DNA from: Streptomyces sp. NBC_01235
GTDB taxonomy: Bacteria; Actinomycetota; Actinomycetes; Streptomycetales; Streptomycetaceae
Assembly (NCBI RefSeq): GCF_035989285.1
Contig: NZ_CP108513.1
Coordinates: forward strand, 2,356,001 to 2,420,000
Length of the DNA stretch: 64,000 bases
Direction of reading: 5' to 3'
Shown here: positions 1 to 64,000 of the stretch, piece after piece
Layout: every line of letters begins with the position of its first letter
Position numbering within the stretch: position 1 is the stretch's first letter
Made by a program: the position numbers and the translations under genes
The notes under the pieces: model-generated
The model's database searches: none
The model's input: only the letters and a program-made list of their open reading frames with translations
Told to the model about the DNA's origin: nothing

Positions 1-321
1 CGGGGGCGCTACGCGGACGGCGGCGGAGCCGGTGAGCTGCTGGACGGGCAGCCGTTCGGCGGCGCGGAACAGGCGGGCGTTGCGACTGGCGCCCCGGCCG
101 TCGGGGCGTCGCGCGGCGACGGCGTGGATCACCTGGATGCCGCTCTCGTGCGCGGCGGCCACCAGCCGGGCGATCCGGTCGAGTGCGCCCGACTCCCTTG
201 CCTCGTGGGCGAGTTCGGGCAGGGCGGCGTCCGGTCCGACGACTCCCCGCTGGCATTCCACCGTGAGCAGGACGGTGTTCGCGGGATCGAGGAGCTCGCT
301 GAGTACTTCGAACGAGGGCAC
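1..321 (-). CDS. Isochorismatase-family cysteine hydrolase (C-terminus outside window)
   Basis: The open frame starts at a GTG at 321 preceded by an AGGAGG ribosome binding site and runs off the left edge, so about 107 N-terminal residues are visible. They read MPSFEVLSELLDP, then a strand NTVLLTVECQRGVVG, then a helix with REHA-like spacing and a second strand IQVIHAVAARRPDG. This is the start of the alpha/beta isochorismatase hydrolase fold, where the TVECQ position normally carries the catalytic Asp (here Glu, conservative). Family members hydrolyse isochorismate, nicotinamide or N-carbamoyl compounds; the substrate cannot be told because the catalytic Cys lies outside the window. It diverges from the flavin-fold gene at 444. 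Confidence 0.7.
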   Translation of the reverse strand, partial: MPSFEVLSELLDPANTVLLTVECQRGVVGPDAALPELAHEARESGALDRIARLVAAAHESGIQVIHAVAARRPDGRGASRNARLFRAAERLPVQQLTGSAAVRVAPP

Positions 322-443
322 GGCTCCTCCTGAGGTCGCTGCGGGCGGGCGAGACTAGTCACCGTTGCGTGGAGAAGGAAGAAGAACCCATCCTTTTCTG
401 ACGCAGCGTCAAATTTCAAGACAGGACAAGAAATGGGGGCCGG

Positions 444-911
444 ATGACCGTCACGCAGCGCCGGGGCCGGAAGATCATGATGACGCCGGGCGAGCTGGAC
501 GCGTTTCTCACCGTCCAGCGCACCTGCCGGGTCGCGACCGTGTCCACCGACGGCGCCCCGCACGTCAGCGCCCTGTGGTTCCTCTGGGACGGCACCGCGC
601 TGTGGCTGTACTCGGTCGTGCGCAGCAAGCGCTGGGCGGACCTGCGCCGCGACCCCCGGGTCGCGATCGTGATCGACACGGGCGAGGAGTACGACGCACT
701 GCGGGGCGTCGAGCTGTCCGGCGCCGTGGAGTTCATCGGCGAGATCCCGCGCACCGGGGAGCTGTGCGCCGAACTCGACGCGGTGGAGACGCTGTTCGCG
801 CGCAAGAACTTCAGCCTGGACGCGATGCCGCACGACGGGCGGCACGCGTGGGTGCGGCTGAAGCCGGAGAAGATCGTGTCCTGGGACTTCCGCAAGCTGG
901 GCGGCGCGTAG
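444..911 (+). CDS. Pyridoxamine 5'-phosphate oxidase-fold (FMN/F420-binding) protein
   Basis: A 155-residue protein with the split-barrel pattern of PNPOx/FDOR proteins: a leading helix (MTPGELDAFLTVQRTCRVATVSTDGAPHVS), then LWFLWDGTALWLYSVVRSKR, where basic residues contact the flavin phosphate, then DPRVAIVIDTGEEYDALRGVELSGAVEF. The family binds FMN or F420 and mostly acts as small oxidoreductases or heme/flavin-binding proteins; the reaction here is unknown. A second possible start is the ATG at 477 (MMTPGE), which fits the domain boundary better than 444, so the first eleven residues are uncertain. It converges on the LysR gene that ends at 930. Confidence 0.8.
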   Translation: MTVTQRRGRKIMMTPGELDAFLTVQRTCRVATVSTDGAPHVSALWFLWDGTALWLYSVVRSKRWADLRRDPRVAIVIDTGEEYDALRGVELSGAVEFIGEIPRTGELCAELDAVETLFARKNFSLDAMPHDGRHAWVRLKPEKIVSWDFRKLGGA

Positions 912-929
912 GGCCGCTCGGCCCCGGGC

Positions 930-1832
930 TCAGCCCACGGCCCGTCCCGCCGCCTCCAGCGCCTCGACCGCCGCCCGGATCGACGGGCGGCGGTCGGCGT
1001 CCGCCCGCCAGACCACGTACACATGCCGGCGCACCCGCTGACGCAACGGGACCATCACGACCCCCTCGGGCACCGGGTGGCGTCCGAGCAGGGGCACGAT
1101 GCACACCCCCAACCCGGCTGCCACCAGGACGAGTTGGGTGTGCGTCTCGGCCGCCCGGTGGCCGACGATCGGCTCGACGCCCCGCGAGCGCAGGGTGAAC
1201 ATCAGCCACTCGTGGCAGAACTCCCCCTCGCCCCAGGTGATCCACTCGTCCTCGGCGAACTCCCCGAGGTCCACCTCGTCCCGGTCCGCGAGCGGATGCC
1301 CGGCCGGAATCGCGACGTCGGCGGGATCGTCCAGGATGGGCGCCTTGACCAGGCCGTCGGGCACCGGCATCGGCTTGTTGTACCAGTCCAGGACGACGGC
1401 GAGGTCGAGGTCGCCGCGGACGACGCCGGCGATGGCGTGCTCCGGCTCCAGCTCGCACGAGCGCAGCCGCAGCCCGGGGTGCGCCTTGCGCAGCTCGGCG
1501 AGCGCGACGGGAAACAGCCCGCGCGCCGCGGTCGGGAACGCGGACAGCCTCAACTCCCCCACCACCTGCCCGCGCTGGGCCTCCAGGTCGGACTGTGCGA
1601 GCTCGACCTGCGACAGGATCCGGGCCGCGTGGTCGGCGAGCAGCCGCCCCGCGTCCGTCAGCCGCACCCCCCGTCCGTGCTTGGCGAGAAGCCGCTGCCC
1701 GACCTCCCGCTCCAGCTTGGCCAGCTGCTGCGAGACGGCCGACGTGGTGATGTGCAGGCCCGCGGCGGCCCCACTGACCGATCCGTGCCGGGCGAGGGCA
1801 TCGAGGGTGCGCAGGCGCTCCAGGTTCAACAC
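930..1832 (-). CDS. LysR-family transcriptional regulator
   Basis: A 300-residue protein with the full LysR layout. The N-terminal winged helix-turn-helix occupies residues 1-60 (LNLERLRTLDALARHGSVSGAAAGLHITTSAVSQ..., with the typical AVSQQLAKLE recognition helix), followed by a periplasmic-binding-like co-inducer domain of about 210 residues ending in a short tail. The start is a GTG at 1832 with no clear ribosome binding site, so translation may be leaderless or start slightly downstream. It is transcribed away from the EamA exporter at 1907, the standard arrangement for a LysR protein controlling its divergent neighbour. The inducer is unknown; control of an amino-acid or metabolite exporter is an inference from position. 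Confidence 0.92.
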   Translation of the reverse strand: MLNLERLRTLDALARHGSVSGAAAGLHITTSAVSQQLAKLEREVGQRLLAKHGRGVRLTDAGRLLADHAARILSQVELAQSDLEAQRGQVVGELRLSAFPTAARGLFPVALAELRKAHPGLRLRSCELEPEHAIAGVVRGDLDLAVVLDWYNKPMPVPDGLVKAPILDDPADVAIPAGHPLADRDEVDLGEFAEDEWITWGEGEFCHEWLMFTLRSRGVEPIVGHRAAETHTQLVLVAAGLGVCIVPLLGRHPVPEGVVMVPLRQRVRRHVYVVWRADADRRPSIRAAVEALEAAGRAVG

Positions 1833-1840
1833 GTAAGCAA

Positions 1841-1884
1841 TGCTACGAGATACTGGTCGAGAATTCTCGATTGTGCTACGAGAT
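1841..1884. promoter_or_regulatory. Candidate LysR operator/promoter between divergent genes
   Basis: The gap between the LysR start and the exporter start holds a perfect 14-bp palindrome TCGAGAATTCTCGA (1857-1870), flanked by two direct copies of TGCTACGAGAT (1841-1851 and 1874-1884) 33 bp apart, about three helical turns. LysR proteins bind dyads close to their own start as tetramers contacting two sites. Binding is inferred, not shown. Confidence 0.5.
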
Positions 1885-1906
1885 GATCCTCGGCAGCCTT
1901 GACCCC

Positions 1907-2848
1907 ATGACCACCGCCACCACCCCGGCCACGCCCCACCTCTCCTCCCCCGAAGCTCCCGCCCACCCCCGTCGCACCCTCGACTGGCGCCTGCGCTTCG
2001 GCGCGCTGTCGCTGATCTGGGGTTTCAGCTTCCTGCTCATCAAGGTGGGCACCGAGGGCTACGCCCCCTTCCAGGTCACCCTGGGCAGGCTGGTGTTCGG
2101 TACGACGGTGCTGGCGGCCGCGATGGCGGTCAAGCGGGAGCGACTCCCGCGCGGGGCGCGCACCTGGGCGCATCTGACAGTGTCCGCGTTCCTCCTCAAC
2201 GCCCTGCCCTTCTCCCTCTTCGCCTACGCGGAGCTGACGATCCCCTCCACCCTCGCCGGCATCTGCAACGCGACCTCACCGCTGTGGGGTATGGCCCTGT
2301 CCCTGGTGGCCCTGTCGGAGGACCGGCCGACCCGGCTGCGCGTCGCGGGCCTGGCCCTCGGCTTCCTCGGCGTCCTGACGGTCCTGGGCGCCTGGCAGGG
2401 CTTCCACGGCCTGGACGCCCGGGGCACGACCCTGGCCCTGCTGGCCTCGCTCAGCTACCCGGTCGGCTGGATCTACCTCCGTCGCACCCTGGCGAACACC
2501 GGCTCCTCGGCCCTGTCGATGACCGGCGCGCAGCTGTTCCTGGCCACACTCCAACTGGCCGTGGTCACACCGCTGTTCACCACTCTCCCGACCCAGTTCC
2601 CCGTCGTCCCCCTGCTCGCGACAGCCGCACTGGGCGCACTCGGCACGGGTCTGGCCCTCCTCGTCCAGTACGGCCTGGTCGCGGAGGTCGGCCCCACGAC
2701 GGCCCAGACGGTCACCTACTTCATCCCGGTCATCGCGACGGCAGCGGGAGTCGCACTGCTGGGTGAGCACCTGAGCTGGTCGACCCCGGCGGGAGCGGCC
2801 ATAGTCCTGGCGGGGGCGGCGCTGACACAGGCAAGGGCCAAGTCATAG
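1907..2848 (+). CDS. EamA/DMT-superfamily exporter
   Basis: About 313 residues with ten hydrophobic segments arranged as two repeats of five, the EamA duplication. The first repeat opens at LRFGALSLIWGFSFLLIKVG, and both repeats end in a helix of the GVALLGE type (VAGLALGFLGVLTVLGAW; GVALLGEHLSWSTPAGAAIVLAGAAL). The family exports amino acids, drugs or small metabolites with cation antiport. An in-frame TTG lies at 1871, but the ATG at 1907 (MTTATTPATPHL) is preferred because the upstream codons overlap the candidate operator. It diverges from a LysR regulator, which is the likely controller. Confidence 0.88.
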   Translation: MTTATTPATPHLSSPEAPAHPRRTLDWRLRFGALSLIWGFSFLLIKVGTEGYAPFQVTLGRLVFGTTVLAAAMAVKRERLPRGARTWAHLTVSAFLLNALPFSLFAYAELTIPSTLAGICNATSPLWGMALSLVALSEDRPTRLRVAGLALGFLGVLTVLGAWQGFHGLDARGTTLALLASLSYPVGWIYLRRTLANTGSSALSMTGAQLFLATLQLAVVTPLFTTLPTQFPVVPLLATAALGALGTGLALLVQYGLVAEVGPTTAQTVTYFIPVIATAAGVALLGEHLSWSTPAGAAIVLAGAALTQARAKS

Positions 2849-2899
2849 CGAGGCTGAGGGACGGCACCTTTTCAGGGCCGGTTACGAGGTCCGGCCAAG

Positions 2900-2988
2900 A
2901 GGGGCGCGGGGCTGTAGCGATATGCGGCTCCGCCGCGGGGGCGCGACCAGCCCCAACGCACACCGGCACCCGCACCCGCACCCGCACG
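2900..2988. repeat. Streptomyces dispersed intergenic repeat with hexamer tail
   Basis: Between the convergent exporter and MocR genes lies GGGGCGCGGGGCTG (from 2911), the small hairpin GCGGCTCCGCCGC, then GGGGGCGCGACCAGCCCC, and a short CACCCG hexamer run (2963-2986). This is the recognisable intergenic repeat scattered through Streptomyces genomes. A related copy with a longer hexamer run is at 25875-25945. Confidence 0.7.
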
Positions 2989-2991
2989 GCG

Positions 2992-4323
2992 CTAGACGTA
3001 ATTCCGCAGCGGTGACGACCCCACCGCCGAGGCGATCGAGTCCGCCAACCCCTCGATCTCCTCCTCCGCCAACGTAGACACGGTGATCCGAATCCCCGGC
3101 GGAGAACCGATCCGGAACCGCGCCCCGGGCGCGACCGCCCACCCCGCGTGCAGCAACCGGGCAACGGCCCCCGTCTCGTCCGGCACGGGAACCCATACGT
3201 TCATCCCACTGCGCCCCCGCGCCTCGACCCCCCGCCGGGCCAGCGCGGCGATCAGCGCGTCACGTCGGCTGCCGTACGCCTCCGCCACCGCCCGCGCGTC
3301 CACCGCCGCCTCGGCCATCAGCCACAGCACCGCCCGCTGGGTGATCCGGCTGACCCAGCCCGGTCCCAGCCGCTGCCGCCCGCGGACCCGGTCGAGGGTG
3401 ACGTCGTCCCCGGTGAGGACGGCGAACCGCAGGTCCGGCCCGTACGCCTTGGCGGCCGAGCGCACGAAGGCCCAGTGCCGGGTGACACCCGCGAGGGGGT
3501 GCAGGGGGAGGTCGACGATCCGGTGACCGTGGTCGTCCTCGACGAGCAGGGTCTGCGGGTGTGCCCGCAGCACGGCCCGCAGGGCACGCGCGCGTGCGGC
3601 GCCCACCGTCGCGCCGGTCGGGTTCTGCGCCCGGTCGGTGACGATCAGGGCGCGCGCCCCGGCCTCCAGGGCCCGGCGCACGTCGTCGGGCAGCGGTCCC
3701 TCGTCGTCGAGGCCGACCGGCACCGTGCGCAGCCCGAGCGCCGGCACGAGGTCGAGCAGGGAGCCCCAGCCGGGATCTTCGACGGCCACGGTGTCGCCCG
3801 GCCTCAGATGCGCGGCGAGGACGCGCTCGATCGCGTCCAGGGACCCGGAGGCGGCGGCCACGGGTCCGGCCGGCACGCCGTCCGCGTCCAGTTCGGCCCT
3901 GGCCAGGCGCGCCAGCTCGGGTTCGACCGGCGCGTGCCCGTACAGGACCGGCTCCCGGTCGCCCTCAGCGGCGGCCCACGCGAACGCCGGCGCCAGCGGT
4001 GGCAGCAGAGCCGTGTCCGGGTTGCCGGCCGCCGCGTCCCGCACGCCCTCCGGCACCTCCACCCGGATGAACTCACGCCCGGTCGTGGCGGGCTTCGACC
4101 GCACCCGGCTGCCCCGGCGGCCGTCGGTCTCGATCACCCCCCGCTCACGCAGGGTGCGGTAGGCGGCCGCGACGGTGTTCGGGTTCACGTCGAGCGCGGT
4201 CGCCAACTCCCTCATGGGAGGCAGCAGTTGCCCCGGCTCGAGCTCACCCGCACCCACCGCCGCCTCGATGCTCGCGGAAATGTCTGCTGCGCGCCGACCT
4301 TTGATCCGATACTCTCCTAGCAC
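2992..4323 (-). CDS. MocR-type regulator (GntR helix-turn-helix fused to aminotransferase domain)
   Basis: A 443-residue fusion. Residues 1-75 form a GntR-type winged helix (LPPMRELATALDVNPNTVAAAYRTLRERGVIET). Residues 100-430 form a fold-type I aminotransferase domain with the PLP lysine in FVRSAAKAYGPDLRFAVLTG and the phosphate/ring-contacting VTDRAQNPTGATV loop upstream. MocR proteins use PLP or an amino-acid adduct as ligand rather than catalysing transamination; well-studied members control vitamin B6, GABA or taurine genes. The start is a GTG at 4323 lying about 8 bp downstream of its own presumed -10 box, so the mRNA looks leaderless. It diverges from two flavin-fold genes across a 23-bp gap, which makes them the probable targets. 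Confidence 0.9.
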   Translation of the reverse strand: MLGEYRIKGRRAADISASIEAAVGAGELEPGQLLPPMRELATALDVNPNTVAAAYRTLRERGVIETDGRRGSRVRSKPATTGREFIRVEVPEGVRDAAAGNPDTALLPPLAPAFAWAAAEGDREPVLYGHAPVEPELARLARAELDADGVPAGPVAAASGSLDAIERVLAAHLRPGDTVAVEDPGWGSLLDLVPALGLRTVPVGLDDEGPLPDDVRRALEAGARALIVTDRAQNPTGATVGAARARALRAVLRAHPQTLLVEDDHGHRIVDLPLHPLAGVTRHWAFVRSAAKAYGPDLRFAVLTGDDVTLDRVRGRQRLGPGWVSRITQRAVLWLMAEAAVDARAVAEAYGSRRDALIAALARRGVEARGRSGMNVWVPVPDETGAVARLLHAGWAVAPGARFRIGSPPGIRITVSTLAEEEIEGLADSIASAVGSSPLRNYV

Positions 4324-4329
4324 AAAACC

Positions 4330-4346
4330 TATTATGCACTAGTGCA
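4330..4346. promoter_or_regulatory. Overlapping divergent -10 boxes and palindrome for MocR/flavin-protein pair
   Basis: Only 23 bp separate the MocR GTG (4323) from the neighbour's ATG (4347). On the plus strand TATTAT (4330-4335) is a near-consensus -10 box placed so that transcription would start at or near the ATG. On the minus strand CATAAT (4336-4331) serves the GTG in the same way. A perfect 12-bp palindrome TGCACTAGTGCA (4335-4346) fills the rest and abuts the ATG, an ideal position for a repressor. Confidence 0.55.
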
Positions 4347-5042
4347 ATGGAGAGCGCCATGCAGGGGACCCCGGAGACGACGACACGGGCCGCCGCCTAC
4401 ACCCCGACCGACCGCACGATCCCCACGCGGTCCGCCGAGAAGGCCTCCTACGACAAGGATCTGGTGCACGCGATACTCGACGAGGGCTACGTCTGCCACC
4501 TCGGCTTCGTCCGCGACGGCGCGCCGGTCGTGCTGCCGACGCTGTACGCCCGGGTCGGCGAGACGCTCTACGTGCACGGTTCGACGGGTTCGCGTCCGCT
4601 GCGGATGACGGGGCAGGCGGACCCGGGGCTGGCCGTGTGTCTGACGGTGACGCATGTCGACGGTCTGGTCCTGGCCCGCTCGGCCTTCCACCACTCGATC
4701 AACTACCGCTCGGCCGTGGTGCACGGCATCGCCCACGACGTCACGGACCCGCAGGAGAAGCTCACCGCGCTCGACGCCCTCGTCGACCACGTCGTCCCGG
4801 GCCGGGCCGCCGACTCGCGTCCCGCCGACAAGAAGGAACTGGCGGCGACCGCGGTGATCCGTCTCGACCTGAACGAGGTCTCGGCCAAGACCCGCACCGG
4901 CGGGGTGAACGACGAACCGGAGGACCTCGCCCTCCCCCACTGGGCCGGCGTGCTCCCGCTGCGCAAGGGCTACGGCACGCCCCTCCCGGAGGCCGACCTC
5001 GCGCCCGGCACCGAACTCCCCGGCTACCTCACGGTGTTGTGA
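4347..5042 (+). CDS. NimA-like pyridoxamine 5'-phosphate oxidase-fold protein
   Basis: A 231-residue protein. After about 30 residues comes the flavin split barrel: DLVHAILDEGYVCHLGFVRDGAPVVLPTLYARVGETLYVHGSTGSRPLR, then AVCLTVTHVDGLVLARSAFHHSINYRSAVVHG, which matches the NimA/5-nitroimidazole-resistance-like subgroup (FMN-binding, His/Ser-rich motif FHHSINYRSAV). A C-terminal extension of about 60 residues ends LPGYLTVL. No ribosome binding site precedes the ATG, and the promoter geometry suggests a leaderless mRNA. Its stop codon overlaps the next gene's start (TGATG at 5040-5044), so the two are translationally coupled. Divergence from a MocR regulator suggests a link to B6 or amine metabolism, but this is inference. 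Confidence 0.85.
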   Translation: MESAMQGTPETTTRAAAYTPTDRTIPTRSAEKASYDKDLVHAILDEGYVCHLGFVRDGAPVVLPTLYARVGETLYVHGSTGSRPLRMTGQADPGLAVCLTVTHVDGLVLARSAFHHSINYRSAVVHGIAHDVTDPQEKLTALDALVDHVVPGRAADSRPADKKELAATAVIRLDLNEVSAKTRTGGVNDEPEDLALPHWAGVLPLRKGYGTPLPEADLAPGTELPGYLTVL

Positions 5043-5674
5043 TGCTGATCCACCCCTGGGACGCGCCGCACGAGGACGCCGAGTGGCAACAGTGGCTGTC
5101 CGCCCATGACTTCGGCCAGCTCGCCGTCAACGGGCCACCGGGCGAACCCCCGTTCGTCCAGCCCCTGCACTTCGCCTACGACCCCGGCGAGGGCGATGCC
5201 GTCACCCACCTGGCCCGGCCCAACCCCCTGTGGTCCGCCCTCGATGCGAACCCGACCGTGACGCTGAGCGTGGTCGACGACTACGTCTTCGTACCCGGCC
5301 CTTGGCAGGCGCCGCCGGGCGCCCCGGCCGAGCACGGCACCCCGACGAGCTTCTACGCGGCGGTCCAACTCCGCTGCACGGCACACATCGTGGACGACCC
5401 GACGGCCAAAGCCGATCTGCTCCACCGTCAGCTGGGCCACTTCCAGCCGGAAGGCGGCTCCGCCCGGCCCATGGTCGGCGAGGAACCGTACGGCCGCCTG
5501 CTCTCCGGCATCCGCGGCATCCGGCTCGAAGTGACCGCCGTACGAGCGAAGTTCAAGTACGCGGCCCACCGACCGTCCGAAACCCAGGACCGCATCGCCA
5601 AGAGCCTGGCCACCCGCGGCGGCCCGGGCGACGCGGCAGCCCTCGACCACCTCTCGCGCCGACGCCGGACATGA
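5042..5674 (+). CDS. PaiB-family FMN-binding protein
   Basis: A 210-residue protein starting at the ATG that overlaps the preceding stop. It begins MLIHPWDAPHEDAEWQQWLSAHDFGQLAV, has a split-barrel core (PPFVQPLHFAYDP; TLSVVDDYVFVPGPWQAPPG) and ends in IRGIRLEVTAVRAKFKYAAHRPSETQDRIAKSL. The tail with a conserved KxK/R-P element followed by QDR is the PaiB signature, in which G-I-x-x-EI-x-x-x-x-K-x-K-xSQN is typical; here the SQN is replaced by HRPSETQD. PaiB was described as a negative regulator of degradative enzymes and sporulation in Bacillus, but most members are uncharacterised flavin-fold proteins. It forms an operon with the upstream flavin-fold gene and ends before a bidirectional terminator. 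Confidence 0.8.
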   Translation: MLIHPWDAPHEDAEWQQWLSAHDFGQLAVNGPPGEPPFVQPLHFAYDPGEGDAVTHLARPNPLWSALDANPTVTLSVVDDYVFVPGPWQAPPGAPAEHGTPTSFYAAVQLRCTAHIVDDPTAKADLLHRQLGHFQPEGGSARPMVGEEPYGRLLSGIRGIRLEVTAVRAKFKYAAHRPSETQDRIAKSLATRGGPGDAAALDHLSRRRRT

Positions 5675-5820
5675 CAGCGCGGGGGCGGGGCGCGGAGGGC
5701 GATGGCACCCCTGACGGGCACCGCAGGGCCAGTGCCATCCCCCTCCGAGGCCAGGCATCGACTTGCCCGCCCCCGGCCCGCCAGGCGTCAAGCCGCCCGC
5801 CCACCCGCCGTCACGAGCAC

Positions 5821-5848
5821 GGGCCCAGCCCCCATGTGGGCTGGGCCC
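5821..5848. terminator. Bidirectional hairpin between convergent genes
   Basis: A perfect 11-bp stem GGGCCCAGCCC / GGGCTGGGCCC with a six-base loop lies between the ends of the PaiB-like gene (plus) and the EamA gene (minus). There is no U-tract, as is usual for Streptomyces terminators. Confidence 0.7.
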
Positions 5849-5857
5849 CGCCTTCCG

Positions 5858-6856
5858 TCAGGCCGGGGTCGGGCCGGTGCCCCGTGTCTCCGCGAGGGCC
5901 AGGCCGGTGACCGAGGCCAGCATCAGCAACGTCCCGGTGAGGGTCGTGGCCGTGAGGCGTTCGCCGAGGAGGGCCACGGCCAGCACCGCCGCGCTCACCG
6001 GTTCGAGGAGCATGATCACGGAGACGGTCGCGGAGCGCACCACGGCCGCGCCCGCGAAGTAGAGGGCGTACGCGAGGGCCGTGGGCACGGCCGCGATGTA
6101 CACCAGCAGCGCCAGCACCCGAAGGGGCTCCGCGCTGTGCGGCAGCAGCCCCTCGGCCAGGGCGAACGGCAGCAGGCACAGCGCGGTGACCGCGAACGCC
6201 CCCACGGTGGTGGCGGAGGCGTCCGCGCCGCCGTCCCGGCCCCAGCGCCGGGTGAGCAGCGTCATCGCGCTGTACCCGGCTGCGGACAGCAGCGCGAGCA
6301 GCACCCCCCGGGGATGTACGGCCGAGCCCCCGACGTCGGCGAAGAGCACCCCCAGCCCGACGAGCGCCCCGCCGACGGCGAGCACTCCGCCGCGGCCGAG
6401 CCGCTCCCCCAAGGTCAGCCGGGCGCCGAGCGCGATGAGGACGGGCCCCGCGCCGAGGGTGACGACCGTGGCCACGGCCAGTCCGGTGGCGGACACGGCC
6501 GCGAAGTACGCCGTCTGGAAAACCGCGAGACCGACGCCCGTGACCGTGGTCCGCAGGACCCTGCGGCGCACCGGCTCGGGCGCGATCGCCGGGACGGTCG
6601 CGGTCCGGGCGCGCGACCGCAGCAACGGGCGGGCGGCCAGCAGCAGCACCAGCCCGGCCGCGCAGCGCCAGAACGACAGGGCGACGGCGCCCAGGTCGCT
6701 GGTCCGGTAGACCAGCGAGGCGGCGGCACCGGCCGTACCCCAGGCGGCGCCCGCGACGATCAGATAGAGCAGGGCCCGTCGGACGGGCAGGGACACAGCG
6801 GTGGAGCCAGTGAGGCCAGAAAAGGAGGACAAGGGGGACACGCGTTCTCTCCGCAC
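5858..6856 (-). CDS. EamA/DMT-superfamily exporter
   Basis: A 332-residue membrane protein with ten predicted helices in two EamA repeats. The first begins [24 protein letters not shown] and the second at [25 protein letters not shown]. The expected Pro/Glu positions at repeat ends are present ([49 protein letters not shown]). The start is uncertain: GTG at 6856 is the longest, a GTG near 6841 is an alternative, and the first 25 residues are not membrane-like. Substrate unknown. A second EamA gene follows on the same strand upstream (7020-8024), but the gap of about 160 bp suggests separate transcripts. Confidence 0.85.
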
Positions 6857-7019
6857 AGAAGTTCGGGAAGGGACCGCCGCATGGGCAGCGGTCCGCGGAC
6901 TTCTTCTGCGGGCAGCACCGTTCCGCCCGGCAGCGCGTGCCGGGCGTGCATCACCGGAGAGCCCGCCTCAGGCGGCCGGAGGCGGAAGAACGAGTGCGTC
7001 GGAAGGCATGATCGTCACC

Positions 7020-8024
7020 CTAGGCGGCCGTGCCGCGGGCAGACAACTCCCTTTCGGGACCGCCGGCGGCCACCGGCTCCGGGGAGCCCTTGGCGGGCGC
7101 GGACGACTGTGCGATGAACGCGCCGAGCAGCACCACCGCCCCGCCGACGATCTGCGGCGCCGAAAGATGCTCACCGAGCAGCACCCACGCGAGGACGGTC
7201 GCGATGACCGCCTCCAGACAGGCCACCACGCCCGCCACCTGCGGGGAGAGCCTGCGCACGGAGACCACGCCGGTGACGTACGCGACGACCGTCGCGATCA
7301 GCACGATCCAGGCGAGCAGCAGCCAGGCGGGCACCTCGGTGCCGTTCATGCCGGCGGTGTGCGCGAGCACGGACCAGTCCATGTCCCACGGACGGGCGAC
7401 GACGGTCAGCACGACGGCGCCGACGAGGAGGCCGTAGGCGATGACGCCGAGCGGATCGGGGACGTCGTCGCCGGAGTCGCTGCCCTGGTCGGACAGGACG
7501 AAATAGCCGACCTGGCAGCAGGCGGCGGCCAGCGCGAACAGCAGGCCGACGGCGTCGAAGCTCAGTCCCGACCAGACCTCGACGACACAGGCCAGCCCGC
7601 CCACCGCGAGGACCACGCCGAACGCGGCGCCACGCGTCACCTGCCGCCGCTGCACGAACCGCACCCAGCCCAGCACGAGGGCGGGCGCGAGGTACTCGAC
7701 GAGCAGCGCGACGCCGACGGGGATGCGGGATATCGAGGCGAAGTAGAACGCCTGCACTCCGGCCACGCCGAGCAGACCGAACCCGGCGAGCAGCGCGGGC
7801 CGACTGCGCAGCAGCGCGCGATGGCGTACGGCGAGCGGCAGCATCACCAGGGCCGCGCCGGTCACCCGCAGCCACACCACGTGCAGCGGGTCGAGGCCCG
7901 CCTCGATCAACGGCTTGGCCGCGACCCCGGATCCGCCGAAGGCGATGGCCGACCCGACCGCCAGACCGAGCCCGATGCCCTTTCCGCGGTTGCCCTGACT
8001 GCTCACAGACGTATGCACCGGCAC
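7020..8024 (-). CDS. EamA/DMT-superfamily exporter (RhtA-like)
   Basis: A 334-residue protein with ten hydrophobic helices in two repeats (GIGLGLAVGSAIAFGGSGVAAKPLIEAGLDP...; VVAYVTGVVSVRRLSPQVAGVVACLEAVIATVLAWVLLGEHLS). The second repeat's LSPQVAGVVACLEAVIA stretch is typical of the RhtA/YddG threonine and homoserine exporter subgroup. The start is one of three closely spaced GTGs (8024, 8018, 8006), none with a convincing ribosome binding site. The C-terminal 30 residues are cytoplasmic and Gly/Ala-rich. Upstream lies a long G-rich tandem repeat in which its promoter must sit. Confidence 0.85.
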   Translation of the reverse strand: MPVHTSVSSQGNRGKGIGLGLAVGSAIAFGGSGVAAKPLIEAGLDPLHVVWLRVTGAALVMLPLAVRHRALLRSRPALLAGFGLLGVAGVQAFYFASISRIPVGVALLVEYLAPALVLGWVRFVQRRQVTRGAAFGVVLAVGGLACVVEVWSGLSFDAVGLLFALAAACCQVGYFVLSDQGSDSGDDVPDPLGVIAYGLLVGAVVLTVVARPWDMDWSVLAHTAGMNGTEVPAWLLLAWIVLIATVVAYVTGVVSVRRLSPQVAGVVACLEAVIATVLAWVLLGEHLSAPQIVGGAVVLLGAFIAQSSAPAKGSPEPVAAGGPERELSARGTAA

Positions 8025-8080
8025 ATGATGACAGGCGACGACATGAGCGTCACCCCCGTTGACACCTGTCTCATCGGCTG

Positions 8081-8277
8081 GACGGGCCGGGCGGGACGGG
8101 ACGGGCCGGGCGGGACGGGCGGGACGGGCGGGCCGGGCGGGCGGGCCGGGCGGGCGGGCCGGGCGGGCGGGCCGGGCGGGTTGGACGGGCCGGGCGGGCC
8201 GGGCTGGGCGGGCCGGACGGGCCGGGCTGGGCGGGCCGGACGGGCCGGGCTGGGCGGGCCGGACGGGCCGGGCGGGG
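8081..8277. repeat. G-rich tandem minisatellite
   Basis: About 200 bp made almost only of GGGCCGGGCGG-type blocks on the plus strand, including three perfect 23-bp copies (8201-8223, 8224-8246, 8247-8269; unit GGGCTGGGCGGGCCGGACGG plus GCC). The run has dozens of G-triplets spaced 1-4 bases apart, so G-quadruplexes are likely. It lies between the EamA gene and the Clp-N gene. The open frames through it (Gly-Arg-Ala repeats) are artefacts. Confidence 0.9.
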
Positions 8278-8290
8278 AGAAGTGGGCGGG

Positions 8291-8881
8291 TCAGCAGGCG
8301 GGGCCGCCGCCCCCGACGTACGCCTCGCGCCCGTCCAGACCGTCCTCGTCGTGCTCCCGCAGAGCGTCCTCGATCCGTGCGCGCAGCTCATACACGTCGG
8401 CGCCGGCGTGGGTCAGGACCTCGACGGCCCGTGCCTGGGGGTCCGTGACGATCGCCGCGAGCAGGTCGACGCCCCGGGCCGGCGCACCGTCGCGGCGGGC
8501 GGCCCGCACGCACGCGAGCTCCAGCGCGGTCGCGGCCAGCGGGGAGAAACCCTCGACGACCGTCACGACGGGCAGCGCTCCGGAGTCCTCGACGCCGCTC
8601 TGCCAGCGCAGGCCGTAGCCGATGCTGCGCTGGACGAGGTAGCCGAGCAGCCGGGCGAGCTGGGGCCCGCCGCCGAAGGCTGCGCGGACCTGGGGGTCGT
8701 GCTCCAGGAGCGAGTGCAGCAGGTGGGCGGTGTCGATCTGCCGGTCCCCGTCCCGGACCGCCCGCCTGCGGGCGGAGGCGAGCGCCGCCGCGGTCTCGGC
8801 GCCGAGCCGGGGGTCGTCGTCCATGGCGTGCGCGTGCGCGGCCTGACCGCGGGGAGACTGCCGGGGAATACGGGGTTGCAC
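8291..8881 (-). CDS. Clp N-terminal-domain protein
   Basis: A 196-residue protein containing two Clp-N repeats of about 70 residues each (LGAETAAALASARRRAVRDGDRQIDTAHLLHSLLEHDPQVRAAFGG...; FSPLAATALELACVRAARRDGAPARGVDLLAAIVTDPQARAVEVLTHAG). It has no AAA+ ATPase module, so it resembles stand-alone Clp-N adaptors rather than ClpC/ClpA. Such proteins are thought to bind Clp machines or their substrates; function here is unproven. The start may be GTG 8881, preceded by GGGGTGGGGA, or ATG 8824 (MDDDPRLG), which lacks a ribosome binding site. The C-terminus AYVGGGGPAC is short and glycine-rich. Confidence 0.8.
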   Translation of the reverse strand: MQPRIPRQSPRGQAAHAHAMDDDPRLGAETAAALASARRRAVRDGDRQIDTAHLLHSLLEHDPQVRAAFGGGPQLARLLGYLVQRSIGYGLRWQSGVEDSGALPVVTVVEGFSPLAATALELACVRAARRDGAPARGVDLLAAIVTDPQARAVEVLTHAGADVYELRARIEDALREHDEDGLDGREAYVGGGGPAC

Positions 8882-9080
8882 ATCCCCACCCCATCAGCCG
8901 CGGCCGGGTGCCGTCATCCCCGGAGGGAAGCATCTTCACGTCCCACGCAGAGCGGACCTCGGGCGGCGGAATCTCCTCCCTACGGATGAGATCGGGCCCT
9001 TTCCCCCGCAGGAGCGCGCGCCGCCTTGCCGCACGCCCGTCACGCAACCACCGAGCCCCGCCCGCACGTCTCCCGCGGAC

Positions 9081-9270
9081 ATGGAGAGCGGGTGCCGGCT
9101 GGGGGCCCCGCGGGCCTGTCGACGGCCGGCAGTACGTCTACCGGGTCCACGCCCCGCAGGACGCGCTGCCCGCCGACCTGTTCCGGCAGGTCTGGCACTG
9201 CCACTAGGAGGGGCCGTTCCCGCGCGCCTGGGACGTGTTCGACGTGGCGGTGATACGCCGGGTGGGGTGA
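9081..9270 (+). pseudogene. Gene remnant with in-frame stop
   Basis: From about 9081 one plus frame reads a coherent C-terminal-looking peptide, VDGRQYVYRVHAPQDALPADLF, followed by RQVWHCH, then TAG at 9205-9207, and continues in the same frame EGPFPRAWDVFDVAVIRRVG before a normal TGA at 9268. Amino-acid content on both sides of the stop is protein-like, and replacing TAG by TAC/TAT gives one unbroken tail. Upstream of 9081 no start or coding signal is clear. I do not recognise the family. The remnant ends just before the SRPBCC gene. Confidence 0.5.
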
Positions 9271-9373
9271 GCTCCACACTTTCTGAAGATACGTCAGTAT
9301 TGAATGTTCGAGGCCGTGGAGTTACGTTCCGCGACACCGCAGCCCGAGTTGCCCGACATGAAGAGGTGGTCGC

Positions 9374-9802
9374 ATGGCCGAAGTCAGCGCGGAGGCACGT
9401 ATCCAGGCGCCGGCCGAGAAGGTGTGGGCCCAGCTCACCGACTGGGCGGCGTACGGGGAGTGGAACGCGACCCACACCAACTTCCCGCGGGGCGGCCCCG
9501 AGAACCTCGAGGTGGGAGTCACCTTCCAGGAGAACATGAAGCTGATGGGCTTCCCGGCGGAGGTCGAGTGGACGGTCGCGGAACTGGAACCGGCCCGCGT
9601 CCTGGTCATCCGCGGCAAGGGCCCGATGGCGGTGTCCGTCGCCACGCGCTACACCCTCACCCCCGACGGCGACGCCACCACGGTCCGCATCGACGGCGAG
9701 TTCACGGGCGCGGCCGTGTCGCTGATGGCGGGCAAGCTGAAGGACTCGGGGACGGCGGCCCTGAACGAGTCGCTGCGCAAGCTGGGCAGCCTGGTGTCCT
9801 GA
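9374..9802 (+). CDS. SRPBCC (START-like) family protein
   Basis: A 142-residue protein that is one lipid/polyketide-binding helix-grip fold: EVSAEARIQAPAEKVWAQLTDWAAYGEWNATHT, FQENMKLMGFPAEVEWTVAELEPARVLVIRGKG, then a final amphipathic helix SLMAGKLKDSGTAALNESLRKLGSLV. It resembles the Rv0910-type SRPBCC proteins of actinobacteria and the polyketide cyclase/dehydrase family. No catalytic residues can be assigned and a ligand-binding role is likely. A hairpin at 9854-9887 follows, after which the PadR gene converges. Confidence 0.82.
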   Translation: MAEVSAEARIQAPAEKVWAQLTDWAAYGEWNATHTNFPRGGPENLEVGVTFQENMKLMGFPAEVEWTVAELEPARVLVIRGKGPMAVSVATRYTLTPDGDATTVRIDGEFTGAAVSLMAGKLKDSGTAALNESLRKLGSLVS

Positions 9803-9853
9803 CCGCCGGCCGCAACCCGGCACACCCGGTACGCCAGGTACCCCAAGTACGCG

Positions 9854-9887
9854 AAGGCACCCCGCGGATGACTCCACGGGGCGCCTC
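9854..9887. terminator. Hairpin between convergent SRPBCC and padR-type genes
   Basis: An imperfect 15-bp stem (AAGGCACCCCGCGGA with TCCACGGGGCGCCTC, two mismatches) around a four-base loop. It lies in the 106-bp gap between two convergent genes and could stop both transcripts. Confidence 0.6.
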
Positions 9888-9908
9888 GGCGTTGTCGCAC
9901 GACGGTTG

Positions 9909-10529
9909 TCAGTCCCCGTCGGCGAGGATCAGGTACAGCTTCTTGCGGGCGTCGTTGATGACCGTGAGCGCCTTCTCGCGCTGCTCTTTGCTGCCGGTCT
10001 TCCACACCTGCCCGAAGGCCTCCATCAGACCGAAGCCGGCCTGGCGGATCTCGCCGAGAGCCTCCCAGTCGACCCCGCGCGTGGCTTCCTCCCAGGGGGC
10101 CTCCGGGCCCTCCTCGGAGGCCGTACGACCCTCGTCGGTGAGCGAGAACAGCTTCTTGCCGCCTTCGCTCTCGCTCGCGATCAGGCCCTCGTCCTCGAGG
10201 AGTTGGAGGGTCGGGTACACCGAGCCCGGACTGGGCTTCCACGCCCCGCCACTGCGCTCGGCGATCTCCTGGATCATCTCGTAGCCGTGCATGGGCCGGT
10301 CCTTGAGCAGGGCCAGGATCGAGGCCCGTACGTCACCGCGCCGCGCCCTCCCCCTGGGTCCGCCGCGCCCTCGTCCACCCCAGGGGCCAGGACCGAAGCC
10401 CGGTCCGAAACCGGGACCGCCCGGGCCGCCGGGGCCGAACCCCGGACCACCCGGCCCGAAGGGCCCGAAGGCCGCACGTCGTCCTTCACCGCGCCGCCCA
10501 TGCCCACCGTCGAATCCGTGGTTGCGCAT
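9909..10529 (-). CDS. PadR-family regulator with Gly/Pro/Phe-rich N-terminus
   Basis: About 206 residues. The first 65 are low-complexity GPFGPGGPGFGPGG repeats ending in an Arg-rich patch (GGRGRGGPRGRARR). The PadR winged helix follows: DVRASILALLKDRPMHGYEMIQEIAERSGGAWKPSPGSVYPTLQLLEDEGLIASESEGGKKLFSLTDEG, with the expected SPGSVYPTLQLLEDEGLI. A C-terminal dimerisation helix of about 60 residues completes it. The ATG at 10529 sits 8 nt after GGAG; ATG 10535 is a close alternative. PadR proteins usually repress their own gene, and a matching palindrome lies upstream. The disordered GP-rich arm is seen in several actinobacterial PadR proteins and may aid DNA contact. Confidence 0.9.
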   Translation of the reverse strand: MRNHGFDGGHGRRGEGRRAAFGPFGPGGPGFGPGGPGGPGFGPGFGPGPWGGRGRGGPRGRARRGDVRASILALLKDRPMHGYEMIQEIAERSGGAWKPSPGSVYPTLQLLEDEGLIASESEGGKKLFSLTDEGRTASEEGPEAPWEEATRGVDWEALGEIRQAGFGLMEAFGQVWKTGSKEQREKALTVINDARKKLYLILADGD

Positions 10530-10582
10530 CGTCATCACTCCGTTTCCGTTCATTCCATCGCTGATCTGTCGCGATGCGTCAA

Positions 10583-10592
10583 CGATATATCG
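10583..10592. promoter_or_regulatory. Candidate PadR operator
   Basis: A perfect palindrome CGATATATCG, 54 bp upstream of the PadR start and AT-rich against a 70% GC background. The position fits an autoregulatory site overlapping the promoter. Confidence 0.5.
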
Positions 10593-10599
10593 GAATAGT

Positions 10600-11476
10600 T
10601 CGCATGGCAAGGCCCCCCTTTTCCGCGGGCTGGTGTCCCGCCGCACTCGATCGAGTCGTTTTCTCAACGAGTCGAGTCGTTCGGGCTTCCGTCTCAGGGA
10701 ACCCGGTCGCGCGGTTGAGTGCGGTGTGGGCTGGATGGCTGTACCGGCTGGGGTGGTGGATCGCGCAGAGTCGTACCTTGAGCTGTCGTACGTCGATGCG
10801 GTGCACGGGCATCGTCGGCGTCCGCTGCGAGACTGTGTGACGGGCCGGTTTGAAGATCACTCCAATGCGCGAGTTTCCGCTGGTCGCACCGCGTGTGTCA
10901 CTTCCCGGCCGGTATCGGATCGGGGATTTCTCCGAGGCCGCTGACAGACGGGTCGGCCGGTGGGAGAGACGCATCCTGGAGGTTCCGCACGGCCTGCCGG
11001 CCACATGTGCCGGAAGGGACGAGGCCGCCGCGCGCCGGCGTGCAGTGGGAAGCGTAAAAAGGACCGGAGGGTCCTCCGCCCAGCCCGGACGCATCGTCTC
11101 CGCGATGACACCACCGCGGGCCCGCAACGCGGAGGCGTCCGCGGACGCCTCACTGGAGTCTTCTGGCTTCGCGCCACGCCACCTGGCCCCGGAGGCTGGC
11201 CCCACCCGCTCTCCGCACAGGCCGACGTTGCAGCCGTGACTACGCTCTACCAGCTCATCGGGGAATTCCTCACCACGCGAGAACAGCCGGACGGCCTTGC
11301 CCGGATCTTCAGGACCTACCAGTCCTGGGCGATCACGCAGGACTGGTATCACCTCGAAGACCCGGCGAAGTTGCCGGGCTCACGCGAGGACCTACGGCCT
11401 GACCAACCCGGTCGAATTTCGAGCAAGGAGCCGCAGACCACATCCTGTCCGTCGTCTCCTGCTGCGTTGATACTGA
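10600..11476. other. Gene-poor stretch with decayed coding fragments
   Basis: No convincing complete gene is present in about 880 bp and third-position GC bias is lost. One plus-strand fragment (about 11215-11430) reads protein-like: DVAAVTTLYQLIGEFLTTRE, then QPDGLARIFRTYQSWAITQD and WYHLEDPAKLPGSREDLRP, with no start and no recognisable family. The rest gives only patchy frames with no domain I can name. Together with the broken genes at 12000-12570 it looks like an old insertion or deletion scar. Confidence 0.55.
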
Positions 11477-11965
11477 TCAGCGGGTGGGAAACGAAGCCAG
11501 AGCAAGATCCCACCGGTCAGCTGCGCGAAGCAGAGCAGCTCTATCTACCTGGGCCTCCACGAAGTACTGGTAGATGTCTGCTCCGTTTTCACCCTGCTGC
11601 CATGGGGGTGCCGCCTCCATGGACAGGTGCACACGAATCACCGCACCGTCCTCGCTCCGATCGACGAGGCTGAAGGCCAGGACCGGCTCGACGAACCACG
11701 TGTCCGGGGACAGCCGGCCGTCGGCATCAGGTCCGGTCACCGCAACCGTCCCGGCCGCCACCGCGCGCAGCCAACCAGACACCTGGTGGGCTTCATCGAT
11801 CAGCAGACAAGGATCTGTGAAAGCCCAGATGCCCTCCGGAGTCATCACCGAGCCACCGATGACCAGCCAGTTGTCATCGTATGAGTTGCCGCGGACCGCG
11901 GAGAACTGGTACCCCAACGGGCAGAGATCGACACTGCTTGCCTGATCACCCAAGAGCATTGCCAA
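11477..11965 (-). CDS. WapI-family immunity protein (orphan)
   Basis: A 162-residue soluble protein: [67 protein letters not shown], then [64 protein letters not shown]. This pattern (YDxNWLxIxG, FxDPCLL, SxEAAPPW) matches what I recall as the WapI immunity family, which protects against the C-terminal toxin of WapA-type contact-dependent proteins. No toxin or polymorphic-toxin carrier gene is nearby, so it is an orphan immunity gene in a decayed region. The frame is intact, suggesting it is retained. Confidence 0.7.
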
Positions 11966-11999
11966 AGGGTGTCACGGGCCTTCTCGACGCTGCACGGGC

Positions 12000-12684
<685 letters not shown>

Positions 12685-12747
12685 TGATGGGCAGTCCGTC
12701 GGCGGGGCCGGCGCCGGTCCGGCAACGGCACCGGCCCCGCGACGCAG

Positions 12748-12789
12748 AGCCGCAGCCGCAGCCGCAGCCGCAGTCGCAGTCGCAGTCGC
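12748..12789. repeat. Hexanucleotide tandem repeat
   Basis: Four copies of AGCCGC followed by three of AGTCGC, in a non-coding or decayed stretch about 110 bp upstream of the SDR gene. In one plus frame it reads poly-Ala/Val, which is not evidence for a gene. Confidence 0.8.
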
Positions 12790-12898
12790 GCCCGCAACGG
12801 TGCGCTGAATCACGGGACTTGGCGAGCGGGCGCAGCCATCAGCGACCGCGATCCGGCACTGCTGGAGCACTGTGGTGTCGGCGCTCTAGGGTGCTGAC

Positions 12899-13714
12899 AT
12901 GACATCGGACGACACCGCGCACAGCGGCTCGCACAGCACCTCGCACGGCTACCTCGCCGAACTGTTCTCGCTGGACGGCCGGGTCGCCGTGGTGACCGGT
13001 GGCAGTTCCGGTATCGGCCGGGCCGTCGCCGAGGCTCTCGCTCGGGCGGGGGCGAGCGTGGTGGTCGTGGCGCGCAAGGAGGCGGAGCTGGCCGCCACGG
13101 TCGCCGAGCTGGCGGCGGAGGGCTGCCGGGCTGCCTGGGTGAGCGCCGATCTGAGCACCCGCGACGGGGTGCGCGCGGCGGCGGAGCAGGCGGCCGAGGC
13201 GTTCGGCGAGCCCGACATCCTCGTCAACAGCGCCGGGATCAACCTACGGCCGCCGATGGGCGAGCTGGACGAGGAGGTGTGGGACGCCACGATGGCGGTG
13301 AACCTGGAGGCGCCCTACCTGTTGGGCCGGCGGTTCGGGCCGGGCATGGCCGAGCGGGGCTTCGGGCGGATCATCCACATCAGCTCCCAGCAGGCGCACC
13401 GGGCGTTCGTCCAGAGCGGCGCCTACGGCGTGTCCAAGGGGGCGCTGGAGTCGCTGGCCCGCTCACAGGCCGAGGCGTGGTCGCCATACGGCGTCACCTG
13501 CAACACGCTGGTGCCCGGCTTCGTCATGACGCCGCTCAACACGCGGTTGTCGTCCGACCCGGAGAAGATGGCGGCGCTGGCCGCGCGAACGATGGTCGGG
13601 CGCAACGGCCTGGCCGAAGACTTCGCCGGAGCCGCCGTGTTCCTGGCCGGGCGCGGCTCCGGCTATGTCACCGGGCAGGCGATCTTCGTCGACGGCGGGT
13701 TCTCGGTGCACTGA
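12899..13714 (+). CDS. Short-chain dehydrogenase/reductase (gluconate 5-dehydrogenase-like)
   Basis: A 271-residue classical SDR. After a His/Ser-rich leader it shows the NAD(P)-binding TGGSSGIG (33-40), the NSAG motif (110-113), catalytic Ser near 162-163 and the YxxxK pair Tyr176/Lys180, and ends with YVTGQAIFVDGGFSVH. An Arg after the second strand (VVVVARKEAEL) favours NADP(H). Overall resemblance is to gluconate 5-dehydrogenase/3-oxoacyl reductase-type enzymes that oxidise a sugar acid or polyol, but the substrate cannot be fixed. It lies alone after the decayed region, convergent with the amidotransferase at 13775. Confidence 0.88.
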   Translation: MTSDDTAHSGSHSTSHGYLAELFSLDGRVAVVTGGSSGIGRAVAEALARAGASVVVVARKEAELAATVAELAAEGCRAAWVSADLSTRDGVRAAAEQAAEAFGEPDILVNSAGINLRPPMGELDEEVWDATMAVNLEAPYLLGRRFGPGMAERGFGRIIHISSQQAHRAFVQSGAYGVSKGALESLARSQAEAWSPYGVTCNTLVPGFVMTPLNTRLSSDPEKMAALAARTMVGRNGLAEDFAGAAVFLAGRGSGYVTGQAIFVDGGFSVH

Positions 13715-13774
13715 GTCGCGTTCCGCGAGCGCGTTCCACGAGTGCGTTCCACGAGTGCGGGACACGCGTGCGTC

Positions 13775-14617
13775 CTACGCCGCCTGCGGGGTGAAGTGGA
13801 CGATTTCGTCGCCTCCGCCGGACTGGACCACGCCGTACGTGCTCTCGGGGACCATGTTCCAGGCGCCGGGCAGGTCGCCCAGGGGTTCGGAGACGATGAG
13901 GCGGGTCTCGTCGGAGACCTCGCGCAGGAATTCCATGTCGGGGTGGAGTGCCCGCAGTGTCTCCACGCGGGTGCTGTAGAAGAGCGAGCGTGAGGCTCCC
14001 TGGCTGGAGTAGCGGAAGGCCCACAGCCGTTCCCCGTCGGTCACGGCGACCGTCATCTGGAGCGGGAACTCCACCCCGTGCTCGTGGCCGATACGTTCCA
14101 CCAGGCCCGTCATCCGTGCGACGGCGCCCGGCGGATCCTCCTCCAGGCCGAGGGTGAGCGCCAGGAAGAACATCATCTCGGAGTCCGTCGACCCTTCGAT
14201 GTCGAGGAAGAGTTCCGGGTCGACGGCGAGGGCGAGGTCGCGGCGGATCCGGTGGAAGTCGGCGATCGCACCGTTGTGCATCCACATCCAGCGGCCGTGC
14301 CGGAACGGGTGGGAGTTGGTCTGCTGCACCGCCGAGCCGGTCGAGGCCCGGATGTGGGCGAAGAACATCGGCGAGCGGACGTGACCGGCGATCTCCCGCA
14401 GATTGCGGTTGCTCCAGGCCGGGCCGATCTCCCGGACGACGGCTGGGGTCCCGTTGCCCCCGTCGAGCGCGTACCAGCCGACGCCGAAACCGTCACCGTT
14501 CGTCGTCTCGACGCCCATCTTGGAATGCAGGCTCTGGTCGATCAGCGAGTGCGCCGGTCGGTAGAGGATCGTTTCGAGCAGCACGGGGGTGCCCGAGTAG
14601 GCGAGCCAACGGCACAT
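13775..14617 (-). CDS. Class II glutamine amidotransferase (YafJ/EgtC-like)
   Basis: A 280-residue protein whose start ATG at 14617 is fixed by chemistry: Met is removed to expose the catalytic Cys2 (MCRWLAYSGTPVLLETIL). Further Ntn-hydrolase motifs are NGDGFGVGWY, FFAHIRASTGSAVQQTNSHPF and WMWMHNGAI, then a Ser/Asp-rich TDSEMMFFLAL. This matches DUF4105-free YafJ-type glutaminase domains, related to EgtC. The ammonia acceptor domain or partner is unknown. It is the distal gene after the DUF7144 gene, separated by a short GGTCGTCGGTCTC tandem repeat, so cotranscription is possible. Confidence 0.9.
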   Translation of the reverse strand: MCRWLAYSGTPVLLETILYRPAHSLIDQSLHSKMGVETTNGDGFGVGWYALDGGNGTPAVVREIGPAWSNRNLREIAGHVRSPMFFAHIRASTGSAVQQTNSHPFRHGRWMWMHNGAIADFHRIRRDLALAVDPELFLDIEGSTDSEMMFFLALTLGLEEDPPGAVARMTGLVERIGHEHGVEFPLQMTVAVTDGERLWAFRYSSQGASRSLFYSTRVETLRALHPDMEFLREVSDETRLIVSEPLGDLPGAWNMVPESTYGVVQSGGGDEIVHFTPQAA

Positions 14618-14632
14618 CGTCCACTGCCTTTC

Positions 14633-14666
14633 GGTCGTCGGTCTCGGTCGTCGGTCTCGGTCGTCG
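14633..14666. repeat. 13-bp tandem repeat
   Basis: Two full copies of GGTCGTCGGTCTC plus eight bases of a third lie between the DUF7144 gene and the amidotransferase start, overlapping the region where the latter's ribosome binding site should be. Confidence 0.75.
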
Positions 14667-14667
14667 C

Positions 14668-15102
14668 TCACCGGTCCTCGTACCTGTCGGGCTTCACCAC
14701 GCACAGGGCCCAGATGACGAACGCGGAGAAGGCGATCATCACGACGGACCAGATCGGGTACTGCGGCAGGGAGAGGAAGTTGGCGATGACGATCAGCCCG
14801 GCGATGGCCACGCCCGCGACCCGCGCCCACATCGCCGCCTGGAACAGTCCCAGGCTGACGATCACGGCGACCGCGCCCAGGGCGAGGTGGATCCAGCCCC
14901 AGCCGGTGAGGTCGTACTGGAAGACGTAGTTGCGGGTCGTGACGAAGATGTCGTCCTCGGCGATCCCCATGATGCCGCGGAAGATGTCGAGCACTCCGGA
15001 GAGCATGAGCGTGACGGCGGCGAAGATCATCAGGCCCTCGGCCCAGTGCTGCTTGGCCGCGTGCCGCTTGACCGACGGCGCGTCGGTGGAGTGTGTCGTC
15101 AT
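14668..15102 (-). CDS. DUF7144-family four-helix membrane protein
   Basis: A 144-residue protein with a short Lys/His-rich N-terminus (KRHAAKQHWAEG) and four transmembrane helices (LMIFAAVTLMLSGVLDIFRGI; GWIHLALGAVAVIVSLGLF; VAGVAIAGLIVIANFL; WSVVMIAFSAFVIWALCVV). The helix-1 end GVLDIFRGIMGIAEDDIFV and the central YVFQYDLTGWGWIHL are the DUF7144 hallmarks. Function is unknown; such genes often sit in stress-type clusters, as here next to HdeD and SHOCT proteins. Confidence 0.82.
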   Translation of the reverse strand: MTTHSTDAPSVKRHAAKQHWAEGLMIFAAVTLMLSGVLDIFRGIMGIAEDDIFVTTRNYVFQYDLTGWGWIHLALGAVAVIVSLGLFQAAMWARVAGVAIAGLIVIANFLSLPQYPIWSVVMIAFSAFVIWALCVVKPDRYEDR

Positions 15103-15163
15103 CCCGATGCCTCGATTCGGTTTCGTTCGGCTCGATTTCGTACAGCTCGGTCTCGTTCGGCGT

Positions 15164-15595
15164 TCAGTGCCGGGAGCCGCTCAGGACCTGTTGCTTCGCC
15201 TTGGCGAACTCCTCGTCCGTGATGTCGCCGCGGGCTCGGATCTCGGAGAGCCGGGCGAGTTCGTCGACGCTGCTGGAGGGGCCGCCCGCGCCCTTGGCGG
15301 TCTCGCGGACGTAGCTGTCGAAGGCCTGCTGCTGCTCACGCGCCTGCGCGATCTCTCTGCGCCCCATGTTCTTGCCGCGCGCGACCACGTAGACGAACAC
15401 GCCCAGGAAGGGCAAGAGGATGCAGAACGCCAGCCAGCCGGCCTTGGCCCAGCCGCTGAGGTCGTCGTCGCGGAAGATGTCGACGACGACCCGGAACAGC
15501 AGGACGAACCACATGATCCACAGGAAGAACACCAGCATGGTCCAGAAGGCGCTCAGCAGCGGATAGTCGTACGCGAGGTACGTGTCACCACTCAT
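15164..15595 (-). CDS. PLDc_N/SHOCT-domain membrane protein
   Basis: A 143-residue protein starting at ATG 15595. Two transmembrane helices (SAFWTMLVFFLWIMWFVLLFRVV and WLAFCILLPFLGVFVYVVA) flank a DDDLSGWAKAGW motif, as in PLDc_N-type membrane domains. A soluble coiled stretch (REIAQAREQQQAFDSYVRETAKG) and a C-terminal SHOCT motif (VDELARLSEIRARGDITDEEFAKAKQQVL) follow. SHOCT is a short oligomerisation module. This arrangement is common in Streptomyces and its role is not known, though envelope-stress association is often proposed. Confidence 0.88.
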   Translation of the reverse strand: MSGDTYLAYDYPLLSAFWTMLVFFLWIMWFVLLFRVVVDIFRDDDLSGWAKAGWLAFCILLPFLGVFVYVVARGKNMGRREIAQAREQQQAFDSYVRETAKGAGGPSSSVDELARLSEIRARGDITDEEFAKAKQQVLSGSRH

Positions 15596-15762
15596 GTCTC
15601 TCCTCCGTCCCGGGCCTTCGCCCGCCATCCCGACATCCCGGCACCCCGACCTGTCGTCGCGTGCCGTTCTCAGCGTGCCCACGCAAGAACCCGGCGGCCT
15701 CACCCGAGGCGGGTGAGTGTGCGCGGGCCGGCTCGAAGCGGCCCGGCCCACGGCGGCCCTGC

Positions 15763-16395
15763 TCAGAACGGATCGGCGGGATCCCTCGGCCCCGCCGTAC
15801 GCGCCCTGCGGAGCGCGGCGCGCCACGCGAGGGCGACCACCGCCTCGACCAGGCCGAGCAGGACGAGCCACAGGCCGAGCAGCCGGGTCAGCGCCCGGGC
15901 CGACTCGGTGGGCAGCGCCAGCACCACGATCCCCGCCACGATGGCGAACACCGCCGCGCCGAGGACGACGCCCCGGTGGGGCAGGTCCTTGGCGGCAAGG
16001 GCCGTGTAGAGGGTGAGCATGCCGGACACCAGCCAGAGGACGCCGACGACCAGCGAGAGCGCGGCGATGGTCTGCAGCGGGTTTCTCAGGCACAGCACCC
16101 CGGCGATCACGTACAGCACCGCCAGGAGGAGCCCGGTCAGCCGTTCGCCGTGCTCCTCCCGGGCGAAGGCCGCGACGAACCGGAAGGCCCCGGTCACCAG
16201 CAGGTACAGGCCGATGAGGACCGCGAGGACGTGCAGGGTCTCGTCCGGCCAGACGAGGACCAGGATGCCCGGCACGAACGTGGCGACCGCCGAGCCGAGG
16301 ATCCACGTCCAGGAGCGCCCGAGTACGCCCAGGGCCTCGGCGGGATCGCCGCCGACCGGTCCGGTGTGCGGTGCGGGTCCAGGCGACACGCTCAT
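15763..16395 (-). CDS. HdeD/DUF308-family membrane protein
   Basis: A 210-residue protein with six hydrophobic helices grouped in pairs (SWTWILGSAVATFVPGILVLVWP; VLAVLIGLYLLVTGAFRFV; LTGLLLAVLYVIAGVLCL; TIAALSLVVGVLWLVSGMLTL; GAAVFAIVAGIVVLALP; LLGLWLVLLGLVEAVVAL). The repeated WPxxxL..L..LxGxxxLxxG pattern is typical of HdeD, linked to acid resistance in enterobacteria; its exact action is undefined. It sits in a cluster of same-strand small membrane proteins (14668-17308). Confidence 0.88.
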   Translation of the reverse strand: MSVSPGPAPHTGPVGGDPAEALGVLGRSWTWILGSAVATFVPGILVLVWPDETLHVLAVLIGLYLLVTGAFRFVAAFAREEHGERLTGLLLAVLYVIAGVLCLRNPLQTIAALSLVVGVLWLVSGMLTLYTALAAKDLPHRGVVLGAAVFAIVAGIVVLALPTESARALTRLLGLWLVLLGLVEAVVALAWRAALRRARTAGPRDPADPF

Positions 16396-16438
16396 GACTC
16401 CTCCTCGCGCCCGGCCGGAGACGACGGGCCCCGGTACG

Positions 16439-16636
16439 TCACTCCGGCAGTTGGCGCATCTCCAGGACCCGCAGGCCCAGCGACTGGCAGCGGGCCAGCA
16501 ACCCGTACAGGTGCGCCTCGTCGACGACGTATCCGAACAGGACGGTCTGACCGGACATGACCACGTGGTCGAGCTCCGGAAAGGCCGTGGTCATCGCCTC
16601 CGACATCTGTCCGTCGACGCGGATCTCGTAGCGCAT
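16439..16636 (-). CDS. Small conserved protein of 65 residues
   Basis: The ATG at 16636 follows GGGAG at proper spacing. The 65 residues MRYEIRVDGQMSEAMTTAFPELDHV and VMSGQTVLFGYVVDEAHLYG end in LLARCQSLGLRVLEMRQLPE. The alternating beta and helix pattern looks like a compact ferredoxin-like or ACT-like domain. I recall similar short proteins in many Streptomyces genomes without known function. It lies 43 bp downstream of the HdeD gene's direction of reading and may be its own transcript. Confidence 0.75.
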   Translation of the reverse strand: MRYEIRVDGQMSEAMTTAFPELDHVVMSGQTVLFGYVVDEAHLYGLLARCQSLGLRVLEMRQLPE

Positions 16637-16764
16637 GAGCTGCTCCCGGGGCGGCCTGGGACAGGCGGACTGCGCCCTTTCCCCGCGATCCTCCGTCCCG
16701 GGAGCACGGACGGCCTCACCCCGTGGAGGTGATAGACCGCACCGCACGCGCGCCACCCGCGTCC

Positions 16765-16812
16765 GTGCGTCAGTGCGTCAGTGCGTCAGTGCGTCAGTGC
16801 GTCAGTGCGTCA
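16765..16812. repeat. Six perfect copies of an 8-bp unit at a stop codon
   Basis: GTGCGTCA is repeated six times without a mismatch. The right-most copy encodes the final Leu-Thr-His residues of the neighbouring membrane protein (16802-17308) and the repeats include its TGA stop, so copy-number change would alter only untranslated sequence. Confidence 0.9.
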
Positions 16813-17308
16813 GGAACAGCTTGAACACGATGATCAGCAGGCCGAGCACGAGGTTCACCGAGGCGGTGGCGGCGACCAGGCGCCATGAGGCTCCGGCCCG
16901 TCGTGCCGCGGCCGCCGACCAGCCCACCTGGCCCGCGACGGCGACCGCGAGGGCGAACCAGAGGGCCCCTTCCAGGTCGAGGCCCAGCAAGGGGCTGACG
17001 GCCACGGCGACGGCCGGCGGGATCGCGGCCTTGACGATCGGCCACTCGTCGCGGCACACCTGGAGCACCATCCGCCGGTCCGGGCCGCCCTGTGTCAGCC
17101 GCGCCCCGAACAGCTGGGCGTGCACATGCGCGATCCAGAACACGACGCCGGTGAGCAACAGCAGCAGCACTAGCTCCAGCCGCGGGGACGAGCCCAGGGT
17201 GCCCGCGCCGACGACCACGGAGGCGGCGAGCATGGACCCGTAGACGCCGCCGGTGTAGTCGGCGGCGACGCGTGCCCGGGCCGCCGCGGCGTGGCCGGTC
17301 CTGGACAT
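16802..17308 (-). CDS. Membrane protein of unknown function
   Basis: A 168-residue protein beginning at ATG 17308, five bases after GGGAGG. After a basic N-terminus (RTGHAAAARARVAADYTGGVYG) it has about five helices (SMLAASVVVGAGTLGS; LELVLLLLLTGVVFWIAHVHA; AAIPPAVAVAVSPLLG; ALWFALAVAVAGQVGW; LVAATASVNLVLGLLIIVFKLFL). The VFWIAHVHAQLFG motif followed by a conserved charged loop recurs in a family of uncharacterised actinobacterial membrane proteins. Its stop codon lies inside the 8-bp tandem repeat. Confidence 0.75.
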   Translation of the reverse strand: MSRTGHAAAARARVAADYTGGVYGSMLAASVVVGAGTLGSSPRLELVLLLLLTGVVFWIAHVHAQLFGARLTQGGPDRRMVLQVCRDEWPIVKAAIPPAVAVAVSPLLGLDLEGALWFALAVAVAGQVGWSAAAARRAGASWRLVAATASVNLVLGLLIIVFKLFLTH

Positions 17309-17345
17309 CACGGCCTCCCTCGACGAGTCGGACGGTTCGGACCGG

Positions 17346-18983
17346 TCAGCGAGGCGGTCCGGTCGCGCCGGTCGGCGCGCCGGCCCCGGCCCGGCTCGGA
17401 CGTTCGGCCTTCCGGGTCGGCAGATGCGACGTGACCAGGAAACTGGCGAGCGTGATGCCGCCGGCGGCCAGGATCGCCGCCTTCAGGCCGTCGAGCTGCG
17501 CCGAGGCGTAGGAATCCGTGAGGGCGTCGACCTCGGCCGCCGGCAGCCCGGCGTCCTCGGCCGCCGAGCGCACCTGCTCGGTGGGGACGAAGCTGATGCC
17601 GGCCTCGAGGGCGACACCGGTCTGCCGCTGGGCCTCCTCCGACAGGCGCGGATTGTCCTCCACCTGCGTGGTGAAGGCCTGGGCCAGGGCGCCGACCAGC
17701 AGCGATCCGATGAGCGCGGTGCCCAGCGCGGAGCCCAGGTTCTGCGCCGTGAACTGCAGCCCGCCGACCTCGCTGCGTTCGTCCTCGCCCACGGAGGACT
17801 GGACGACGTTGCCCAGCTGCGAGGCGAGCAGGCCCATGCCCACGCCGAGCAGGGCCATCGCCCCGGCGAACTGCGCGTCGTCGATGACGGGGTCGATGGT
17901 GGCGAGCAGCCACACGATGGCCGCGACCAGGATCGCCAGGGCGATCCGGACCACCCGGCGCGGGCCGGCCACCCGGCTCAGCCGGGCGCCGCCCATCGAG
18001 GCCACGAGCATGGTGACCGACACGGGGAGCAGTCGCAGACCGGTCTCGAAGGCGTCGAAGCCCTGCACGACCTGGAGGTACAGCGGGATGGTGAAGAACA
18101 GTCCCAGCAGGATGAGGTTCTGGCTCAGCAGACACATCAGGCCGGATCGCAGCGTGGGCCGGTGCAGCAGCGCCAGATGCACCAGCGGCTCGGCGCCGTG
18201 GGCGTCCCGGCGCCGCTCCCAGTGCACGAAGACGGCGAGGACGGCCGCTCCGGCGCCGACGACGAACAGCGTGGGCGAGAAGCCCATGACGGTGAAGGGC
18301 GGGTTGCGGGGCTGCACCCAGCCCCACGTGCCGCTCTGCAGCACCCCGAGCACACCGAGCGCCAGACCGGCCGCCGAGAGCGCGGCGCCCACCCCGTCGA
18401 GGTGGGTGCGCGGGCCGGTGCGGGGGGACTCCGTGATCACGCGGCGGAAGCACAGCACCACCAGCACGACCACGACCTCACCGGCGAAGACCAGCCGCCA
18501 GGTGAGATACGTCGTCACCCAGCCGCCCAGCAGCGGGCCGACCGCGATGCCCGCGCCGGCCAGGCCGCCGATGACGCCATAGGCCACGGCCCGGTCCCGC
18601 CCCCGGTAGGACTCGGCGACCAGCGCCGCCATGGCCGGCAGGACCATCGCGGCGCCCAGCCCCTCGATGACCGACCAGCCCAGCGCGAGGACCCACAGGG
18701 TGGGAGCGGCGGCGGTGAGGGCCGATCCCGTGGCATAGACGACGAGGCCGAGGAAGAAGAGCCGACGTCGTCCGAAGATGTCCCCGAACCGGCCGCCGAT
18801 GATCATGAAGGCCGCCATGACCAGGGCGTACAGGGTGATGACGGCCTGGATGGCCGTCACCTCGGTGTCGAAGTCCTCGACCAGTTGGCTGATCGAGACG
18901 TTCATGACGGACGTGTCCAGGACCATCAGGAACTGGGCGGTGCCCAGGACCATCAGGGCCCGCCAGCGGGTCACAGTGTCCAC
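17346..18983 (-). CDS. MFS multidrug transporter, EmrB/QacA (DHA2) family
   Basis: About 545 residues with 14 predicted helices. Motif A is present after helix 2 (GGRFGDIFGRRRLFFLG), and helix 1 carries the LDTSVMNVSISQLVEDF signature typical of DHA2 14-TM drug:H+ antiporters. Motif C-like GLAGAGIAVGPLLGGWV follows. A periplasmic/cytoplasmic tail (ALEAGISFVPTEQVRSAAEDAGLP...) near the C-terminus precedes the last helix. GTG 18983 with GGGGG upstream is preferred over GTG 19025. It lies 79 bp downstream of the MalT-like regulator on the same strand and may be its target. Confidence 0.9.
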   Translation of the reverse strand: MDTVTRWRALMVLGTAQFLMVLDTSVMNVSISQLVEDFDTEVTAIQAVITLYALVMAAFMIIGGRFGDIFGRRRLFFLGLVVYATGSALTAAAPTLWVLALGWSVIEGLGAAMVLPAMAALVAESYRGRDRAVAYGVIGGLAGAGIAVGPLLGGWVTTYLTWRLVFAGEVVVVLVVLCFRRVITESPRTGPRTHLDGVGAALSAAGLALGVLGVLQSGTWGWVQPRNPPFTVMGFSPTLFVVGAGAAVLAVFVHWERRRDAHGAEPLVHLALLHRPTLRSGLMCLLSQNLILLGLFFTIPLYLQVVQGFDAFETGLRLLPVSVTMLVASMGGARLSRVAGPRRVVRIALAILVAAIVWLLATIDPVIDDAQFAGAMALLGVGMGLLASQLGNVVQSSVGEDERSEVGGLQFTAQNLGSALGTALIGSLLVGALAQAFTTQVEDNPRLSEEAQRQTGVALEAGISFVPTEQVRSAAEDAGLPAAEVDALTDSYASAQLDGLKAAILAAGGITLASFLVTSHLPTRKAERPSRAGAGAPTGATGPPR

Positions 18984-19062
18984 GCCCCCATCAGAGCCGG
19001 GAAACCCGGCCGGCGCCTCACCCACGACGGGCGAGCCGGAGAGCCCGGGCGTCCTCGACCGT

Positions 19063-21855
19063 TCACAGCAGGTTCAGCTCACGGGCGCGGCGTACCGCGT
19101 CGTTGCGGCGGTTGACCGCCAGTTTCCGGTAGGCGCTCTTGAGGTGGGTCTTGACCGTGTTCACCGACACGTACAGATCGGCGGCGATCTCTTCCGTCGA
19201 CATCATCAGGGCCAGCCTGCGCAACACGTCGCGTTCGCGTCCGCTCAGTTCCTCGACGACCGGGGGCGGCTGGCCGTCGGACGGCGGCGCCCCGGGGGTG
19301 AACCAGTCCGCGGCCGCCCCCTGGGGTGACGGCGTGCCCAGGAAGGGGCGGATCCAGGGGCCGGCTTCGAGGAAGGGGCGTCTCAGCCCTTCGCGCCGCG
19401 CCTCGCGCAGTGCCTGGGCGACCAGTCTGCGCGAGCCGGACGTGTCGCCCGCCTCGGCCGCCGCCTGCGCCCGCACCAACGTGGCCCGGACGGTCACGGC
19501 GGGTCCGACGCGGCCCGCGGCGCGCACGCCGTCGAGCAGGTCGGCCGCCGCCCCGGGCCTGCCCGCGGCGAGCTGGGCCCGTGCGGCCCCCACCGCGCAC
19601 GCCGCCTGTTCGCCGGGCAGCGCCCCCAGCACCTCGACGGCGGCCTCCGGCCGGCCCGCGGCCAGGTGCGCGGCGGCGACGACGAGTGCCGTCTGTCCCT
19701 CCGCCCAGGGAGAGACCACGGCGGCGGGAACGGCCCGCTCCGCGGCCGCGAGCGCGGCGCGCGTGTCACCGCGGGCCAGATGCAGGCGGGCGGTGGTGAT
19801 GGCCCGGCCCGCCTCCATGACCGGGTCCCGCAGCGCGGGATGCGACCTGACCGCCTCGTCGAGGAGTGCCTGAGCCCGGCCCAGCTCGTCGCGGTCCACG
19901 GCGACGGCGGCCAGGACCAGCCGTCCCATGCCGGAACCGGACGGCTGCGGCAGGCCGTAGCGCTCCGTCTCGGTCAACGCGGCCCGCGCCTTGCGCTCCG
20001 CGCTGCTTGGCCAGCCGTTCAGGTAGTCGATCAGAGCCAGCCGACCGAGCGAGTCCTCGCGGGCGAGCGCCGTCGACGCACCTGCCGAGGACCCGGCCAC
20101 CCTCGACAGGGCGGCGCTCGCATCGTCGAACCGGCCGGCCCACAGCCGCGCCGAGCCCAGGTGGGCCAGCAGGAGGGCGGTGAGTTCGGGGTGCCTGTCC
20201 AGCAGATCGGCGGGGACCTGGTCGCGCAGTGTCTCGGCTGCCGCAGCGGCCAGCTCCGCCCGGCCGGGCGCACCCGTCAACCGGGCGGCCAGCGCCTCCA
20301 GCAGGGCACAGCTCAACCGCGCCGCCACGAGACCGGGCGCCTCGCCCGCCGGACTCCACTCGGCCGCCGTCAAAGCCCCTTCGGCCGCGAGGCCGTCGTG
20401 TCCCCTCGCCGGACCCTGTTCCCCCGGCTCCCTCGGGTCCCTCATCAGGCCCAACTCGACTGCTGTCAGGCCGAGTTCAGCGCTCAGGCTCTGCTCCGCG
20501 CGACGCAGGTGGGTCTGGCCGCGGTCGAGATCGCGCCGGGACAGCTCTCGGGCCGCACGGACGAGATCCGTCGCGGGGCTCCTGGCCTCCGGCCCCATCC
20601 GGGAGAACAGTTCGGTGAGTTCGTCGGAGCGCAGGCCGGTGAAGAGCCTGCCGATGGCGAGGTCGTCGACGAGGGCGCCGGCGGTGAAGTCCCAGTCACC
20701 CGCGGCGGCCCCGTGCCCGAGCGTGTCCGCGAGGGATCCCGAGCCCCTCAGCCACAGCGCGGCCCGCCGGTGCAGTTCGGGTTCCAGACCCGGAGAACGC
20801 ACCCGCAGATGGGCCCGGAGGATCTCCCCGAACAGCGGGTGGAGGCGGTACCAGCCCTGCCCCAGGTGCTCGACGAACGCGTTGTCGCGGCACAGACCGG
20901 CCAGAATGGGACCGGCGCCGGTACGCTCGGTCAGCGCGTTCACGAGCTCGGGACAGAATCGGTCGAGGACGCTGACGCGCAGCAGGACGTCCTGTGTCTC
21001 GGGGGGCTGCCGCCTGAGCACCTCCGCAAGCAGGAAGTCGGCGACCGTGGTGCGGTCGGCCTCGAACTCCTTCAGATACGTCTCCGGATCCGGGCTCTCG
21101 CGCGCGGCGAGGGCGCACAGCCGCAGGCCGGCGGCCCAGCCCCGGGTGCGTTCCACGAGCCCCCGCGTCGCGTTCGCCGACAGCCGCAGGCCGTGCAGTG
21201 CCAGCAGCTCGGCCGCCTCCTCGCAGGTGAAGGCCAGTTCAGCGGCCCGGATCTCCGTGAGGTCGCCGGCCGCCCGGTACCGGTGCAGGGGCAGCAGCGG
21301 TTCGGTCCGGCTGACGAGGATCAGGCGGACGCCGTCGCCGGCGTGATGCAGAACGAACTCCAGCTGCTCCGCGATCTCCGGGTCGATCACCCGGTCGTAC
21401 TCGTCGAGCACCACGGTCACGGGCCGGTCCCGGGCGCACAGCTCGGCGGCGAGCCGTGCCAGCAGCGTGGGGGGCACGCGGCTCGCGTCCGTGGGGCAGC
21501 CGATCTCCACGGGCAGGGACATCCCGCAGGCGCGCAGGGCCTGGAGCACGTACGCCCAGAACATGCCCGGGCCCTGGCCGGCCGCGTCGATGGTGAGCCA
21601 GGCGACGGGCCCCTCGCACCGCGCGGCCCAGTCGGCGACCAGCAGCGTCTTGCCCTCGCCCGCGGCCCCGTTGACCATGGTCAGCGGCGTCCGCAGCGCC
21701 TGGTCGAGGTGCCTGACGAGCCGTTCGCGCCACAGGAACGTCACCGGCCGGGCCGGTACGACGAACCGTGCGCGCAGAAAGGGATCCCCCTGGGGATCGG
21801 CGTCCGGAGCCGTCAGTCGAGAACCGTTCTCCTCAAGGCCGGGCATGGCGCTCAC
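19063..21855 (-). CDS. MalT/LAL-type LuxR-family ATPase regulator
   Basis: A 930-residue protein. Residues 40-300 form a STAND-type ATPase with Walker A GAAGEGKT (63-70), Walker B in VTVVLDEYDRV and the arginine-rich region LLPLHRYRAAGDLTEIRAAELAF. Residues 330-850 are Ala/Leu-rich TPR-like helices. The C-terminal LuxR helix-turn-helix reads ELSGRERDVLRRLALMMSTEEIAADLYVSVNTVKTHLKSAYRKLAVNRR. MalT-like proteins bind ATP and a small inducer, then oligomerise to activate transcription. Start is GTG 21855 (ATG 21846 possible). An efflux pump gene follows 79 bp downstream; the inducer is unknown. Confidence 0.92.
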   Translation of the reverse strand: MSAMPGLEENGSRLTAPDADPQGDPFLRARFVVPARPVTFLWRERLVRHLDQALRTPLTMVNGAAGEGKTLLVADWAARCEGPVAWLTIDAAGQGPGMFWAYVLQALRACGMSLPVEIGCPTDASRVPPTLLARLAAELCARDRPVTVVLDEYDRVIDPEIAEQLEFVLHHAGDGVRLILVSRTEPLLPLHRYRAAGDLTEIRAAELAFTCEEAAELLALHGLRLSANATRGLVERTRGWAAGLRLCALAARESPDPETYLKEFEADRTTVADFLLAEVLRRQPPETQDVLLRVSVLDRFCPELVNALTERTGAGPILAGLCRDNAFVEHLGQGWYRLHPLFGEILRAHLRVRSPGLEPELHRRAALWLRGSGSLADTLGHGAAAGDWDFTAGALVDDLAIGRLFTGLRSDELTELFSRMGPEARSPATDLVRAARELSRRDLDRGQTHLRRAEQSLSAELGLTAVELGLMRDPREPGEQGPARGHDGLAAEGALTAAEWSPAGEAPGLVAARLSCALLEALAARLTGAPGRAELAAAAAETLRDQVPADLLDRHPELTALLLAHLGSARLWAGRFDDASAALSRVAGSSAGASTALAREDSLGRLALIDYLNGWPSSAERKARAALTETERYGLPQPSGSGMGRLVLAAVAVDRDELGRAQALLDEAVRSHPALRDPVMEAGRAITTARLHLARGDTRAALAAAERAVPAAVVSPWAEGQTALVVAAAHLAAGRPEAAVEVLGALPGEQAACAVGAARAQLAAGRPGAAADLLDGVRAAGRVGPAVTVRATLVRAQAAAEAGDTSGSRRLVAQALREARREGLRRPFLEAGPWIRPFLGTPSPQGAAADWFTPGAPPSDGQPPPVVEELSGRERDVLRRLALMMSTEEIAADLYVSVNTVKTHLKSAYRKLAVNRRNDAVRRARELNLL

Positions 21856-22038
21856 CGCCGCTGCTCGTCAGGTCATGGGTAGCGCTACCCGCCATGATCC
21901 CAGGGTTGCGCTCCGGACGCGCTGCGAGAGTCCCGCACACCACGGTTCGGCCTGCTCACAGAGGGGCCGGCGGAAACAGGCCAGGACTCGCGGATTGGCC
22001 TTGGCCGACGGCTCGGCCCACCCCCTACCGTCACCGGC

Positions 22039-22848
22039 ATGCGGATTCGAATCGTCGACGCCTTCACCGACCGCCCCTTCGCCGGCAACCCGGCCGGGGT
22101 CCTGCTCCTGGACGCCTTCCCGGACGACGGCCGGCTCCAGAACGTGGCCCTGGAGGTCAACCACGCCGAGACGGCGTTCGCCCACCCGCTCCCCGAGGGC
22201 GGCGAGGCGGACTGGGCCCTGCGCTGGTTCACGCCCGTCGCCGAGGTCGACATGTGCGGCCACGCCACGCTCGCCACGGCCCACGTCCTGCACACCACGG
22301 GCGCCCACGTGGGCCCGGTGCGCTTCGCCACCCGCAGCGGTGTCCTCGTCGCGACGCCGGCCGAGGACGGCTCGATCACCCTGGACTTCCCGACCGCCCC
22401 GCTGACGAGGGTCGAGATCCCGGCCGGGGTCGCCGAGGCCCTGGGCGTCGAGCCGCTCGGCTGCTTCGACACCGGCTCGCACGTCGGTGACCTGCTGGTC
22501 GAGCTCGCCGACGAGAAAACCGTCCACGCCCTGCGGCCGGACCACAAGGCCCTGGCCGCCTACTCCCGCCGCGGCGTCATCGCCACCGCCCGCGCCGAGA
22601 ACCCGGACCTGGGGTACGACTTCGTCTCCCGCTGCTTCTTCCCGAACTTCGGCATCGACGAGGACCCGGTGACCGGAAGCGCCCACACCGCCCTGGCGCC
22701 CTACTGGTCCGAGCGCCTCGGCCGCACCGCCCTGACCGGCCTGCAGGCCTCACCGCGTTCCGGCCGCGTCCACACCGAACTACGCGGCGACCGCACCCTG
22801 CTGACCGGCCGCGCGGTCACGGTGATCGAGGGAGACCTGCTCGCCTAG
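22039..22848 (+). CDS. PhzF-family isomerase/epimerase
   Basis: A 269-residue protein with the two-lobed PhzF fold. The N-terminal lobe carries DAFTDRPFAGNPAGVLLLD and the catalytic Glu44 in NHAETAF, the equivalent of Glu45 in PhzF. Further motifs are RWFTPVAEVDMCGHATLATAHVL and FVSRCFFPNFGIDEDPVTGSAHTALAPYW, which bind substrate at the lobe interface. Pseudomonas PhzF isomerises a dihydro-anthranilate in phenazine synthesis, but most homologues, including stand-alone actinobacterial copies like this one, have unknown substrates. No phenazine genes are visible. It faces the CPBP gene with a small hairpin near 22878-22892 between them. Confidence 0.93.
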   Translation: MRIRIVDAFTDRPFAGNPAGVLLLDAFPDDGRLQNVALEVNHAETAFAHPLPEGGEADWALRWFTPVAEVDMCGHATLATAHVLHTTGAHVGPVRFATRSGVLVATPAEDGSITLDFPTAPLTRVEIPAGVAEALGVEPLGCFDTGSHVGDLLVELADEKTVHALRPDHKALAAYSRRGVIATARAENPDLGYDFVSRCFFPNFGIDEDPVTGSAHTALAPYWSERLGRTALTGLQASPRSGRVHTELRGDRTLLTGRAVTVIEGDLLA

Positions 22849-22978
22849 CCAGGGCCGGTCCGACACATTCCCGCCGTCCGCCCGGAGGGCGGGCCCCACG
22901 GCGTCATGGGCGCCGAGCGTGCGTGCCAGGCTCCCGGGACAGCACACCTGGACCCCGGGTCGTCCGGGAAGGGGTGGC

Positions 22979-23758
22979 TCACGCCGTCGGCAGCCACCCC
23001 ACCTTCCCCGCCAGCAGCGCGTATCCCACGAAGGCCCCGATGTCGAGCAGGGAGTGCGCCACCACCAGGGGTCCCACCCGGCCCCAGCGCCGGTAGAGGT
23101 AGACGAACACCACGCCCATCACCATGTTGCCGATGAAACCGCCGACGCCCTGGTAGAGGTGGTACGAGCCGCGCAGCACGGAACTGGCCACGAGCGCGGT
23201 GCCCGGCGTCCAGCCCAACTGGCCGAGCCGGCGCAGCAGATAGCCGACGACGATGACCTCTTCGAGGATCGCGTTCTGCATCGCGGACAGGACCAGCACC
23301 GGGTACTTCCACCACACGTCGGGCAGTGCCTCCGGCACCACCGTGAGGTTGAAGCCGAGGCCGCGGGCCGCCAGATAGAAGGCGATGCCGGTGCTGCCGA
23401 TCACCGCCGCGATCGCCGCCCCCCGGCCGAGGTCCGGCCAGGGCCGGGTGCGGTCGAAGCCGAGCGTCCGCAACCCTTGTCCCTCGCGCAGCAGGAAGTG
23501 CGCGACCAGCGCCACCGGGACGAGCGCCGTGGCGATCCCGAAGAGCTGCCAGGCGAGATCGAGCCACGGACGGCCTGGCGCGGCCGAGGCGTTGAGGGTC
23601 GCCGCCTGGTCCTTCAGGCCTCCCGGTTTGGTGACTGATCCGACAAAACTGATCAGAGCGGATACACCGCTCGCGCCGAGCGAAAGCCCCAGAACGAGCA
23701 GCGTCTCGTCCCGGAAAATCCGTCGCGAGAGCCGTTCCTGCGGAAAAGAATCAGCCAC
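22979..23758 (-). CDS. CPBP-family intramembrane metalloprotease
   Basis: A 259-residue membrane protein with eight hydrophobic segments. The CPBP/Abi motifs are visible: motif 1 AILEEVIVVGYLLRRLG (the EE pair with a basic residue spaced downstream), motif 2 SSVLRGSYHLYQG (His), and motif 3 PLVVAHSLLDIGAF (His-x3-Asp). In Rce1-type members these residues bind zinc and cleave prenylated or membrane peptides; bacterial relatives include bacteriocin self-immunity proteins. The glutamate pair is followed by VVGYLLRR rather than the usual xxxR, a mild deviation. The physiological substrate is unknown. Confidence 0.9.
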   Translation of the reverse strand: MADSFPQERLSRRIFRDETLLVLGLSLGASGVSALISFVGSVTKPGGLKDQAATLNASAAPGRPWLDLAWQLFGIATALVPVALVAHFLLREGQGLRTLGFDRTRPWPDLGRGAAIAAVIGSTGIAFYLAARGLGFNLTVVPEALPDVWWKYPVLVLSAMQNAILEEVIVVGYLLRRLGQLGWTPGTALVASSVLRGSYHLYQGVGGFIGNMVMGVVFVYLYRRWGRVGPLVVAHSLLDIGAFVGYALLAGKVGWLPTA

Positions 23759-23973
23759 CTACCCCGCCTCCACCTGCACACTTGCCTCCAGTTGCGTAAA
23801 CCCGCAGCATCCCCACCCCTGCCTCGCTAGGGTCTCGAAAGAAGTTACGAAGATCGTGCGTGACAGGCCGTCGGGGGGACGGGCGCCGTACGGGGCGTAC
23901 CTCCCCTTCGCTTGCCGTGCGGCGGATTTCCGCCACGGAGGACGACAGGTCGACAGGGAGGGGCACCACCGTC

Positions 23974-25734
23974 ATGGGACGTCACAGCTTGCCCGATCAG
24001 TACGGGGCGGGCGCCAGCGACCCCCGCCCTCGCATGCGCCGGCGCACCGTGGCCGTCGCGACCGCCCTCGTCCTCACCGTCGCCGGGGGCACCGCGGCCG
24101 CCGTGCGGAGCGGTCTGCTCTCCTTCGGCTCCTCCTGCCGTGAACACCCCGTGCGGCTGACCGTGGCCGCCTCCCCCGACCTGGCCCCGGCGCTCACGGT
24201 CGCGGCGAAGCAGGCCAAGGACAGCGGCCTCACCTCCGACGGGCAGTGCCTCGCGGTCACCGTCGCGCCGCGCGAGTCGTCCGAGGTCGCCGACACGCTG
24301 GGCGCGGGCAAGGATGCGGACGCGCAGGTGTGGGTGGCGGACTCGGACCTGTGGGTCCAGCGGATCACCGCCGACCGCAGGGCGATCCAGGTGACCCAGG
24401 TGGGCAACGTGGCCTCCACGCCCGTGGCCGTGGCGATGGTCCCGACGGCCGCGAAGTCGCTGGGCTGGCCGAAGAAGACGTACTCCTGGCTGGAGCTGGC
24501 CGGCGCCGCCCTCCAGGACAGCTCCCTGCGGCTGGGCGCGGCCGATCCGGCGCGCAGCGCGACCGGACTGCTCGCGCTGACCCGGCTCGGCACCGCGGCG
24601 GCCGGCGTCAAGGGCGGGGACACTCAGGCCGCCGCCCTGATGAAGACGCTCTCCCAGCGCACCTCGGACACCGACAGCCAGGTCCTTCGGACGCTGCCGC
24701 GCAACACCTCGGAAGCCGAGCAGGGCAACCCCGAACGCAACCAGGCGGTCGTCGTCACCGAGCAGGCCTCGTTCACGTACAACGCGTCGGCGGACGCGGG
24801 CACCGGGCTGGACCTGTTCTATCCGAAGGACGGCTCACCACGGCTCGACTACCCGTACACACTGGTCGACAAGACGAGGCTGAGCACCGACGAGAGCCGG
24901 GCGGCGATCCGGTTCATGACCTACCTGCGCCGCCCCGAGCAGCAGAGACTTCTCCAGAAACGCGGCTTCCGGACATCCGACTACGACGCCCCGCAGACGG
25001 TGGTGAGCGCGGCCGGCGGCAGCAGCCCGCAGCCGTTCGCCGAGCCGGCCGCCCGGCCGGCGTCGGACACGGCCGTGGACGAAACGCTGGGGACGTGGAC
25101 GATCACGGTGCAGAGCGCCCGGCTCACCACGGTCGTCGACGCCTCCTCCTCCATGTCCGAGCCCGTCCCCGGCACGGGCCGCTCGCGCATGGACGTCACC
25201 AAGGCCTCCCTGCTCCAGGCCCTCGCCACCTTCACCCCGGAGGACGAGATCGGCCTGTGGGAGTTCTCCACCAAGCTGGACGGCGACAAGGACTACCGCG
25301 TTCTGGTCCCCACCGGACGGCTCGGCACCGGCTCCCAGAGCGACCGCCTCTCGGCGGCCTTCGGCGACCTGGCGCCCATACCGAACGGCGCGACCGGCCT
25401 CTACGACACGACGCTCGCGGCCTACCAGGAGGCGACCGCTACGTACGTCAAGGGCAAGTTCAACGCCCTGGTGATCCTCACCGACGGCGTCAACCAGGAC
25501 CCCGGCAGCATCTCCCGCACCACCCTCCTCACCGAACTCCGGAAACTCACCAGCCCCGAACGCCCGGTGCCCCTGATCATGATCGCGGTGGGTCCCGACG
25601 CGGACCGCGAGGAGGCCGACCAGATAGCCAGGGCCACCGGCGGCTCGGGCCAGTCGGTGACGGACCCGTCCCAGATCCACACAGTGATCCTGAAGGCGAT
25701 CGTGGCGGCGGGCACACAGGGGGGCGAGGGCTGA
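23974..25734 (+). CDS. Exported substrate-binding-like/von Willebrand A domain protein
   Basis: A 586-residue protein starting at ATG 23974 after GGGAGGGG. The N-terminus is RMRRRTVAVATALVLTVAGGTAAAV, an uncleaved or signal-type hydrophobic segment. Residues 55-350 form an extracellular solute-binding-like domain (VRLTVAASPDLAPALTVAAKQAK... typical of SBP_bac_11). A vWA domain follows, with the MIDAS residues Asp389, Ser391 and Ser393 in VDASSSMSEP, a conserved Thr in TKASLLQALATF, and ILTDGVNQD. This fusion is common in Streptomyces and its function is undetermined; a metal-dependent surface binding role is plausible. The intergenic repeat with hexamers follows the gene. Confidence 0.88.
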   Translation: MGRHSLPDQYGAGASDPRPRMRRRTVAVATALVLTVAGGTAAAVRSGLLSFGSSCREHPVRLTVAASPDLAPALTVAAKQAKDSGLTSDGQCLAVTVAPRESSEVADTLGAGKDADAQVWVADSDLWVQRITADRRAIQVTQVGNVASTPVAVAMVPTAAKSLGWPKKTYSWLELAGAALQDSSLRLGAADPARSATGLLALTRLGTAAAGVKGGDTQAAALMKTLSQRTSDTDSQVLRTLPRNTSEAEQGNPERNQAVVVTEQASFTYNASADAGTGLDLFYPKDGSPRLDYPYTLVDKTRLSTDESRAAIRFMTYLRRPEQQRLLQKRGFRTSDYDAPQTVVSAAGGSSPQPFAEPAARPASDTAVDETLGTWTITVQSARLTTVVDASSSMSEPVPGTGRSRMDVTKASLLQALATFTPEDEIGLWEFSTKLDGDKDYRVLVPTGRLGTGSQSDRLSAAFGDLAPIPNGATGLYDTTLAAYQEATATYVKGKFNALVILTDGVNQDPGSISRTTLLTELRKLTSPERPVPLIMIAVGPDADREEADQIARATGGSGQSVTDPSQIHTVILKAIVAAGTQGGEG

Positions 25735-25768
25735 GCGTTCCAAGGCGGCGAGGGCTGACTTTTCACGG

Positions 25769-25945
25769 GCGCGGGCAACGGCTCCGACCGGAAACCGCCC
25801 CGCGCCCCAGCCGACCCAGGAGCGCGGGCAACGGCTCCGACCGGAAACCGCCCCGGACCCCAGCCGACCCAGGGGCGCGGGGAACTGCGCGACCAGCGCC
25901 CACGCACCCGCACCCGCACCCGCACCCGCACCCGCACCCGCACCC
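25769..25945. repeat. 52-bp direct repeat plus hexamer run
   Basis: Two nearly identical 52-bp copies (25769-25820 and 25822-25873; GCGCGGGCAACGGCTCCGAC... ACCCAGG) are followed by the Streptomyces dispersed repeat GCGCGGGGAACTGCGCGACC (25875) and seven perfect GCACCC hexamers (25904-25945). It fills the 252-bp gap between the convergent vWA and GCS genes and may double as a transcription end. Confidence 0.85.
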
Positions 25946-25986
25946 GCACAGACCACACAACCGAAAGCCCCGAACCGCACCGCCCC

Positions 25987-27504
25987 TCAGCCGAGAGGCA
26001 CCACCTCAGGCAACCCCACAGGCCACGTATGCACAGGCTCCCCGAGACGCATCAGCTCCGCATACCTCCGCGTGGTGGCCGCAAGCGCCGCGTCCCGCGA
26101 CAACCCCGCCTCCACCGCCCGGTGGAACGTCGCCACCTGCCAGGTCGCCCCGTTGGCCCGCCGCCGGCACCGCTCCTCGATGACGCCCAGATACAGATCG
26201 CGATCGGCGGGCTCCACGCCCCACCCGTCCAGACCCTCCTCGGCCAGCGGCAGCAGCTCGTCCCGCACGAGACTCACCGCGTCCACCTCGACCACACCCC
26301 CCAGCCGCCCCCGCCGCGGCCACTGCAACCGCGCGTCGATCCCGTACCGGCACGCGGCGTCGAAGTTGGCCGCGGCCGCCTCGAACGGCAACCGGGTCCA
26401 CACCGGCCGGGACTCGTCGGCCAGGGCCCGGACGACGCCGTAGTAGAAGGCCGCGTTGGCGATCACGTCCGTCACCGTCGGCCCGGCGGGCAGGACGCGG
26501 TTCTCCACCCGCAGGTGCGGAACGCCGTCGGCGATGCCGTAGACGGGCCGGTTCCAGCGGTAGACCGTGCCGTTGTGCAGGACGAGCTCGGCGAGCGAGG
26601 GCACCCCGCCCGCCTCCAGGACCTCCAGCGGGTCCTCCTCGTCGCAGATGGGCAGCAGCGGCGGGAAGAAGCGCAGGTTCTCCTCGAACAGCTCGTACGC
26701 CGAGCTGATCCACCGCTCCCCGAACCACGTCCGCGGCCGTACGCCCTGCGCCTGGAGTTCCGGCGGCCGGGTGTCGGTGGCCTGCTGGAACAGCGGGGGC
26801 CGTGACTCCCGCCACAGCTCGTGCCCGAACAGGAACGGCGAGTTGGCGCCGACGGCGATCTGCGCGGCGGTGACGGCCTGCGCCGCGTTCCACACCGCGG
26901 CGAAGCGACCCGGCGTGACCTGGAGGTGCAGTTGCACGGAGGTGCAGGCCGCCTCGGGCACGATCGACTTCGAGGTGCACGACAGCCGCTCCACCCCGTC
27001 GATCTCGAGCGCGAAGTCCTCTCCCCGGGCGGCCACGATCTGGTCGTTGAGGAGGGTGTAACGATCGACGTCGGAAAGGTTGGACGAGACCAGGTCGTCA
27101 CGGTCGAGGGTCGGCAGAATACCGATCATCACGATGCCGGCATCGACCTCGCCCGCCTTTCGATGGGCATATGCCAGTGACGTACGGAGTTCCTCCGCAA
27201 GCCGGTCGAATACCCGACCACCCAATCGATGTGGAGCTATGTTGACTTCCAGGTTGAACATGGCGAGTTCTGTTTGAAAATCGCGGCTCGCGATCCTCTC
27301 CAACACTTGTCCATTCAGCATTTTCGGCAGGCCGTCGGCACCCGCGAGATTCAGTTCGATCTCGAGCCCCATGAGGTTCTTGGGGCGGTCGAAGCGCTTC
27401 TGGGCCAGGAGCCGCTCAAGCCCCGTCAGACACCGCCGCAGCTTGTCCCGGTAGTGCTGACGATCGGACAGGTCGAACGCGCCTGCCACGACCTTCTCCC
27501 CCAT
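25987..27504 (-). CDS. Glutamate-cysteine ligase family protein (GCS2-type)
   Basis: A 505-residue protein. The early MGLEIELNLAGADGLPKMLNGQVLERI matches the start of GCS2-type carboxylate-amine ligases, with Glu residues that bind Mg-ATP. FNLEVNIAPHRLGG, SCTSKSIVPEAACTSVQLHLQVTP (the acceptor/adenylate region) and HLRVENRVLPAGPTVTDVIANAAFYYGVV follow. Members ligate the gamma-carboxyl of glutamate to an amine: GshA, mycothiol-unrelated homologues, and ergothioneine EgtA. Streptomyces make ergothioneine, but no egt genes are nearby, so substrate is not assigned. ATG 27504 with AAGGTCGTGGCAGG upstream on the sense strand is the sensible start. Confidence 0.85.
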   Translation of the reverse strand: MGEKVVAGAFDLSDRQHYRDKLRRCLTGLERLLAQKRFDRPKNLMGLEIELNLAGADGLPKMLNGQVLERIASRDFQTELAMFNLEVNIAPHRLGGRVFDRLAEELRTSLAYAHRKAGEVDAGIVMIGILPTLDRDDLVSSNLSDVDRYTLLNDQIVAARGEDFALEIDGVERLSCTSKSIVPEAACTSVQLHLQVTPGRFAAVWNAAQAVTAAQIAVGANSPFLFGHELWRESRPPLFQQATDTRPPELQAQGVRPRTWFGERWISSAYELFEENLRFFPPLLPICDEEDPLEVLEAGGVPSLAELVLHNGTVYRWNRPVYGIADGVPHLRVENRVLPAGPTVTDVIANAAFYYGVVRALADESRPVWTRLPFEAAAANFDAACRYGIDARLQWPRRGRLGGVVEVDAVSLVRDELLPLAEEGLDGWGVEPADRDLYLGVIEERCRRRANGATWQVATFHRAVEAGLSRDAALAATTRRYAELMRLGEPVHTWPVGLPEVVPLG

Positions 27505-28073
27505 CGAAGCGTCCCTCCTCGCATGGGCGGGCCGACGATCCCGGCCGCCGGATGTCTTGGGTCAGGTGGGATGATGCCCAGCCCGGCCGATCGATAACGT
27601 CCCCCCGCCGGGCGCGTACCCGCTACGCTGACCGAAAGCCACTGGCGGTGACCGGTGGCACATTCACCGGGCATGCGACCGGGCACCCATTCACGAACTC
27701 GTAACTCGTGAGAAACGCCGACGAGAATGGGCCGACCACTCCGCGCCCATAACCTGAGGTCATCGCGGCACGGCCCGCTCTGAATCGGGATGATTCACAC
27801 GTATCACCGACCGAATGAGCCCTTGCCGAGTGTCCCGGAATCGACTAGACGAAACACAGTCTGAACACGTGTCGTATAAACTCCGCGAACAAGGCAGAGA
27901 AGGTTGGCGCCCACGGTCGAAGGAGCCTGTCGTCGAAGGGACGGCAGGCCGCTCGCGCACCCCGGGCAACCCCAGACCCGGCCCCCGCCTCTCCGACCTC
28001 CGAGAGCTAGCTGACAGCGCCGTCCGCCCACGCCCTCGCGCCACCGTGCCTGTCGAATGAGAGGCGACCCACC
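27505..28073. other. 569-bp intergenic region
   Basis: No gene is supported: open frames on both strands lack starts with ribosome binding sites and third-position GC bias. It holds an inverted repeat TCACGA-N9-TCGTGA (27691-27711), and around 27862 ACACGTGT lies beside CGTATAAAC, a plausible -10 box for the plus-strand gene at 28074. The GCS gene's promoter must also be here. Confidence 0.6.
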
Positions 28074-28664
28074 ATGCCTTTGCATGTCCCCCCGGCTCCC
28101 GCGCCCGCCCTTCGCTCCGTCCTCACGGCACTCGGTTCCCCCACCGCGGTCCGCGAGGCTCGTACGCCCTCCCTGCGCACCGCTCAGGGTGAGGCCACCC
28201 CCGAGCTCCCGCTGCCTCTGCACGTCCTGGAGCGGATCACCCCCGAAGGCGTGGCCGCGACCCGGCTGGCCGGCTGGCGCTTCCTGATCCGCTGCGGCGA
28301 CCGCGCCGTGGCCGCGGCCGAGACCCGGCTCACCCCGGACGGCTGGGCGTTCTCGCACTTCTTCGAGGGCCCCTACATCGCCTCGACCGAACGCGCCCTG
28401 CGCCAGGCCGAGTCCACCACCCAGCCCTACCAGGCGCGCCTGCTGTCGGTGCCCGGGCTCTACATGCTCACGCTCTGGCTGCACGGCGACAGCGCCTCGG
28501 ACGGCACCACCGGCCATCCCGCCCCGACCGACCTGCTGGTGCCGCTGGCCCCGGCGCCGCCCGGCATCGCCGCCCACCGTCCGCACCACGTCGCCGAGTT
28601 GCTCCCGGTGCTGACCCTCCGGGTGGCACCGGCGCCGCCCCCGCTGCTCGGCTCACCGGCCTGA
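28074..28664 (+). CDS. Conserved hypothetical protein of 196 residues
   Basis: The ATG at 28074 is preceded by GAGAGGCG. The protein has an Ala/Pro-rich start, then VLERITPEGVAATRLAGWRFLIRCGDRAVAAAETRLTPDGWAFSHFFEGPYIASTERALRQAE, which reads like a mixed alpha/beta sensor-like domain, and a Pro-rich tail (APAPPPLLGSPA). The GWxF..RCGD..A element and HFFEGPY are distinctive; I recall similar proteins in Streptomyces without a function. No membrane segment or signal peptide is seen. A hairpin at 28697-28724 follows. Confidence 0.78.
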   Translation: MPLHVPPAPAPALRSVLTALGSPTAVREARTPSLRTAQGEATPELPLPLHVLERITPEGVAATRLAGWRFLIRCGDRAVAAAETRLTPDGWAFSHFFEGPYIASTERALRQAESTTQPYQARLLSVPGLYMLTLWLHGDSASDGTTGHPAPTDLLVPLAPAPPGIAAHRPHHVAELLPVLTLRVAPAPPPLLGSPA

Positions 28665-28696
28665 CCGACACGACCGGCCGGGCCCACACCCCCGTA

Positions 28697-28724
28697 CCCC
28701 GTCGCCGCGGCCCCGGCGGCGGGG
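28697..28724 (+). terminator. Hairpin after the 28074 gene
   Basis: CCCCGTCGCCG pairs with CGGCGGCGGGG (one mismatch) around a six-base loop, 33 bp past the stop codon; no U-tract. Confidence 0.6.
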
Positions 28725-28838
28725 TGCGGTGCTGTCCCGCGACACGGAACCGCCCAGGGAACCCGCCACGTCCCGTCCGGACCAGTGCCGTGGCAGGCAA
28801 CGTTTGCCCGTGAAGGAGCGGCGTCCGGTGCGTGCTCT

Positions 28839-28972
28839 GGGGTCCCCCCCCCGGCCGAAGGCTGGGGGAGTGCCGGCCGAAGGCCCCCGTGCTGGACGTA
28901 CGTGGGTCTTCGGCCGGTGCGGCGAGTGGGGGCATGGGGGCACCTCCCACGCCCTTGAGGCAGTGAGGGAGC
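28839..28972. repeat. Two Streptomyces palindromic intergenic elements
   Basis: The first is GGGGTCCCCC...GGCCGAAGGCTGGGGGAG (28839-28870). The second is GGGGGCACCTCCCACGCCCT...GTGAGGGAG (28937-28972). The GGGGTCCCCC/GGGGGAG type of palindrome recurs at 48816-48868 and 51753-51784. The surrounding gap (28725-29262) has no supportable gene. Confidence 0.65.
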
Positions 28973-29262
28973 GTGCCGGGCGTCGCGACGGGGCGAACGT
29001 CGCCTGTCACGGCACTAGTCCCATCCGACCACCAGGAACCACCCGAAGTGACGGTGCGGTCGAGATGAACCGCCCGCGCGGGTGATGCGTCATCAACCTG
29101 TGAGAGGCGGTGCCGCGAAATCCCTGCGGAACGACCTCCGTAGGGCAACACTGGGTTCCGACCGACTTATCACAACGGGGGGCGGCCATGAACGACGCTT
29201 CAAGCCGCGGGACAGACACGACAGCCATCTCACTCATCACGCCAGAGCGGAAGTTCCCATCC

Positions 29263-29451
29263 ATGTGCCAGCACCAGCCACCGTGCCCGTCAGCGACCTC
29301 AGCCGACCGGGAGTCCGCCCGCCTCGTGGCGCACCACCCGGAACAGGGCTGGAGCCTGCTGTGCAACGGCGTCCTGCTCTTCGAGGACACCGGTGAGCTC
29401 CTGCCGGACGGCCAGGTCATCGCCCCCCACCGGGCCGTGACCGCCGCCTGA
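29263..29451 (+). CDS. DUF5999 family small protein
   Basis: The 62-residue protein MCQHQPPCPSATSADRESAR followed by LVAHHPEQGWSLLCNGVLLF and EDTGELLPDGQVIAPHRAVT is recognisable as DUF5999, with the Cys pair in MCQHQPPCP suggesting metal binding. The same frame is open upstream to an ATG at 29188 preceded by GGGGGG, which would add 25 residues (MNDASSRGTDTTAISLITPE...). The family start MCQHQ favours 29263, but the better ribosome binding site belongs to 29188, so the start is genuinely unclear. A perfect hairpin follows. Function unknown. Confidence 0.82.
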   Translation: MCQHQPPCPSATSADRESARLVAHHPEQGWSLLCNGVLLFEDTGELLPDGQVIAPHRAVTAA

Positions 29452-29458
29452 GCATTGC

Positions 29459-29484
29459 CCGGACGGCGCGGGACCGCCGTCCGG
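29459..29484 (+). terminator. Hairpin after the DUF5999 gene
   Basis: A perfect 9-bp stem CCGGACGGC / GCCGTCCGG with an eight-base loop, seven bp after the stop codon. Confidence 0.7.
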
Positions 29485-29678
29485 AGACATGAGGGGCCGG
29501 CCCGCAGACACGCACTGCGAACCGGCCCCGACGCGTGTCCGGGGTCGCTCACTCCCCGTAGTCGCCCGGTTTCCGCGCGGTGCATCCCTCTGTATGTCTT
29601 CCCACGGCCCCGCATTTTCCGGAAGACTCCTGGAAGTTTCGGCGCTGCGCCCGAAGCGACGCGACGGAGGTGGGGGAA

Positions 29679-32697
<3,019 letters not shown>

Positions 32698-32701
<4 letters not shown>

Positions 32702-33696
32702 GAGCCGCCTCCTCGCATGGTCGTGGTGGCGCCCTGGAGGTCGCGGCGGAGCACGAACCGCTGGTAGGCGAGGGCGAAGACGAGGCTGATACCGAAGATC
32801 GCCACGCTGATCGCGCTGGCGTAGCCGACCTGGTAGCGCTTGAAGCCGTACTGGAACATGGTCACGGCCATCGTCTCGGAGTGATGGTCGGGACCGCCCG
32901 CGGTGACGACCCACACCAGGTCGAAGAGCTGGATCGAGCCGATCACCGACAGGAAGACGCTGATCCGCAGGGTCGGCGCGAGCAGCGGCAGGGTGATGTT
33001 GCGGAAGCGCTGCCAGGGGCCGGCTCCGTCGATCAGGGCCGCCTCGGTCAACTCGGCCGGGATGGACTGGAGTCCGGCCAGGTAGAGCATCATGTGGAAG
33101 CCGAAGTACTTCCACGTCATGACCAGGAAGAGGGTGGCCATGACGGTGGAGGGGTCGGCGAACCACTGCCCGCCCACCCCGTCCAGCCCGATCGCGCCCA
33201 GGACGTGGTCGGCGAGGCCGTCGTCCGGGGCGAAGATCATGCTGAAGAGGACGCCGGTGATCGCCTCGGAGAGGATGTACGGTGCGAAGAACAGCATCCG
33301 GTACACGGCCCGGCCGCGGATCCGCTGGTTGAGCGCGACCGCGAGGGCGAGCGCGAACGGCAGTTGCAGGACGAGCGAGAGTCCGACCAGGAGCAGGCAG
33401 CGCCACAGGTCGCCCAGGAACACCGGGTCCTTCAAGAGCCGGGTGAAGTTGTCGCCGCCGATGTAGTCCTCGGGCATGCCGAAGCCGCCCCAGCGGAAGA
33501 ACGAGGCGTACAGCGCGAACAGCATCGGCAGCAGCACGAGCGTGCCGAACAGCACCAGCGCGGGCACCTGGAAGCCGACGGCGGTGAGCCAGTGCAGCGC
33601 CCGCCGCCGCGCCCGGCCCCGGTCCCTGCCTGCGACCGGGGGCGGGAGGTCGACGTCCGGGCCGCTGCGCTTGTCCGGGAGGAAGGTGGAGGTCAT
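32698..33696 (-). CDS. ABC sugar transporter permease (MalF-type, first subunit)
   Basis: A 332-residue permease with a charged cytoplasmic N-terminus (RDRGRARRRALHW) and about six to seven helices. The EAA motif reads SIPAELTEAALIDGAGPWQRFRNITLPLLAP. It is a CUT1 MalF-type subunit that forms the transmembrane channel together with the second permease, whose start overlaps its stop. Only six bp separate its start (33696) from the binding protein's stop (33703), so the three genes are one operon. RBS on the minus strand is inside the preceding gene. Confidence 0.93.
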
Positions 33697-33702
33697 CGCC
33701 TG

Positions 33703-34995
33703 CTACTGCTCTTCCTTCGCGACCTTGGTGATCGACTCGGTGACCTGCTGGGGCGACTTGGAGCCGGCGATGAGCGCGGCGACGCTGTCGTTGACCTCCT
33801 GGCCGAGGGCGGGCGCGTACGCCTGGTCGAGGTAGAGCTGGAAGCCGGTGGCGGCCTTCAACTGGGCTTGTACGGCTTTGATGTTGGGGTCGGTGATGGC
33901 GCTGTCGGCGGCCGGTACGACGGGCAGCACCCCGGTCTTCTTGACCAGTGCGGTGTCCGTGGCGGCGGAGGCGAAGAACTTCAGGAAGTCGACGGCCGCC
34001 TGCGGGGCGCCCTTGCGCAGGGCGTGTCCGCCGCCTCCGCCGAACACCTCGGTGATCACGCCCTTGCCGCCCTCGACCGCCGGGAACGGGAAGAAGCCGA
34101 GGTTCGCACCGAGCCCCTTGCCCGCGTCCGCCTCCACGGTCGGCGCCCACTGGCCCATGAGTTCCATCGCGGCCTTGCCGTTGCCGACGGCGGCGGCCTG
34201 GCCGGTGGGGCTGGAGTAGGCGGCGCCGAGGAAGCCCTTCTGGAACGGCTTCAGGTCGACGAGGTCCTGGAGGTGCTGCCCGGCCTGGACGAACCCGTCC
34301 CCGGTGAAGTCCTTGTCGTCCCCGGCCTTCTGCAGGGCGTCGGCACCGGCCGTGCGCATCGCCAGATACGCCCAGTAGTACATGCCGGGCCACTTCTCCT
34401 TGCCGGCCAGGGCGAGCGGCGTGATCCCGGCCGCCTTCAGCTTGCGCACGGCGTCGAGGAAGCCGCTCCAGGTGGTGGGCGGCGCGCTGACGCCGGCCTG
34501 CTTGAAGAGCGCCTTGTTGTACCAGAACCCGATCATCCCGATGTCGAACGGGACGCCGTACACCTTCTTGTCCAGCAGGTAGGGCTCGCGGGCGACCGAC
34601 AGCAGGTTGTCCCCCCACTCCTTCGTCCGGTCCGTGAGGTCCTCGACGAGCCCGGCGTCGACCTGCTGCCTCAGGACACCGCCGCCCCAGGTGTGGAAGA
34701 TGTCGGGAAGCTTCCCGGAGGCGGTCAGCGCCGTCATCTTCGACTTGTAGGCGTCGTTCTCCAACTGAACGATCTTGATCTTCACGTTGGAGTTCTGGGC
34801 CTCGAACTGCTTGGCGAGAGCGGCCCAGACATCCTTGGCCGGCTGGGTGGTGGAGATGTTCCACCACTCGATCGTGGTCGTCCCCGACGACCCCCCGTCC
34901 GAGTCGCCGCCGCAGGCGCTCAGAGCCGTCATGCTCAGACCGGCCGCGGCGGAGGCCGCCAGGAAGCCGCGGCGGGAGAGTGCCGGGTCGCCCAT
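33703..34995 (-). CDS. ABC sugar-binding lipoprotein (Tat-exported)
   Basis: A 430-residue protein starting at ATG 34995, six bases after AAGGAG; ATG 34998 is a weaker alternative. The N-terminus ALSRRGFLAASAAAGLSMTALSACGG combines a twin-arginine motif (SRRGFLA) with a lipobox (LSAC), so it is exported folded and lipid-anchored. Mature residues show the CUT1 solute-binding pattern: TTTIEWWNISTTQPAKDVWAALAKQFEAQNSNVKIKIVQ and a GNGKAAMELMGQWAPTVEADAGKG loop. It is the first gene of the importer operon, and downstream context with a GH10 xylanase points to xylo-oligosaccharides, as in Streptomyces BxlE; that substrate is inferred. Confidence 0.92.
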   Translation of the reverse strand: MGDPALSRRGFLAASAAAGLSMTALSACGGDSDGGSSGTTTIEWWNISTTQPAKDVWAALAKQFEAQNSNVKIKIVQLENDAYKSKMTALTASGKLPDIFHTWGGGVLRQQVDAGLVEDLTDRTKEWGDNLLSVAREPYLLDKKVYGVPFDIGMIGFWYNKALFKQAGVSAPPTTWSGFLDAVRKLKAAGITPLALAGKEKWPGMYYWAYLAMRTAGADALQKAGDDKDFTGDGFVQAGQHLQDLVDLKPFQKGFLGAAYSSPTGQAAAVGNGKAAMELMGQWAPTVEADAGKGLGANLGFFPFPAVEGGKGVITEVFGGGGGHALRKGAPQAAVDFLKFFASAATDTALVKKTGVLPVVPAADSAITDPNIKAVQAQLKAATGFQLYLDQAYAPALGQEVNDSVAALIAGSKSPQQVTESITKVAKEEQ

Positions 34996-35013
34996 CATGC
35001 GCTCCTTGATAGA

Positions 35014-35026
35014 TCGAAAGTTTCGA
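35014..35026. promoter_or_regulatory. Candidate BxlR-type operator
   Basis: The perfect palindrome TCGAAAGTTTCGA lies 19 bp upstream of the binding-protein start on the minus strand. From memory the Streptomyces BxlR repressor of xylo-oligosaccharide uptake binds CGAA-N-TTCG type sites; here the spacing is CGAA-AGT-TTCG. A half-site (GGAAGTTTCGG) also precedes the LacI gene near 29636. Confidence 0.6.
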
Positions 35027-35392
35027 ACCAGATCCAGAAAGCTTCGCTGCTGCCGCACCCTAGAGACACCCTCCGACGGGTGGCAACCCCTTGAACACAG
35101 GGAATCCAGGGGCATGTTCACGAATGGAGGCCCGACGGGATCACGATGGCCGCCGAAACATTCGGATTCCTCGGCGAACATTACGAAGCGGGACGCGGTG
35201 CGAGTGCAGTGGCCGGAATCGAACCCGTCCGTGCGCGACATCGGGCGTCAGCCCCGCGACCAGTCTTAACGGAAGCTTGACGCCGTCCCGCCCATGATCC
35301 GTGGGCCCGGGCGTCACTCTCCGCTTACGCTGATTCCGCCGTCCGCGTGATGGCCGAAACCACACGCTGAGCCGCACATCAGGAGCACGCCG
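35027..35392. other. Intergenic region between divergent operons
   Basis: About 365 bp with no supportable gene. It must contain the promoters of the sugar importer (minus) and of the APC permease (plus). A GGAGCACGCCG ribosome site precedes the permease ATG. I looked for a riboswitch-like conserved core and found none I could support. Confidence 0.5.
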
Positions 35393-37348
35393 ATGGCCAC
35401 CACCGAGCACCCTCCCCCCAGTCGTCTGCGCTCCTGGATGCTGGCGGGCCTGTCCGACATGGGCAAGGGACACGCTCAGCAGGCGGCCCCGAAGGCCGAG
35501 GCGGAGCCCGAGCACAAGGGGCAGCGCTGGTACCGCGTGATGTGCCTGACCGGCGTCGACTACTTCTCGACCCTCGGCTACCAGCCGGGCATCGCCGCGC
35601 TCGCGGCCGGCCTGCTCTCCCCCGTGGCGACCATCGTGCTGGTGATGGTCACCCTGGCGGGCGCCCTGCCCGTCTACCGTCGGGTGGCCGAGGAGAGCCC
35701 GCACGGCGAGGGCTCGATCGCCATGCTGGAGCGACTGCTGTCGTTCTGGAAGGGCAAACTGTTCGTCCTGACGCTGCTGGGCTTCGCCGCCACCGACTTC
35801 CTGATCACCATCACCCTGTCGGCGGCGGACGCCTCCACCCACCTGGTCGAGAACCCGCACCTCACCGACACCCTGCACGACAAGCAGATGGTGATCACCC
35901 TCATCCTCGTCGCCCTGCTCGGCGCGGTGTTCCTCAAGGGCTTCCTGGAGGCCATCGGCGTCGCGGTCGCCCTGGTGGTGATCTACCTGAGTCTGAACGT
36001 GGTCGTGGTGGCCGTCGGCCTGTGGCACGTGATGACCGAAGGGCATGTGATCACCGACTGGACCGGCGCCCTGACCGCCGAGCACGGCAACGTCTTCGCC
36101 ATGATCGGCGTCTCCCTGCTGGTCTTCCCCAAGCTGGCCCTGGGTCTGTCCGGTTTCGAGACCGGCGTCGCGGTCATGCCACACGTCCAGGGCGACCCGG
36201 ACGACACCGAGGAGAACCCGAAGGGCCGCATCCGGGGCACCAAGAAGCTCCTGACGGCCGCCGCCCTCATCATGAGCGTCTTCCTGATCTCCACCAGCTT
36301 CATCACCACCTGGCTGATCCCGGAGAAGGAGTTCGAGCCCGGCGGCAAGGCCAACGGACGCGCCCTCGCCTACCTGGCACACGAATACCTCGGCAACGCC
36401 TTCGGCACGGTCTACGACGTCTCGACCATCGCGATCCTCTGGTTCGCCGGCGCCTCCGCCATGGCCGGACTGCTCAACCTCATGCCCCGGTACCTGCCCC
36501 GCTACGGAATGGCCCCGCACTGGGCCCGCGCCGTCCGCCCCATGGTCATCGTCTTCACCCTGGTCGCCTTCCTGGTCACCTGGATCTTCGACGCCGACGT
36601 CGACGCCCAGGGTGGCGCCTACGCCACCGGCGTCCTGGTCCTGATGTCCTCCGCCGCGATCGCCGTGACCATCGCCGCCCGCCGCGCCCAGCAGCGGGGC
36701 TGGAGCATCGGCTTCGCCGTCGTCTCCGCGGTCCTGCTCTACGTCACCGTCGTGAACGTCATCGAACGCCCCGACGGTGTGAAGATCGGCGCCTGCTTCA
36801 TCGCGGGGATCATCCTCGTCTCGCTCCTGTCCCGGCTGGCCCGCGCCTTCGAGCTGCGCGTGACCAGCGTGACGCTGGACGACATGGCGGAACGTTTCAT
36901 CCGGGACATGGCCAGCCGCAAGATACGGTTCATCGCCAACGAGCCCGACCAGCGCGACAAGGCCGAGTACCGCGACAAGATCGAGCAGATCCGGGCCGAC
37001 AACGACATTCCCGGCGAGGACTTCGTCTTCGTCGAGGTCACCGTCATCGACCCCTCCGAGTTCGAGTCGGGCCTGACCGTCCGCGGCGAGGTCCTGCACA
37101 ACCGCTACCGCGTCCTGACCCTGGAGTCCTCCTCCATCTCCAACGCCCTGGCCGCGCTGCTCCTGTACACCCGCGACTCCACCGGCTGCCTCCCGCACAT
37201 CTACTTCGAGTGGACCGAGGGCAACCCCTTCGCCAACTTCCTGCGCTTCTTCCTGTTCGGCCAGGGCGAGGTCGCCCCGGTCACCCGCGAGGTCCTGCGC
37301 GAGGCCGAACCGGACCGCGCCCGCCGCCCCCGCGTCCACACCGGCTGA
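35393..37348 (+). CDS. APC-superfamily amino-acid/cation permease with cytosolic tail
   Basis: A 651-residue protein. An N-terminal cytoplasmic stretch (about 45 residues) is followed by around 12 helices: [43 protein letters not shown] carries the APC-type unwound helix 1 sequence ([12 protein letters not shown]). Then come [19 protein letters not shown] (substrate/cation-binding region) and [14 protein letters not shown]. The last 190 residues are soluble ([42 protein letters not shown]...), as in the KimA/KUP-like large APC transporters. K+ or amino-acid import is possible. Its length and tail are typical of Streptomyces homologues. Confidence 0.85.
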
Positions 37349-37453
37349 CCCGGGCCCGCCACCGTCAGAAACGCGTAAGAATCCGCCCGCGCAGCGTCAG
37401 AAGACCGTCAGCACCCCTCCCGGCATCCCACCCGGCCGCCTACCGTCGGCGTC

Positions 37454-38002
37454 ATGCAAGCGCGGGAACCGAGGCAGGGGCAAGGACCCGGCGGCGGACC
37501 GCCGTACCCGACCGTCGACCGCCACCGGCGCGCCGACGTCCGGCTCGCGACGGGCTGCGGGCTCGGCTTCTGCGCTCTGACGTTCCTGGTCGACTGGGAC
37601 GCGGAGACCCTCACCCTCCCCCGTGCCCTGCTGTGGCTGACCCTCTCCGCCGGCGTCCTCGCCGTGCTCCTCCCCCCGAGGGTCGCCGCGGGCCGCGGCT
37701 GGCTGGCGGTCAGCGGCCCGGTACGTCGGCGCCGGGTGCGCACCGACGCGTTGGTCGCCGTACGCCAGTACGCCGGGGCCTCCGCCCACCTGGTCCTGTG
37801 CGACACCCACGGACACCGGCTGGAGGTGGACCCCCGTGTGCTCACCGGCGACCCGCTGCTCTGGCACGAACTGGACACAGGTGTACGCCGCTCCCTGGAA
37901 CGCGGCACGCTGCGCGAAGGCGCCGACGTGCTGGAGCGCCTGGGCCACGAGATAGACGACACGATCGCGCGGGCGGTCCTCAAGGCGTCGGGCCTGCCCT
38001 GA
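37454..38002 (+). CDS. Hypothetical membrane protein with PH-like domain
   Basis: A 182-residue protein. Two hydrophobic segments (LATGCGLGFCALTFLVDW; ALLWLTLSAGVLAVLLPP) precede a soluble part (GWLAVSGPVRRRRVRTDALVAVRQYAGASAHLVLCDTHGHRLEVDPRVLTGDPLLWHELDTGVRRSLERG), which has the strand pattern of bacterial PH domains. The ATG at 37454 is the first in the frame. Function unknown. It ends eight bp before the convergent DUF1707 gene, so both may share a termination zone. Confidence 0.78.
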   Translation: MQAREPRQGQGPGGGPPYPTVDRHRRADVRLATGCGLGFCALTFLVDWDAETLTLPRALLWLTLSAGVLAVLLPPRVAAGRGWLAVSGPVRRRRVRTDALVAVRQYAGASAHLVLCDTHGHRLEVDPRVLTGDPLLWHELDTGVRRSLERGTLREGADVLERLGHEIDDTIARAVLKASGLP

Positions 38003-38010
38003 AGGGCGCC

Positions 38011-38580
38011 TCAGCCCTCCTGGCTCCCCCCGAACAGCCTCCGCCGCGGTGGCCGCACCACGACCTTCCCGTAGCTCATCCGCCCGACGACCTCCACCCG
38101 CAGCACGACGGGAGCGTCCGGCGGACCGGAGGGACGGCTCTTGATCCTGGCGAATTCGACGACGAGCGAGTCGGTGTCCACCACGACCCCGGGCCGCGTC
38201 ACCAGCCGCAGCGTGCCGCCGCCCATGTCCAGGTCGATCCGGAGGGCGGCGTGGCCGATCACCGCCCGGGTGAAGTCGAGCGTCACGTCCCCGAAGGACG
38301 ACTCGATCTCCAGGCGCCGCGGCACCACCCATCCGTCACCGCGCTCGGCCGAACCGCCCGTCTGCTTGATCCGGACGACGTCCTTCGCCTCGGTCCCGCC
38401 CGCCTCCGCAGGCAGGTCGGCCGTGAGCACGGCCAGCTCACCCAGCGTCCGCGCGACCAGGGCCGCCTCCACCCGCTCGTCGAGCTCGTCCGCGGTCAGC
38501 CGACCGTCCCCCGCGGCCGCGCCCAACGCCTCCACGACCCGGTCCCGGTCCTCGTGCGACGCCCGCAACTCAGCCGACAT
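38011..38580 (-). CDS. DUF1707-domain (SHOCT-like) protein
   Basis: A 189-residue protein starting at ATG 38580 after GAGGGAC. The N-terminus ELRASHEDRDRVVEALGAAAGDGRLTADELDERVEAALVARTLGELAVLTADLP is a textbook DUF1707 domain (about 55 residues, R-x-S-D/H-x-DRE-like start). The rest, with RRLEIESSFGDVTLDFTRAVIGHAALRIDLDMGGGTLRLVTRPGVVV, resembles the cell-wall-active antibiotics response (YvqF/LiaF C-terminal-like) beta-helix. Such proteins are common in Streptomyces and have been linked to envelope or developmental roles, but no function is proven here. Confidence 0.85.
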   Translation of the reverse strand: MSAELRASHEDRDRVVEALGAAAGDGRLTADELDERVEAALVARTLGELAVLTADLPAEAGGTEAKDVVRIKQTGGSAERGDGWVVPRRLEIESSFGDVTLDFTRAVIGHAALRIDLDMGGGTLRLVTRPGVVVDTDSLVVEFARIKSRPSGPPDAPVVLRVEVVGRMSYGKVVVRPPRRRLFGGSQEG

Positions 38581-38690
38581 GTCCCTCACCCCGTCCACAG
38601 CCCCCTCCACGAACTGACGTCATATCGCGTTATACCCAACGCTCGACCCCACGTCCACCACCACCCGTTTCCGGCCCTATCGTGACCGGC

Positions 38691-39086
38691 ATGCAGAGCT
38701 ACACAATCGGCCAGGCGGCACGGCTGCTCGGCGTGAGCCCCGACACCGCGCGCCGCTGGGCGGACGCCGGCCGGGTGCCGACCCATCGCGACGAGGCCGG
38801 ACGACGCCTCATCGACGGCAGGGACCTCGCTGCCTTCTCCGTGGAACTCGCCCGGGCGGACGGCCCCGCCGAGGACACCCCGTACACCTCGGCCCGCAAC
38901 GCCTTCCCCGGCATCGTCACCGCGATCAAGCTCGGCGATGTCGCCGCCCAGGTGGAGATCCAGGCCGGCCCGCACCGCCTGGTCTCCCTGCTCACCCGCG
39001 AGGCCGTCGAGGAACTGGGACTAGAGGTCGGCATGGAGGCCACGGCCCGCGTGAAGTCGACAAACGTACACATCGACCGCGTCTGA
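38691..39086 (+). CDS. MerR-type helix-turn-helix fused to Mop domain, candidate molybdate regulator
   Basis: A 131-residue protein. Residues 1-55 form a MerR/excisionase-type HTH (YTIGQAARLLGVSPDTARRWADAGRVPTHRDEAGRRLIDGRDLAAF). Residues 65-131 are one Mop/TOBE molybdate-binding domain (SARNAFPGIVTAIKLGDVAAQVEIQAGPHRLVSLLTREAVEELGLEVGMEATARVKSTNVHI). Classical ModE uses a LysR-like winged helix with two Mop domains; this is a half-size, MerR-headed version, and presumably dimerises to form the oxyanion site. It lies 161 bp upstream of modABC on the same strand and is the natural candidate for control of it. A palindrome lies in the gap. Confidence 0.87.
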   Translation: MQSYTIGQAARLLGVSPDTARRWADAGRVPTHRDEAGRRLIDGRDLAAFSVELARADGPAEDTPYTSARNAFPGIVTAIKLGDVAAQVEIQAGPHRLVSLLTREAVEELGLEVGMEATARVKSTNVHIDRV

Positions 39087-39177
39087 ACCACCGGGCGACT
39101 GCCTCCTTCTTCATGCAGGCGCACATGCATGCCTCCAAGGGCGATCACTCGCGACTATGCAAAGCAACAGGAGACTA

Positions 39178-39197
39178 ATGCCTCGCATATGCGGCAT
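39178..39197. promoter_or_regulatory. Candidate molybdate-responsive operator upstream of modA
   Basis: The sequence ATGCCTCGCATATGCGGCAT holds the perfect core CGCATATGCG (39184-39193) flanked by ATGC and GCAT, making a near-symmetric site 50 bp before modA. ATGC-type half-sites also occur at 39124-39132 and 39156. Confidence 0.5.
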
Positions 39198-39247
39198 CAT
39201 CGTCTCGCTGGGCCGTTCGAGGGATCGCAGAGACCGAGGAGTACACC

Positions 39248-40081
39248 GTGATGACCTGTTCCACGCGCCGCACCCCCCGCACCCTCCGGAGGACCGGCGT
39301 GGGAGTCGCCGCGCTGCTGGCCCTCAGCGCCTGTTCCTCGGACGACTCCACGGACGCCTCCCCGAAGTCGGACGCCTCGTCCTCCCCGAAGTCCTCTCCG
39401 AATCTCTCCGGCACGGTGACGGTCTTCGCGGCCGCCTCCCTCAAGGAGAGCTTCACGACACTGGGCAAGGAGTTCGAGAAGGCGCACCCGGGCACGAAGG
39501 TCGCCTTCAGTTTCGGCGGCAGCGACTCTCTCGCCGCGAGCGTCACCGGCGGTGCTCCCGCGGACGTGTTCGCCTCGGCAAGCCCCAAGACGATGAAGAT
39601 CGTCACCGACGCGGGGGACGCGTCGGGCACGCCCGCCACCTTCGTCCGCAACCAGCTGGAGATCGCCACCCTCCCGGGCAACCCCGACAGGATCGCCTCC
39701 CTCGTGGACCTCACCAGGTCCGGCGTCAAGGTCGTCCTGTGCGACAAGACCGTGCCCTGCGGCGCCGCCGCCCAGAAGGCCCTGGACGCGAGCAAGCTGA
39801 AGCTCACCCCGGTCTCCTACGAACAGGACGTCAAGGCCGCCCTGACGAAGGTCGAGCTGAAGGAGGCCGACGCGGCGGTCGTCTACAAGACCGACGTGCA
39901 CGCGGCCGGTGACAAGGTGGCGGGCGTGGACTTCCCCGAGTCCGCCGACGCCATCAACGACTACCCGATCGTCCAGCTCAAGGACACCGAGAACGCCGAA
40001 GCCGCCAAGGCGTTCATCGCCCTGGTGCAGTCCGCCCAGGGCCAGAAGGTGCTGACCGAGGCCGGATTCCTCAAGCCGTGA
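39248..40081 (+). CDS. modA: Molybdate ABC transporter, substrate-binding lipoprotein
   Basis: A 277-residue lipoprotein: signal segment RRTGVGVAALLALSAC with lipobox LSAC and lipidated Cys29, then a Ser/Asp-rich linker. The binding domain reads LSGTVTVFAAASLKESFTTLGKEFEKAHPGTKVAFSFGGSDSLAASVTGGAPADVFASAS, and the AASLKE and FSFGGSDSLA loops bind the oxyanion. The final ALVQSAQGQKVLTEAGFLKP is classic ModA. The start is GTG 39248 (six bases after GAGGAG), with ATG 39251 next to it. Its stop overlaps modB's GTG. Confidence 0.96.
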   Translation: MMTCSTRRTPRTLRRTGVGVAALLALSACSSDDSTDASPKSDASSSPKSSPNLSGTVTVFAAASLKESFTTLGKEFEKAHPGTKVAFSFGGSDSLAASVTGGAPADVFASASPKTMKIVTDAGDASGTPATFVRNQLEIATLPGNPDRIASLVDLTRSGVKVVLCDKTVPCGAAAQKALDASKLKLTPVSYEQDVKAALTKVELKEADAAVVYKTDVHAAGDKVAGVDFPESADAINDYPIVQLKDTENAEAAKAFIALVQSAQGQKVLTEAGFLKP

Positions 40082-40926
40082 CACCTACGACGAAGACCGA
40101 CCACGCCGCCGGCGCCCCGGAAGGCGGCCCGCGCCCCCGCAGCGTCCGCACGGGCGTCCCGCTCCCCCTGCTCCTCCCCGCCCTCCTCGGCCTGGCCTTC
40201 CTCCTCCTCCCACTCGTCGCCCTCCTCGTCCGCGCCCCCTGGCACAGCCTGCCCGAGCAACTGACCAGCGCCGAGGTGTGGCAGGCGCTCCGGCTCTCCC
40301 TGATCTGCGCCACGGCGGCGACCGCGGTGAGCCTGGTGATCGGGGTTCCGCTGGCCTGGCTCCTCGCCCGTACGGACTTCCCCGGCCGTGGCCTGGTCCG
40401 CGCCCTGGTGACGCTCCCGTTGGTCCTGCCGCCTGTGGTGGGCGGTGTCGCCCTGCTGCTCGCCCTGGGGCGCAACGGCGTCGTCGGACAGTGGCTGGAC
40501 TCCTGGTTCGGGATCACGCTCCCCTTCACCACGACCGGCGTCGTCCTCGCGGAGACGTTCGTGGCGATGCCGTTCCTCGTCATCAGCGTCGAGGGCACGC
40601 TCCGGGCGGCCGACCCGCGCTACGAGGAGGCCGCCGCAACGCTCGGCGCTTCCCGCTTCACCGCGTTCCGCCGGGTCACCCTTCCGCTGATCGCGCCGGG
40701 CATCGTGGCCGGAGCGGTCCTGGCCTGGGCCCGGGCGCTCGGCGAGTTCGGTGCGACGATCACCTTCGCGGGCAACTTCCCGGGCCGTACCCAGACCATG
40801 CCGCTGGCCGTGTACCTGGCCCTGCAGAGCGACCCGGAGGCCGCCATCGCCCTCAGCCTGGTCCTGCTGGCCGTGTCGATCGCCGTACTGGCGGGCCTCC
40901 GGGACCGCTGGATGACGGCCTCATGA
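40078..40926 (+). CDS. modB: Molybdate ABC transporter permease
   Basis: A 282-residue permease. Its GTG at 40078 overlaps the modA stop codon (GTGA). There are about six helices; the EAA docking loop reads DPRYEEAAATLGASRFTAFRRVTLPLIAPGIVAG, and the helix before it contains ETFVAMPFLVISVEGTL, typical of ModB. The C-terminal GEFGATITFAGNFPGRTQTMPLAVYLAL is the conserved ModB ending. It forms the membrane channel for molybdate/tungstate import and overlaps modC by ATGA. Confidence 0.95.
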   Translation: MTPTTKTDHAAGAPEGGPRPRSVRTGVPLPLLLPALLGLAFLLLPLVALLVRAPWHSLPEQLTSAEVWQALRLSLICATAATAVSLVIGVPLAWLLARTDFPGRGLVRALVTLPLVLPPVVGGVALLLALGRNGVVGQWLDSWFGITLPFTTTGVVLAETFVAMPFLVISVEGTLRAADPRYEEAAATLGASRFTAFRRVTLPLIAPGIVAGAVLAWARALGEFGATITFAGNFPGRTQTMPLAVYLALQSDPEAAIALSLVLLAVSIAVLAGLRDRWMTAS

Positions 40927-42035
40927 GCAGCGCCATGCGCGACGATGCCCACGTGAGCGACAGCGCCGACACCCCCGGCTCCGAGGGCCCGGCCCACCAG
41001 GGTCTCGACGCCCGCCTCGTCGTCGAGCTCGGAGCTTTCCGCCTCGACGTGACCCTGACCGCCGCGCCCGGCGACGTCGTCGCCCTGCTCGGCCCGAACG
41101 GCGCCGGCAAGACCACCGCCCTGCGCGCCCTCGCCGGCCTGACCCCGCTCACCGGCGGCCGTCTCCGGCTGGACGGGGCGGCGCTGGAGCGGACGCCGCC
41201 CGAGTCCCGCCCCGTCGGCGTCGTCTTCCAGGACTACCTGCTCTTCCCGCACCTGACCGCCCTCGACAACGTGGCCTTCGGCCCGCGCTGTCGGGGCGCG
41301 ACCAAGGCGGAGGCCAGGGCTCAAGCCGCCGAGTGGCTGAAGCGCCTGGGTCTCGCCGCCCAAGCCGACGCCAAGCCGCGCCGCCTCTCCGGCGGCCAGG
41401 CCCAGCGCGTCGCCTTGGCCCGCGCGCTGGCCACCCACCCCCGGCTGCTCCTCCTCGACGAGCCCCTCGCCGCGCTGGACGCCCGCACCCGCCTGGAGGT
41501 GCGCGCCCAACTCCGCCGCCACCTCGCCGAGTTCGAGGCCGTCGCCGTCCTGGTCACACACGACCCACTGGACGCCATGGTGCTGGCCGACCGGCTGGTC
41601 GTCGTCGAGGCCGGCGAGGTCGTCCAGGAAGGCTCCCCGGCCGACATCGCCCGCCACCCGCGCACGGAGTACATCGCCCAACTGGTCGGCCTGAACCTCT
41701 ACCGAGGCCGCGCCGACGGCCACATCGTCCGCCTGGACACCGGCCCGACGATCACCACCACGGAGATCCTGTCCGGCCCCGCCTTCGTCGCCTTCCCGCC
41801 GAGCGCGGTCACCCTCCACCGCGACCGCCCCACGGGTGCCAGCGCCCGCAACCTCTGGCGCTGCGAGGTCGCCGGTCTGGAGACCCACGGCGACCAGATC
41901 CGCGCCGACCTCACCGGCGAACTCCCCCTGGCCGCCGACCTCACCACCGTCGCCGCCGCCGAACTCGACCTGCACCCGGGCGCGACGGTCTGGGCCACGG
42001 TCAAGGCGACGCAGACCCATGCATACCCGGCATAA
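40923..42035 (+). CDS. modC: Molybdate ABC transporter ATP-binding protein
   Basis: A 370-residue ATPase, start ATG 40923 within the modB stop (ATGA). It has Walker A GPNGAGKT, Q-loop VVFQDYLLFPHL, signature LSGGQAQRVALARAL, Walker B LLLLDEPLAALD and the switch VTHD. The C-terminal part (ARNLWRCEVAGLETHGDQIRADLTGELPLAADLTTVAAAELDLHPGATVWATVKATQTHAYPA) is a TOBE/Mop domain that senses oxyanion. It energises ModAB and is followed by a separate Mop protein 28 bp downstream. Confidence 0.95.
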   Translation: MSSAMRDDAHVSDSADTPGSEGPAHQGLDARLVVELGAFRLDVTLTAAPGDVVALLGPNGAGKTTALRALAGLTPLTGGRLRLDGAALERTPPESRPVGVVFQDYLLFPHLTALDNVAFGPRCRGATKAEARAQAAEWLKRLGLAAQADAKPRRLSGGQAQRVALARALATHPRLLLLDEPLAALDARTRLEVRAQLRRHLAEFEAVAVLVTHDPLDAMVLADRLVVVEAGEVVQEGSPADIARHPRTEYIAQLVGLNLYRGRADGHIVRLDTGPTITTTEILSGPAFVAFPPSAVTLHRDRPTGASARNLWRCEVAGLETHGDQIRADLTGELPLAADLTTVAAAELDLHPGATVWATVKATQTHAYPA

Positions 42036-42063
42036 ACGCCTCCGAGCCCTACCGTTGGTGCCC

Positions 42064-42483
42064 ATGACCCTGAGCATCCGCAATCAGCTCCCCGGCACCG
42101 TCACCGCCGTCCACTCCGGCGAGGTCATGGCCACCGTCCTGATCCGCCTGGCCGGCGGCCAGGACCTCACGGCGGCCATCACTCTCGAGGCCGTGGACGA
42201 ACTCGCTCTCACCGAGGGCCGCGCCGTCCGCGCCCTGGTGAAGTCGACGGAGGTCTCCCTGGCCACCGGCCGGGTCGATGGCCTCTCGATCCGCAACCAG
42301 CTCCCGGGCGCACTCACCAGCCTCACCGTCGGCGGGGTCATGGCCTCGGCGAAGATCTCCCTGGAAGGCGGCGAACTCACCTCGGTGATCACCAAGGACG
42401 CGGCCGCCGACCTCGGCCTCTTCGTGGGCTCCGACGTCGTCGCGCTGATCAAGGCGACCGAGGTGTCCCTGGCGACCATGTAG
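42064..42483 (+). CDS. Molbindin, two tandem Mop domains
   Basis: A 139-residue protein made of two about 65-residue Mop repeats, each starting SIRNQLPG (residues 4 and 77) and ending KSTEVSLATG / KATEVSLATM. Tandem Mop proteins (ModG, molbindin) bind molybdate in hexameric or trimeric assemblies and act as a storage buffer. It is the last gene of the mod cluster, 28 bp from modC, and is followed by a terminator. The two repeats are more alike in their N-terminal motif than in the middle, consistent with a duplication of a single-Mop ancestor. Confidence 0.92.
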   Translation: MTLSIRNQLPGTVTAVHSGEVMATVLIRLAGGQDLTAAITLEAVDELALTEGRAVRALVKSTEVSLATGRVDGLSIRNQLPGALTSLTVGGVMASAKISLEGGELTSVITKDAAADLGLFVGSDVVALIKATEVSLATM

Positions 42484-42510
42484 AACGCATGGGCCACGGC
42501 GCAGCACGCG

Positions 42511-42541
42511 CTGAGGCCCCGCCCTTCGGGCCGGGCCTCAG
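42511..42541. terminator. Bidirectional terminator between mod and gcvP
   Basis: CTGAGGCCCCGCCC pairs with GGGCCGGGCCTCAG (one mismatch) around TTC. The ends of the convergent mod operon and gcvP lie 28 bp to the left and 18 bp to the right. Confidence 0.85.
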
Positions 42542-42558
42542 GTCAGTCACTCACTCGC

Positions 42559-45444
<2,886 letters not shown>

Positions 45445-45509
45445 TACGGAGGCCTCCTGGTCTGACACGACCTTCGAGGGTCACCACGGCGCGGGTACCC
45501 GGACGGCCT

Positions 45510-45720
45510 CCCCCTCTGTCATCTCAACCTGAGAGCTTCACCGGCCGCCCGAGGGCACCCGGCTTTCACCGTCGGTGAGAGCGGAAGCCGTCGACGCCGT
45601 CGGCACCCGCCCTGCTTTCCAGAGTGACCTCGTCCGTGCGGTACGTGTGCCTGAGAGATTCCGGGGAGGATTTGCTCCTTCGGCGCCTCCGATGATGTCC
45701 GGAGGACTCTCCCGCACGGG
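45510..45720 (-). ncRNA. Tandem glycine riboswitch
   Basis: Read on the minus strand the leader runs GCGGGAGAGTCCTCCGGAC, GAAGGAGCAAATCCTCCC, CGGAATCTCTCAGGCAC (aptamer 1), then GAGGTCACTCTGGAAAGCAG, CTCACCGACGGTGAAAGCC and GAAGCTCTCAGGTTGAGATG (aptamer 2), ending 65 bp before the gcvP start. The paired GGAGAG/CTCTCAGG elements and two near-identical aptamers are the standard tandem glycine riboswitch. It acts on gcvP. Confidence 0.93.
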
Positions 45721-45836
45721 GTCAGCAGCCGTTGTCAGAGTACCAGCGAGGTCAACGCCACCCTCTCGAGTGGCCGCCCGTCCCAAAGTGCTCTTTTGTA
45801 GTGCTTACGGATGAGTTGCGACCAAGTGGAGGGCCC

Positions 45837-46208
45837 GTGCAGACCGACATCGATCCGCGCAACCTGATCGGCCGCAAGGCGTTCGACCGCAACGGCACCA
45901 AGATCGGCACCGTCGACGAGGTCTACCTCGACGACGCCACCGGCGTGCCGGAGTGGGCGGCCATACGCACCGGCCTGTTCTCCCGCGACGCCTTCGTCCC
46001 CCTGGAGCCCAGCGAGCTGGTCGAGGGCACCCTGCACGTCCCCTTCGACCGGGCCCTGATCAAGGACGCCCCGGACTTCGGCGTGGGCCGCCACCTCTCC
46101 CCGGAACAGGAACTCCAGCTCTACCACCACTACGGCCTCGACGTGGCCGCCCCGCGCCCGCTCCCCGACCACGACTTCGGCCGGCTGGCGGGAACGGACG
46201 AGAGCTGA
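45837..46208 (+). CDS. PRC-barrel domain protein
   Basis: A 123-residue protein starting at GTG 45837, four bases after GGAGGG. The sequence VQTDIDPRNLIGRKAFDRNGTKIGTVDEVYLDDATGVPEWAAIRTGLFSRDAFVPLEPSELVEGTLHVPFDRALIKDAPDFGVGRHLSPEQELQLYHHYG is one PRC-barrel (photosynthetic reaction centre-like) domain plus a C-terminal helix. These small domains occur in ribosome-maturation and general Streptomyces proteins; the role here is unknown. It is transcribed divergently from gcvP. Confidence 0.85.
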   Translation: MQTDIDPRNLIGRKAFDRNGTKIGTVDEVYLDDATGVPEWAAIRTGLFSRDAFVPLEPSELVEGTLHVPFDRALIKDAPDFGVGRHLSPEQELQLYHHYGLDVAAPRPLPDHDFGRLAGTDES

Positions 46209-46213
46209 GCACC

Positions 46214-46675
46214 TCAGGCACAGGCCTGTATCAACGCCCCGAGAATCCCGGCAGGGTCGTACAGCGGCCGGGCGCCGTCCATGACGACTCTCCTCGTGCC
46301 GACGTCGACCGGATCTGTCCGGGCCCAGTCCGGAGAACCGACGCCCACCTCCACCTCCAGACCGGAGGCGGTGACATGGCGCCACTCGGTGATGGGCCCC
46401 CACGCCTGGACGCGGACCAGCTCCCCCAGGGACAGCTCACGCGTCCAGGCGTCGTCGTCGGCGTACCGGGCAGTGGCCGTCGACAGCAGCACGAGATCGA
46501 CATCCGAGTCGGGACGCGCGGCTCCACGCGCACACGACCCGACGAGCAGCAGCCCGATCACCTCGCTCCGGTTCGCGGACCACCGAGTGACCCGATCCAC
46601 GACCTGCCGCATCTCGGCTTCACGCTCTGACGACACCCTGGCCGGGTCCGCGAACCGACCTCCGTGCTGTTTCAT
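46214..46675 (-). CDS. Nucleotidyltransferase-fold protein
   Basis: A 153-residue protein with the minimal nucleotidyltransferase core: VIGLLLVGSCARGAARPDSDVDLVLLS (GS-x9-DxD: Asp residues bind metal and nucleotide), then GPITEWRHVTASGLEVEVGVGSPDW, containing the third acidic position. The rest is short. Such stand-alone MNT-like proteins are related to kanamycin nucleotidyltransferase and often pair with a HEPN toxin; no HEPN partner is seen here. It faces the PRC-barrel gene. Confidence 0.78.
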   Translation of the reverse strand: MKQHGGRFADPARVSSEREAEMRQVVDRVTRWSANRSEVIGLLLVGSCARGAARPDSDVDLVLLSTATARYADDDAWTRELSLGELVRVQAWGPITEWRHVTASGLEVEVGVGSPDWARTDPVDVGTRRVVMDGARPLYDPAGILGALIQACA

Positions 46676-46749
46676 GCAGCTCCCCCTCCTTCACCGGCGG
46701 CGCCTCACGGGACGCCATCCCTGCGGCCCACCCCACACTTCGAGCCGCT

Positions 46750-48141
46750 TCACTCTGTGTAACTGATCCGTCTCGCTGAGAGTTCCCGGGGTCCGCCGTC
46801 CTCATCGGGTCTTCGCCGCACCAGTGGCAGCGGATCCGCCGGCTCCAGCTCCGGATCGTCGGTCCGGAACGTCCGTACCCGCCCCGGCTCCGACTCGGGT
46901 GTCTCGAACCGCACGGTGACCCGGCCCAGCCCACTGCCCTGCACCCACCCGTGGCCGAGCCCGGCATGCCGCACGTCGTGTCCCGGGCGCCATTGGTGCT
47001 CAACAGGCACCGGCTCCTGGCCGGCGGGCTCGTCCGCGAGTTCCTCCTCGGGCCCGCCCACCCGCTCCCCCGCCGCCTGCGCGAACAGGTCCTCCTGCGT
47101 GAAGTCCGCGAGACCGCTGACGCCCACCCCGAGGAGCCGGACCCCGCCCGTGGTGTCCACGGAGTCCAGCAACCGGGCCGCCGCCTCCCGGATCACCGCC
47201 GGATCGTCCGTGGGCCCGCGCAGGGTCTCGGACCGGGTGAGCGTGGAAAAGTCGTACCGCCGTACCTTCAGCACGATGGTCCGCCCCGACAGACCCGCCC
47301 CCCGCAGCCTCCGCACACACCGGTCCGCCAGCCGCTGCACCTCCAGCTCGACCCGGACCCGGTCGTGGATGTCCACGTCGTACGTGTCCTCGACCGACAC
47401 CGACTTGGTCTCCCGCTCGGCCACCACGGGCCGGTCGTCGCGCGCCAGCGCCATGGCGTACAGGGCGTACCCATGGGCCTTGCCCAGCAGCCGCACCAAC
47501 TCGTCCTCACCGGCCTCGGCGATCTCCTCGACCGTGGTGATCCCGGCCCGCCTCAGATGGTCCCCGGTCGCCGGGCCGACCCCCGGCAGGGTCCGCACCG
47601 ACATGGGTCCGAGCAGCGCCCGCTCGGTGCCGGGCTCGATGAGCACCAGGCCGTCGGGCTTCGCCTGCTCCGAGGCGATCTTCGCGAGCATCTTGCAGGA
47701 GGCCAGGCCCACCGAACCCGTGAGCCCGGTGACGGCCCGGATGTCCGCGCGCAGTCTGACGCCGGCCAGCCGCGCCGACTCGCTGTCCCAAGCCGCTTCC
47801 CCGGCCTCCAGGTCCACGAAGGCCTCGTCCAGACTGAGCGGCTCCACCAGCGGCGACAGTTCCCCCAGCAGCCCCATGACCTGCTCGCTGATCGACCGGT
47901 AGAACGCGAAGCGCGGAACGAGATAGGCGGCGTTCGGAGCCAGCCTGCGTGCCTGGGCCATGGGCATCGCCGAATGCACCCCGAAGGCCCGCGCCTCGTA
48001 GGAGGCGGTCGCGACCACTCCACGGGGTCCCAGACCGCCCACGACCACGGCCTTCCCGCGCAGACTCGGCTTGGACGCCTGCTCCGCCTGCGCGAAGAAG
48101 GCATCCATGTCGAGATGCAGGATCGTGGGCACGTTTCTCAC
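46750..48141 (-). CDS. dinB: DNA polymerase IV (Y-family, DinB)
   Basis: A 463-residue polymerase starting at GTG 48141 (VRNVPTILHLDMDAFFAQAEQ). Catalytic carboxylates lie in LHLDMDAFFAQ and SLDEAFVDLE, the steric/finger motif is YRSISEQVM, the thumb follows with LPGVGPATGDHLRRAGITTVEEIA, and the little finger ends in the beta-clamp motif QEDLF. An approximately 100-residue C-terminal extension (EEELADEPAGQEPVPVEHQWRPGHDVRHAGLGHGWVQGSGLGRVTVRFETPE...) goes beyond E. coli Pol IV; it is conserved in actinobacterial DinB1. Translesion synthesis is the expected role. It lies downstream of the MerR gene. Confidence 0.95.
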   Translation of the reverse strand: MRNVPTILHLDMDAFFAQAEQASKPSLRGKAVVVGGLGPRGVVATASYEARAFGVHSAMPMAQARRLAPNAAYLVPRFAFYRSISEQVMGLLGELSPLVEPLSLDEAFVDLEAGEAAWDSESARLAGVRLRADIRAVTGLTGSVGLASCKMLAKIASEQAKPDGLVLIEPGTERALLGPMSVRTLPGVGPATGDHLRRAGITTVEEIAEAGEDELVRLLGKAHGYALYAMALARDDRPVVAERETKSVSVEDTYDVDIHDRVRVELEVQRLADRCVRRLRGAGLSGRTIVLKVRRYDFSTLTRSETLRGPTDDPAVIREAAARLLDSVDTTGGVRLLGVGVSGLADFTQEDLFAQAAGERVGGPEEELADEPAGQEPVPVEHQWRPGHDVRHAGLGHGWVQGSGLGRVTVRFETPESEPGRVRTFRTDDPELEPADPLPLVRRRPDEDGGPRELSARRISYTE

Positions 48142-48211
48142 ATGTCCGATGCTGCACCACACCACTGACAATGAGGTCGTACAGCCCGCCCCTCGCGTCC
48201 CGCGAGGAGCC

Positions 48212-48895
48212 TCAGACCGCCCGGTTGCGCCGACGCGCCAGCTCGTCCGCCGGGTTGTGCCCGACGAGCGTCTCCCCGGTGTCGACCCGTTCCCCGTGCA
48301 GCTGCGACAGCGCGCGCTCGACATCCCGCCACACCACGCCCACGGCGATCCCGAAGATCCCCTGGCCGCCCTGGAGCAGCGCGTGGACCTCGTCCGGCGA
48401 GGTGCACTCGTAGACCGTGGCGCCGTCGCTCATCAGCGTCATGCGCTCCAGGTCGCTGAACCCGCGCTCCCGCAGATGCTGCACGGCGGTGCGGATGTTC
48501 TGCAGCGACACCCCGGTGTCCAGGAACCGCTTGACGATCTTCAGGACGACGACGTCCCGGAAGCTGTACAGCCGCTGCGTACCGGACCCGTGGGCGGGCC
48601 GCACACTCGGCTCGACGAGCCCGGTGCGCGCCCAGTAATCCAGCTGGCGATAGGTGATGCCCGCGGCCGCACAGGCCGTCGGGCCGCGATAGCCGATCTG
48701 CTCGGACGCCATGGACGTCGCCCCTCCGCTGCTCGGCACGGCCGCCGGTCGATGCGGAGCGTGATCGGCCGCGCTGCCGTGCGGGGGGTATCCCCTGCTC
48801 GAACGCAGCTGAGAGCTTGGGGGAGGGTACGGACCGCTCCCCCCGACACCGAGTCCGGGGGCACCCCCAGCCGTACCGTCGCCGCTGCTTCTCAC
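48212..48895 (-). CDS. MerR-family regulator
   Basis: A 227-residue protein starting at GTG 48895, six bases after GGAGG. About 60 low-complexity residues precede MASEQIGYRGPTACAAAGITYRQLDYWARTGLVEPSVRPAHGSGTQRLYSFRDVVVLKIVKRFLDTGVSLQNIRTAVQHLRERGFSDLERMTLMSDGATVYECTSPDEVHALL, a MerR-type HTH with a long dimerisation helix and a C-terminal effector-like part. It is the Streptomyces relative of mycobacterial Rv1830, in the ftsR-FHA neighbourhood. A palindromic repeat (48816-48868) lies within its early codons and may explain the low-complexity leader. Confidence 0.9.
   Translation of the reverse strand: MRSSGDGTAGGAPGLGVGGSGPYPPPSSQLRSSRGYPPHGSAADHAPHRPAAVPSSGGATSMASEQIGYRGPTACAAAGITYRQLDYWARTGLVEPSVRPAHGSGTQRLYSFRDVVVLKIVKRFLDTGVSLQNIRTAVQHLRERGFSDLERMTLMSDGATVYECTSPDEVHALLQGGQGIFGIAVGVVWRDVERALSQLHGERVDTGETLVGHNPADELARRRNRAV
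48816..48868. repeat. Palindromic element inside the MerR coding region
   Basis: CTTGGGGGAGGG, CGCTCCCCCCG and GTCCGGGGGCACCCCC form mutually complementary G/C-rich blocks, in frame within codons about 10-27 of the MerR gene. The same type of palindrome lies upstream of ftsR (51753-51784) and at 28839-28870. Confidence 0.6.
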
Positions 48896-49141
48896 GCCGA
48901 CCTCCGTCCTTGACCTGCCTTCTCGACGGTAGGCAGTCACCAGGGGTGCGTCAACGATCGCCACACTCGGCACGCCGAGTGATAATCACCCTAAGAGTGG
49001 TTTCCCGCACCCCACCGCGGGGAAAGGCTAGCCGAATGCGCCGAGAGGTAGCCGTAGGACGCTCTCACTCGCCGCTGGCATTTGCCGTGAACGGAGCAGG
49101 CACCCCCCGTACAGGACGGCCACGTCACGCGGATGCGCCGA

Positions 49142-49615
49142 CTACTGGTTGCTGGTGCCGAAGTCCTCGGGCGAGATCTGGTCGAGGAACTCGCGGAACT
49201 TCTCCACCTCGTCCTCCTGCTCGTCCGGGATGGCGATCCCCGCGTCGTCGAGCACCGTGTCACTGCCGTAGATCGGCGTCCCCGTGCGCAGCGCCAGCGC
49301 TATGGCGTCGGAGGGCCGCGCACTCACCTCGACCCCGCTGGCGAAGACCAGCTCCGCGTAGAAGACACCCTCCCGCAGATCTGTGATGCGCACCTCACTG
49401 AGCTCCTGACCGACGGCCTCCAGCACGTCCTTGAACAGGTCGTGGGTCAGCGGCCGCGCGGGGGCCATGCCCTGCTGGGCGAAGGCGATGGCCGTCGCCT
49501 CCCCCGGTCCGATCCAGATGGGGAGGTAACGGTCGCCTCCCACTTCACGCAGCAGCACGATCGGTTGGTTGGAGGGCATCTCGACCCGGACACCTACGAC
49601 ATCGAGCTCGTTCAC
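49142..49615 (-). CDS. Bifunctional nuclease domain protein (DUF151)
   Basis: A 157-residue protein: NELDVVGVRVEMPSNQPIVLLREVGGDRYLPIWIGPGEATAIAFAQQGMAPARPLTHDLFKDVLEAVGQELSEVRITDLREGVFYAELVF, then SARPSDAIALALRTGTPIYGSDTVLDDAGI. This is the BFN domain (DUF151), described as a DNase/RNase in plants and found next to ftsR-type MerR genes in actinobacteria (mycobacterial Rv1829). The final acidic region QEDEVEKFREFLDQISPEDFG is a flexible tail. Function here is unproven. Confidence 0.92.
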   Translation of the reverse strand: MNELDVVGVRVEMPSNQPIVLLREVGGDRYLPIWIGPGEATAIAFAQQGMAPARPLTHDLFKDVLEAVGQELSEVRITDLREGVFYAELVFASGVEVSARPSDAIALALRTGTPIYGSDTVLDDAGIAIPDEQEDEVEKFREFLDQISPEDFGTSNQ

Positions 49616-49699
49616 ACAGCAACCCTAGGCCGTGCCCGGGACGTTTGGGTAGTCGGGCCGGGAACGGGTGACCGATCCACCCAGGGCGAACCCGCCCCC

Positions 49700-50090
49700 T
49701 CAGGGCAGCCGCACCCCGAGCGCGGTCTGCACCAACGCCGCGTGCAGCCGGACCGTGAGCCCCGCGAGCTCCTTCGTACGGGCTTCCGCAAGGGCCCTGG
49801 TCTGCGGATTGCGGTGACGCCTGAGCGGGGCCACCACCTGGTCCACGAGCCCGGCCTCACGGTCGGCCGCGGCCTTCATCACACGCAGATGCCGAGGCTC
49901 GATCCCGAAGCGGCCCAGCTCGGACACGAGCGCGGCCACCGTGGCCGCCTCGGCGTCGTAGACCCCGTCCTCCAATGGCACGACGAGCCCGTACGACTCC
50001 CATTCCGTGAGCTCCGGCTCACTGATCCCCGCAGCGGCCAACAGCTCGGACCGGCCGATCCGGGCGACGGTGGGCCCCTCCGAGGGCCTT
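49700..50090 (-). pseudogene. ftsR: C-terminal half of FtsR, cut off by an IS element
   Basis: Downstream (in gene order) of the IS the reading frame continues RPSEGPTVARIGRSELLAAAGISEPELTEWESYGLVVPLEDGVYDAEAATVAALVSELGRFGIEPRHLRVMKAAADREAGLVDQVVAPLRRHRNPQTRALAEARTKELAGLTVRLHAALVQTALGVRLP. This is the effector/dimerisation half of the FtsR family, with the typical second HTH-like part GISEPELTEWESYGLVVP. It lacks its own start. The 130-residue N-terminal half lies on the other side of the IS at 51388-51743. FtsR activates ftsZ in Corynebacterium; here it is split. Confidence 0.9.
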
Positions 50091-51387
50091 GGGTTCTAGG
50101 AGTCGTCGCAACACCCCAGCTCAAGGGGTGCGATGGAGTTCGAGATCCGCAAGGTGCGGACGGTGGCGCAAGGCCGTAGGCAGCTGGTCCGTGAGCGGGA
50201 GGAATACTTCCGGCTCATGGACCAGGGCCTGAGCAGCTTGGAAGCCTGCCGACGCGTCGGGATCAATACCCGGACGGGCAAGCGGTGGCGCAACGGCCGC
50301 AACCCGTCGGGCAGGCACAAGGCGGCGCCACCGATCAAAGCGGTGGCGCCGCCTCCCGGTCCGTCCCGGTATCTGCGTGAGGCCGACCGGATCCACATCG
50401 CCGACCGGCTGCGGGAGAAGGCCACGGTCCGCACGATCGCCGCCGAGCTGGGTCGCAGCCCGTCCACCATCAGCCGGGAGATCCGCCGCAACCGGCACCC
50501 CGGCAACGGCCAGTACCGCCCCTTCGCCGCCCAGGCCCGCGCCGACTCCCGCCGGCCCCGGCCCAAAACCGGCAAGATCGGCCAGCACCCGCAGCTGCGG
50601 GACTTCATCCAGGACCACCTGGACATACGGTGGAGCCCGGAGCAGATCTGCCAGGCTCTGCGGGCACAGTTCCCCCGGCGGCCGGAGATGCACGTGGTCC
50701 ACGAAACGGTCTACCAGGCCCTCTTCGTCCAAGGACGCGGCGAACTCCGCCGCGAACTGGCCAAAGCCCTCCGCTCGGGCCGCACCCGCCGCAAGCCCCG
50801 CCGCCAGGCCCAGCAGCGCCAGCCGCGGTTCTCCACCCCGATGGTCATGATCAGCGAACGGCCCGCCGAAGCCGAGGACCGGGCCGTGCCCGGCCACTGG
50901 GAAGGCGACCTGATCATCGGCAAGGACGGTGCCTCCGCCATCGGCACGCTGGTCGAGCGCGCCACCCGCTACGTGGTGCTGCTGCACCTGCCCCACGGCC
51001 GAACCGCCGAACATGTCCGCGACGCCCTGGTCGAAACCGCCCGGACCCTGCCCGCCCACCTGGTGCGGTCACTGACCTGGGACCAGGGCACCGAGATGGC
51101 CGCCCACGGCTCCTTCACCCTGGCCACCGACATCCCGGTCTACTTCTGCGACCCGGCCAGCCCCTGGCAGCGCGGCTCGAACGAGAACACCAACGGCCTG
51201 CTGCGGCAGTACTTCCCCAAGGGCACCGACCTCGCGGTCCACACCCGCGAACGCCTGGACGCCGTCGCCGCCGAGCTCAACGGCCGCCCACGCAAAACGC
51301 TCGGCTGGGAAACCCCGGCCGAGCGCCTGCATAAACTGCTCGCGGCCTGATCAACACGACCACGTGTTGCAACGACCCCTAGAAACC
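50091..51387 (+). mobile_element. IS30-family insertion sequence
   Basis: A 1297-bp element bounded by imperfect terminal inverted repeats of 24 bp (left 50091-50114, right 51364-51387; 21 of 24 positions match, e.g. TTCTAGGAGTCGTCGCAACA versus TTCTAGGGGTCGTTGCAACA). It carries one transposase and little else, and its size fits IS30 elements. It is inserted in the ftsR gene in opposite transcriptional sense. A target duplication (2-3 bp expected) could not be seen with confidence. Confidence 0.92.
50133..51350 (+). CDS. IS30-family transposase
   Basis: A 405-residue transposase. An N-terminal HTH (EYFRLMDQGLSSLEACRRVGINTRTGKRW) and a second HTH (IADRLREKATVRTIAAELGRSPSTISREIRRNRHPGNGQYRPF, the IS30 signature) precede the DDE catalytic core: Asp259 in HWEGDLIIGKDG, Asp317 in LTWDQGTEMAAH, and Glu351 in SPWQRGSNENTNGLLRQYFPKGTDL. 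This triad with NxxxNGLLRQYFPKG is diagnostic for IS30. The frame is intact and starts 19 bases after the left repeat, so the element may be active. Confidence 0.96.
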   Translation: MEFEIRKVRTVAQGRRQLVREREEYFRLMDQGLSSLEACRRVGINTRTGKRWRNGRNPSGRHKAAPPIKAVAPPPGPSRYLREADRIHIADRLREKATVRTIAAELGRSPSTISREIRRNRHPGNGQYRPFAAQARADSRRPRPKTGKIGQHPQLRDFIQDHLDIRWSPEQICQALRAQFPRRPEMHVVHETVYQALFVQGRGELRRELAKALRSGRTRRKPRRQAQQRQPRFSTPMVMISERPAEAEDRAVPGHWEGDLIIGKDGASAIGTLVERATRYVVLLHLPHGRTAEHVRDALVETARTLPAHLVRSLTWDQGTEMAAHGSFTLATDIPVYFCDPASPWQRGSNENTNGLLRQYFPKGTDLAVHTRERLDAVAAELNGRPRKTLGWETPAERLHKLLAA

Positions 51388-51743
51388 GCCGGCTCCAGGA
51401 GGGCCTCACCGTCCCGCTGCCGGCCCACGGTCGGCAACGGCGCGGCCTCGCCGCGCTCCATGGCGTCCAGGTGCTCGCGGATGACCTTGAGCGGCAGGTA
51501 GTGGTCCCGCTGCATCCTCAGTACGTGGCCGAGGCGCTCGACGTCCTCCGCGCTGAACTTGCGGTACCCCGAAGGGGTCCGCTGCGGCTCGATGAGCCCT
51601 TCCGACTCCAGGAAACGGATCTTGGAGATGGTGACTTCGGGGAACTCGTCACGCAGCGCGTTCAGCACGGTGCCGATGCTCATCGGACCACCGTCCGCGG
51701 CGGCGGTGCCGTTTCCGGCACCGCCCCTCGGTGTTCGAAGCAT
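51388..51743 (-). pseudogene. ftsR: N-terminal half of FtsR (MerR-type HTH), truncated by IS30
   Basis: The frame from ATG 51743 reads [118 protein letters not shown] and enters the IS at 51387, adding 12 foreign residues ([15 protein letters not shown] end) before a stop at 51351. The helix-turn-helix and its dimerisation helix are intact, so a DNA-binding fragment of about 130 residues could still be made while the rest of the protein is lost. RBS AGGGAAGG precedes the ATG. Confidence 0.9.
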
Positions 51744-51752
51744 GGACCTTCC

Positions 51753-51784
51753 CTGGGGGTCCCCCCGGACGGCGCCCGGGGGAG
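51753..51784. repeat. Palindromic element between FHA gene and ftsR
   Basis: CTGGGGGTCCCCCCGGACGG, then CGCCCGGGGGAG, next to the ftsR start. It belongs to the same family of G/C palindromes as 28839-28870 and 48816-48868, and on the RNA would place a strong stem between the FHA stop and the ftsR ribosome binding site. Confidence 0.6.
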
Positions 51785-51786
51785 GG

Positions 51787-52563
51787 TCAGTAGCCCCGCT
51801 GGCTCGCGTAGAAGACCAGCCGGTACTTGCCGATCTGCACCTCGTCACCGTTCGACAGAGCGACCTCGTCGATCCGCTCCCGGTTGACGTACGTGCCGTT
51901 CAGACTGCCGACGTCCGCCACCCGGAACGTGCCGTCCGGGTTGCGCCGGAACTCCACATGACGACGCGAGACCGTCACGTCGTCGAGGAAGATGTCGCTC
52001 TGCGGGTGACGGCCGGCCGTGGTCAGGTCGCCGTCGAGAAGGAAGCGGCTGCCCGAGTTCGGACCGCGGCGCACGACCAGCAACGCGGAACCCAGCGGCA
52101 GCGCGTCGACCGCGGCCTGCGCCTCGGGAGAGAGCGCGGGCAACTGCGTCTGGCCAGTGACCTCGGCGTCGTAGGCCTCAAGACCGGAAATGGAGATGGT
52201 GGAGGTCGTCTCCGACGCGCGCTCGGGCGTCAGCCCGGGGCGCAGCGGCGCGCCGCAGTTGGAGCAGAAGCGGCTGTTCTCCGCGTTGCGGTTACCGCAC
52301 CTCGTACACACCAGGGCCGACATAGGGGAAAACCCTCCACCCGTACTTGAGGTTGACGGTTGGCCGAAACCTATGCCGCCGGACTGCGCAGGGTCAACAG
52401 ACGCCGCACCCTGACCTCCGGAAACTTCACCGCCCGGACCACCCACCTGGTCCCTGAACAGCGGCCGCTGACCCTCTGCGTCAGGCTGTGCGCGATGACG
52501 AGCGGTCGCGTTGTCGCTGCCCTCTCGCGCGCTCTTGCCGAACAACTTCGCAAACAACTTCAC
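51787..52563 (-). CDS. FHA-domain protein with zinc ribbon (GarA/OdhI-like)
   Basis: A 258-residue protein starting at GTG 52563 ([16 protein letters not shown]), nine bases after AAGGGG. A Ser/Gly-rich region leads to [30 protein letters not shown], a zinc ribbon (CxxC-x9-CxxC), and a TT-pair region ([12 protein letters not shown]), the position phosphorylated in OdhI/GarA by Ser/Thr kinases. The FHA domain follows: [52 protein letters not shown] (Arg, Ser, Asn of the phosphothreonine pocket present). GarA inhibits 2-oxoglutarate dehydrogenase in mycobacteria; the Streptomyces counterpart is inferred to work similarly. Confidence 0.93.
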
Positions 52564-52753
52564 GGGCGATTCCCCTTGACCGAAACAGACCCGCCCGTGG
52601 GGCAGGACGAACCCTGACTGAATACACCGGCCGACCCGGACACCTTCACAACGTCCATGTCCACCAGACAGTTTCCACCACGCACCACCCAATCAGTGCG
52701 TCGACCCCCCGCAACCTCATGCCCCTGCCGTACGCCCCGCATGCACCCCCGGT

Positions 52754-53587
52754 TCACTGGACCGACGACCGAGCGTAGTCAGGCTGCTTCGCCGCTCGCA
52801 AGGCGTCCACGACGATCTTGTCCGACCGCTCGACGGCCACGGTGGCCTGCTCCTTCTCGAGAGTCTGCACCACGCCTCCAGGGATGTTCAGCGCCGGCTC
52901 GAGGTCCTGCGGGTTGCCGATGACCTTGAAACGAAAGGGCGCGTTGATCTTGTTCCCGTCGACGCTCACGCTCTTGCCGGAATCCGTCAGGTACGTGCCG
53001 GCGACGACCCGTAGACCGTTCACCTGGATCGCCTCGGCCCCGGCCGCGCGCAACTCCTGGATCGCGTCGAGCAACATGTCCGCCTCGACCGTCCCCTTCG
53101 TGTCCTCGATGGTCATCGTGATGCCGGGCCCCTGCGCAGCCACCGTGCCCGCCAGAATGCCGAGTTGTTTCTCCTTCTCGACCGTCTGCTTACGGGCCTC
53201 CTCGGCCTGGTCGGAGCTGTTCTCCAGCTCCTGCTGCTGCCTTTCGAGTCCCTGCTTCTCGTCCTCAAGACGCTGACTGCGGTCGTCAAGTTCATCGAGG
53301 ATGCGCACAAGATCTTCCTGCCGCGCGCCACGCAGGGCGTTTCCGCTGTCGCTGTTGGAGGCGACCTGAACCGCCAGGCCGAAACCGAGGCCGAACAGCA
53401 GCAGGGCCACAATGAGTTGGGCCCGCGTCACCCGCGGTGGCCAGAGCCCCTGTACCAGCCGCTGCCTGCCGGTCAGCACGGTCTCGGCCGGTTTCTCGGC
53501 CGCTCCGCCCCCGGACGACGCCACAGGGACCTCGTCGGGCAACTCCTTGCGCAGCCTGTTCTCGGGCGCCTCATCCTGGTTGCTCAT
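52754..53587 (-). CDS. DUF881-family membrane-anchored protein (first copy)
   Basis: A 277-residue protein starting at ATG 53587; GTG 53596 is an alternative that would overlap the sbp stop by GTGA. A charged N-terminus leads to one transmembrane helix (AQLIVALLLFGLGFGLAVQVA), a coiled coil (RILDELDDRSQRLEDEKQGLERQQQELENSSDQAEEARKQTVEKEKQLGIL) and the DUF881 domain (GPGITMTIEDTKGTVEADMLLDAIQELRAAGAEAIQVNGLRVVAGTYLTD). DUF881 proteins flank the small basic protein in actinobacteria and Bacillus; a role in cell envelope or division is suspected. The two copies here are separated by the sbp gene. Confidence 0.9.
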   Translation of the reverse strand: MSNQDEAPENRLRKELPDEVPVASSGGGAAEKPAETVLTGRQRLVQGLWPPRVTRAQLIVALLLFGLGFGLAVQVASNSDSGNALRGARQEDLVRILDELDDRSQRLEDEKQGLERQQQELENSSDQAEEARKQTVEKEKQLGILAGTVAAQGPGITMTIEDTKGTVEADMLLDAIQELRAAGAEAIQVNGLRVVAGTYLTDSGKSVSVDGNKINAPFRFKVIGNPQDLEPALNIPGGVVQTLEKEQATVAVERSDKIVVDALRAAKQPDYARSSVQ

Positions 53588-53592
53588 CGGCC

Positions 53593-53925
53593 TCACGCCC
53601 GGAAGACGTGCCGACGGATCGCCGCGGCGTTGGAGAAGATCCGGATGCCGAGGACGACCACGACACCCGTGGACAGCTGCGACCCCACGCCCAACTCGTC
53701 GCCCAGGAACACGATCAAGGCCGCCACGACCACGTTCGACAGGAACGACACCACAAACACTTTGTCGTCGAAGATGCCGTCGAGCATGGCCCGCAGCCCG
53801 CCGAACACGGCATCAAGCGCCGCCACCACGGCGATCGGCAGATAAGGCACGACGGCTGCCGGAACCTCCGGCTGGACCAACAGGCCGGCCACGACTCCCA
53901 CGACGAGGCCCAGTACGGCGATCAC
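53593..53925 (-). CDS. Small basic protein (DUF1290/sbp)
   Basis: A 110-residue, four-helix membrane protein: MIAVLGLVVGVVAGLLVQPEVPAAVVPYLPIAVVAALDAVFGGLRAMLDGIFDDKVFVVSFLSNVVVAALIVFLGDELGVGSQLSTGVVVVLGIRIFSNAAAIRRHVFRA. The VLGIRIF motif near the end is the DUF1290 hallmark, and in Bacillus the orthologue Sbp lies beside ftsA. The start GTG (53925) overlaps the upstream DUF881 stop, and its own stop (53593) overlaps the alternative start of the next DUF881, so all three are translationally coupled. Confidence 0.94.
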   Translation of the reverse strand: MIAVLGLVVGVVAGLLVQPEVPAAVVPYLPIAVVAALDAVFGGLRAMLDGIFDDKVFVVSFLSNVVVAALIVFLGDELGVGSQLSTGVVVVLGIRIFSNAAAIRRHVFRA

Positions 53926-54827
53926 GATGCGTCCTTCTCAGATCTCGGCTGTGCTGTACGTACGATCACACTCGGTGCCGCGGGCAGCCGGACGTCGTCC
54001 ACCACCGAGATGGCCGTCCGGATGCCGTAGTTCTCCTGCAGCGCGTTGAGATACAGACCGTCGGCACTGTTCTGGAACCGGGTGCTGAGGTTTTTCCCGT
54101 CCCCCACCGCGAGCACCGTATACGGCGGCACCAGCGGCTTGTTGTCGACCAGTATCGCGTCCCCCGCGGCCCTGATCGCCGACAGCGCCGTCAGCCTCTG
54201 TCCATTGATGGAGACCGCCTCGGCACCCGACGCCCACAGACCGTTCACCACGCGCTGCATGTCACGGTCCCGGACCCGCCCGATGTCGGAGAAACCGGAG
54301 GTCTCGCGCGGGTCGCCGCCACCCCCCGTGGTGGCCTCCTTGGCGTCGTCCACGACCAGCTTGACGCCCGGGCCGTGCACCTCGACGGCACCCGACAGGA
54401 TGTCCACCAGGTCCGCCCCGTCGCCGCCGCCGCTCTGCTTGAGCGCCTCTTGCTGCCGGGCACTCACGTCGGCGCGCAGCTTGTCGACGGTGCTCTCCAA
54501 CTCGTCGGCCGTCTTGGTCTCGCGGTCGATGCGGTCGATCAGCTCCTCACGCTCCTTGGCGACTACCGGAGCCGCGACCCGCGCCTGCGCCGCACCAACG
54601 GTGACCACGAGGGCCGCGAGCACCAGCCCCGCGGCGAGACCGAGCTTCGCACGCACCGTCTTGGGAAGACCACCCGCGCCCTCGGCCTGCTTGCGGGCGG
54701 CGGCCTCGGCATATCCGTCGTCGAGGCTGTGGTCCATGACGTTGGTGAGCAGCGACATGGACGCGTCCGGACGCGACACGCGCGCGGGTTTGCTCCGAAC
54801 GGGGGGCTGCTGCGGCATGCCGCACAT
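53922..54827 (-). CDS. DUF881-family membrane-anchored protein (second copy)
   Basis: A 301-residue protein starting at ATG 54827 (or ATG 54818). It has an N-terminal segment with MPQQPPVRSKPARV, a single transmembrane helix (LGLAAGLVLAALVVTVGAAQARV), a coiled coil (KEREELIDRIDRETKTADELESTVDKLRADVSARQQEAL) and a DUF881 domain (VEVHGPGVKLVVDDAKEATTGGGG, SDIGRVRDRDMQRVVNGLWASGAEAVSINGQRLTALSAIRAAGDAILVDN, YTVLAVGDGKNLSTRF). It is paralogous to the copy at 52754-53587. The order DUF881-sbp-DUF881-FHA-ftsR is the conserved actinobacterial arrangement. Confidence 0.9.
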   Translation of the reverse strand: MCGMPQQPPVRSKPARVSRPDASMSLLTNVMDHSLDDGYAEAAARKQAEGAGGLPKTVRAKLGLAAGLVLAALVVTVGAAQARVAAPVVAKEREELIDRIDRETKTADELESTVDKLRADVSARQQEALKQSGGGDGADLVDILSGAVEVHGPGVKLVVDDAKEATTGGGGDPRETSGFSDIGRVRDRDMQRVVNGLWASGAEAVSINGQRLTALSAIRAAGDAILVDNKPLVPPYTVLAVGDGKNLSTRFQNSADGLYLNALQENYGIRTAISVVDDVRLPAAPSVIVRTAQPRSEKDAS

Positions 54828-54925
54828 CGTCGCACGTCGCGCCCAGTACCTCCGAATGGCCCCACCGGCGTGCCGGACAGGCCCCCTTGGGGACACTTGT
54901 CCGGCACGCGCGCGTGCGCGTGGTA

Positions 54926-57421
54926 TCAGCGTCCGGCGCTGTCCACGACCGACGCCCACTCGTCGAGCAGAGCCTGCGCGGACGCGTCGTCCGGCCCCTC
55001 CGCCCACAGATGGGTGACGGCCTCGGCGGGATCGGGCAGCACCATCACCCAACGCCCGTCCGTCTCCACCACCCGTACGCCGTCGGTGGTGTCCACGAAG
55101 CGATCTCCGGCCGCTTCGACGACCCGCCGCATCACAAGGCCCTTGACGGCCCACGGGGTCGCCAGATCACGCTTCAGGACGTGCGCACGTGGGATCCGCG
55201 CGTCGATCTGGCTGAGGGTGAGCTGCGTCCGCGCCACCAGTCCGATCAGCCGCACGAAGGCCGCCGTACCGTCGAAGACACTGCTGAACTCCGGGACGAT
55301 GAACCCGCCCTTGCCGTCCCCGCCGAAGATGGTCGTCTCGTCCCGCCCGACCCTGGTCAGGTCGTCGGGCGAGGTCGTCGTCCACTCGACCTGCGTCCCG
55401 TGATACGCCGCCACCTGCTCGGCGATCCTGGTCGTGGTCACCGGCAGCGCCACCCGCCCGCTGCGCCGCTCGGCGGCCACCAGGTCGAGCAGCACGAGGA
55501 GCGCCCGGTCGTCCTCGATGATCCGGCCCTTCTCGTCGACGAGGGAGAGCCGCTCACCCACCGGGTCGAACCGCACACCGAACGCGGCCCGCGACGAAGC
55601 CACGATCTCCCCGAGCCGCACGAGCCCGGAGCGCCGCTGGTCGCCCGTCTCCGTGGGTCTGGCCTCGTTGAGGCCGGGGTTGACGGTCAGCGAGTCCACC
55701 CCGAGTTTCCCGAGGAGACTCGGCAACACCAGCCCGGCACTGCCGTTCGAGGCGTCCACCACGACCTTGAGTCCGGACTCGGAGATCCCGGTCGTGTCCA
55801 CGTTCCGCAACAGCGACCCTGTATACGAGTCGAAAACGCTGGCCGGGAAATGCAGGTCCCCGATCTCTCCCGGGAACGCCCGCCGGTACTCCTGCCGCGC
55901 GAACACCCGGTCCAGCTTCCGCTGGCTGCCCTGCGACAGGTCCGCGCCCTGCCCGTCGAAGAACATGATGTCCACGGAGTCCGGCACCCCGGGCGAGGTC
56001 CGGATCATGATCCCGCCGGCACTCCCCCGCGCGGTCTGCTGCCGCGCCACGGGCAGCGGTACATTCTCCAGGTCGCGTACGTCGATGGCGCTGGCCTGGA
56101 GCGCGGAGATGACGGCCCGCTTCAGCGCACGGGCGCCACGGGAGTGGTCCCGGGCCGTGGTGACGGTGGACCCCTTCTTGAGGGTCGTGGCGTAGGCCCC
56201 GGCGAGACGTACTGCCAGCTCGGGCGTGATCTCGACGTTCAGGATTCCGGACACCCCGCGGGCGCCGAAGAGGTGCGCCTGCCCTCGGGACTCCCAGATC
56301 ACCGACGTATTGACGAACGCGCCGGCTTCGATCGTCTTGAAGGGGTAGACCCGCACATTGCCCTGCACGATCGATTCTTCACCGATCAGGCATTCGTCGC
56401 CGATGACGGCGCCGTCCTCGATCCTTGCCGCCCGCATGATGTCGGTGTTCTTTCCGACGACGCAGCCCCGCAGATTGCTGTGCTGCCCGACGTACACGTT
56501 GTCGTGCACGACGGCCTTGTGCAGAAAGGCCCCGCTCTTCACGACGACGTTGGATCCGACGACCGTGTGCTCGCGGATTTCGGCGCCGGCCTCGACCTTC
56601 GCATAGTCCCCGATGTACAGGGGCCCGCGCAGTACGGCATCGGGATGCACTTCGGCGCCTTCGGCCACCCATACGCCAGGCGAGATCTCGAACCCGTCGA
56701 GCTCGACGTCGACCTTGCCTTCCAGCACGTCGGCCTGAGCCTTCACATAGCTCTCGTGCGTGCCCACGTCCTCCCAGTAGCCCTCGGCGATGAAGCCGTA
56801 GACCGGCTTGCCTTCCTTCATCAGCTGAGGGAAGACGTCACCGGACCAGTCAACGGGCACATCGGCCTCGACGTAGTCGAAGACCTCGGGCTCCATGACG
56901 TAGATACCCGTGTTCACGGTGTCCGAGAAGACCTGGCCCCAGGTCGGTTTCTCGAGGAAACGCTCGACCTTGCCCTCTTCGTCGACGATGGTGATCCCGA
57001 ATTCCAGCGGATTGGGCACACGGGTCAGACAGACGGTGACCAGCGCACCCTTTTCCTTGTGGAAGTTGATCAGCTCGGTGAGGTCGAAGTCGGTGAGGGC
57101 ATCGCCGGAGATGACGAGGAAGGCGTCGTCCTTCAACGCCTCCTCTGCATTCTTGACGCTTCCGGCGGTACCGAGTGGCTTCTCCTCGTTGGCATAGGTG
57201 AGCTCCATTCCGAGCTCCTCGCCGTCACCGAAGTAGTTCTTGACCAGTGACGCCAGGAACTGGACGGTTACGACGGTCTCGTTGAGCCCATGCCTTTTGA
57301 GCAGCCTCAGAACGTGCTCCATGATCGGCCGGTTGGCCACCGGCAGGAGCGGCTTGGGCATGCTTGAGGTCATGGGACGAAGGCGTGTGCCTTCGCCTCC
57401 GGCCATCACGACGGCCTTCAT
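54926..57421 (-). CDS. Sugar-1-phosphate nucleotidyltransferase fused to degenerate phosphomannomutase domain
   Basis: An 831-residue fusion. Residues 1-230 are a nucleotidyltransferase ([34 protein letters not shown] with the signature GGxGTRLxP and PKP, then [14 protein letters not shown]). About 245-370 are left-handed beta-helix repeats ([37 protein letters not shown]). Residues 390-831 follow the phosphohexomutase fold, but the catalytic serine loop reads [17 protein letters not shown] (near residue 474) instead of TASHNP, and the metal loop reads RFDPVGERL (Asp619) instead of DGDxDR. The mutase half is probably not catalytic. Likely GDP-mannose or related sugar nucleotide synthesis or a regulatory role. 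Confidence 0.92.
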
Positions 57422-57534
57422 GTCGGAAGCGTCCTCCTAAAAGAGACGACGGTCTAGCCGACTTCACCCATCCAGATTGTCCCGCACTTTTCCGCCGCGG
57501 GCCATCGAGCCAATGCTGCTGCCGATCGGCGAGG

Positions 57535-58143
57535 TCAGTCGGCCATGGCGTCCGCACGAACGAGGCGGCGGACCTGTACCACGTAGAGGACTCCTGCCCA
57601 CCAGTAGAGCGTTGTACCCCATCCGGCGAACGCCCATCCGAAAATAGCAGCGAGTGACGCCAACCATCCACTTCCGTCACTGAGCAGAAGCAGCGGGAAG
57701 GCGTACATCAGGTTGAAGGTGGCCGCCTTCCCCAGGAAGTTCACCTGCGGCGGCGGATACCCGTGTCGCCTGAGGATGCCCACCATCACCAGCAGAACCA
57801 GCTCGCGTGCGAGAAGTACAGCGGTCAACCAGAGAGGGAGAATCTCCCGCCAGGTGAGACCGACCAAAGTCGAGAGAATGTAGAGCCGGTCCGCAGCCGG
57901 GTCGAGGAGCCGGCCGAGGCTGCTGATCTGGTTCCAGCGCCGCGCGAGCTTGCCGTCCAGATAGTCACTGACCCCGCTGAAAGCCAGCACGAGAAGAGCC
58001 CAGCCGTCGCTCTGCGGACCTCCGAACTCGGGCCGAAGGATCAGCCACAGGAACACGGGCACGCCGACGAGACGCGCCATGCTGAGGATGTTCGGGATGG
58101 TGAGGACCCGGTTTGTCTGGACACGGGTCTCCTGGACCTCCAC
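57535..58143 (-). CDS. CDP-alcohol phosphatidyltransferase
   Basis: A 202-residue membrane enzyme starting at GTG 58143 (VEVQETRVQTNRVLTIPNILSMARLVGVPVFLWL), nine bases after GGAGG. The catalytic motif is FSGVSDYLDGKLARRWNQISSLGRLLDPAADR (D-x2-DG-x2-AR-x8-G-x3-D-x3-D), with all four Asp present. Five to six helices follow the motif. These enzymes transfer a phosphatidyl group from CDP-diacylglycerol to glycerol-phosphate, inositol-phosphate or another alcohol. The branch with this context is usually called PgsA2/cardiolipin-synthase-like; the acceptor is not certain. It heads the operon that runs through the nucleotidyltransferase to ftsR. Confidence 0.93.
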   Translation of the reverse strand: MEVQETRVQTNRVLTIPNILSMARLVGVPVFLWLILRPEFGGPQSDGWALLVLAFSGVSDYLDGKLARRWNQISSLGRLLDPAADRLYILSTLVGLTWREILPLWLTAVLLARELVLLVMVGILRRHGYPPPQVNFLGKAATFNLMYAFPLLLLSDGSGWLASLAAIFGWAFAGWGTTLYWWAGVLYVVQVRRLVRADAMAD

Positions 58144-58204
58144 CCGGGGGCCTCCAGTAGGAAATGAGCCAACGATGCCCCCTGACCATACCCCAACGCA
58201 AAAA

Positions 58205-58243
58205 AGCTCTGGCTCTTGGGTTGTGTACCCAAGAGCCAGAGCT
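58205..58243 (-). terminator. rRNA operon terminator
   Basis: A perfect 17-bp stem (AGCTCTGGCTCTTGGGT with its complement) closes a short loop. Read on the minus strand it is followed by a run of U residues (the AAAAA at 58201 onward on the plus strand), a rare classical intrinsic terminator for this genome, 10 bp past the 5S gene. Confidence 0.95.
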
Positions 58244-58252
58244 CTAAAAGGA

Positions 58253-58371
58253 GTTCGGCGGTGTCCTACTCTCCCACAGGGTCCCCCCTGCAGTACCATC
58301 GGCGCTGTAAGGCTTAGCTTCCGGGTTCGGAATGTAACCGGGCGTTTCCCTCACGCTATGACCACCGAAAC
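58253..58371 (-). rRNA. rrf: 5S ribosomal RNA
   Basis: On the minus strand it begins GTTTCGGTGGTCATAGCGTG, includes CCCGGTTACATTCCGAACCC and ends CACCGCCGAAC, the actinobacterial 5S pattern of about 119 nt. It is the last rRNA of the operon; the exact ends are inferred from similarity. Confidence 0.97.
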
Positions 58372-58442
58372 ACTATGAAACTGTTTCAGCCGCACCACAC
58401 CCGTGACCATGGGCATGGGGCCGTTCGTGGTTTCAGAACCAA

Positions 58443-58458
58443 CACAGTGGACGCGAGC
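58443..58458. repeat. Pre-23S processing stem, 3' arm
   Basis: CACAGTGGACGCGAGC here is the exact reverse complement of the 16 bases at 61591-61606 on the other side of the 23S gene. In the precursor RNA they pair to form the stalk cut by RNase III. Confidence 0.85.
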
Positions 58459-58463
58459 AACTG

Positions 58464-63422
<4,959 letters not shown>

Positions 63423-63860
63423 TGTTTTCCCGTAATCGGGATCGCACACACGAGAGCGGAACAGCCAGGCGGAATAAGCCCGGCCGTTCACAGCGTCCTC
63501 GCTGTGTTTTTTCAAAGGAACCTCATCCTCGGCTATCACTGCCGGGGACGGGGTATCAACATATCTGGCGTTGATTTTTGGCACGCTGTTGAGTTCTCAA
63601 GGAACGGACGCTTCCTTTGTACTCACCCGAGAGACTCTCTCAGGCTTTCCTCCGGGCGCTTCCCTTCGGTCTTGCGTTTCCAACTCTACCAGGGTTTTTC
63701 CGGCCCCCTGGCCACCGTCCTGCAGGCATGCAGAAGATGATCCAGAGATAGGATCTGACAAGTTGGGTGCTGCTCGGCAAGCGCGCTTGATCGCATCGCT
63801 CACCCTCAAGCAGGAGTACGACTGTACACGGGGCCGCGGAGGCGCTGCAAATCGACTAGG
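63423..63860 (-). promoter_or_regulatory. rRNA operon leader and promoter region
   Basis: About 440 bp upstream of 16S. On the minus strand a boxA-type sequence CTTGAGAACTCAACAGCGTG lies at 63581-63604, followed by an AT-rich tract and a stem-forming region close to 16S. Multiple rrn promoters, usual in Streptomyces, are expected between about 63650 and 63850, but I could not single out clear -35/-10 pairs. No gene is supported in this stretch. Confidence 0.75.
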
Positions 63861-63862
63861 GT

Positions 63863-63878
63863 AGTGGTCTAGACCACG
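63863..63878. promoter_or_regulatory. DasR operator (dre site)
   Basis: AGTGGTCTAGACCACG contains the perfect 14-bp palindrome GTGGTCTAGACCAC (63864-63877) and matches the recalled dre consensus for DasR (ACTGGTCTAGACCACT type). DasR is the GntR-family repressor of N-acetylglucosamine and PTS genes. The site lies 115 bp upstream of the ATG at 63993 and at the upstream edge of the rRNA leader. Confidence 0.85.
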
Positions 63879-63992
63879 ATCGGGAGCTCTTGTGCAGAAC
63901 CGGTACTTCATATGACATACCCTGCTGCGCAGTGCGCCGTCCTGGACAGGCAGTAACGGCCCATGTACATCTCCACCCCTGGGAGGCTTCCC

Positions 63993-64000
63993 ATGACCAC
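63993..64000 (+). CDS. crr: Start of a plus-strand gene, inferred crr (PTS EIIA)
   Basis: Only ATGACCAC is inside the window (Met-Thr-Thr), preceded by GGGAGG at good spacing. Streptomyces crr, encoding the glucose/GlcNAc-type EIIA phosphocarrier, begins Met-Thr-Thr and in the S. coelicolor gene order follows the CDP-alcohol phosphatidyltransferase gene. The DasR site upstream fits, since DasR is known to control PTS genes. Assignment rests on context, not on protein sequence. Confidence 0.6.

Follow-up and report, generated by a model that had tools for sequence, protein, structure and literature searches.

An IS30-family element splits ftsR in Streptomyces sp. NBC_01235, probably by way of a hairpin in the linker

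In Streptomyces sp. NBC_01235, the gene that encodes the regulator FtsR is interrupted by an IS30-family insertion sequence. We are fairly confident that a hairpin-seeking element recently entered the only ftsR gene of this host, at the centre of an inverted repeat in the variable linker. The kind of event is ordinary, namely the disruption of a gene by an insertion sequence. Two aspects go further: a targeting preference that would explain the site, and a presumed FtsR operator before ftsZ that persists without FtsR. The host is likely a natural FtsR-null Streptomyces and can be compared with a clade that lacks ftsR. Retention of the operator without ftsR makes the control of ftsZ in Streptomyces a directly testable question; no paper on the function of FtsR in this genus was found in the literature searched.

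The split gene and its element

The genome is a single contig of 11,090,044 bp (11.09 Mb), and the window, meaning the whole stretch of DNA that was analysed, comprises its positions 2,356,001-2,420,000 (64,000 nucleotides). On the minus strand, the gene order is FHA (OdhI/GarA type), ftsR, nuclease, a second MerR gene, and dinB, so that ftsR lies between the FHA and nuclease genes and the operon neighbours are otherwise retained, as an earlier note on this DNA had stated. According to excerpts of PMC6683498, FHA, ftsR, nuclease, and merR form a conserved cluster across Actinobacteria, and FtsR of Corynebacterium glutamicum (cg1631) and its Mycobacterium tuberculosis counterpart Rv1828 have the same FHA, nuclease, and merR neighbours. 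The FHA gene matched NF041660 with an E-value of 2e-55 at 186 bits, under the cut-off of 200, and the nuclease gene had no match in NCBIfam. The coordinates of all features are collected in Table 1.

Table 1. Features of the ftsR locus (positions in the window)
Feature	Position	Strand	Remark
Second MerR-type gene of the cluster	48212..48973	-	start provisional
Bifunctional nuclease gene, next downstream of ftsR	49142..49615	-	name from the earlier note and from synteny in PMC6683498 (excerpts)
Conserved promoter-like block before the nuclease gene	49610..49655	-	overlaps the first codons
ftsR 3' part	49700..50087	-	rest of linker and C-terminal domain, through the stop codon
Target inverted repeat in ftsR, left arm	50069..50081	+	13 nt, 2 mismatches; placed by eye
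Target duplication GGC, left copy	50085..50087	.	3 bp
IS30-family element	50088..51390	+	1,303 bp; one of three identical genomic copies
Left terminal inverted repeat	50088..50114	+	21/27 matches to the right end
IS30 transposase	50133..51350	+	405 aa
Right terminal inverted repeat	51364..51390	-	
Target duplication GGC, right copy	51391..51393	.	3 bp
ftsR 5' part	51391..51743	-	ATG start, HTH domain, and first part of linker (117 codons + 2 nt)
Target inverted repeat in ftsR, right arm	51398..51410	+	placed by eye
FHA (OdhI/GarA-type) gene, directly upstream of ftsR	51787..52692	-	NF041660; start provisional

No single gene at the locus matches the FtsR model NF050798 over its full length. 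Instead, there are two separate matches, one of the N-terminal half (profile 1-89, E = 2e-46) and one of the C-terminal half (profile 99-222, E = 4e-36; 105-222 in a separate search), and the gene is interrupted after codon 117. When the element and one GGC were removed in a script, the resulting empty site gave an ftsR of 245 codons that is open and has no internal stop; its product is 91% identical to FtsR of Streptomyces sp. NBRC 110468 in a gapless alignment. C. glutamicum FtsR, which served as a control, matches the same NCBIfam model as the host gene, and the solved C-terminal domain of Rv1828 (PDB 5ydc) is matched by that of FtsR from a relative (L055). Unlike cg1631 and Rv1828, the host gene is broken in the linker, a region that varies in length (PMC6683498, excerpts). 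A second ftsR was not found in the 11.09 Mb genome: all 39 of 39 candidates were scored, and the next match reached 42.9 bits against a cut-off of 150.

IS30-family elements typically carry terminal inverted repeats of about 20-30 bp and generate short target duplications of 2-3 bp. The element in ftsR has a DDE transposase, terminal inverted repeats (21/27), and a short duplication. Its transposase matches the IS30 family model NF033563 with 299.9 bits against a cut-off of 80 and contains WEGD, DQGTE, and NENTNG, which we take to be candidate D-D-E motifs; the gene is oriented opposite to ftsR. A search of the host genome with the element yielded six matches, three of them full copies and three short and diverged. 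The ends were set by the stretch that is identical in the three full copies, beyond which the flanks differ. A 3-bp duplication flanks every full copy and differs among them: GGC at ftsR, ATG and ATC at the other two. The GGC duplication, absent from the earlier note, is the mark of an apparently simple insertion. The identity of the three copies suggests recent transposition activity. With two identical copies elsewhere and an empty site that reads in frame, the insertion in ftsR looks recent.

The split by an IS30 element and the intact (open, 405-aa) transposase gene thus agree with the earlier note, and several of its measurements had to be revised. The size of 1,297 bp became 1,303 bp through the identity of the three copies, the coordinates of the two ftsR pieces were corrected to those in Table 1, and the terminal-repeat match of 21/24 holds for element positions 4-27 and becomes 21/27 when counted from the true ends. 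A CTAG target duplication was also considered and rejected; with it, the two parts of the gene would be shifted by one base relative to each other, and comparison of the three copies moved the ends outward.

Three identical copies of an element are a classic cause of false joins, and the split could in principle be a misassembly or a minority state. This is highly improbable, as both flanks of the ftsR copy carry the same GGC and the joined gene is open and in frame. Each of the other two copies is likewise bordered by a matching duplication of its own and by hairpin arms on either side, so no swap of flanks needs to be invoked.

Relatives of the element were also seen beyond the full copies. 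The short matches in the host genome include C1:7076056-7076676 and C1:6082279-6082452 (73-91% identity), which are diverged and probably relics. Among plasmids, 832 records had some match, 135 of them from Streptomyces, and in 25 records a single place covered at least 80% of the element. Plasmids are a possible route of its spread.

Hairpins as targets of the element group

For a survey of insertion sites, 32 element copies were taken, comprising the three own copies and 29 from other genomes of the genus (one locus each, the best matches among 109 other genomes with a match). Three were dropped (two partial copies and one with a missing flank), which left 29 for analysis. Symmetry around the insertion centre was expressed as an arm score, defined as matches minus twice the mismatches, with a threshold of at least 10. 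An inverted repeat reaching this threshold surrounded the insertion centre in 23 of the 29 chromosomal copies, against 1 of 1,740 random control centres from the same loci; the remaining six sites scored below 10. The mean fold energy was -37.1 kcal/mol for the sites and -20.9 kcal/mol for the controls. A looser measure, at least 10 pairs across the centre, separated the groups poorly, since it was reached by 26/29 sites but also by 52% of controls.

Target duplications were 3 bp in 19 of the 29 copies, 4 bp in two, and 2 bp in one, and seven sites had no exact duplication at the inferred ends. A codon-composition test placed 28/29 sites outside coding-like ORFs; the one in ftsR is the sole exception. 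Sixteen sites are located within 65 bp past the end of a coding-like ORF, and 12 of the 29 have convergent coding-like ORFs on both sides. On plasmids, five of ten copies reached the threshold, compared to 2 of 1,000 controls, and five scored below it; two of the five high-scoring copies represent one site entered in opposite orientations. Nine plasmid records list genes, and in all nine the element sits in an interval between them, although those gene tables are incomplete; the tenth record lists no genes.

The site in ftsR can be explained on this basis, because the hairpin in its coding sequence resembles the usual target of the element. Insertion would have taken place at the midpoint of an inverted repeat within the stretch coding for the linker between the two FtsR domains. 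In the window without the element, an arm score at least equal to that of the ftsR site occurs at 0.15% of positions. There are 15 hairpin peaks with an arm score of at least 10, and ten of these exceed the ftsR hairpin, so ftsR is a possible target and not the best one. Among 80 relatives, 71 had a linker that could be parsed, and six of the 71 reached a score of at least 10, taken as the best value over the whole linker and hence more generous than the score of a site. The linker hairpin is, as judged from these sequences, not special to the host lineage.

Comparable preferences exist in other elements. IS1630 of Mycoplasma fermentans, also of the IS30 family, targets inverted repeats of varying sequence, as the host element does; IS1630 duplicates inverted repeats of varying length, whereas the duplications in the group studied here are mostly 3 bp. 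As described in excerpts of PMC1525189, the REP-targeting ISPsy8 inserts on the axis of symmetry of a hairpin and gives a direct repeat of 3 bp, like the host element, and its targets often lie between convergent genes, a tendency that it shares with this group. However, ISPsy8 is restricted to one repeat family (REP), whereas the present group uses assorted hairpins and has an IS30-type transposase. The open-licence literature searched yielded no Streptomyces IS30 element described as targeting hairpins.

The predicted truncated product and the downstream genes

With the gene split, no full-length FtsR would be made. For the C-terminal half, in-frame translation from the element is predicted to be blocked by a TAG codon in that frame close to the element end. 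On the N-terminal side, the predicted product has 130 aa: 117 native residues, a proline from a hybrid codon, and 12 residues encoded by the element. This confirms the length of about 130 residues expected earlier. This HTH fragment may be made; if so, it is probably weak or inert. The earlier note raised the idea of a dominant repressor; that the fragment acts in this way by binding DNA at ftsZ or elsewhere is quite unlikely. In favour of the idea, the fragment covers the whole HTH part of the FtsR model (profile 1-88), ftsR retains its start codon along with a plausible ribosome site, and the host has an intact operator before ftsZ. Against it, the C-terminal domain is gone from the fragment, and C. 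glutamicum FtsR behaves as a dimer on elution and has an inverted-repeat site (PMC6683498, excerpts), so strong binding is not expected.

A second potential consequence is polarity. Transcription coming from the FHA gene must traverse about 1.3 kb of element DNA on the antisense strand, and the insertion might act mainly by silencing the nuclease, MerR, and dinB genes, a polar effect that the earlier note had raised. This is unlikely. A promoter-like block with the consensus CGACTAyCCAAA to CCTAGGGTTrCTGTGTGAA precedes the nuclease gene and is kept in all 29 of 29 aligned loci, including eight without ftsR, and it is intact in the host. Since the block is kept where ftsR is absent, it presumably belongs to the nuclease gene, and the insertion need not silence the downstream genes; full polarity is improbable and the earlier proposal is weakened. 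The TAGGGT in the block lies 6 nt before the GTG start of the nuclease gene, an arrangement that would fit a leaderless nuclease transcript. Moreover, no terminator-like site was found in the element by a scan whose promoter model, poorly suited to Streptomyces, called no promoter anywhere in the stretch.

Loss of ftsR among relatives and the operator before ftsZ

FtsR was searched with the profile in 295 genomes of the genus, and nine candidates were scored per genome. A best match with E <1e-67 was present in 283 of them, and all candidates were scored in the other 12. These are the host, two genomes with broken copies (G180 and G224), the incomplete genome G079, and eight without ftsR (G121, G037, G156, G120, G135, G271, G113, and G186; loci L178-L185). 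A match over the family cut-off was obtained in 285/295 genomes, a count that includes the host and G224, where one piece alone passes. G079 (78% complete, with the nuclease gene also missing) was excluded from the loss count.

In the eight genomes, an interval of about 80-97 nt that contains no ftsR separates the FHA and nuclease matches, and FHA, nuclease, MerR, and dinB are all retained. In a midpoint-rooted tree built from three neighbour proteins of 78 taxa, the eight form one clade. The simplest reading of these data is one single loss, given that ftsR is present in C. glutamicum. No relocated FtsR was found in the eight genomes, where the best family matches reached 36-46 bits and covered the HTH part only. 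A relocated, diverged FtsR was thus rejected for these hits, which are other MerR proteins; in seven of the eight, the best match is a protein that also occurs in the host (61-68% identity), and in G120 it is another MerR protein. A few weaker matches do extend into the model's C-terminal portion, as in G037 (profile 97-202, 31 bits), and a very diverged replacement is possible, the comparison having covered the best match per genome.

The G180 copy (L176, 2350-3200) is broken, with its middle replaced and its frame changed, and would represent a separate loss unless it reflects a sequencing error. The ftsR of G224 lies in two frames and, given a genome completeness of 88%, may owe this to a sequencing error. 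Loss of ftsR therefore appears rare but not unique, with eight of 295 genomes in one clade that kept its neighbours and a broken copy in G180 as well; the earlier note, in calling such a loss unexpected, somewhat overstated the case.

A search with the C-terminal half of FtsR confirmed 432 loci, of which the 80 nearest, all titled Streptomyces, were kept. The alignment count gave a one-piece ftsR in 79 of the 80, and the element was absent from all 80 fetched loci, so a recent, local insertion is probable. In the locus of Streptomyces sp. P3 (L071, 5643-6378), a break at the linker divides ftsR between two reading frames.

How the loss is tolerated may be understood if FtsR is dispensable in Streptomyces, if ftsZ has several promoters, and if the conserved block ahead of the nuclease gene can drive transcription of the genes downstream. 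Tolerance is supported by the eight-genome clade, which keeps FHA, nuclease, MerR, and dinB without ftsR. Several ftsZ promoters have been reported in S. coelicolor and S. griseus, and the absence of FtsR in C. glutamicum has severe effects on growth and shape (both from excerpts of PMC6683498); the loss could accordingly be costly in the host too.

The sequence before ftsZ, AACCCTAAA-N9-TAGGGTT, is close to the published FtsR site (PMC6683498, excerpts), and C. glutamicum and M. tuberculosis (Rv1828) have a similar site before ftsZ. With one mismatch allowed, this presumed operator was found at one place per genome in 21/21 genomes searched (the host, the eight without ftsR, the broken G180 and G224, and ten with intact ftsR), a match on both strands of the near-palindromic site being counted as one place. 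All 21 places lie directly before ftsZ, and a backward control pattern had no matches in these genomes. The host operator is intact and lies 152 nt upstream of a reference codon within the N-terminal part of ftsZ. Across the eight ftsR-less genomes, 15/16 operator arm positions are invariant, compared to 10/20 positions just before and 21/40 just after. The ftsZ promoter region is conserved as a whole (149/200 positions, and 40/40 at the gene start), so the contrast between the operator and its flanks is moderate.

The TAGGGT in the right arm would presumably fit a -10 element, a reading that alone leaves the left arm unexplained. It is quite possible, if a little short of probable, that a further factor also recognises the operator, or that the operator is itself part of the core promoter, and that it so outlasts the loss of ftsR, whether by deletion as in the one clade or by the element. 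If either is true, FtsR would be only one input at this site. Alternatively, too little time may have passed since the loss, though the clade lies deep in the tree.
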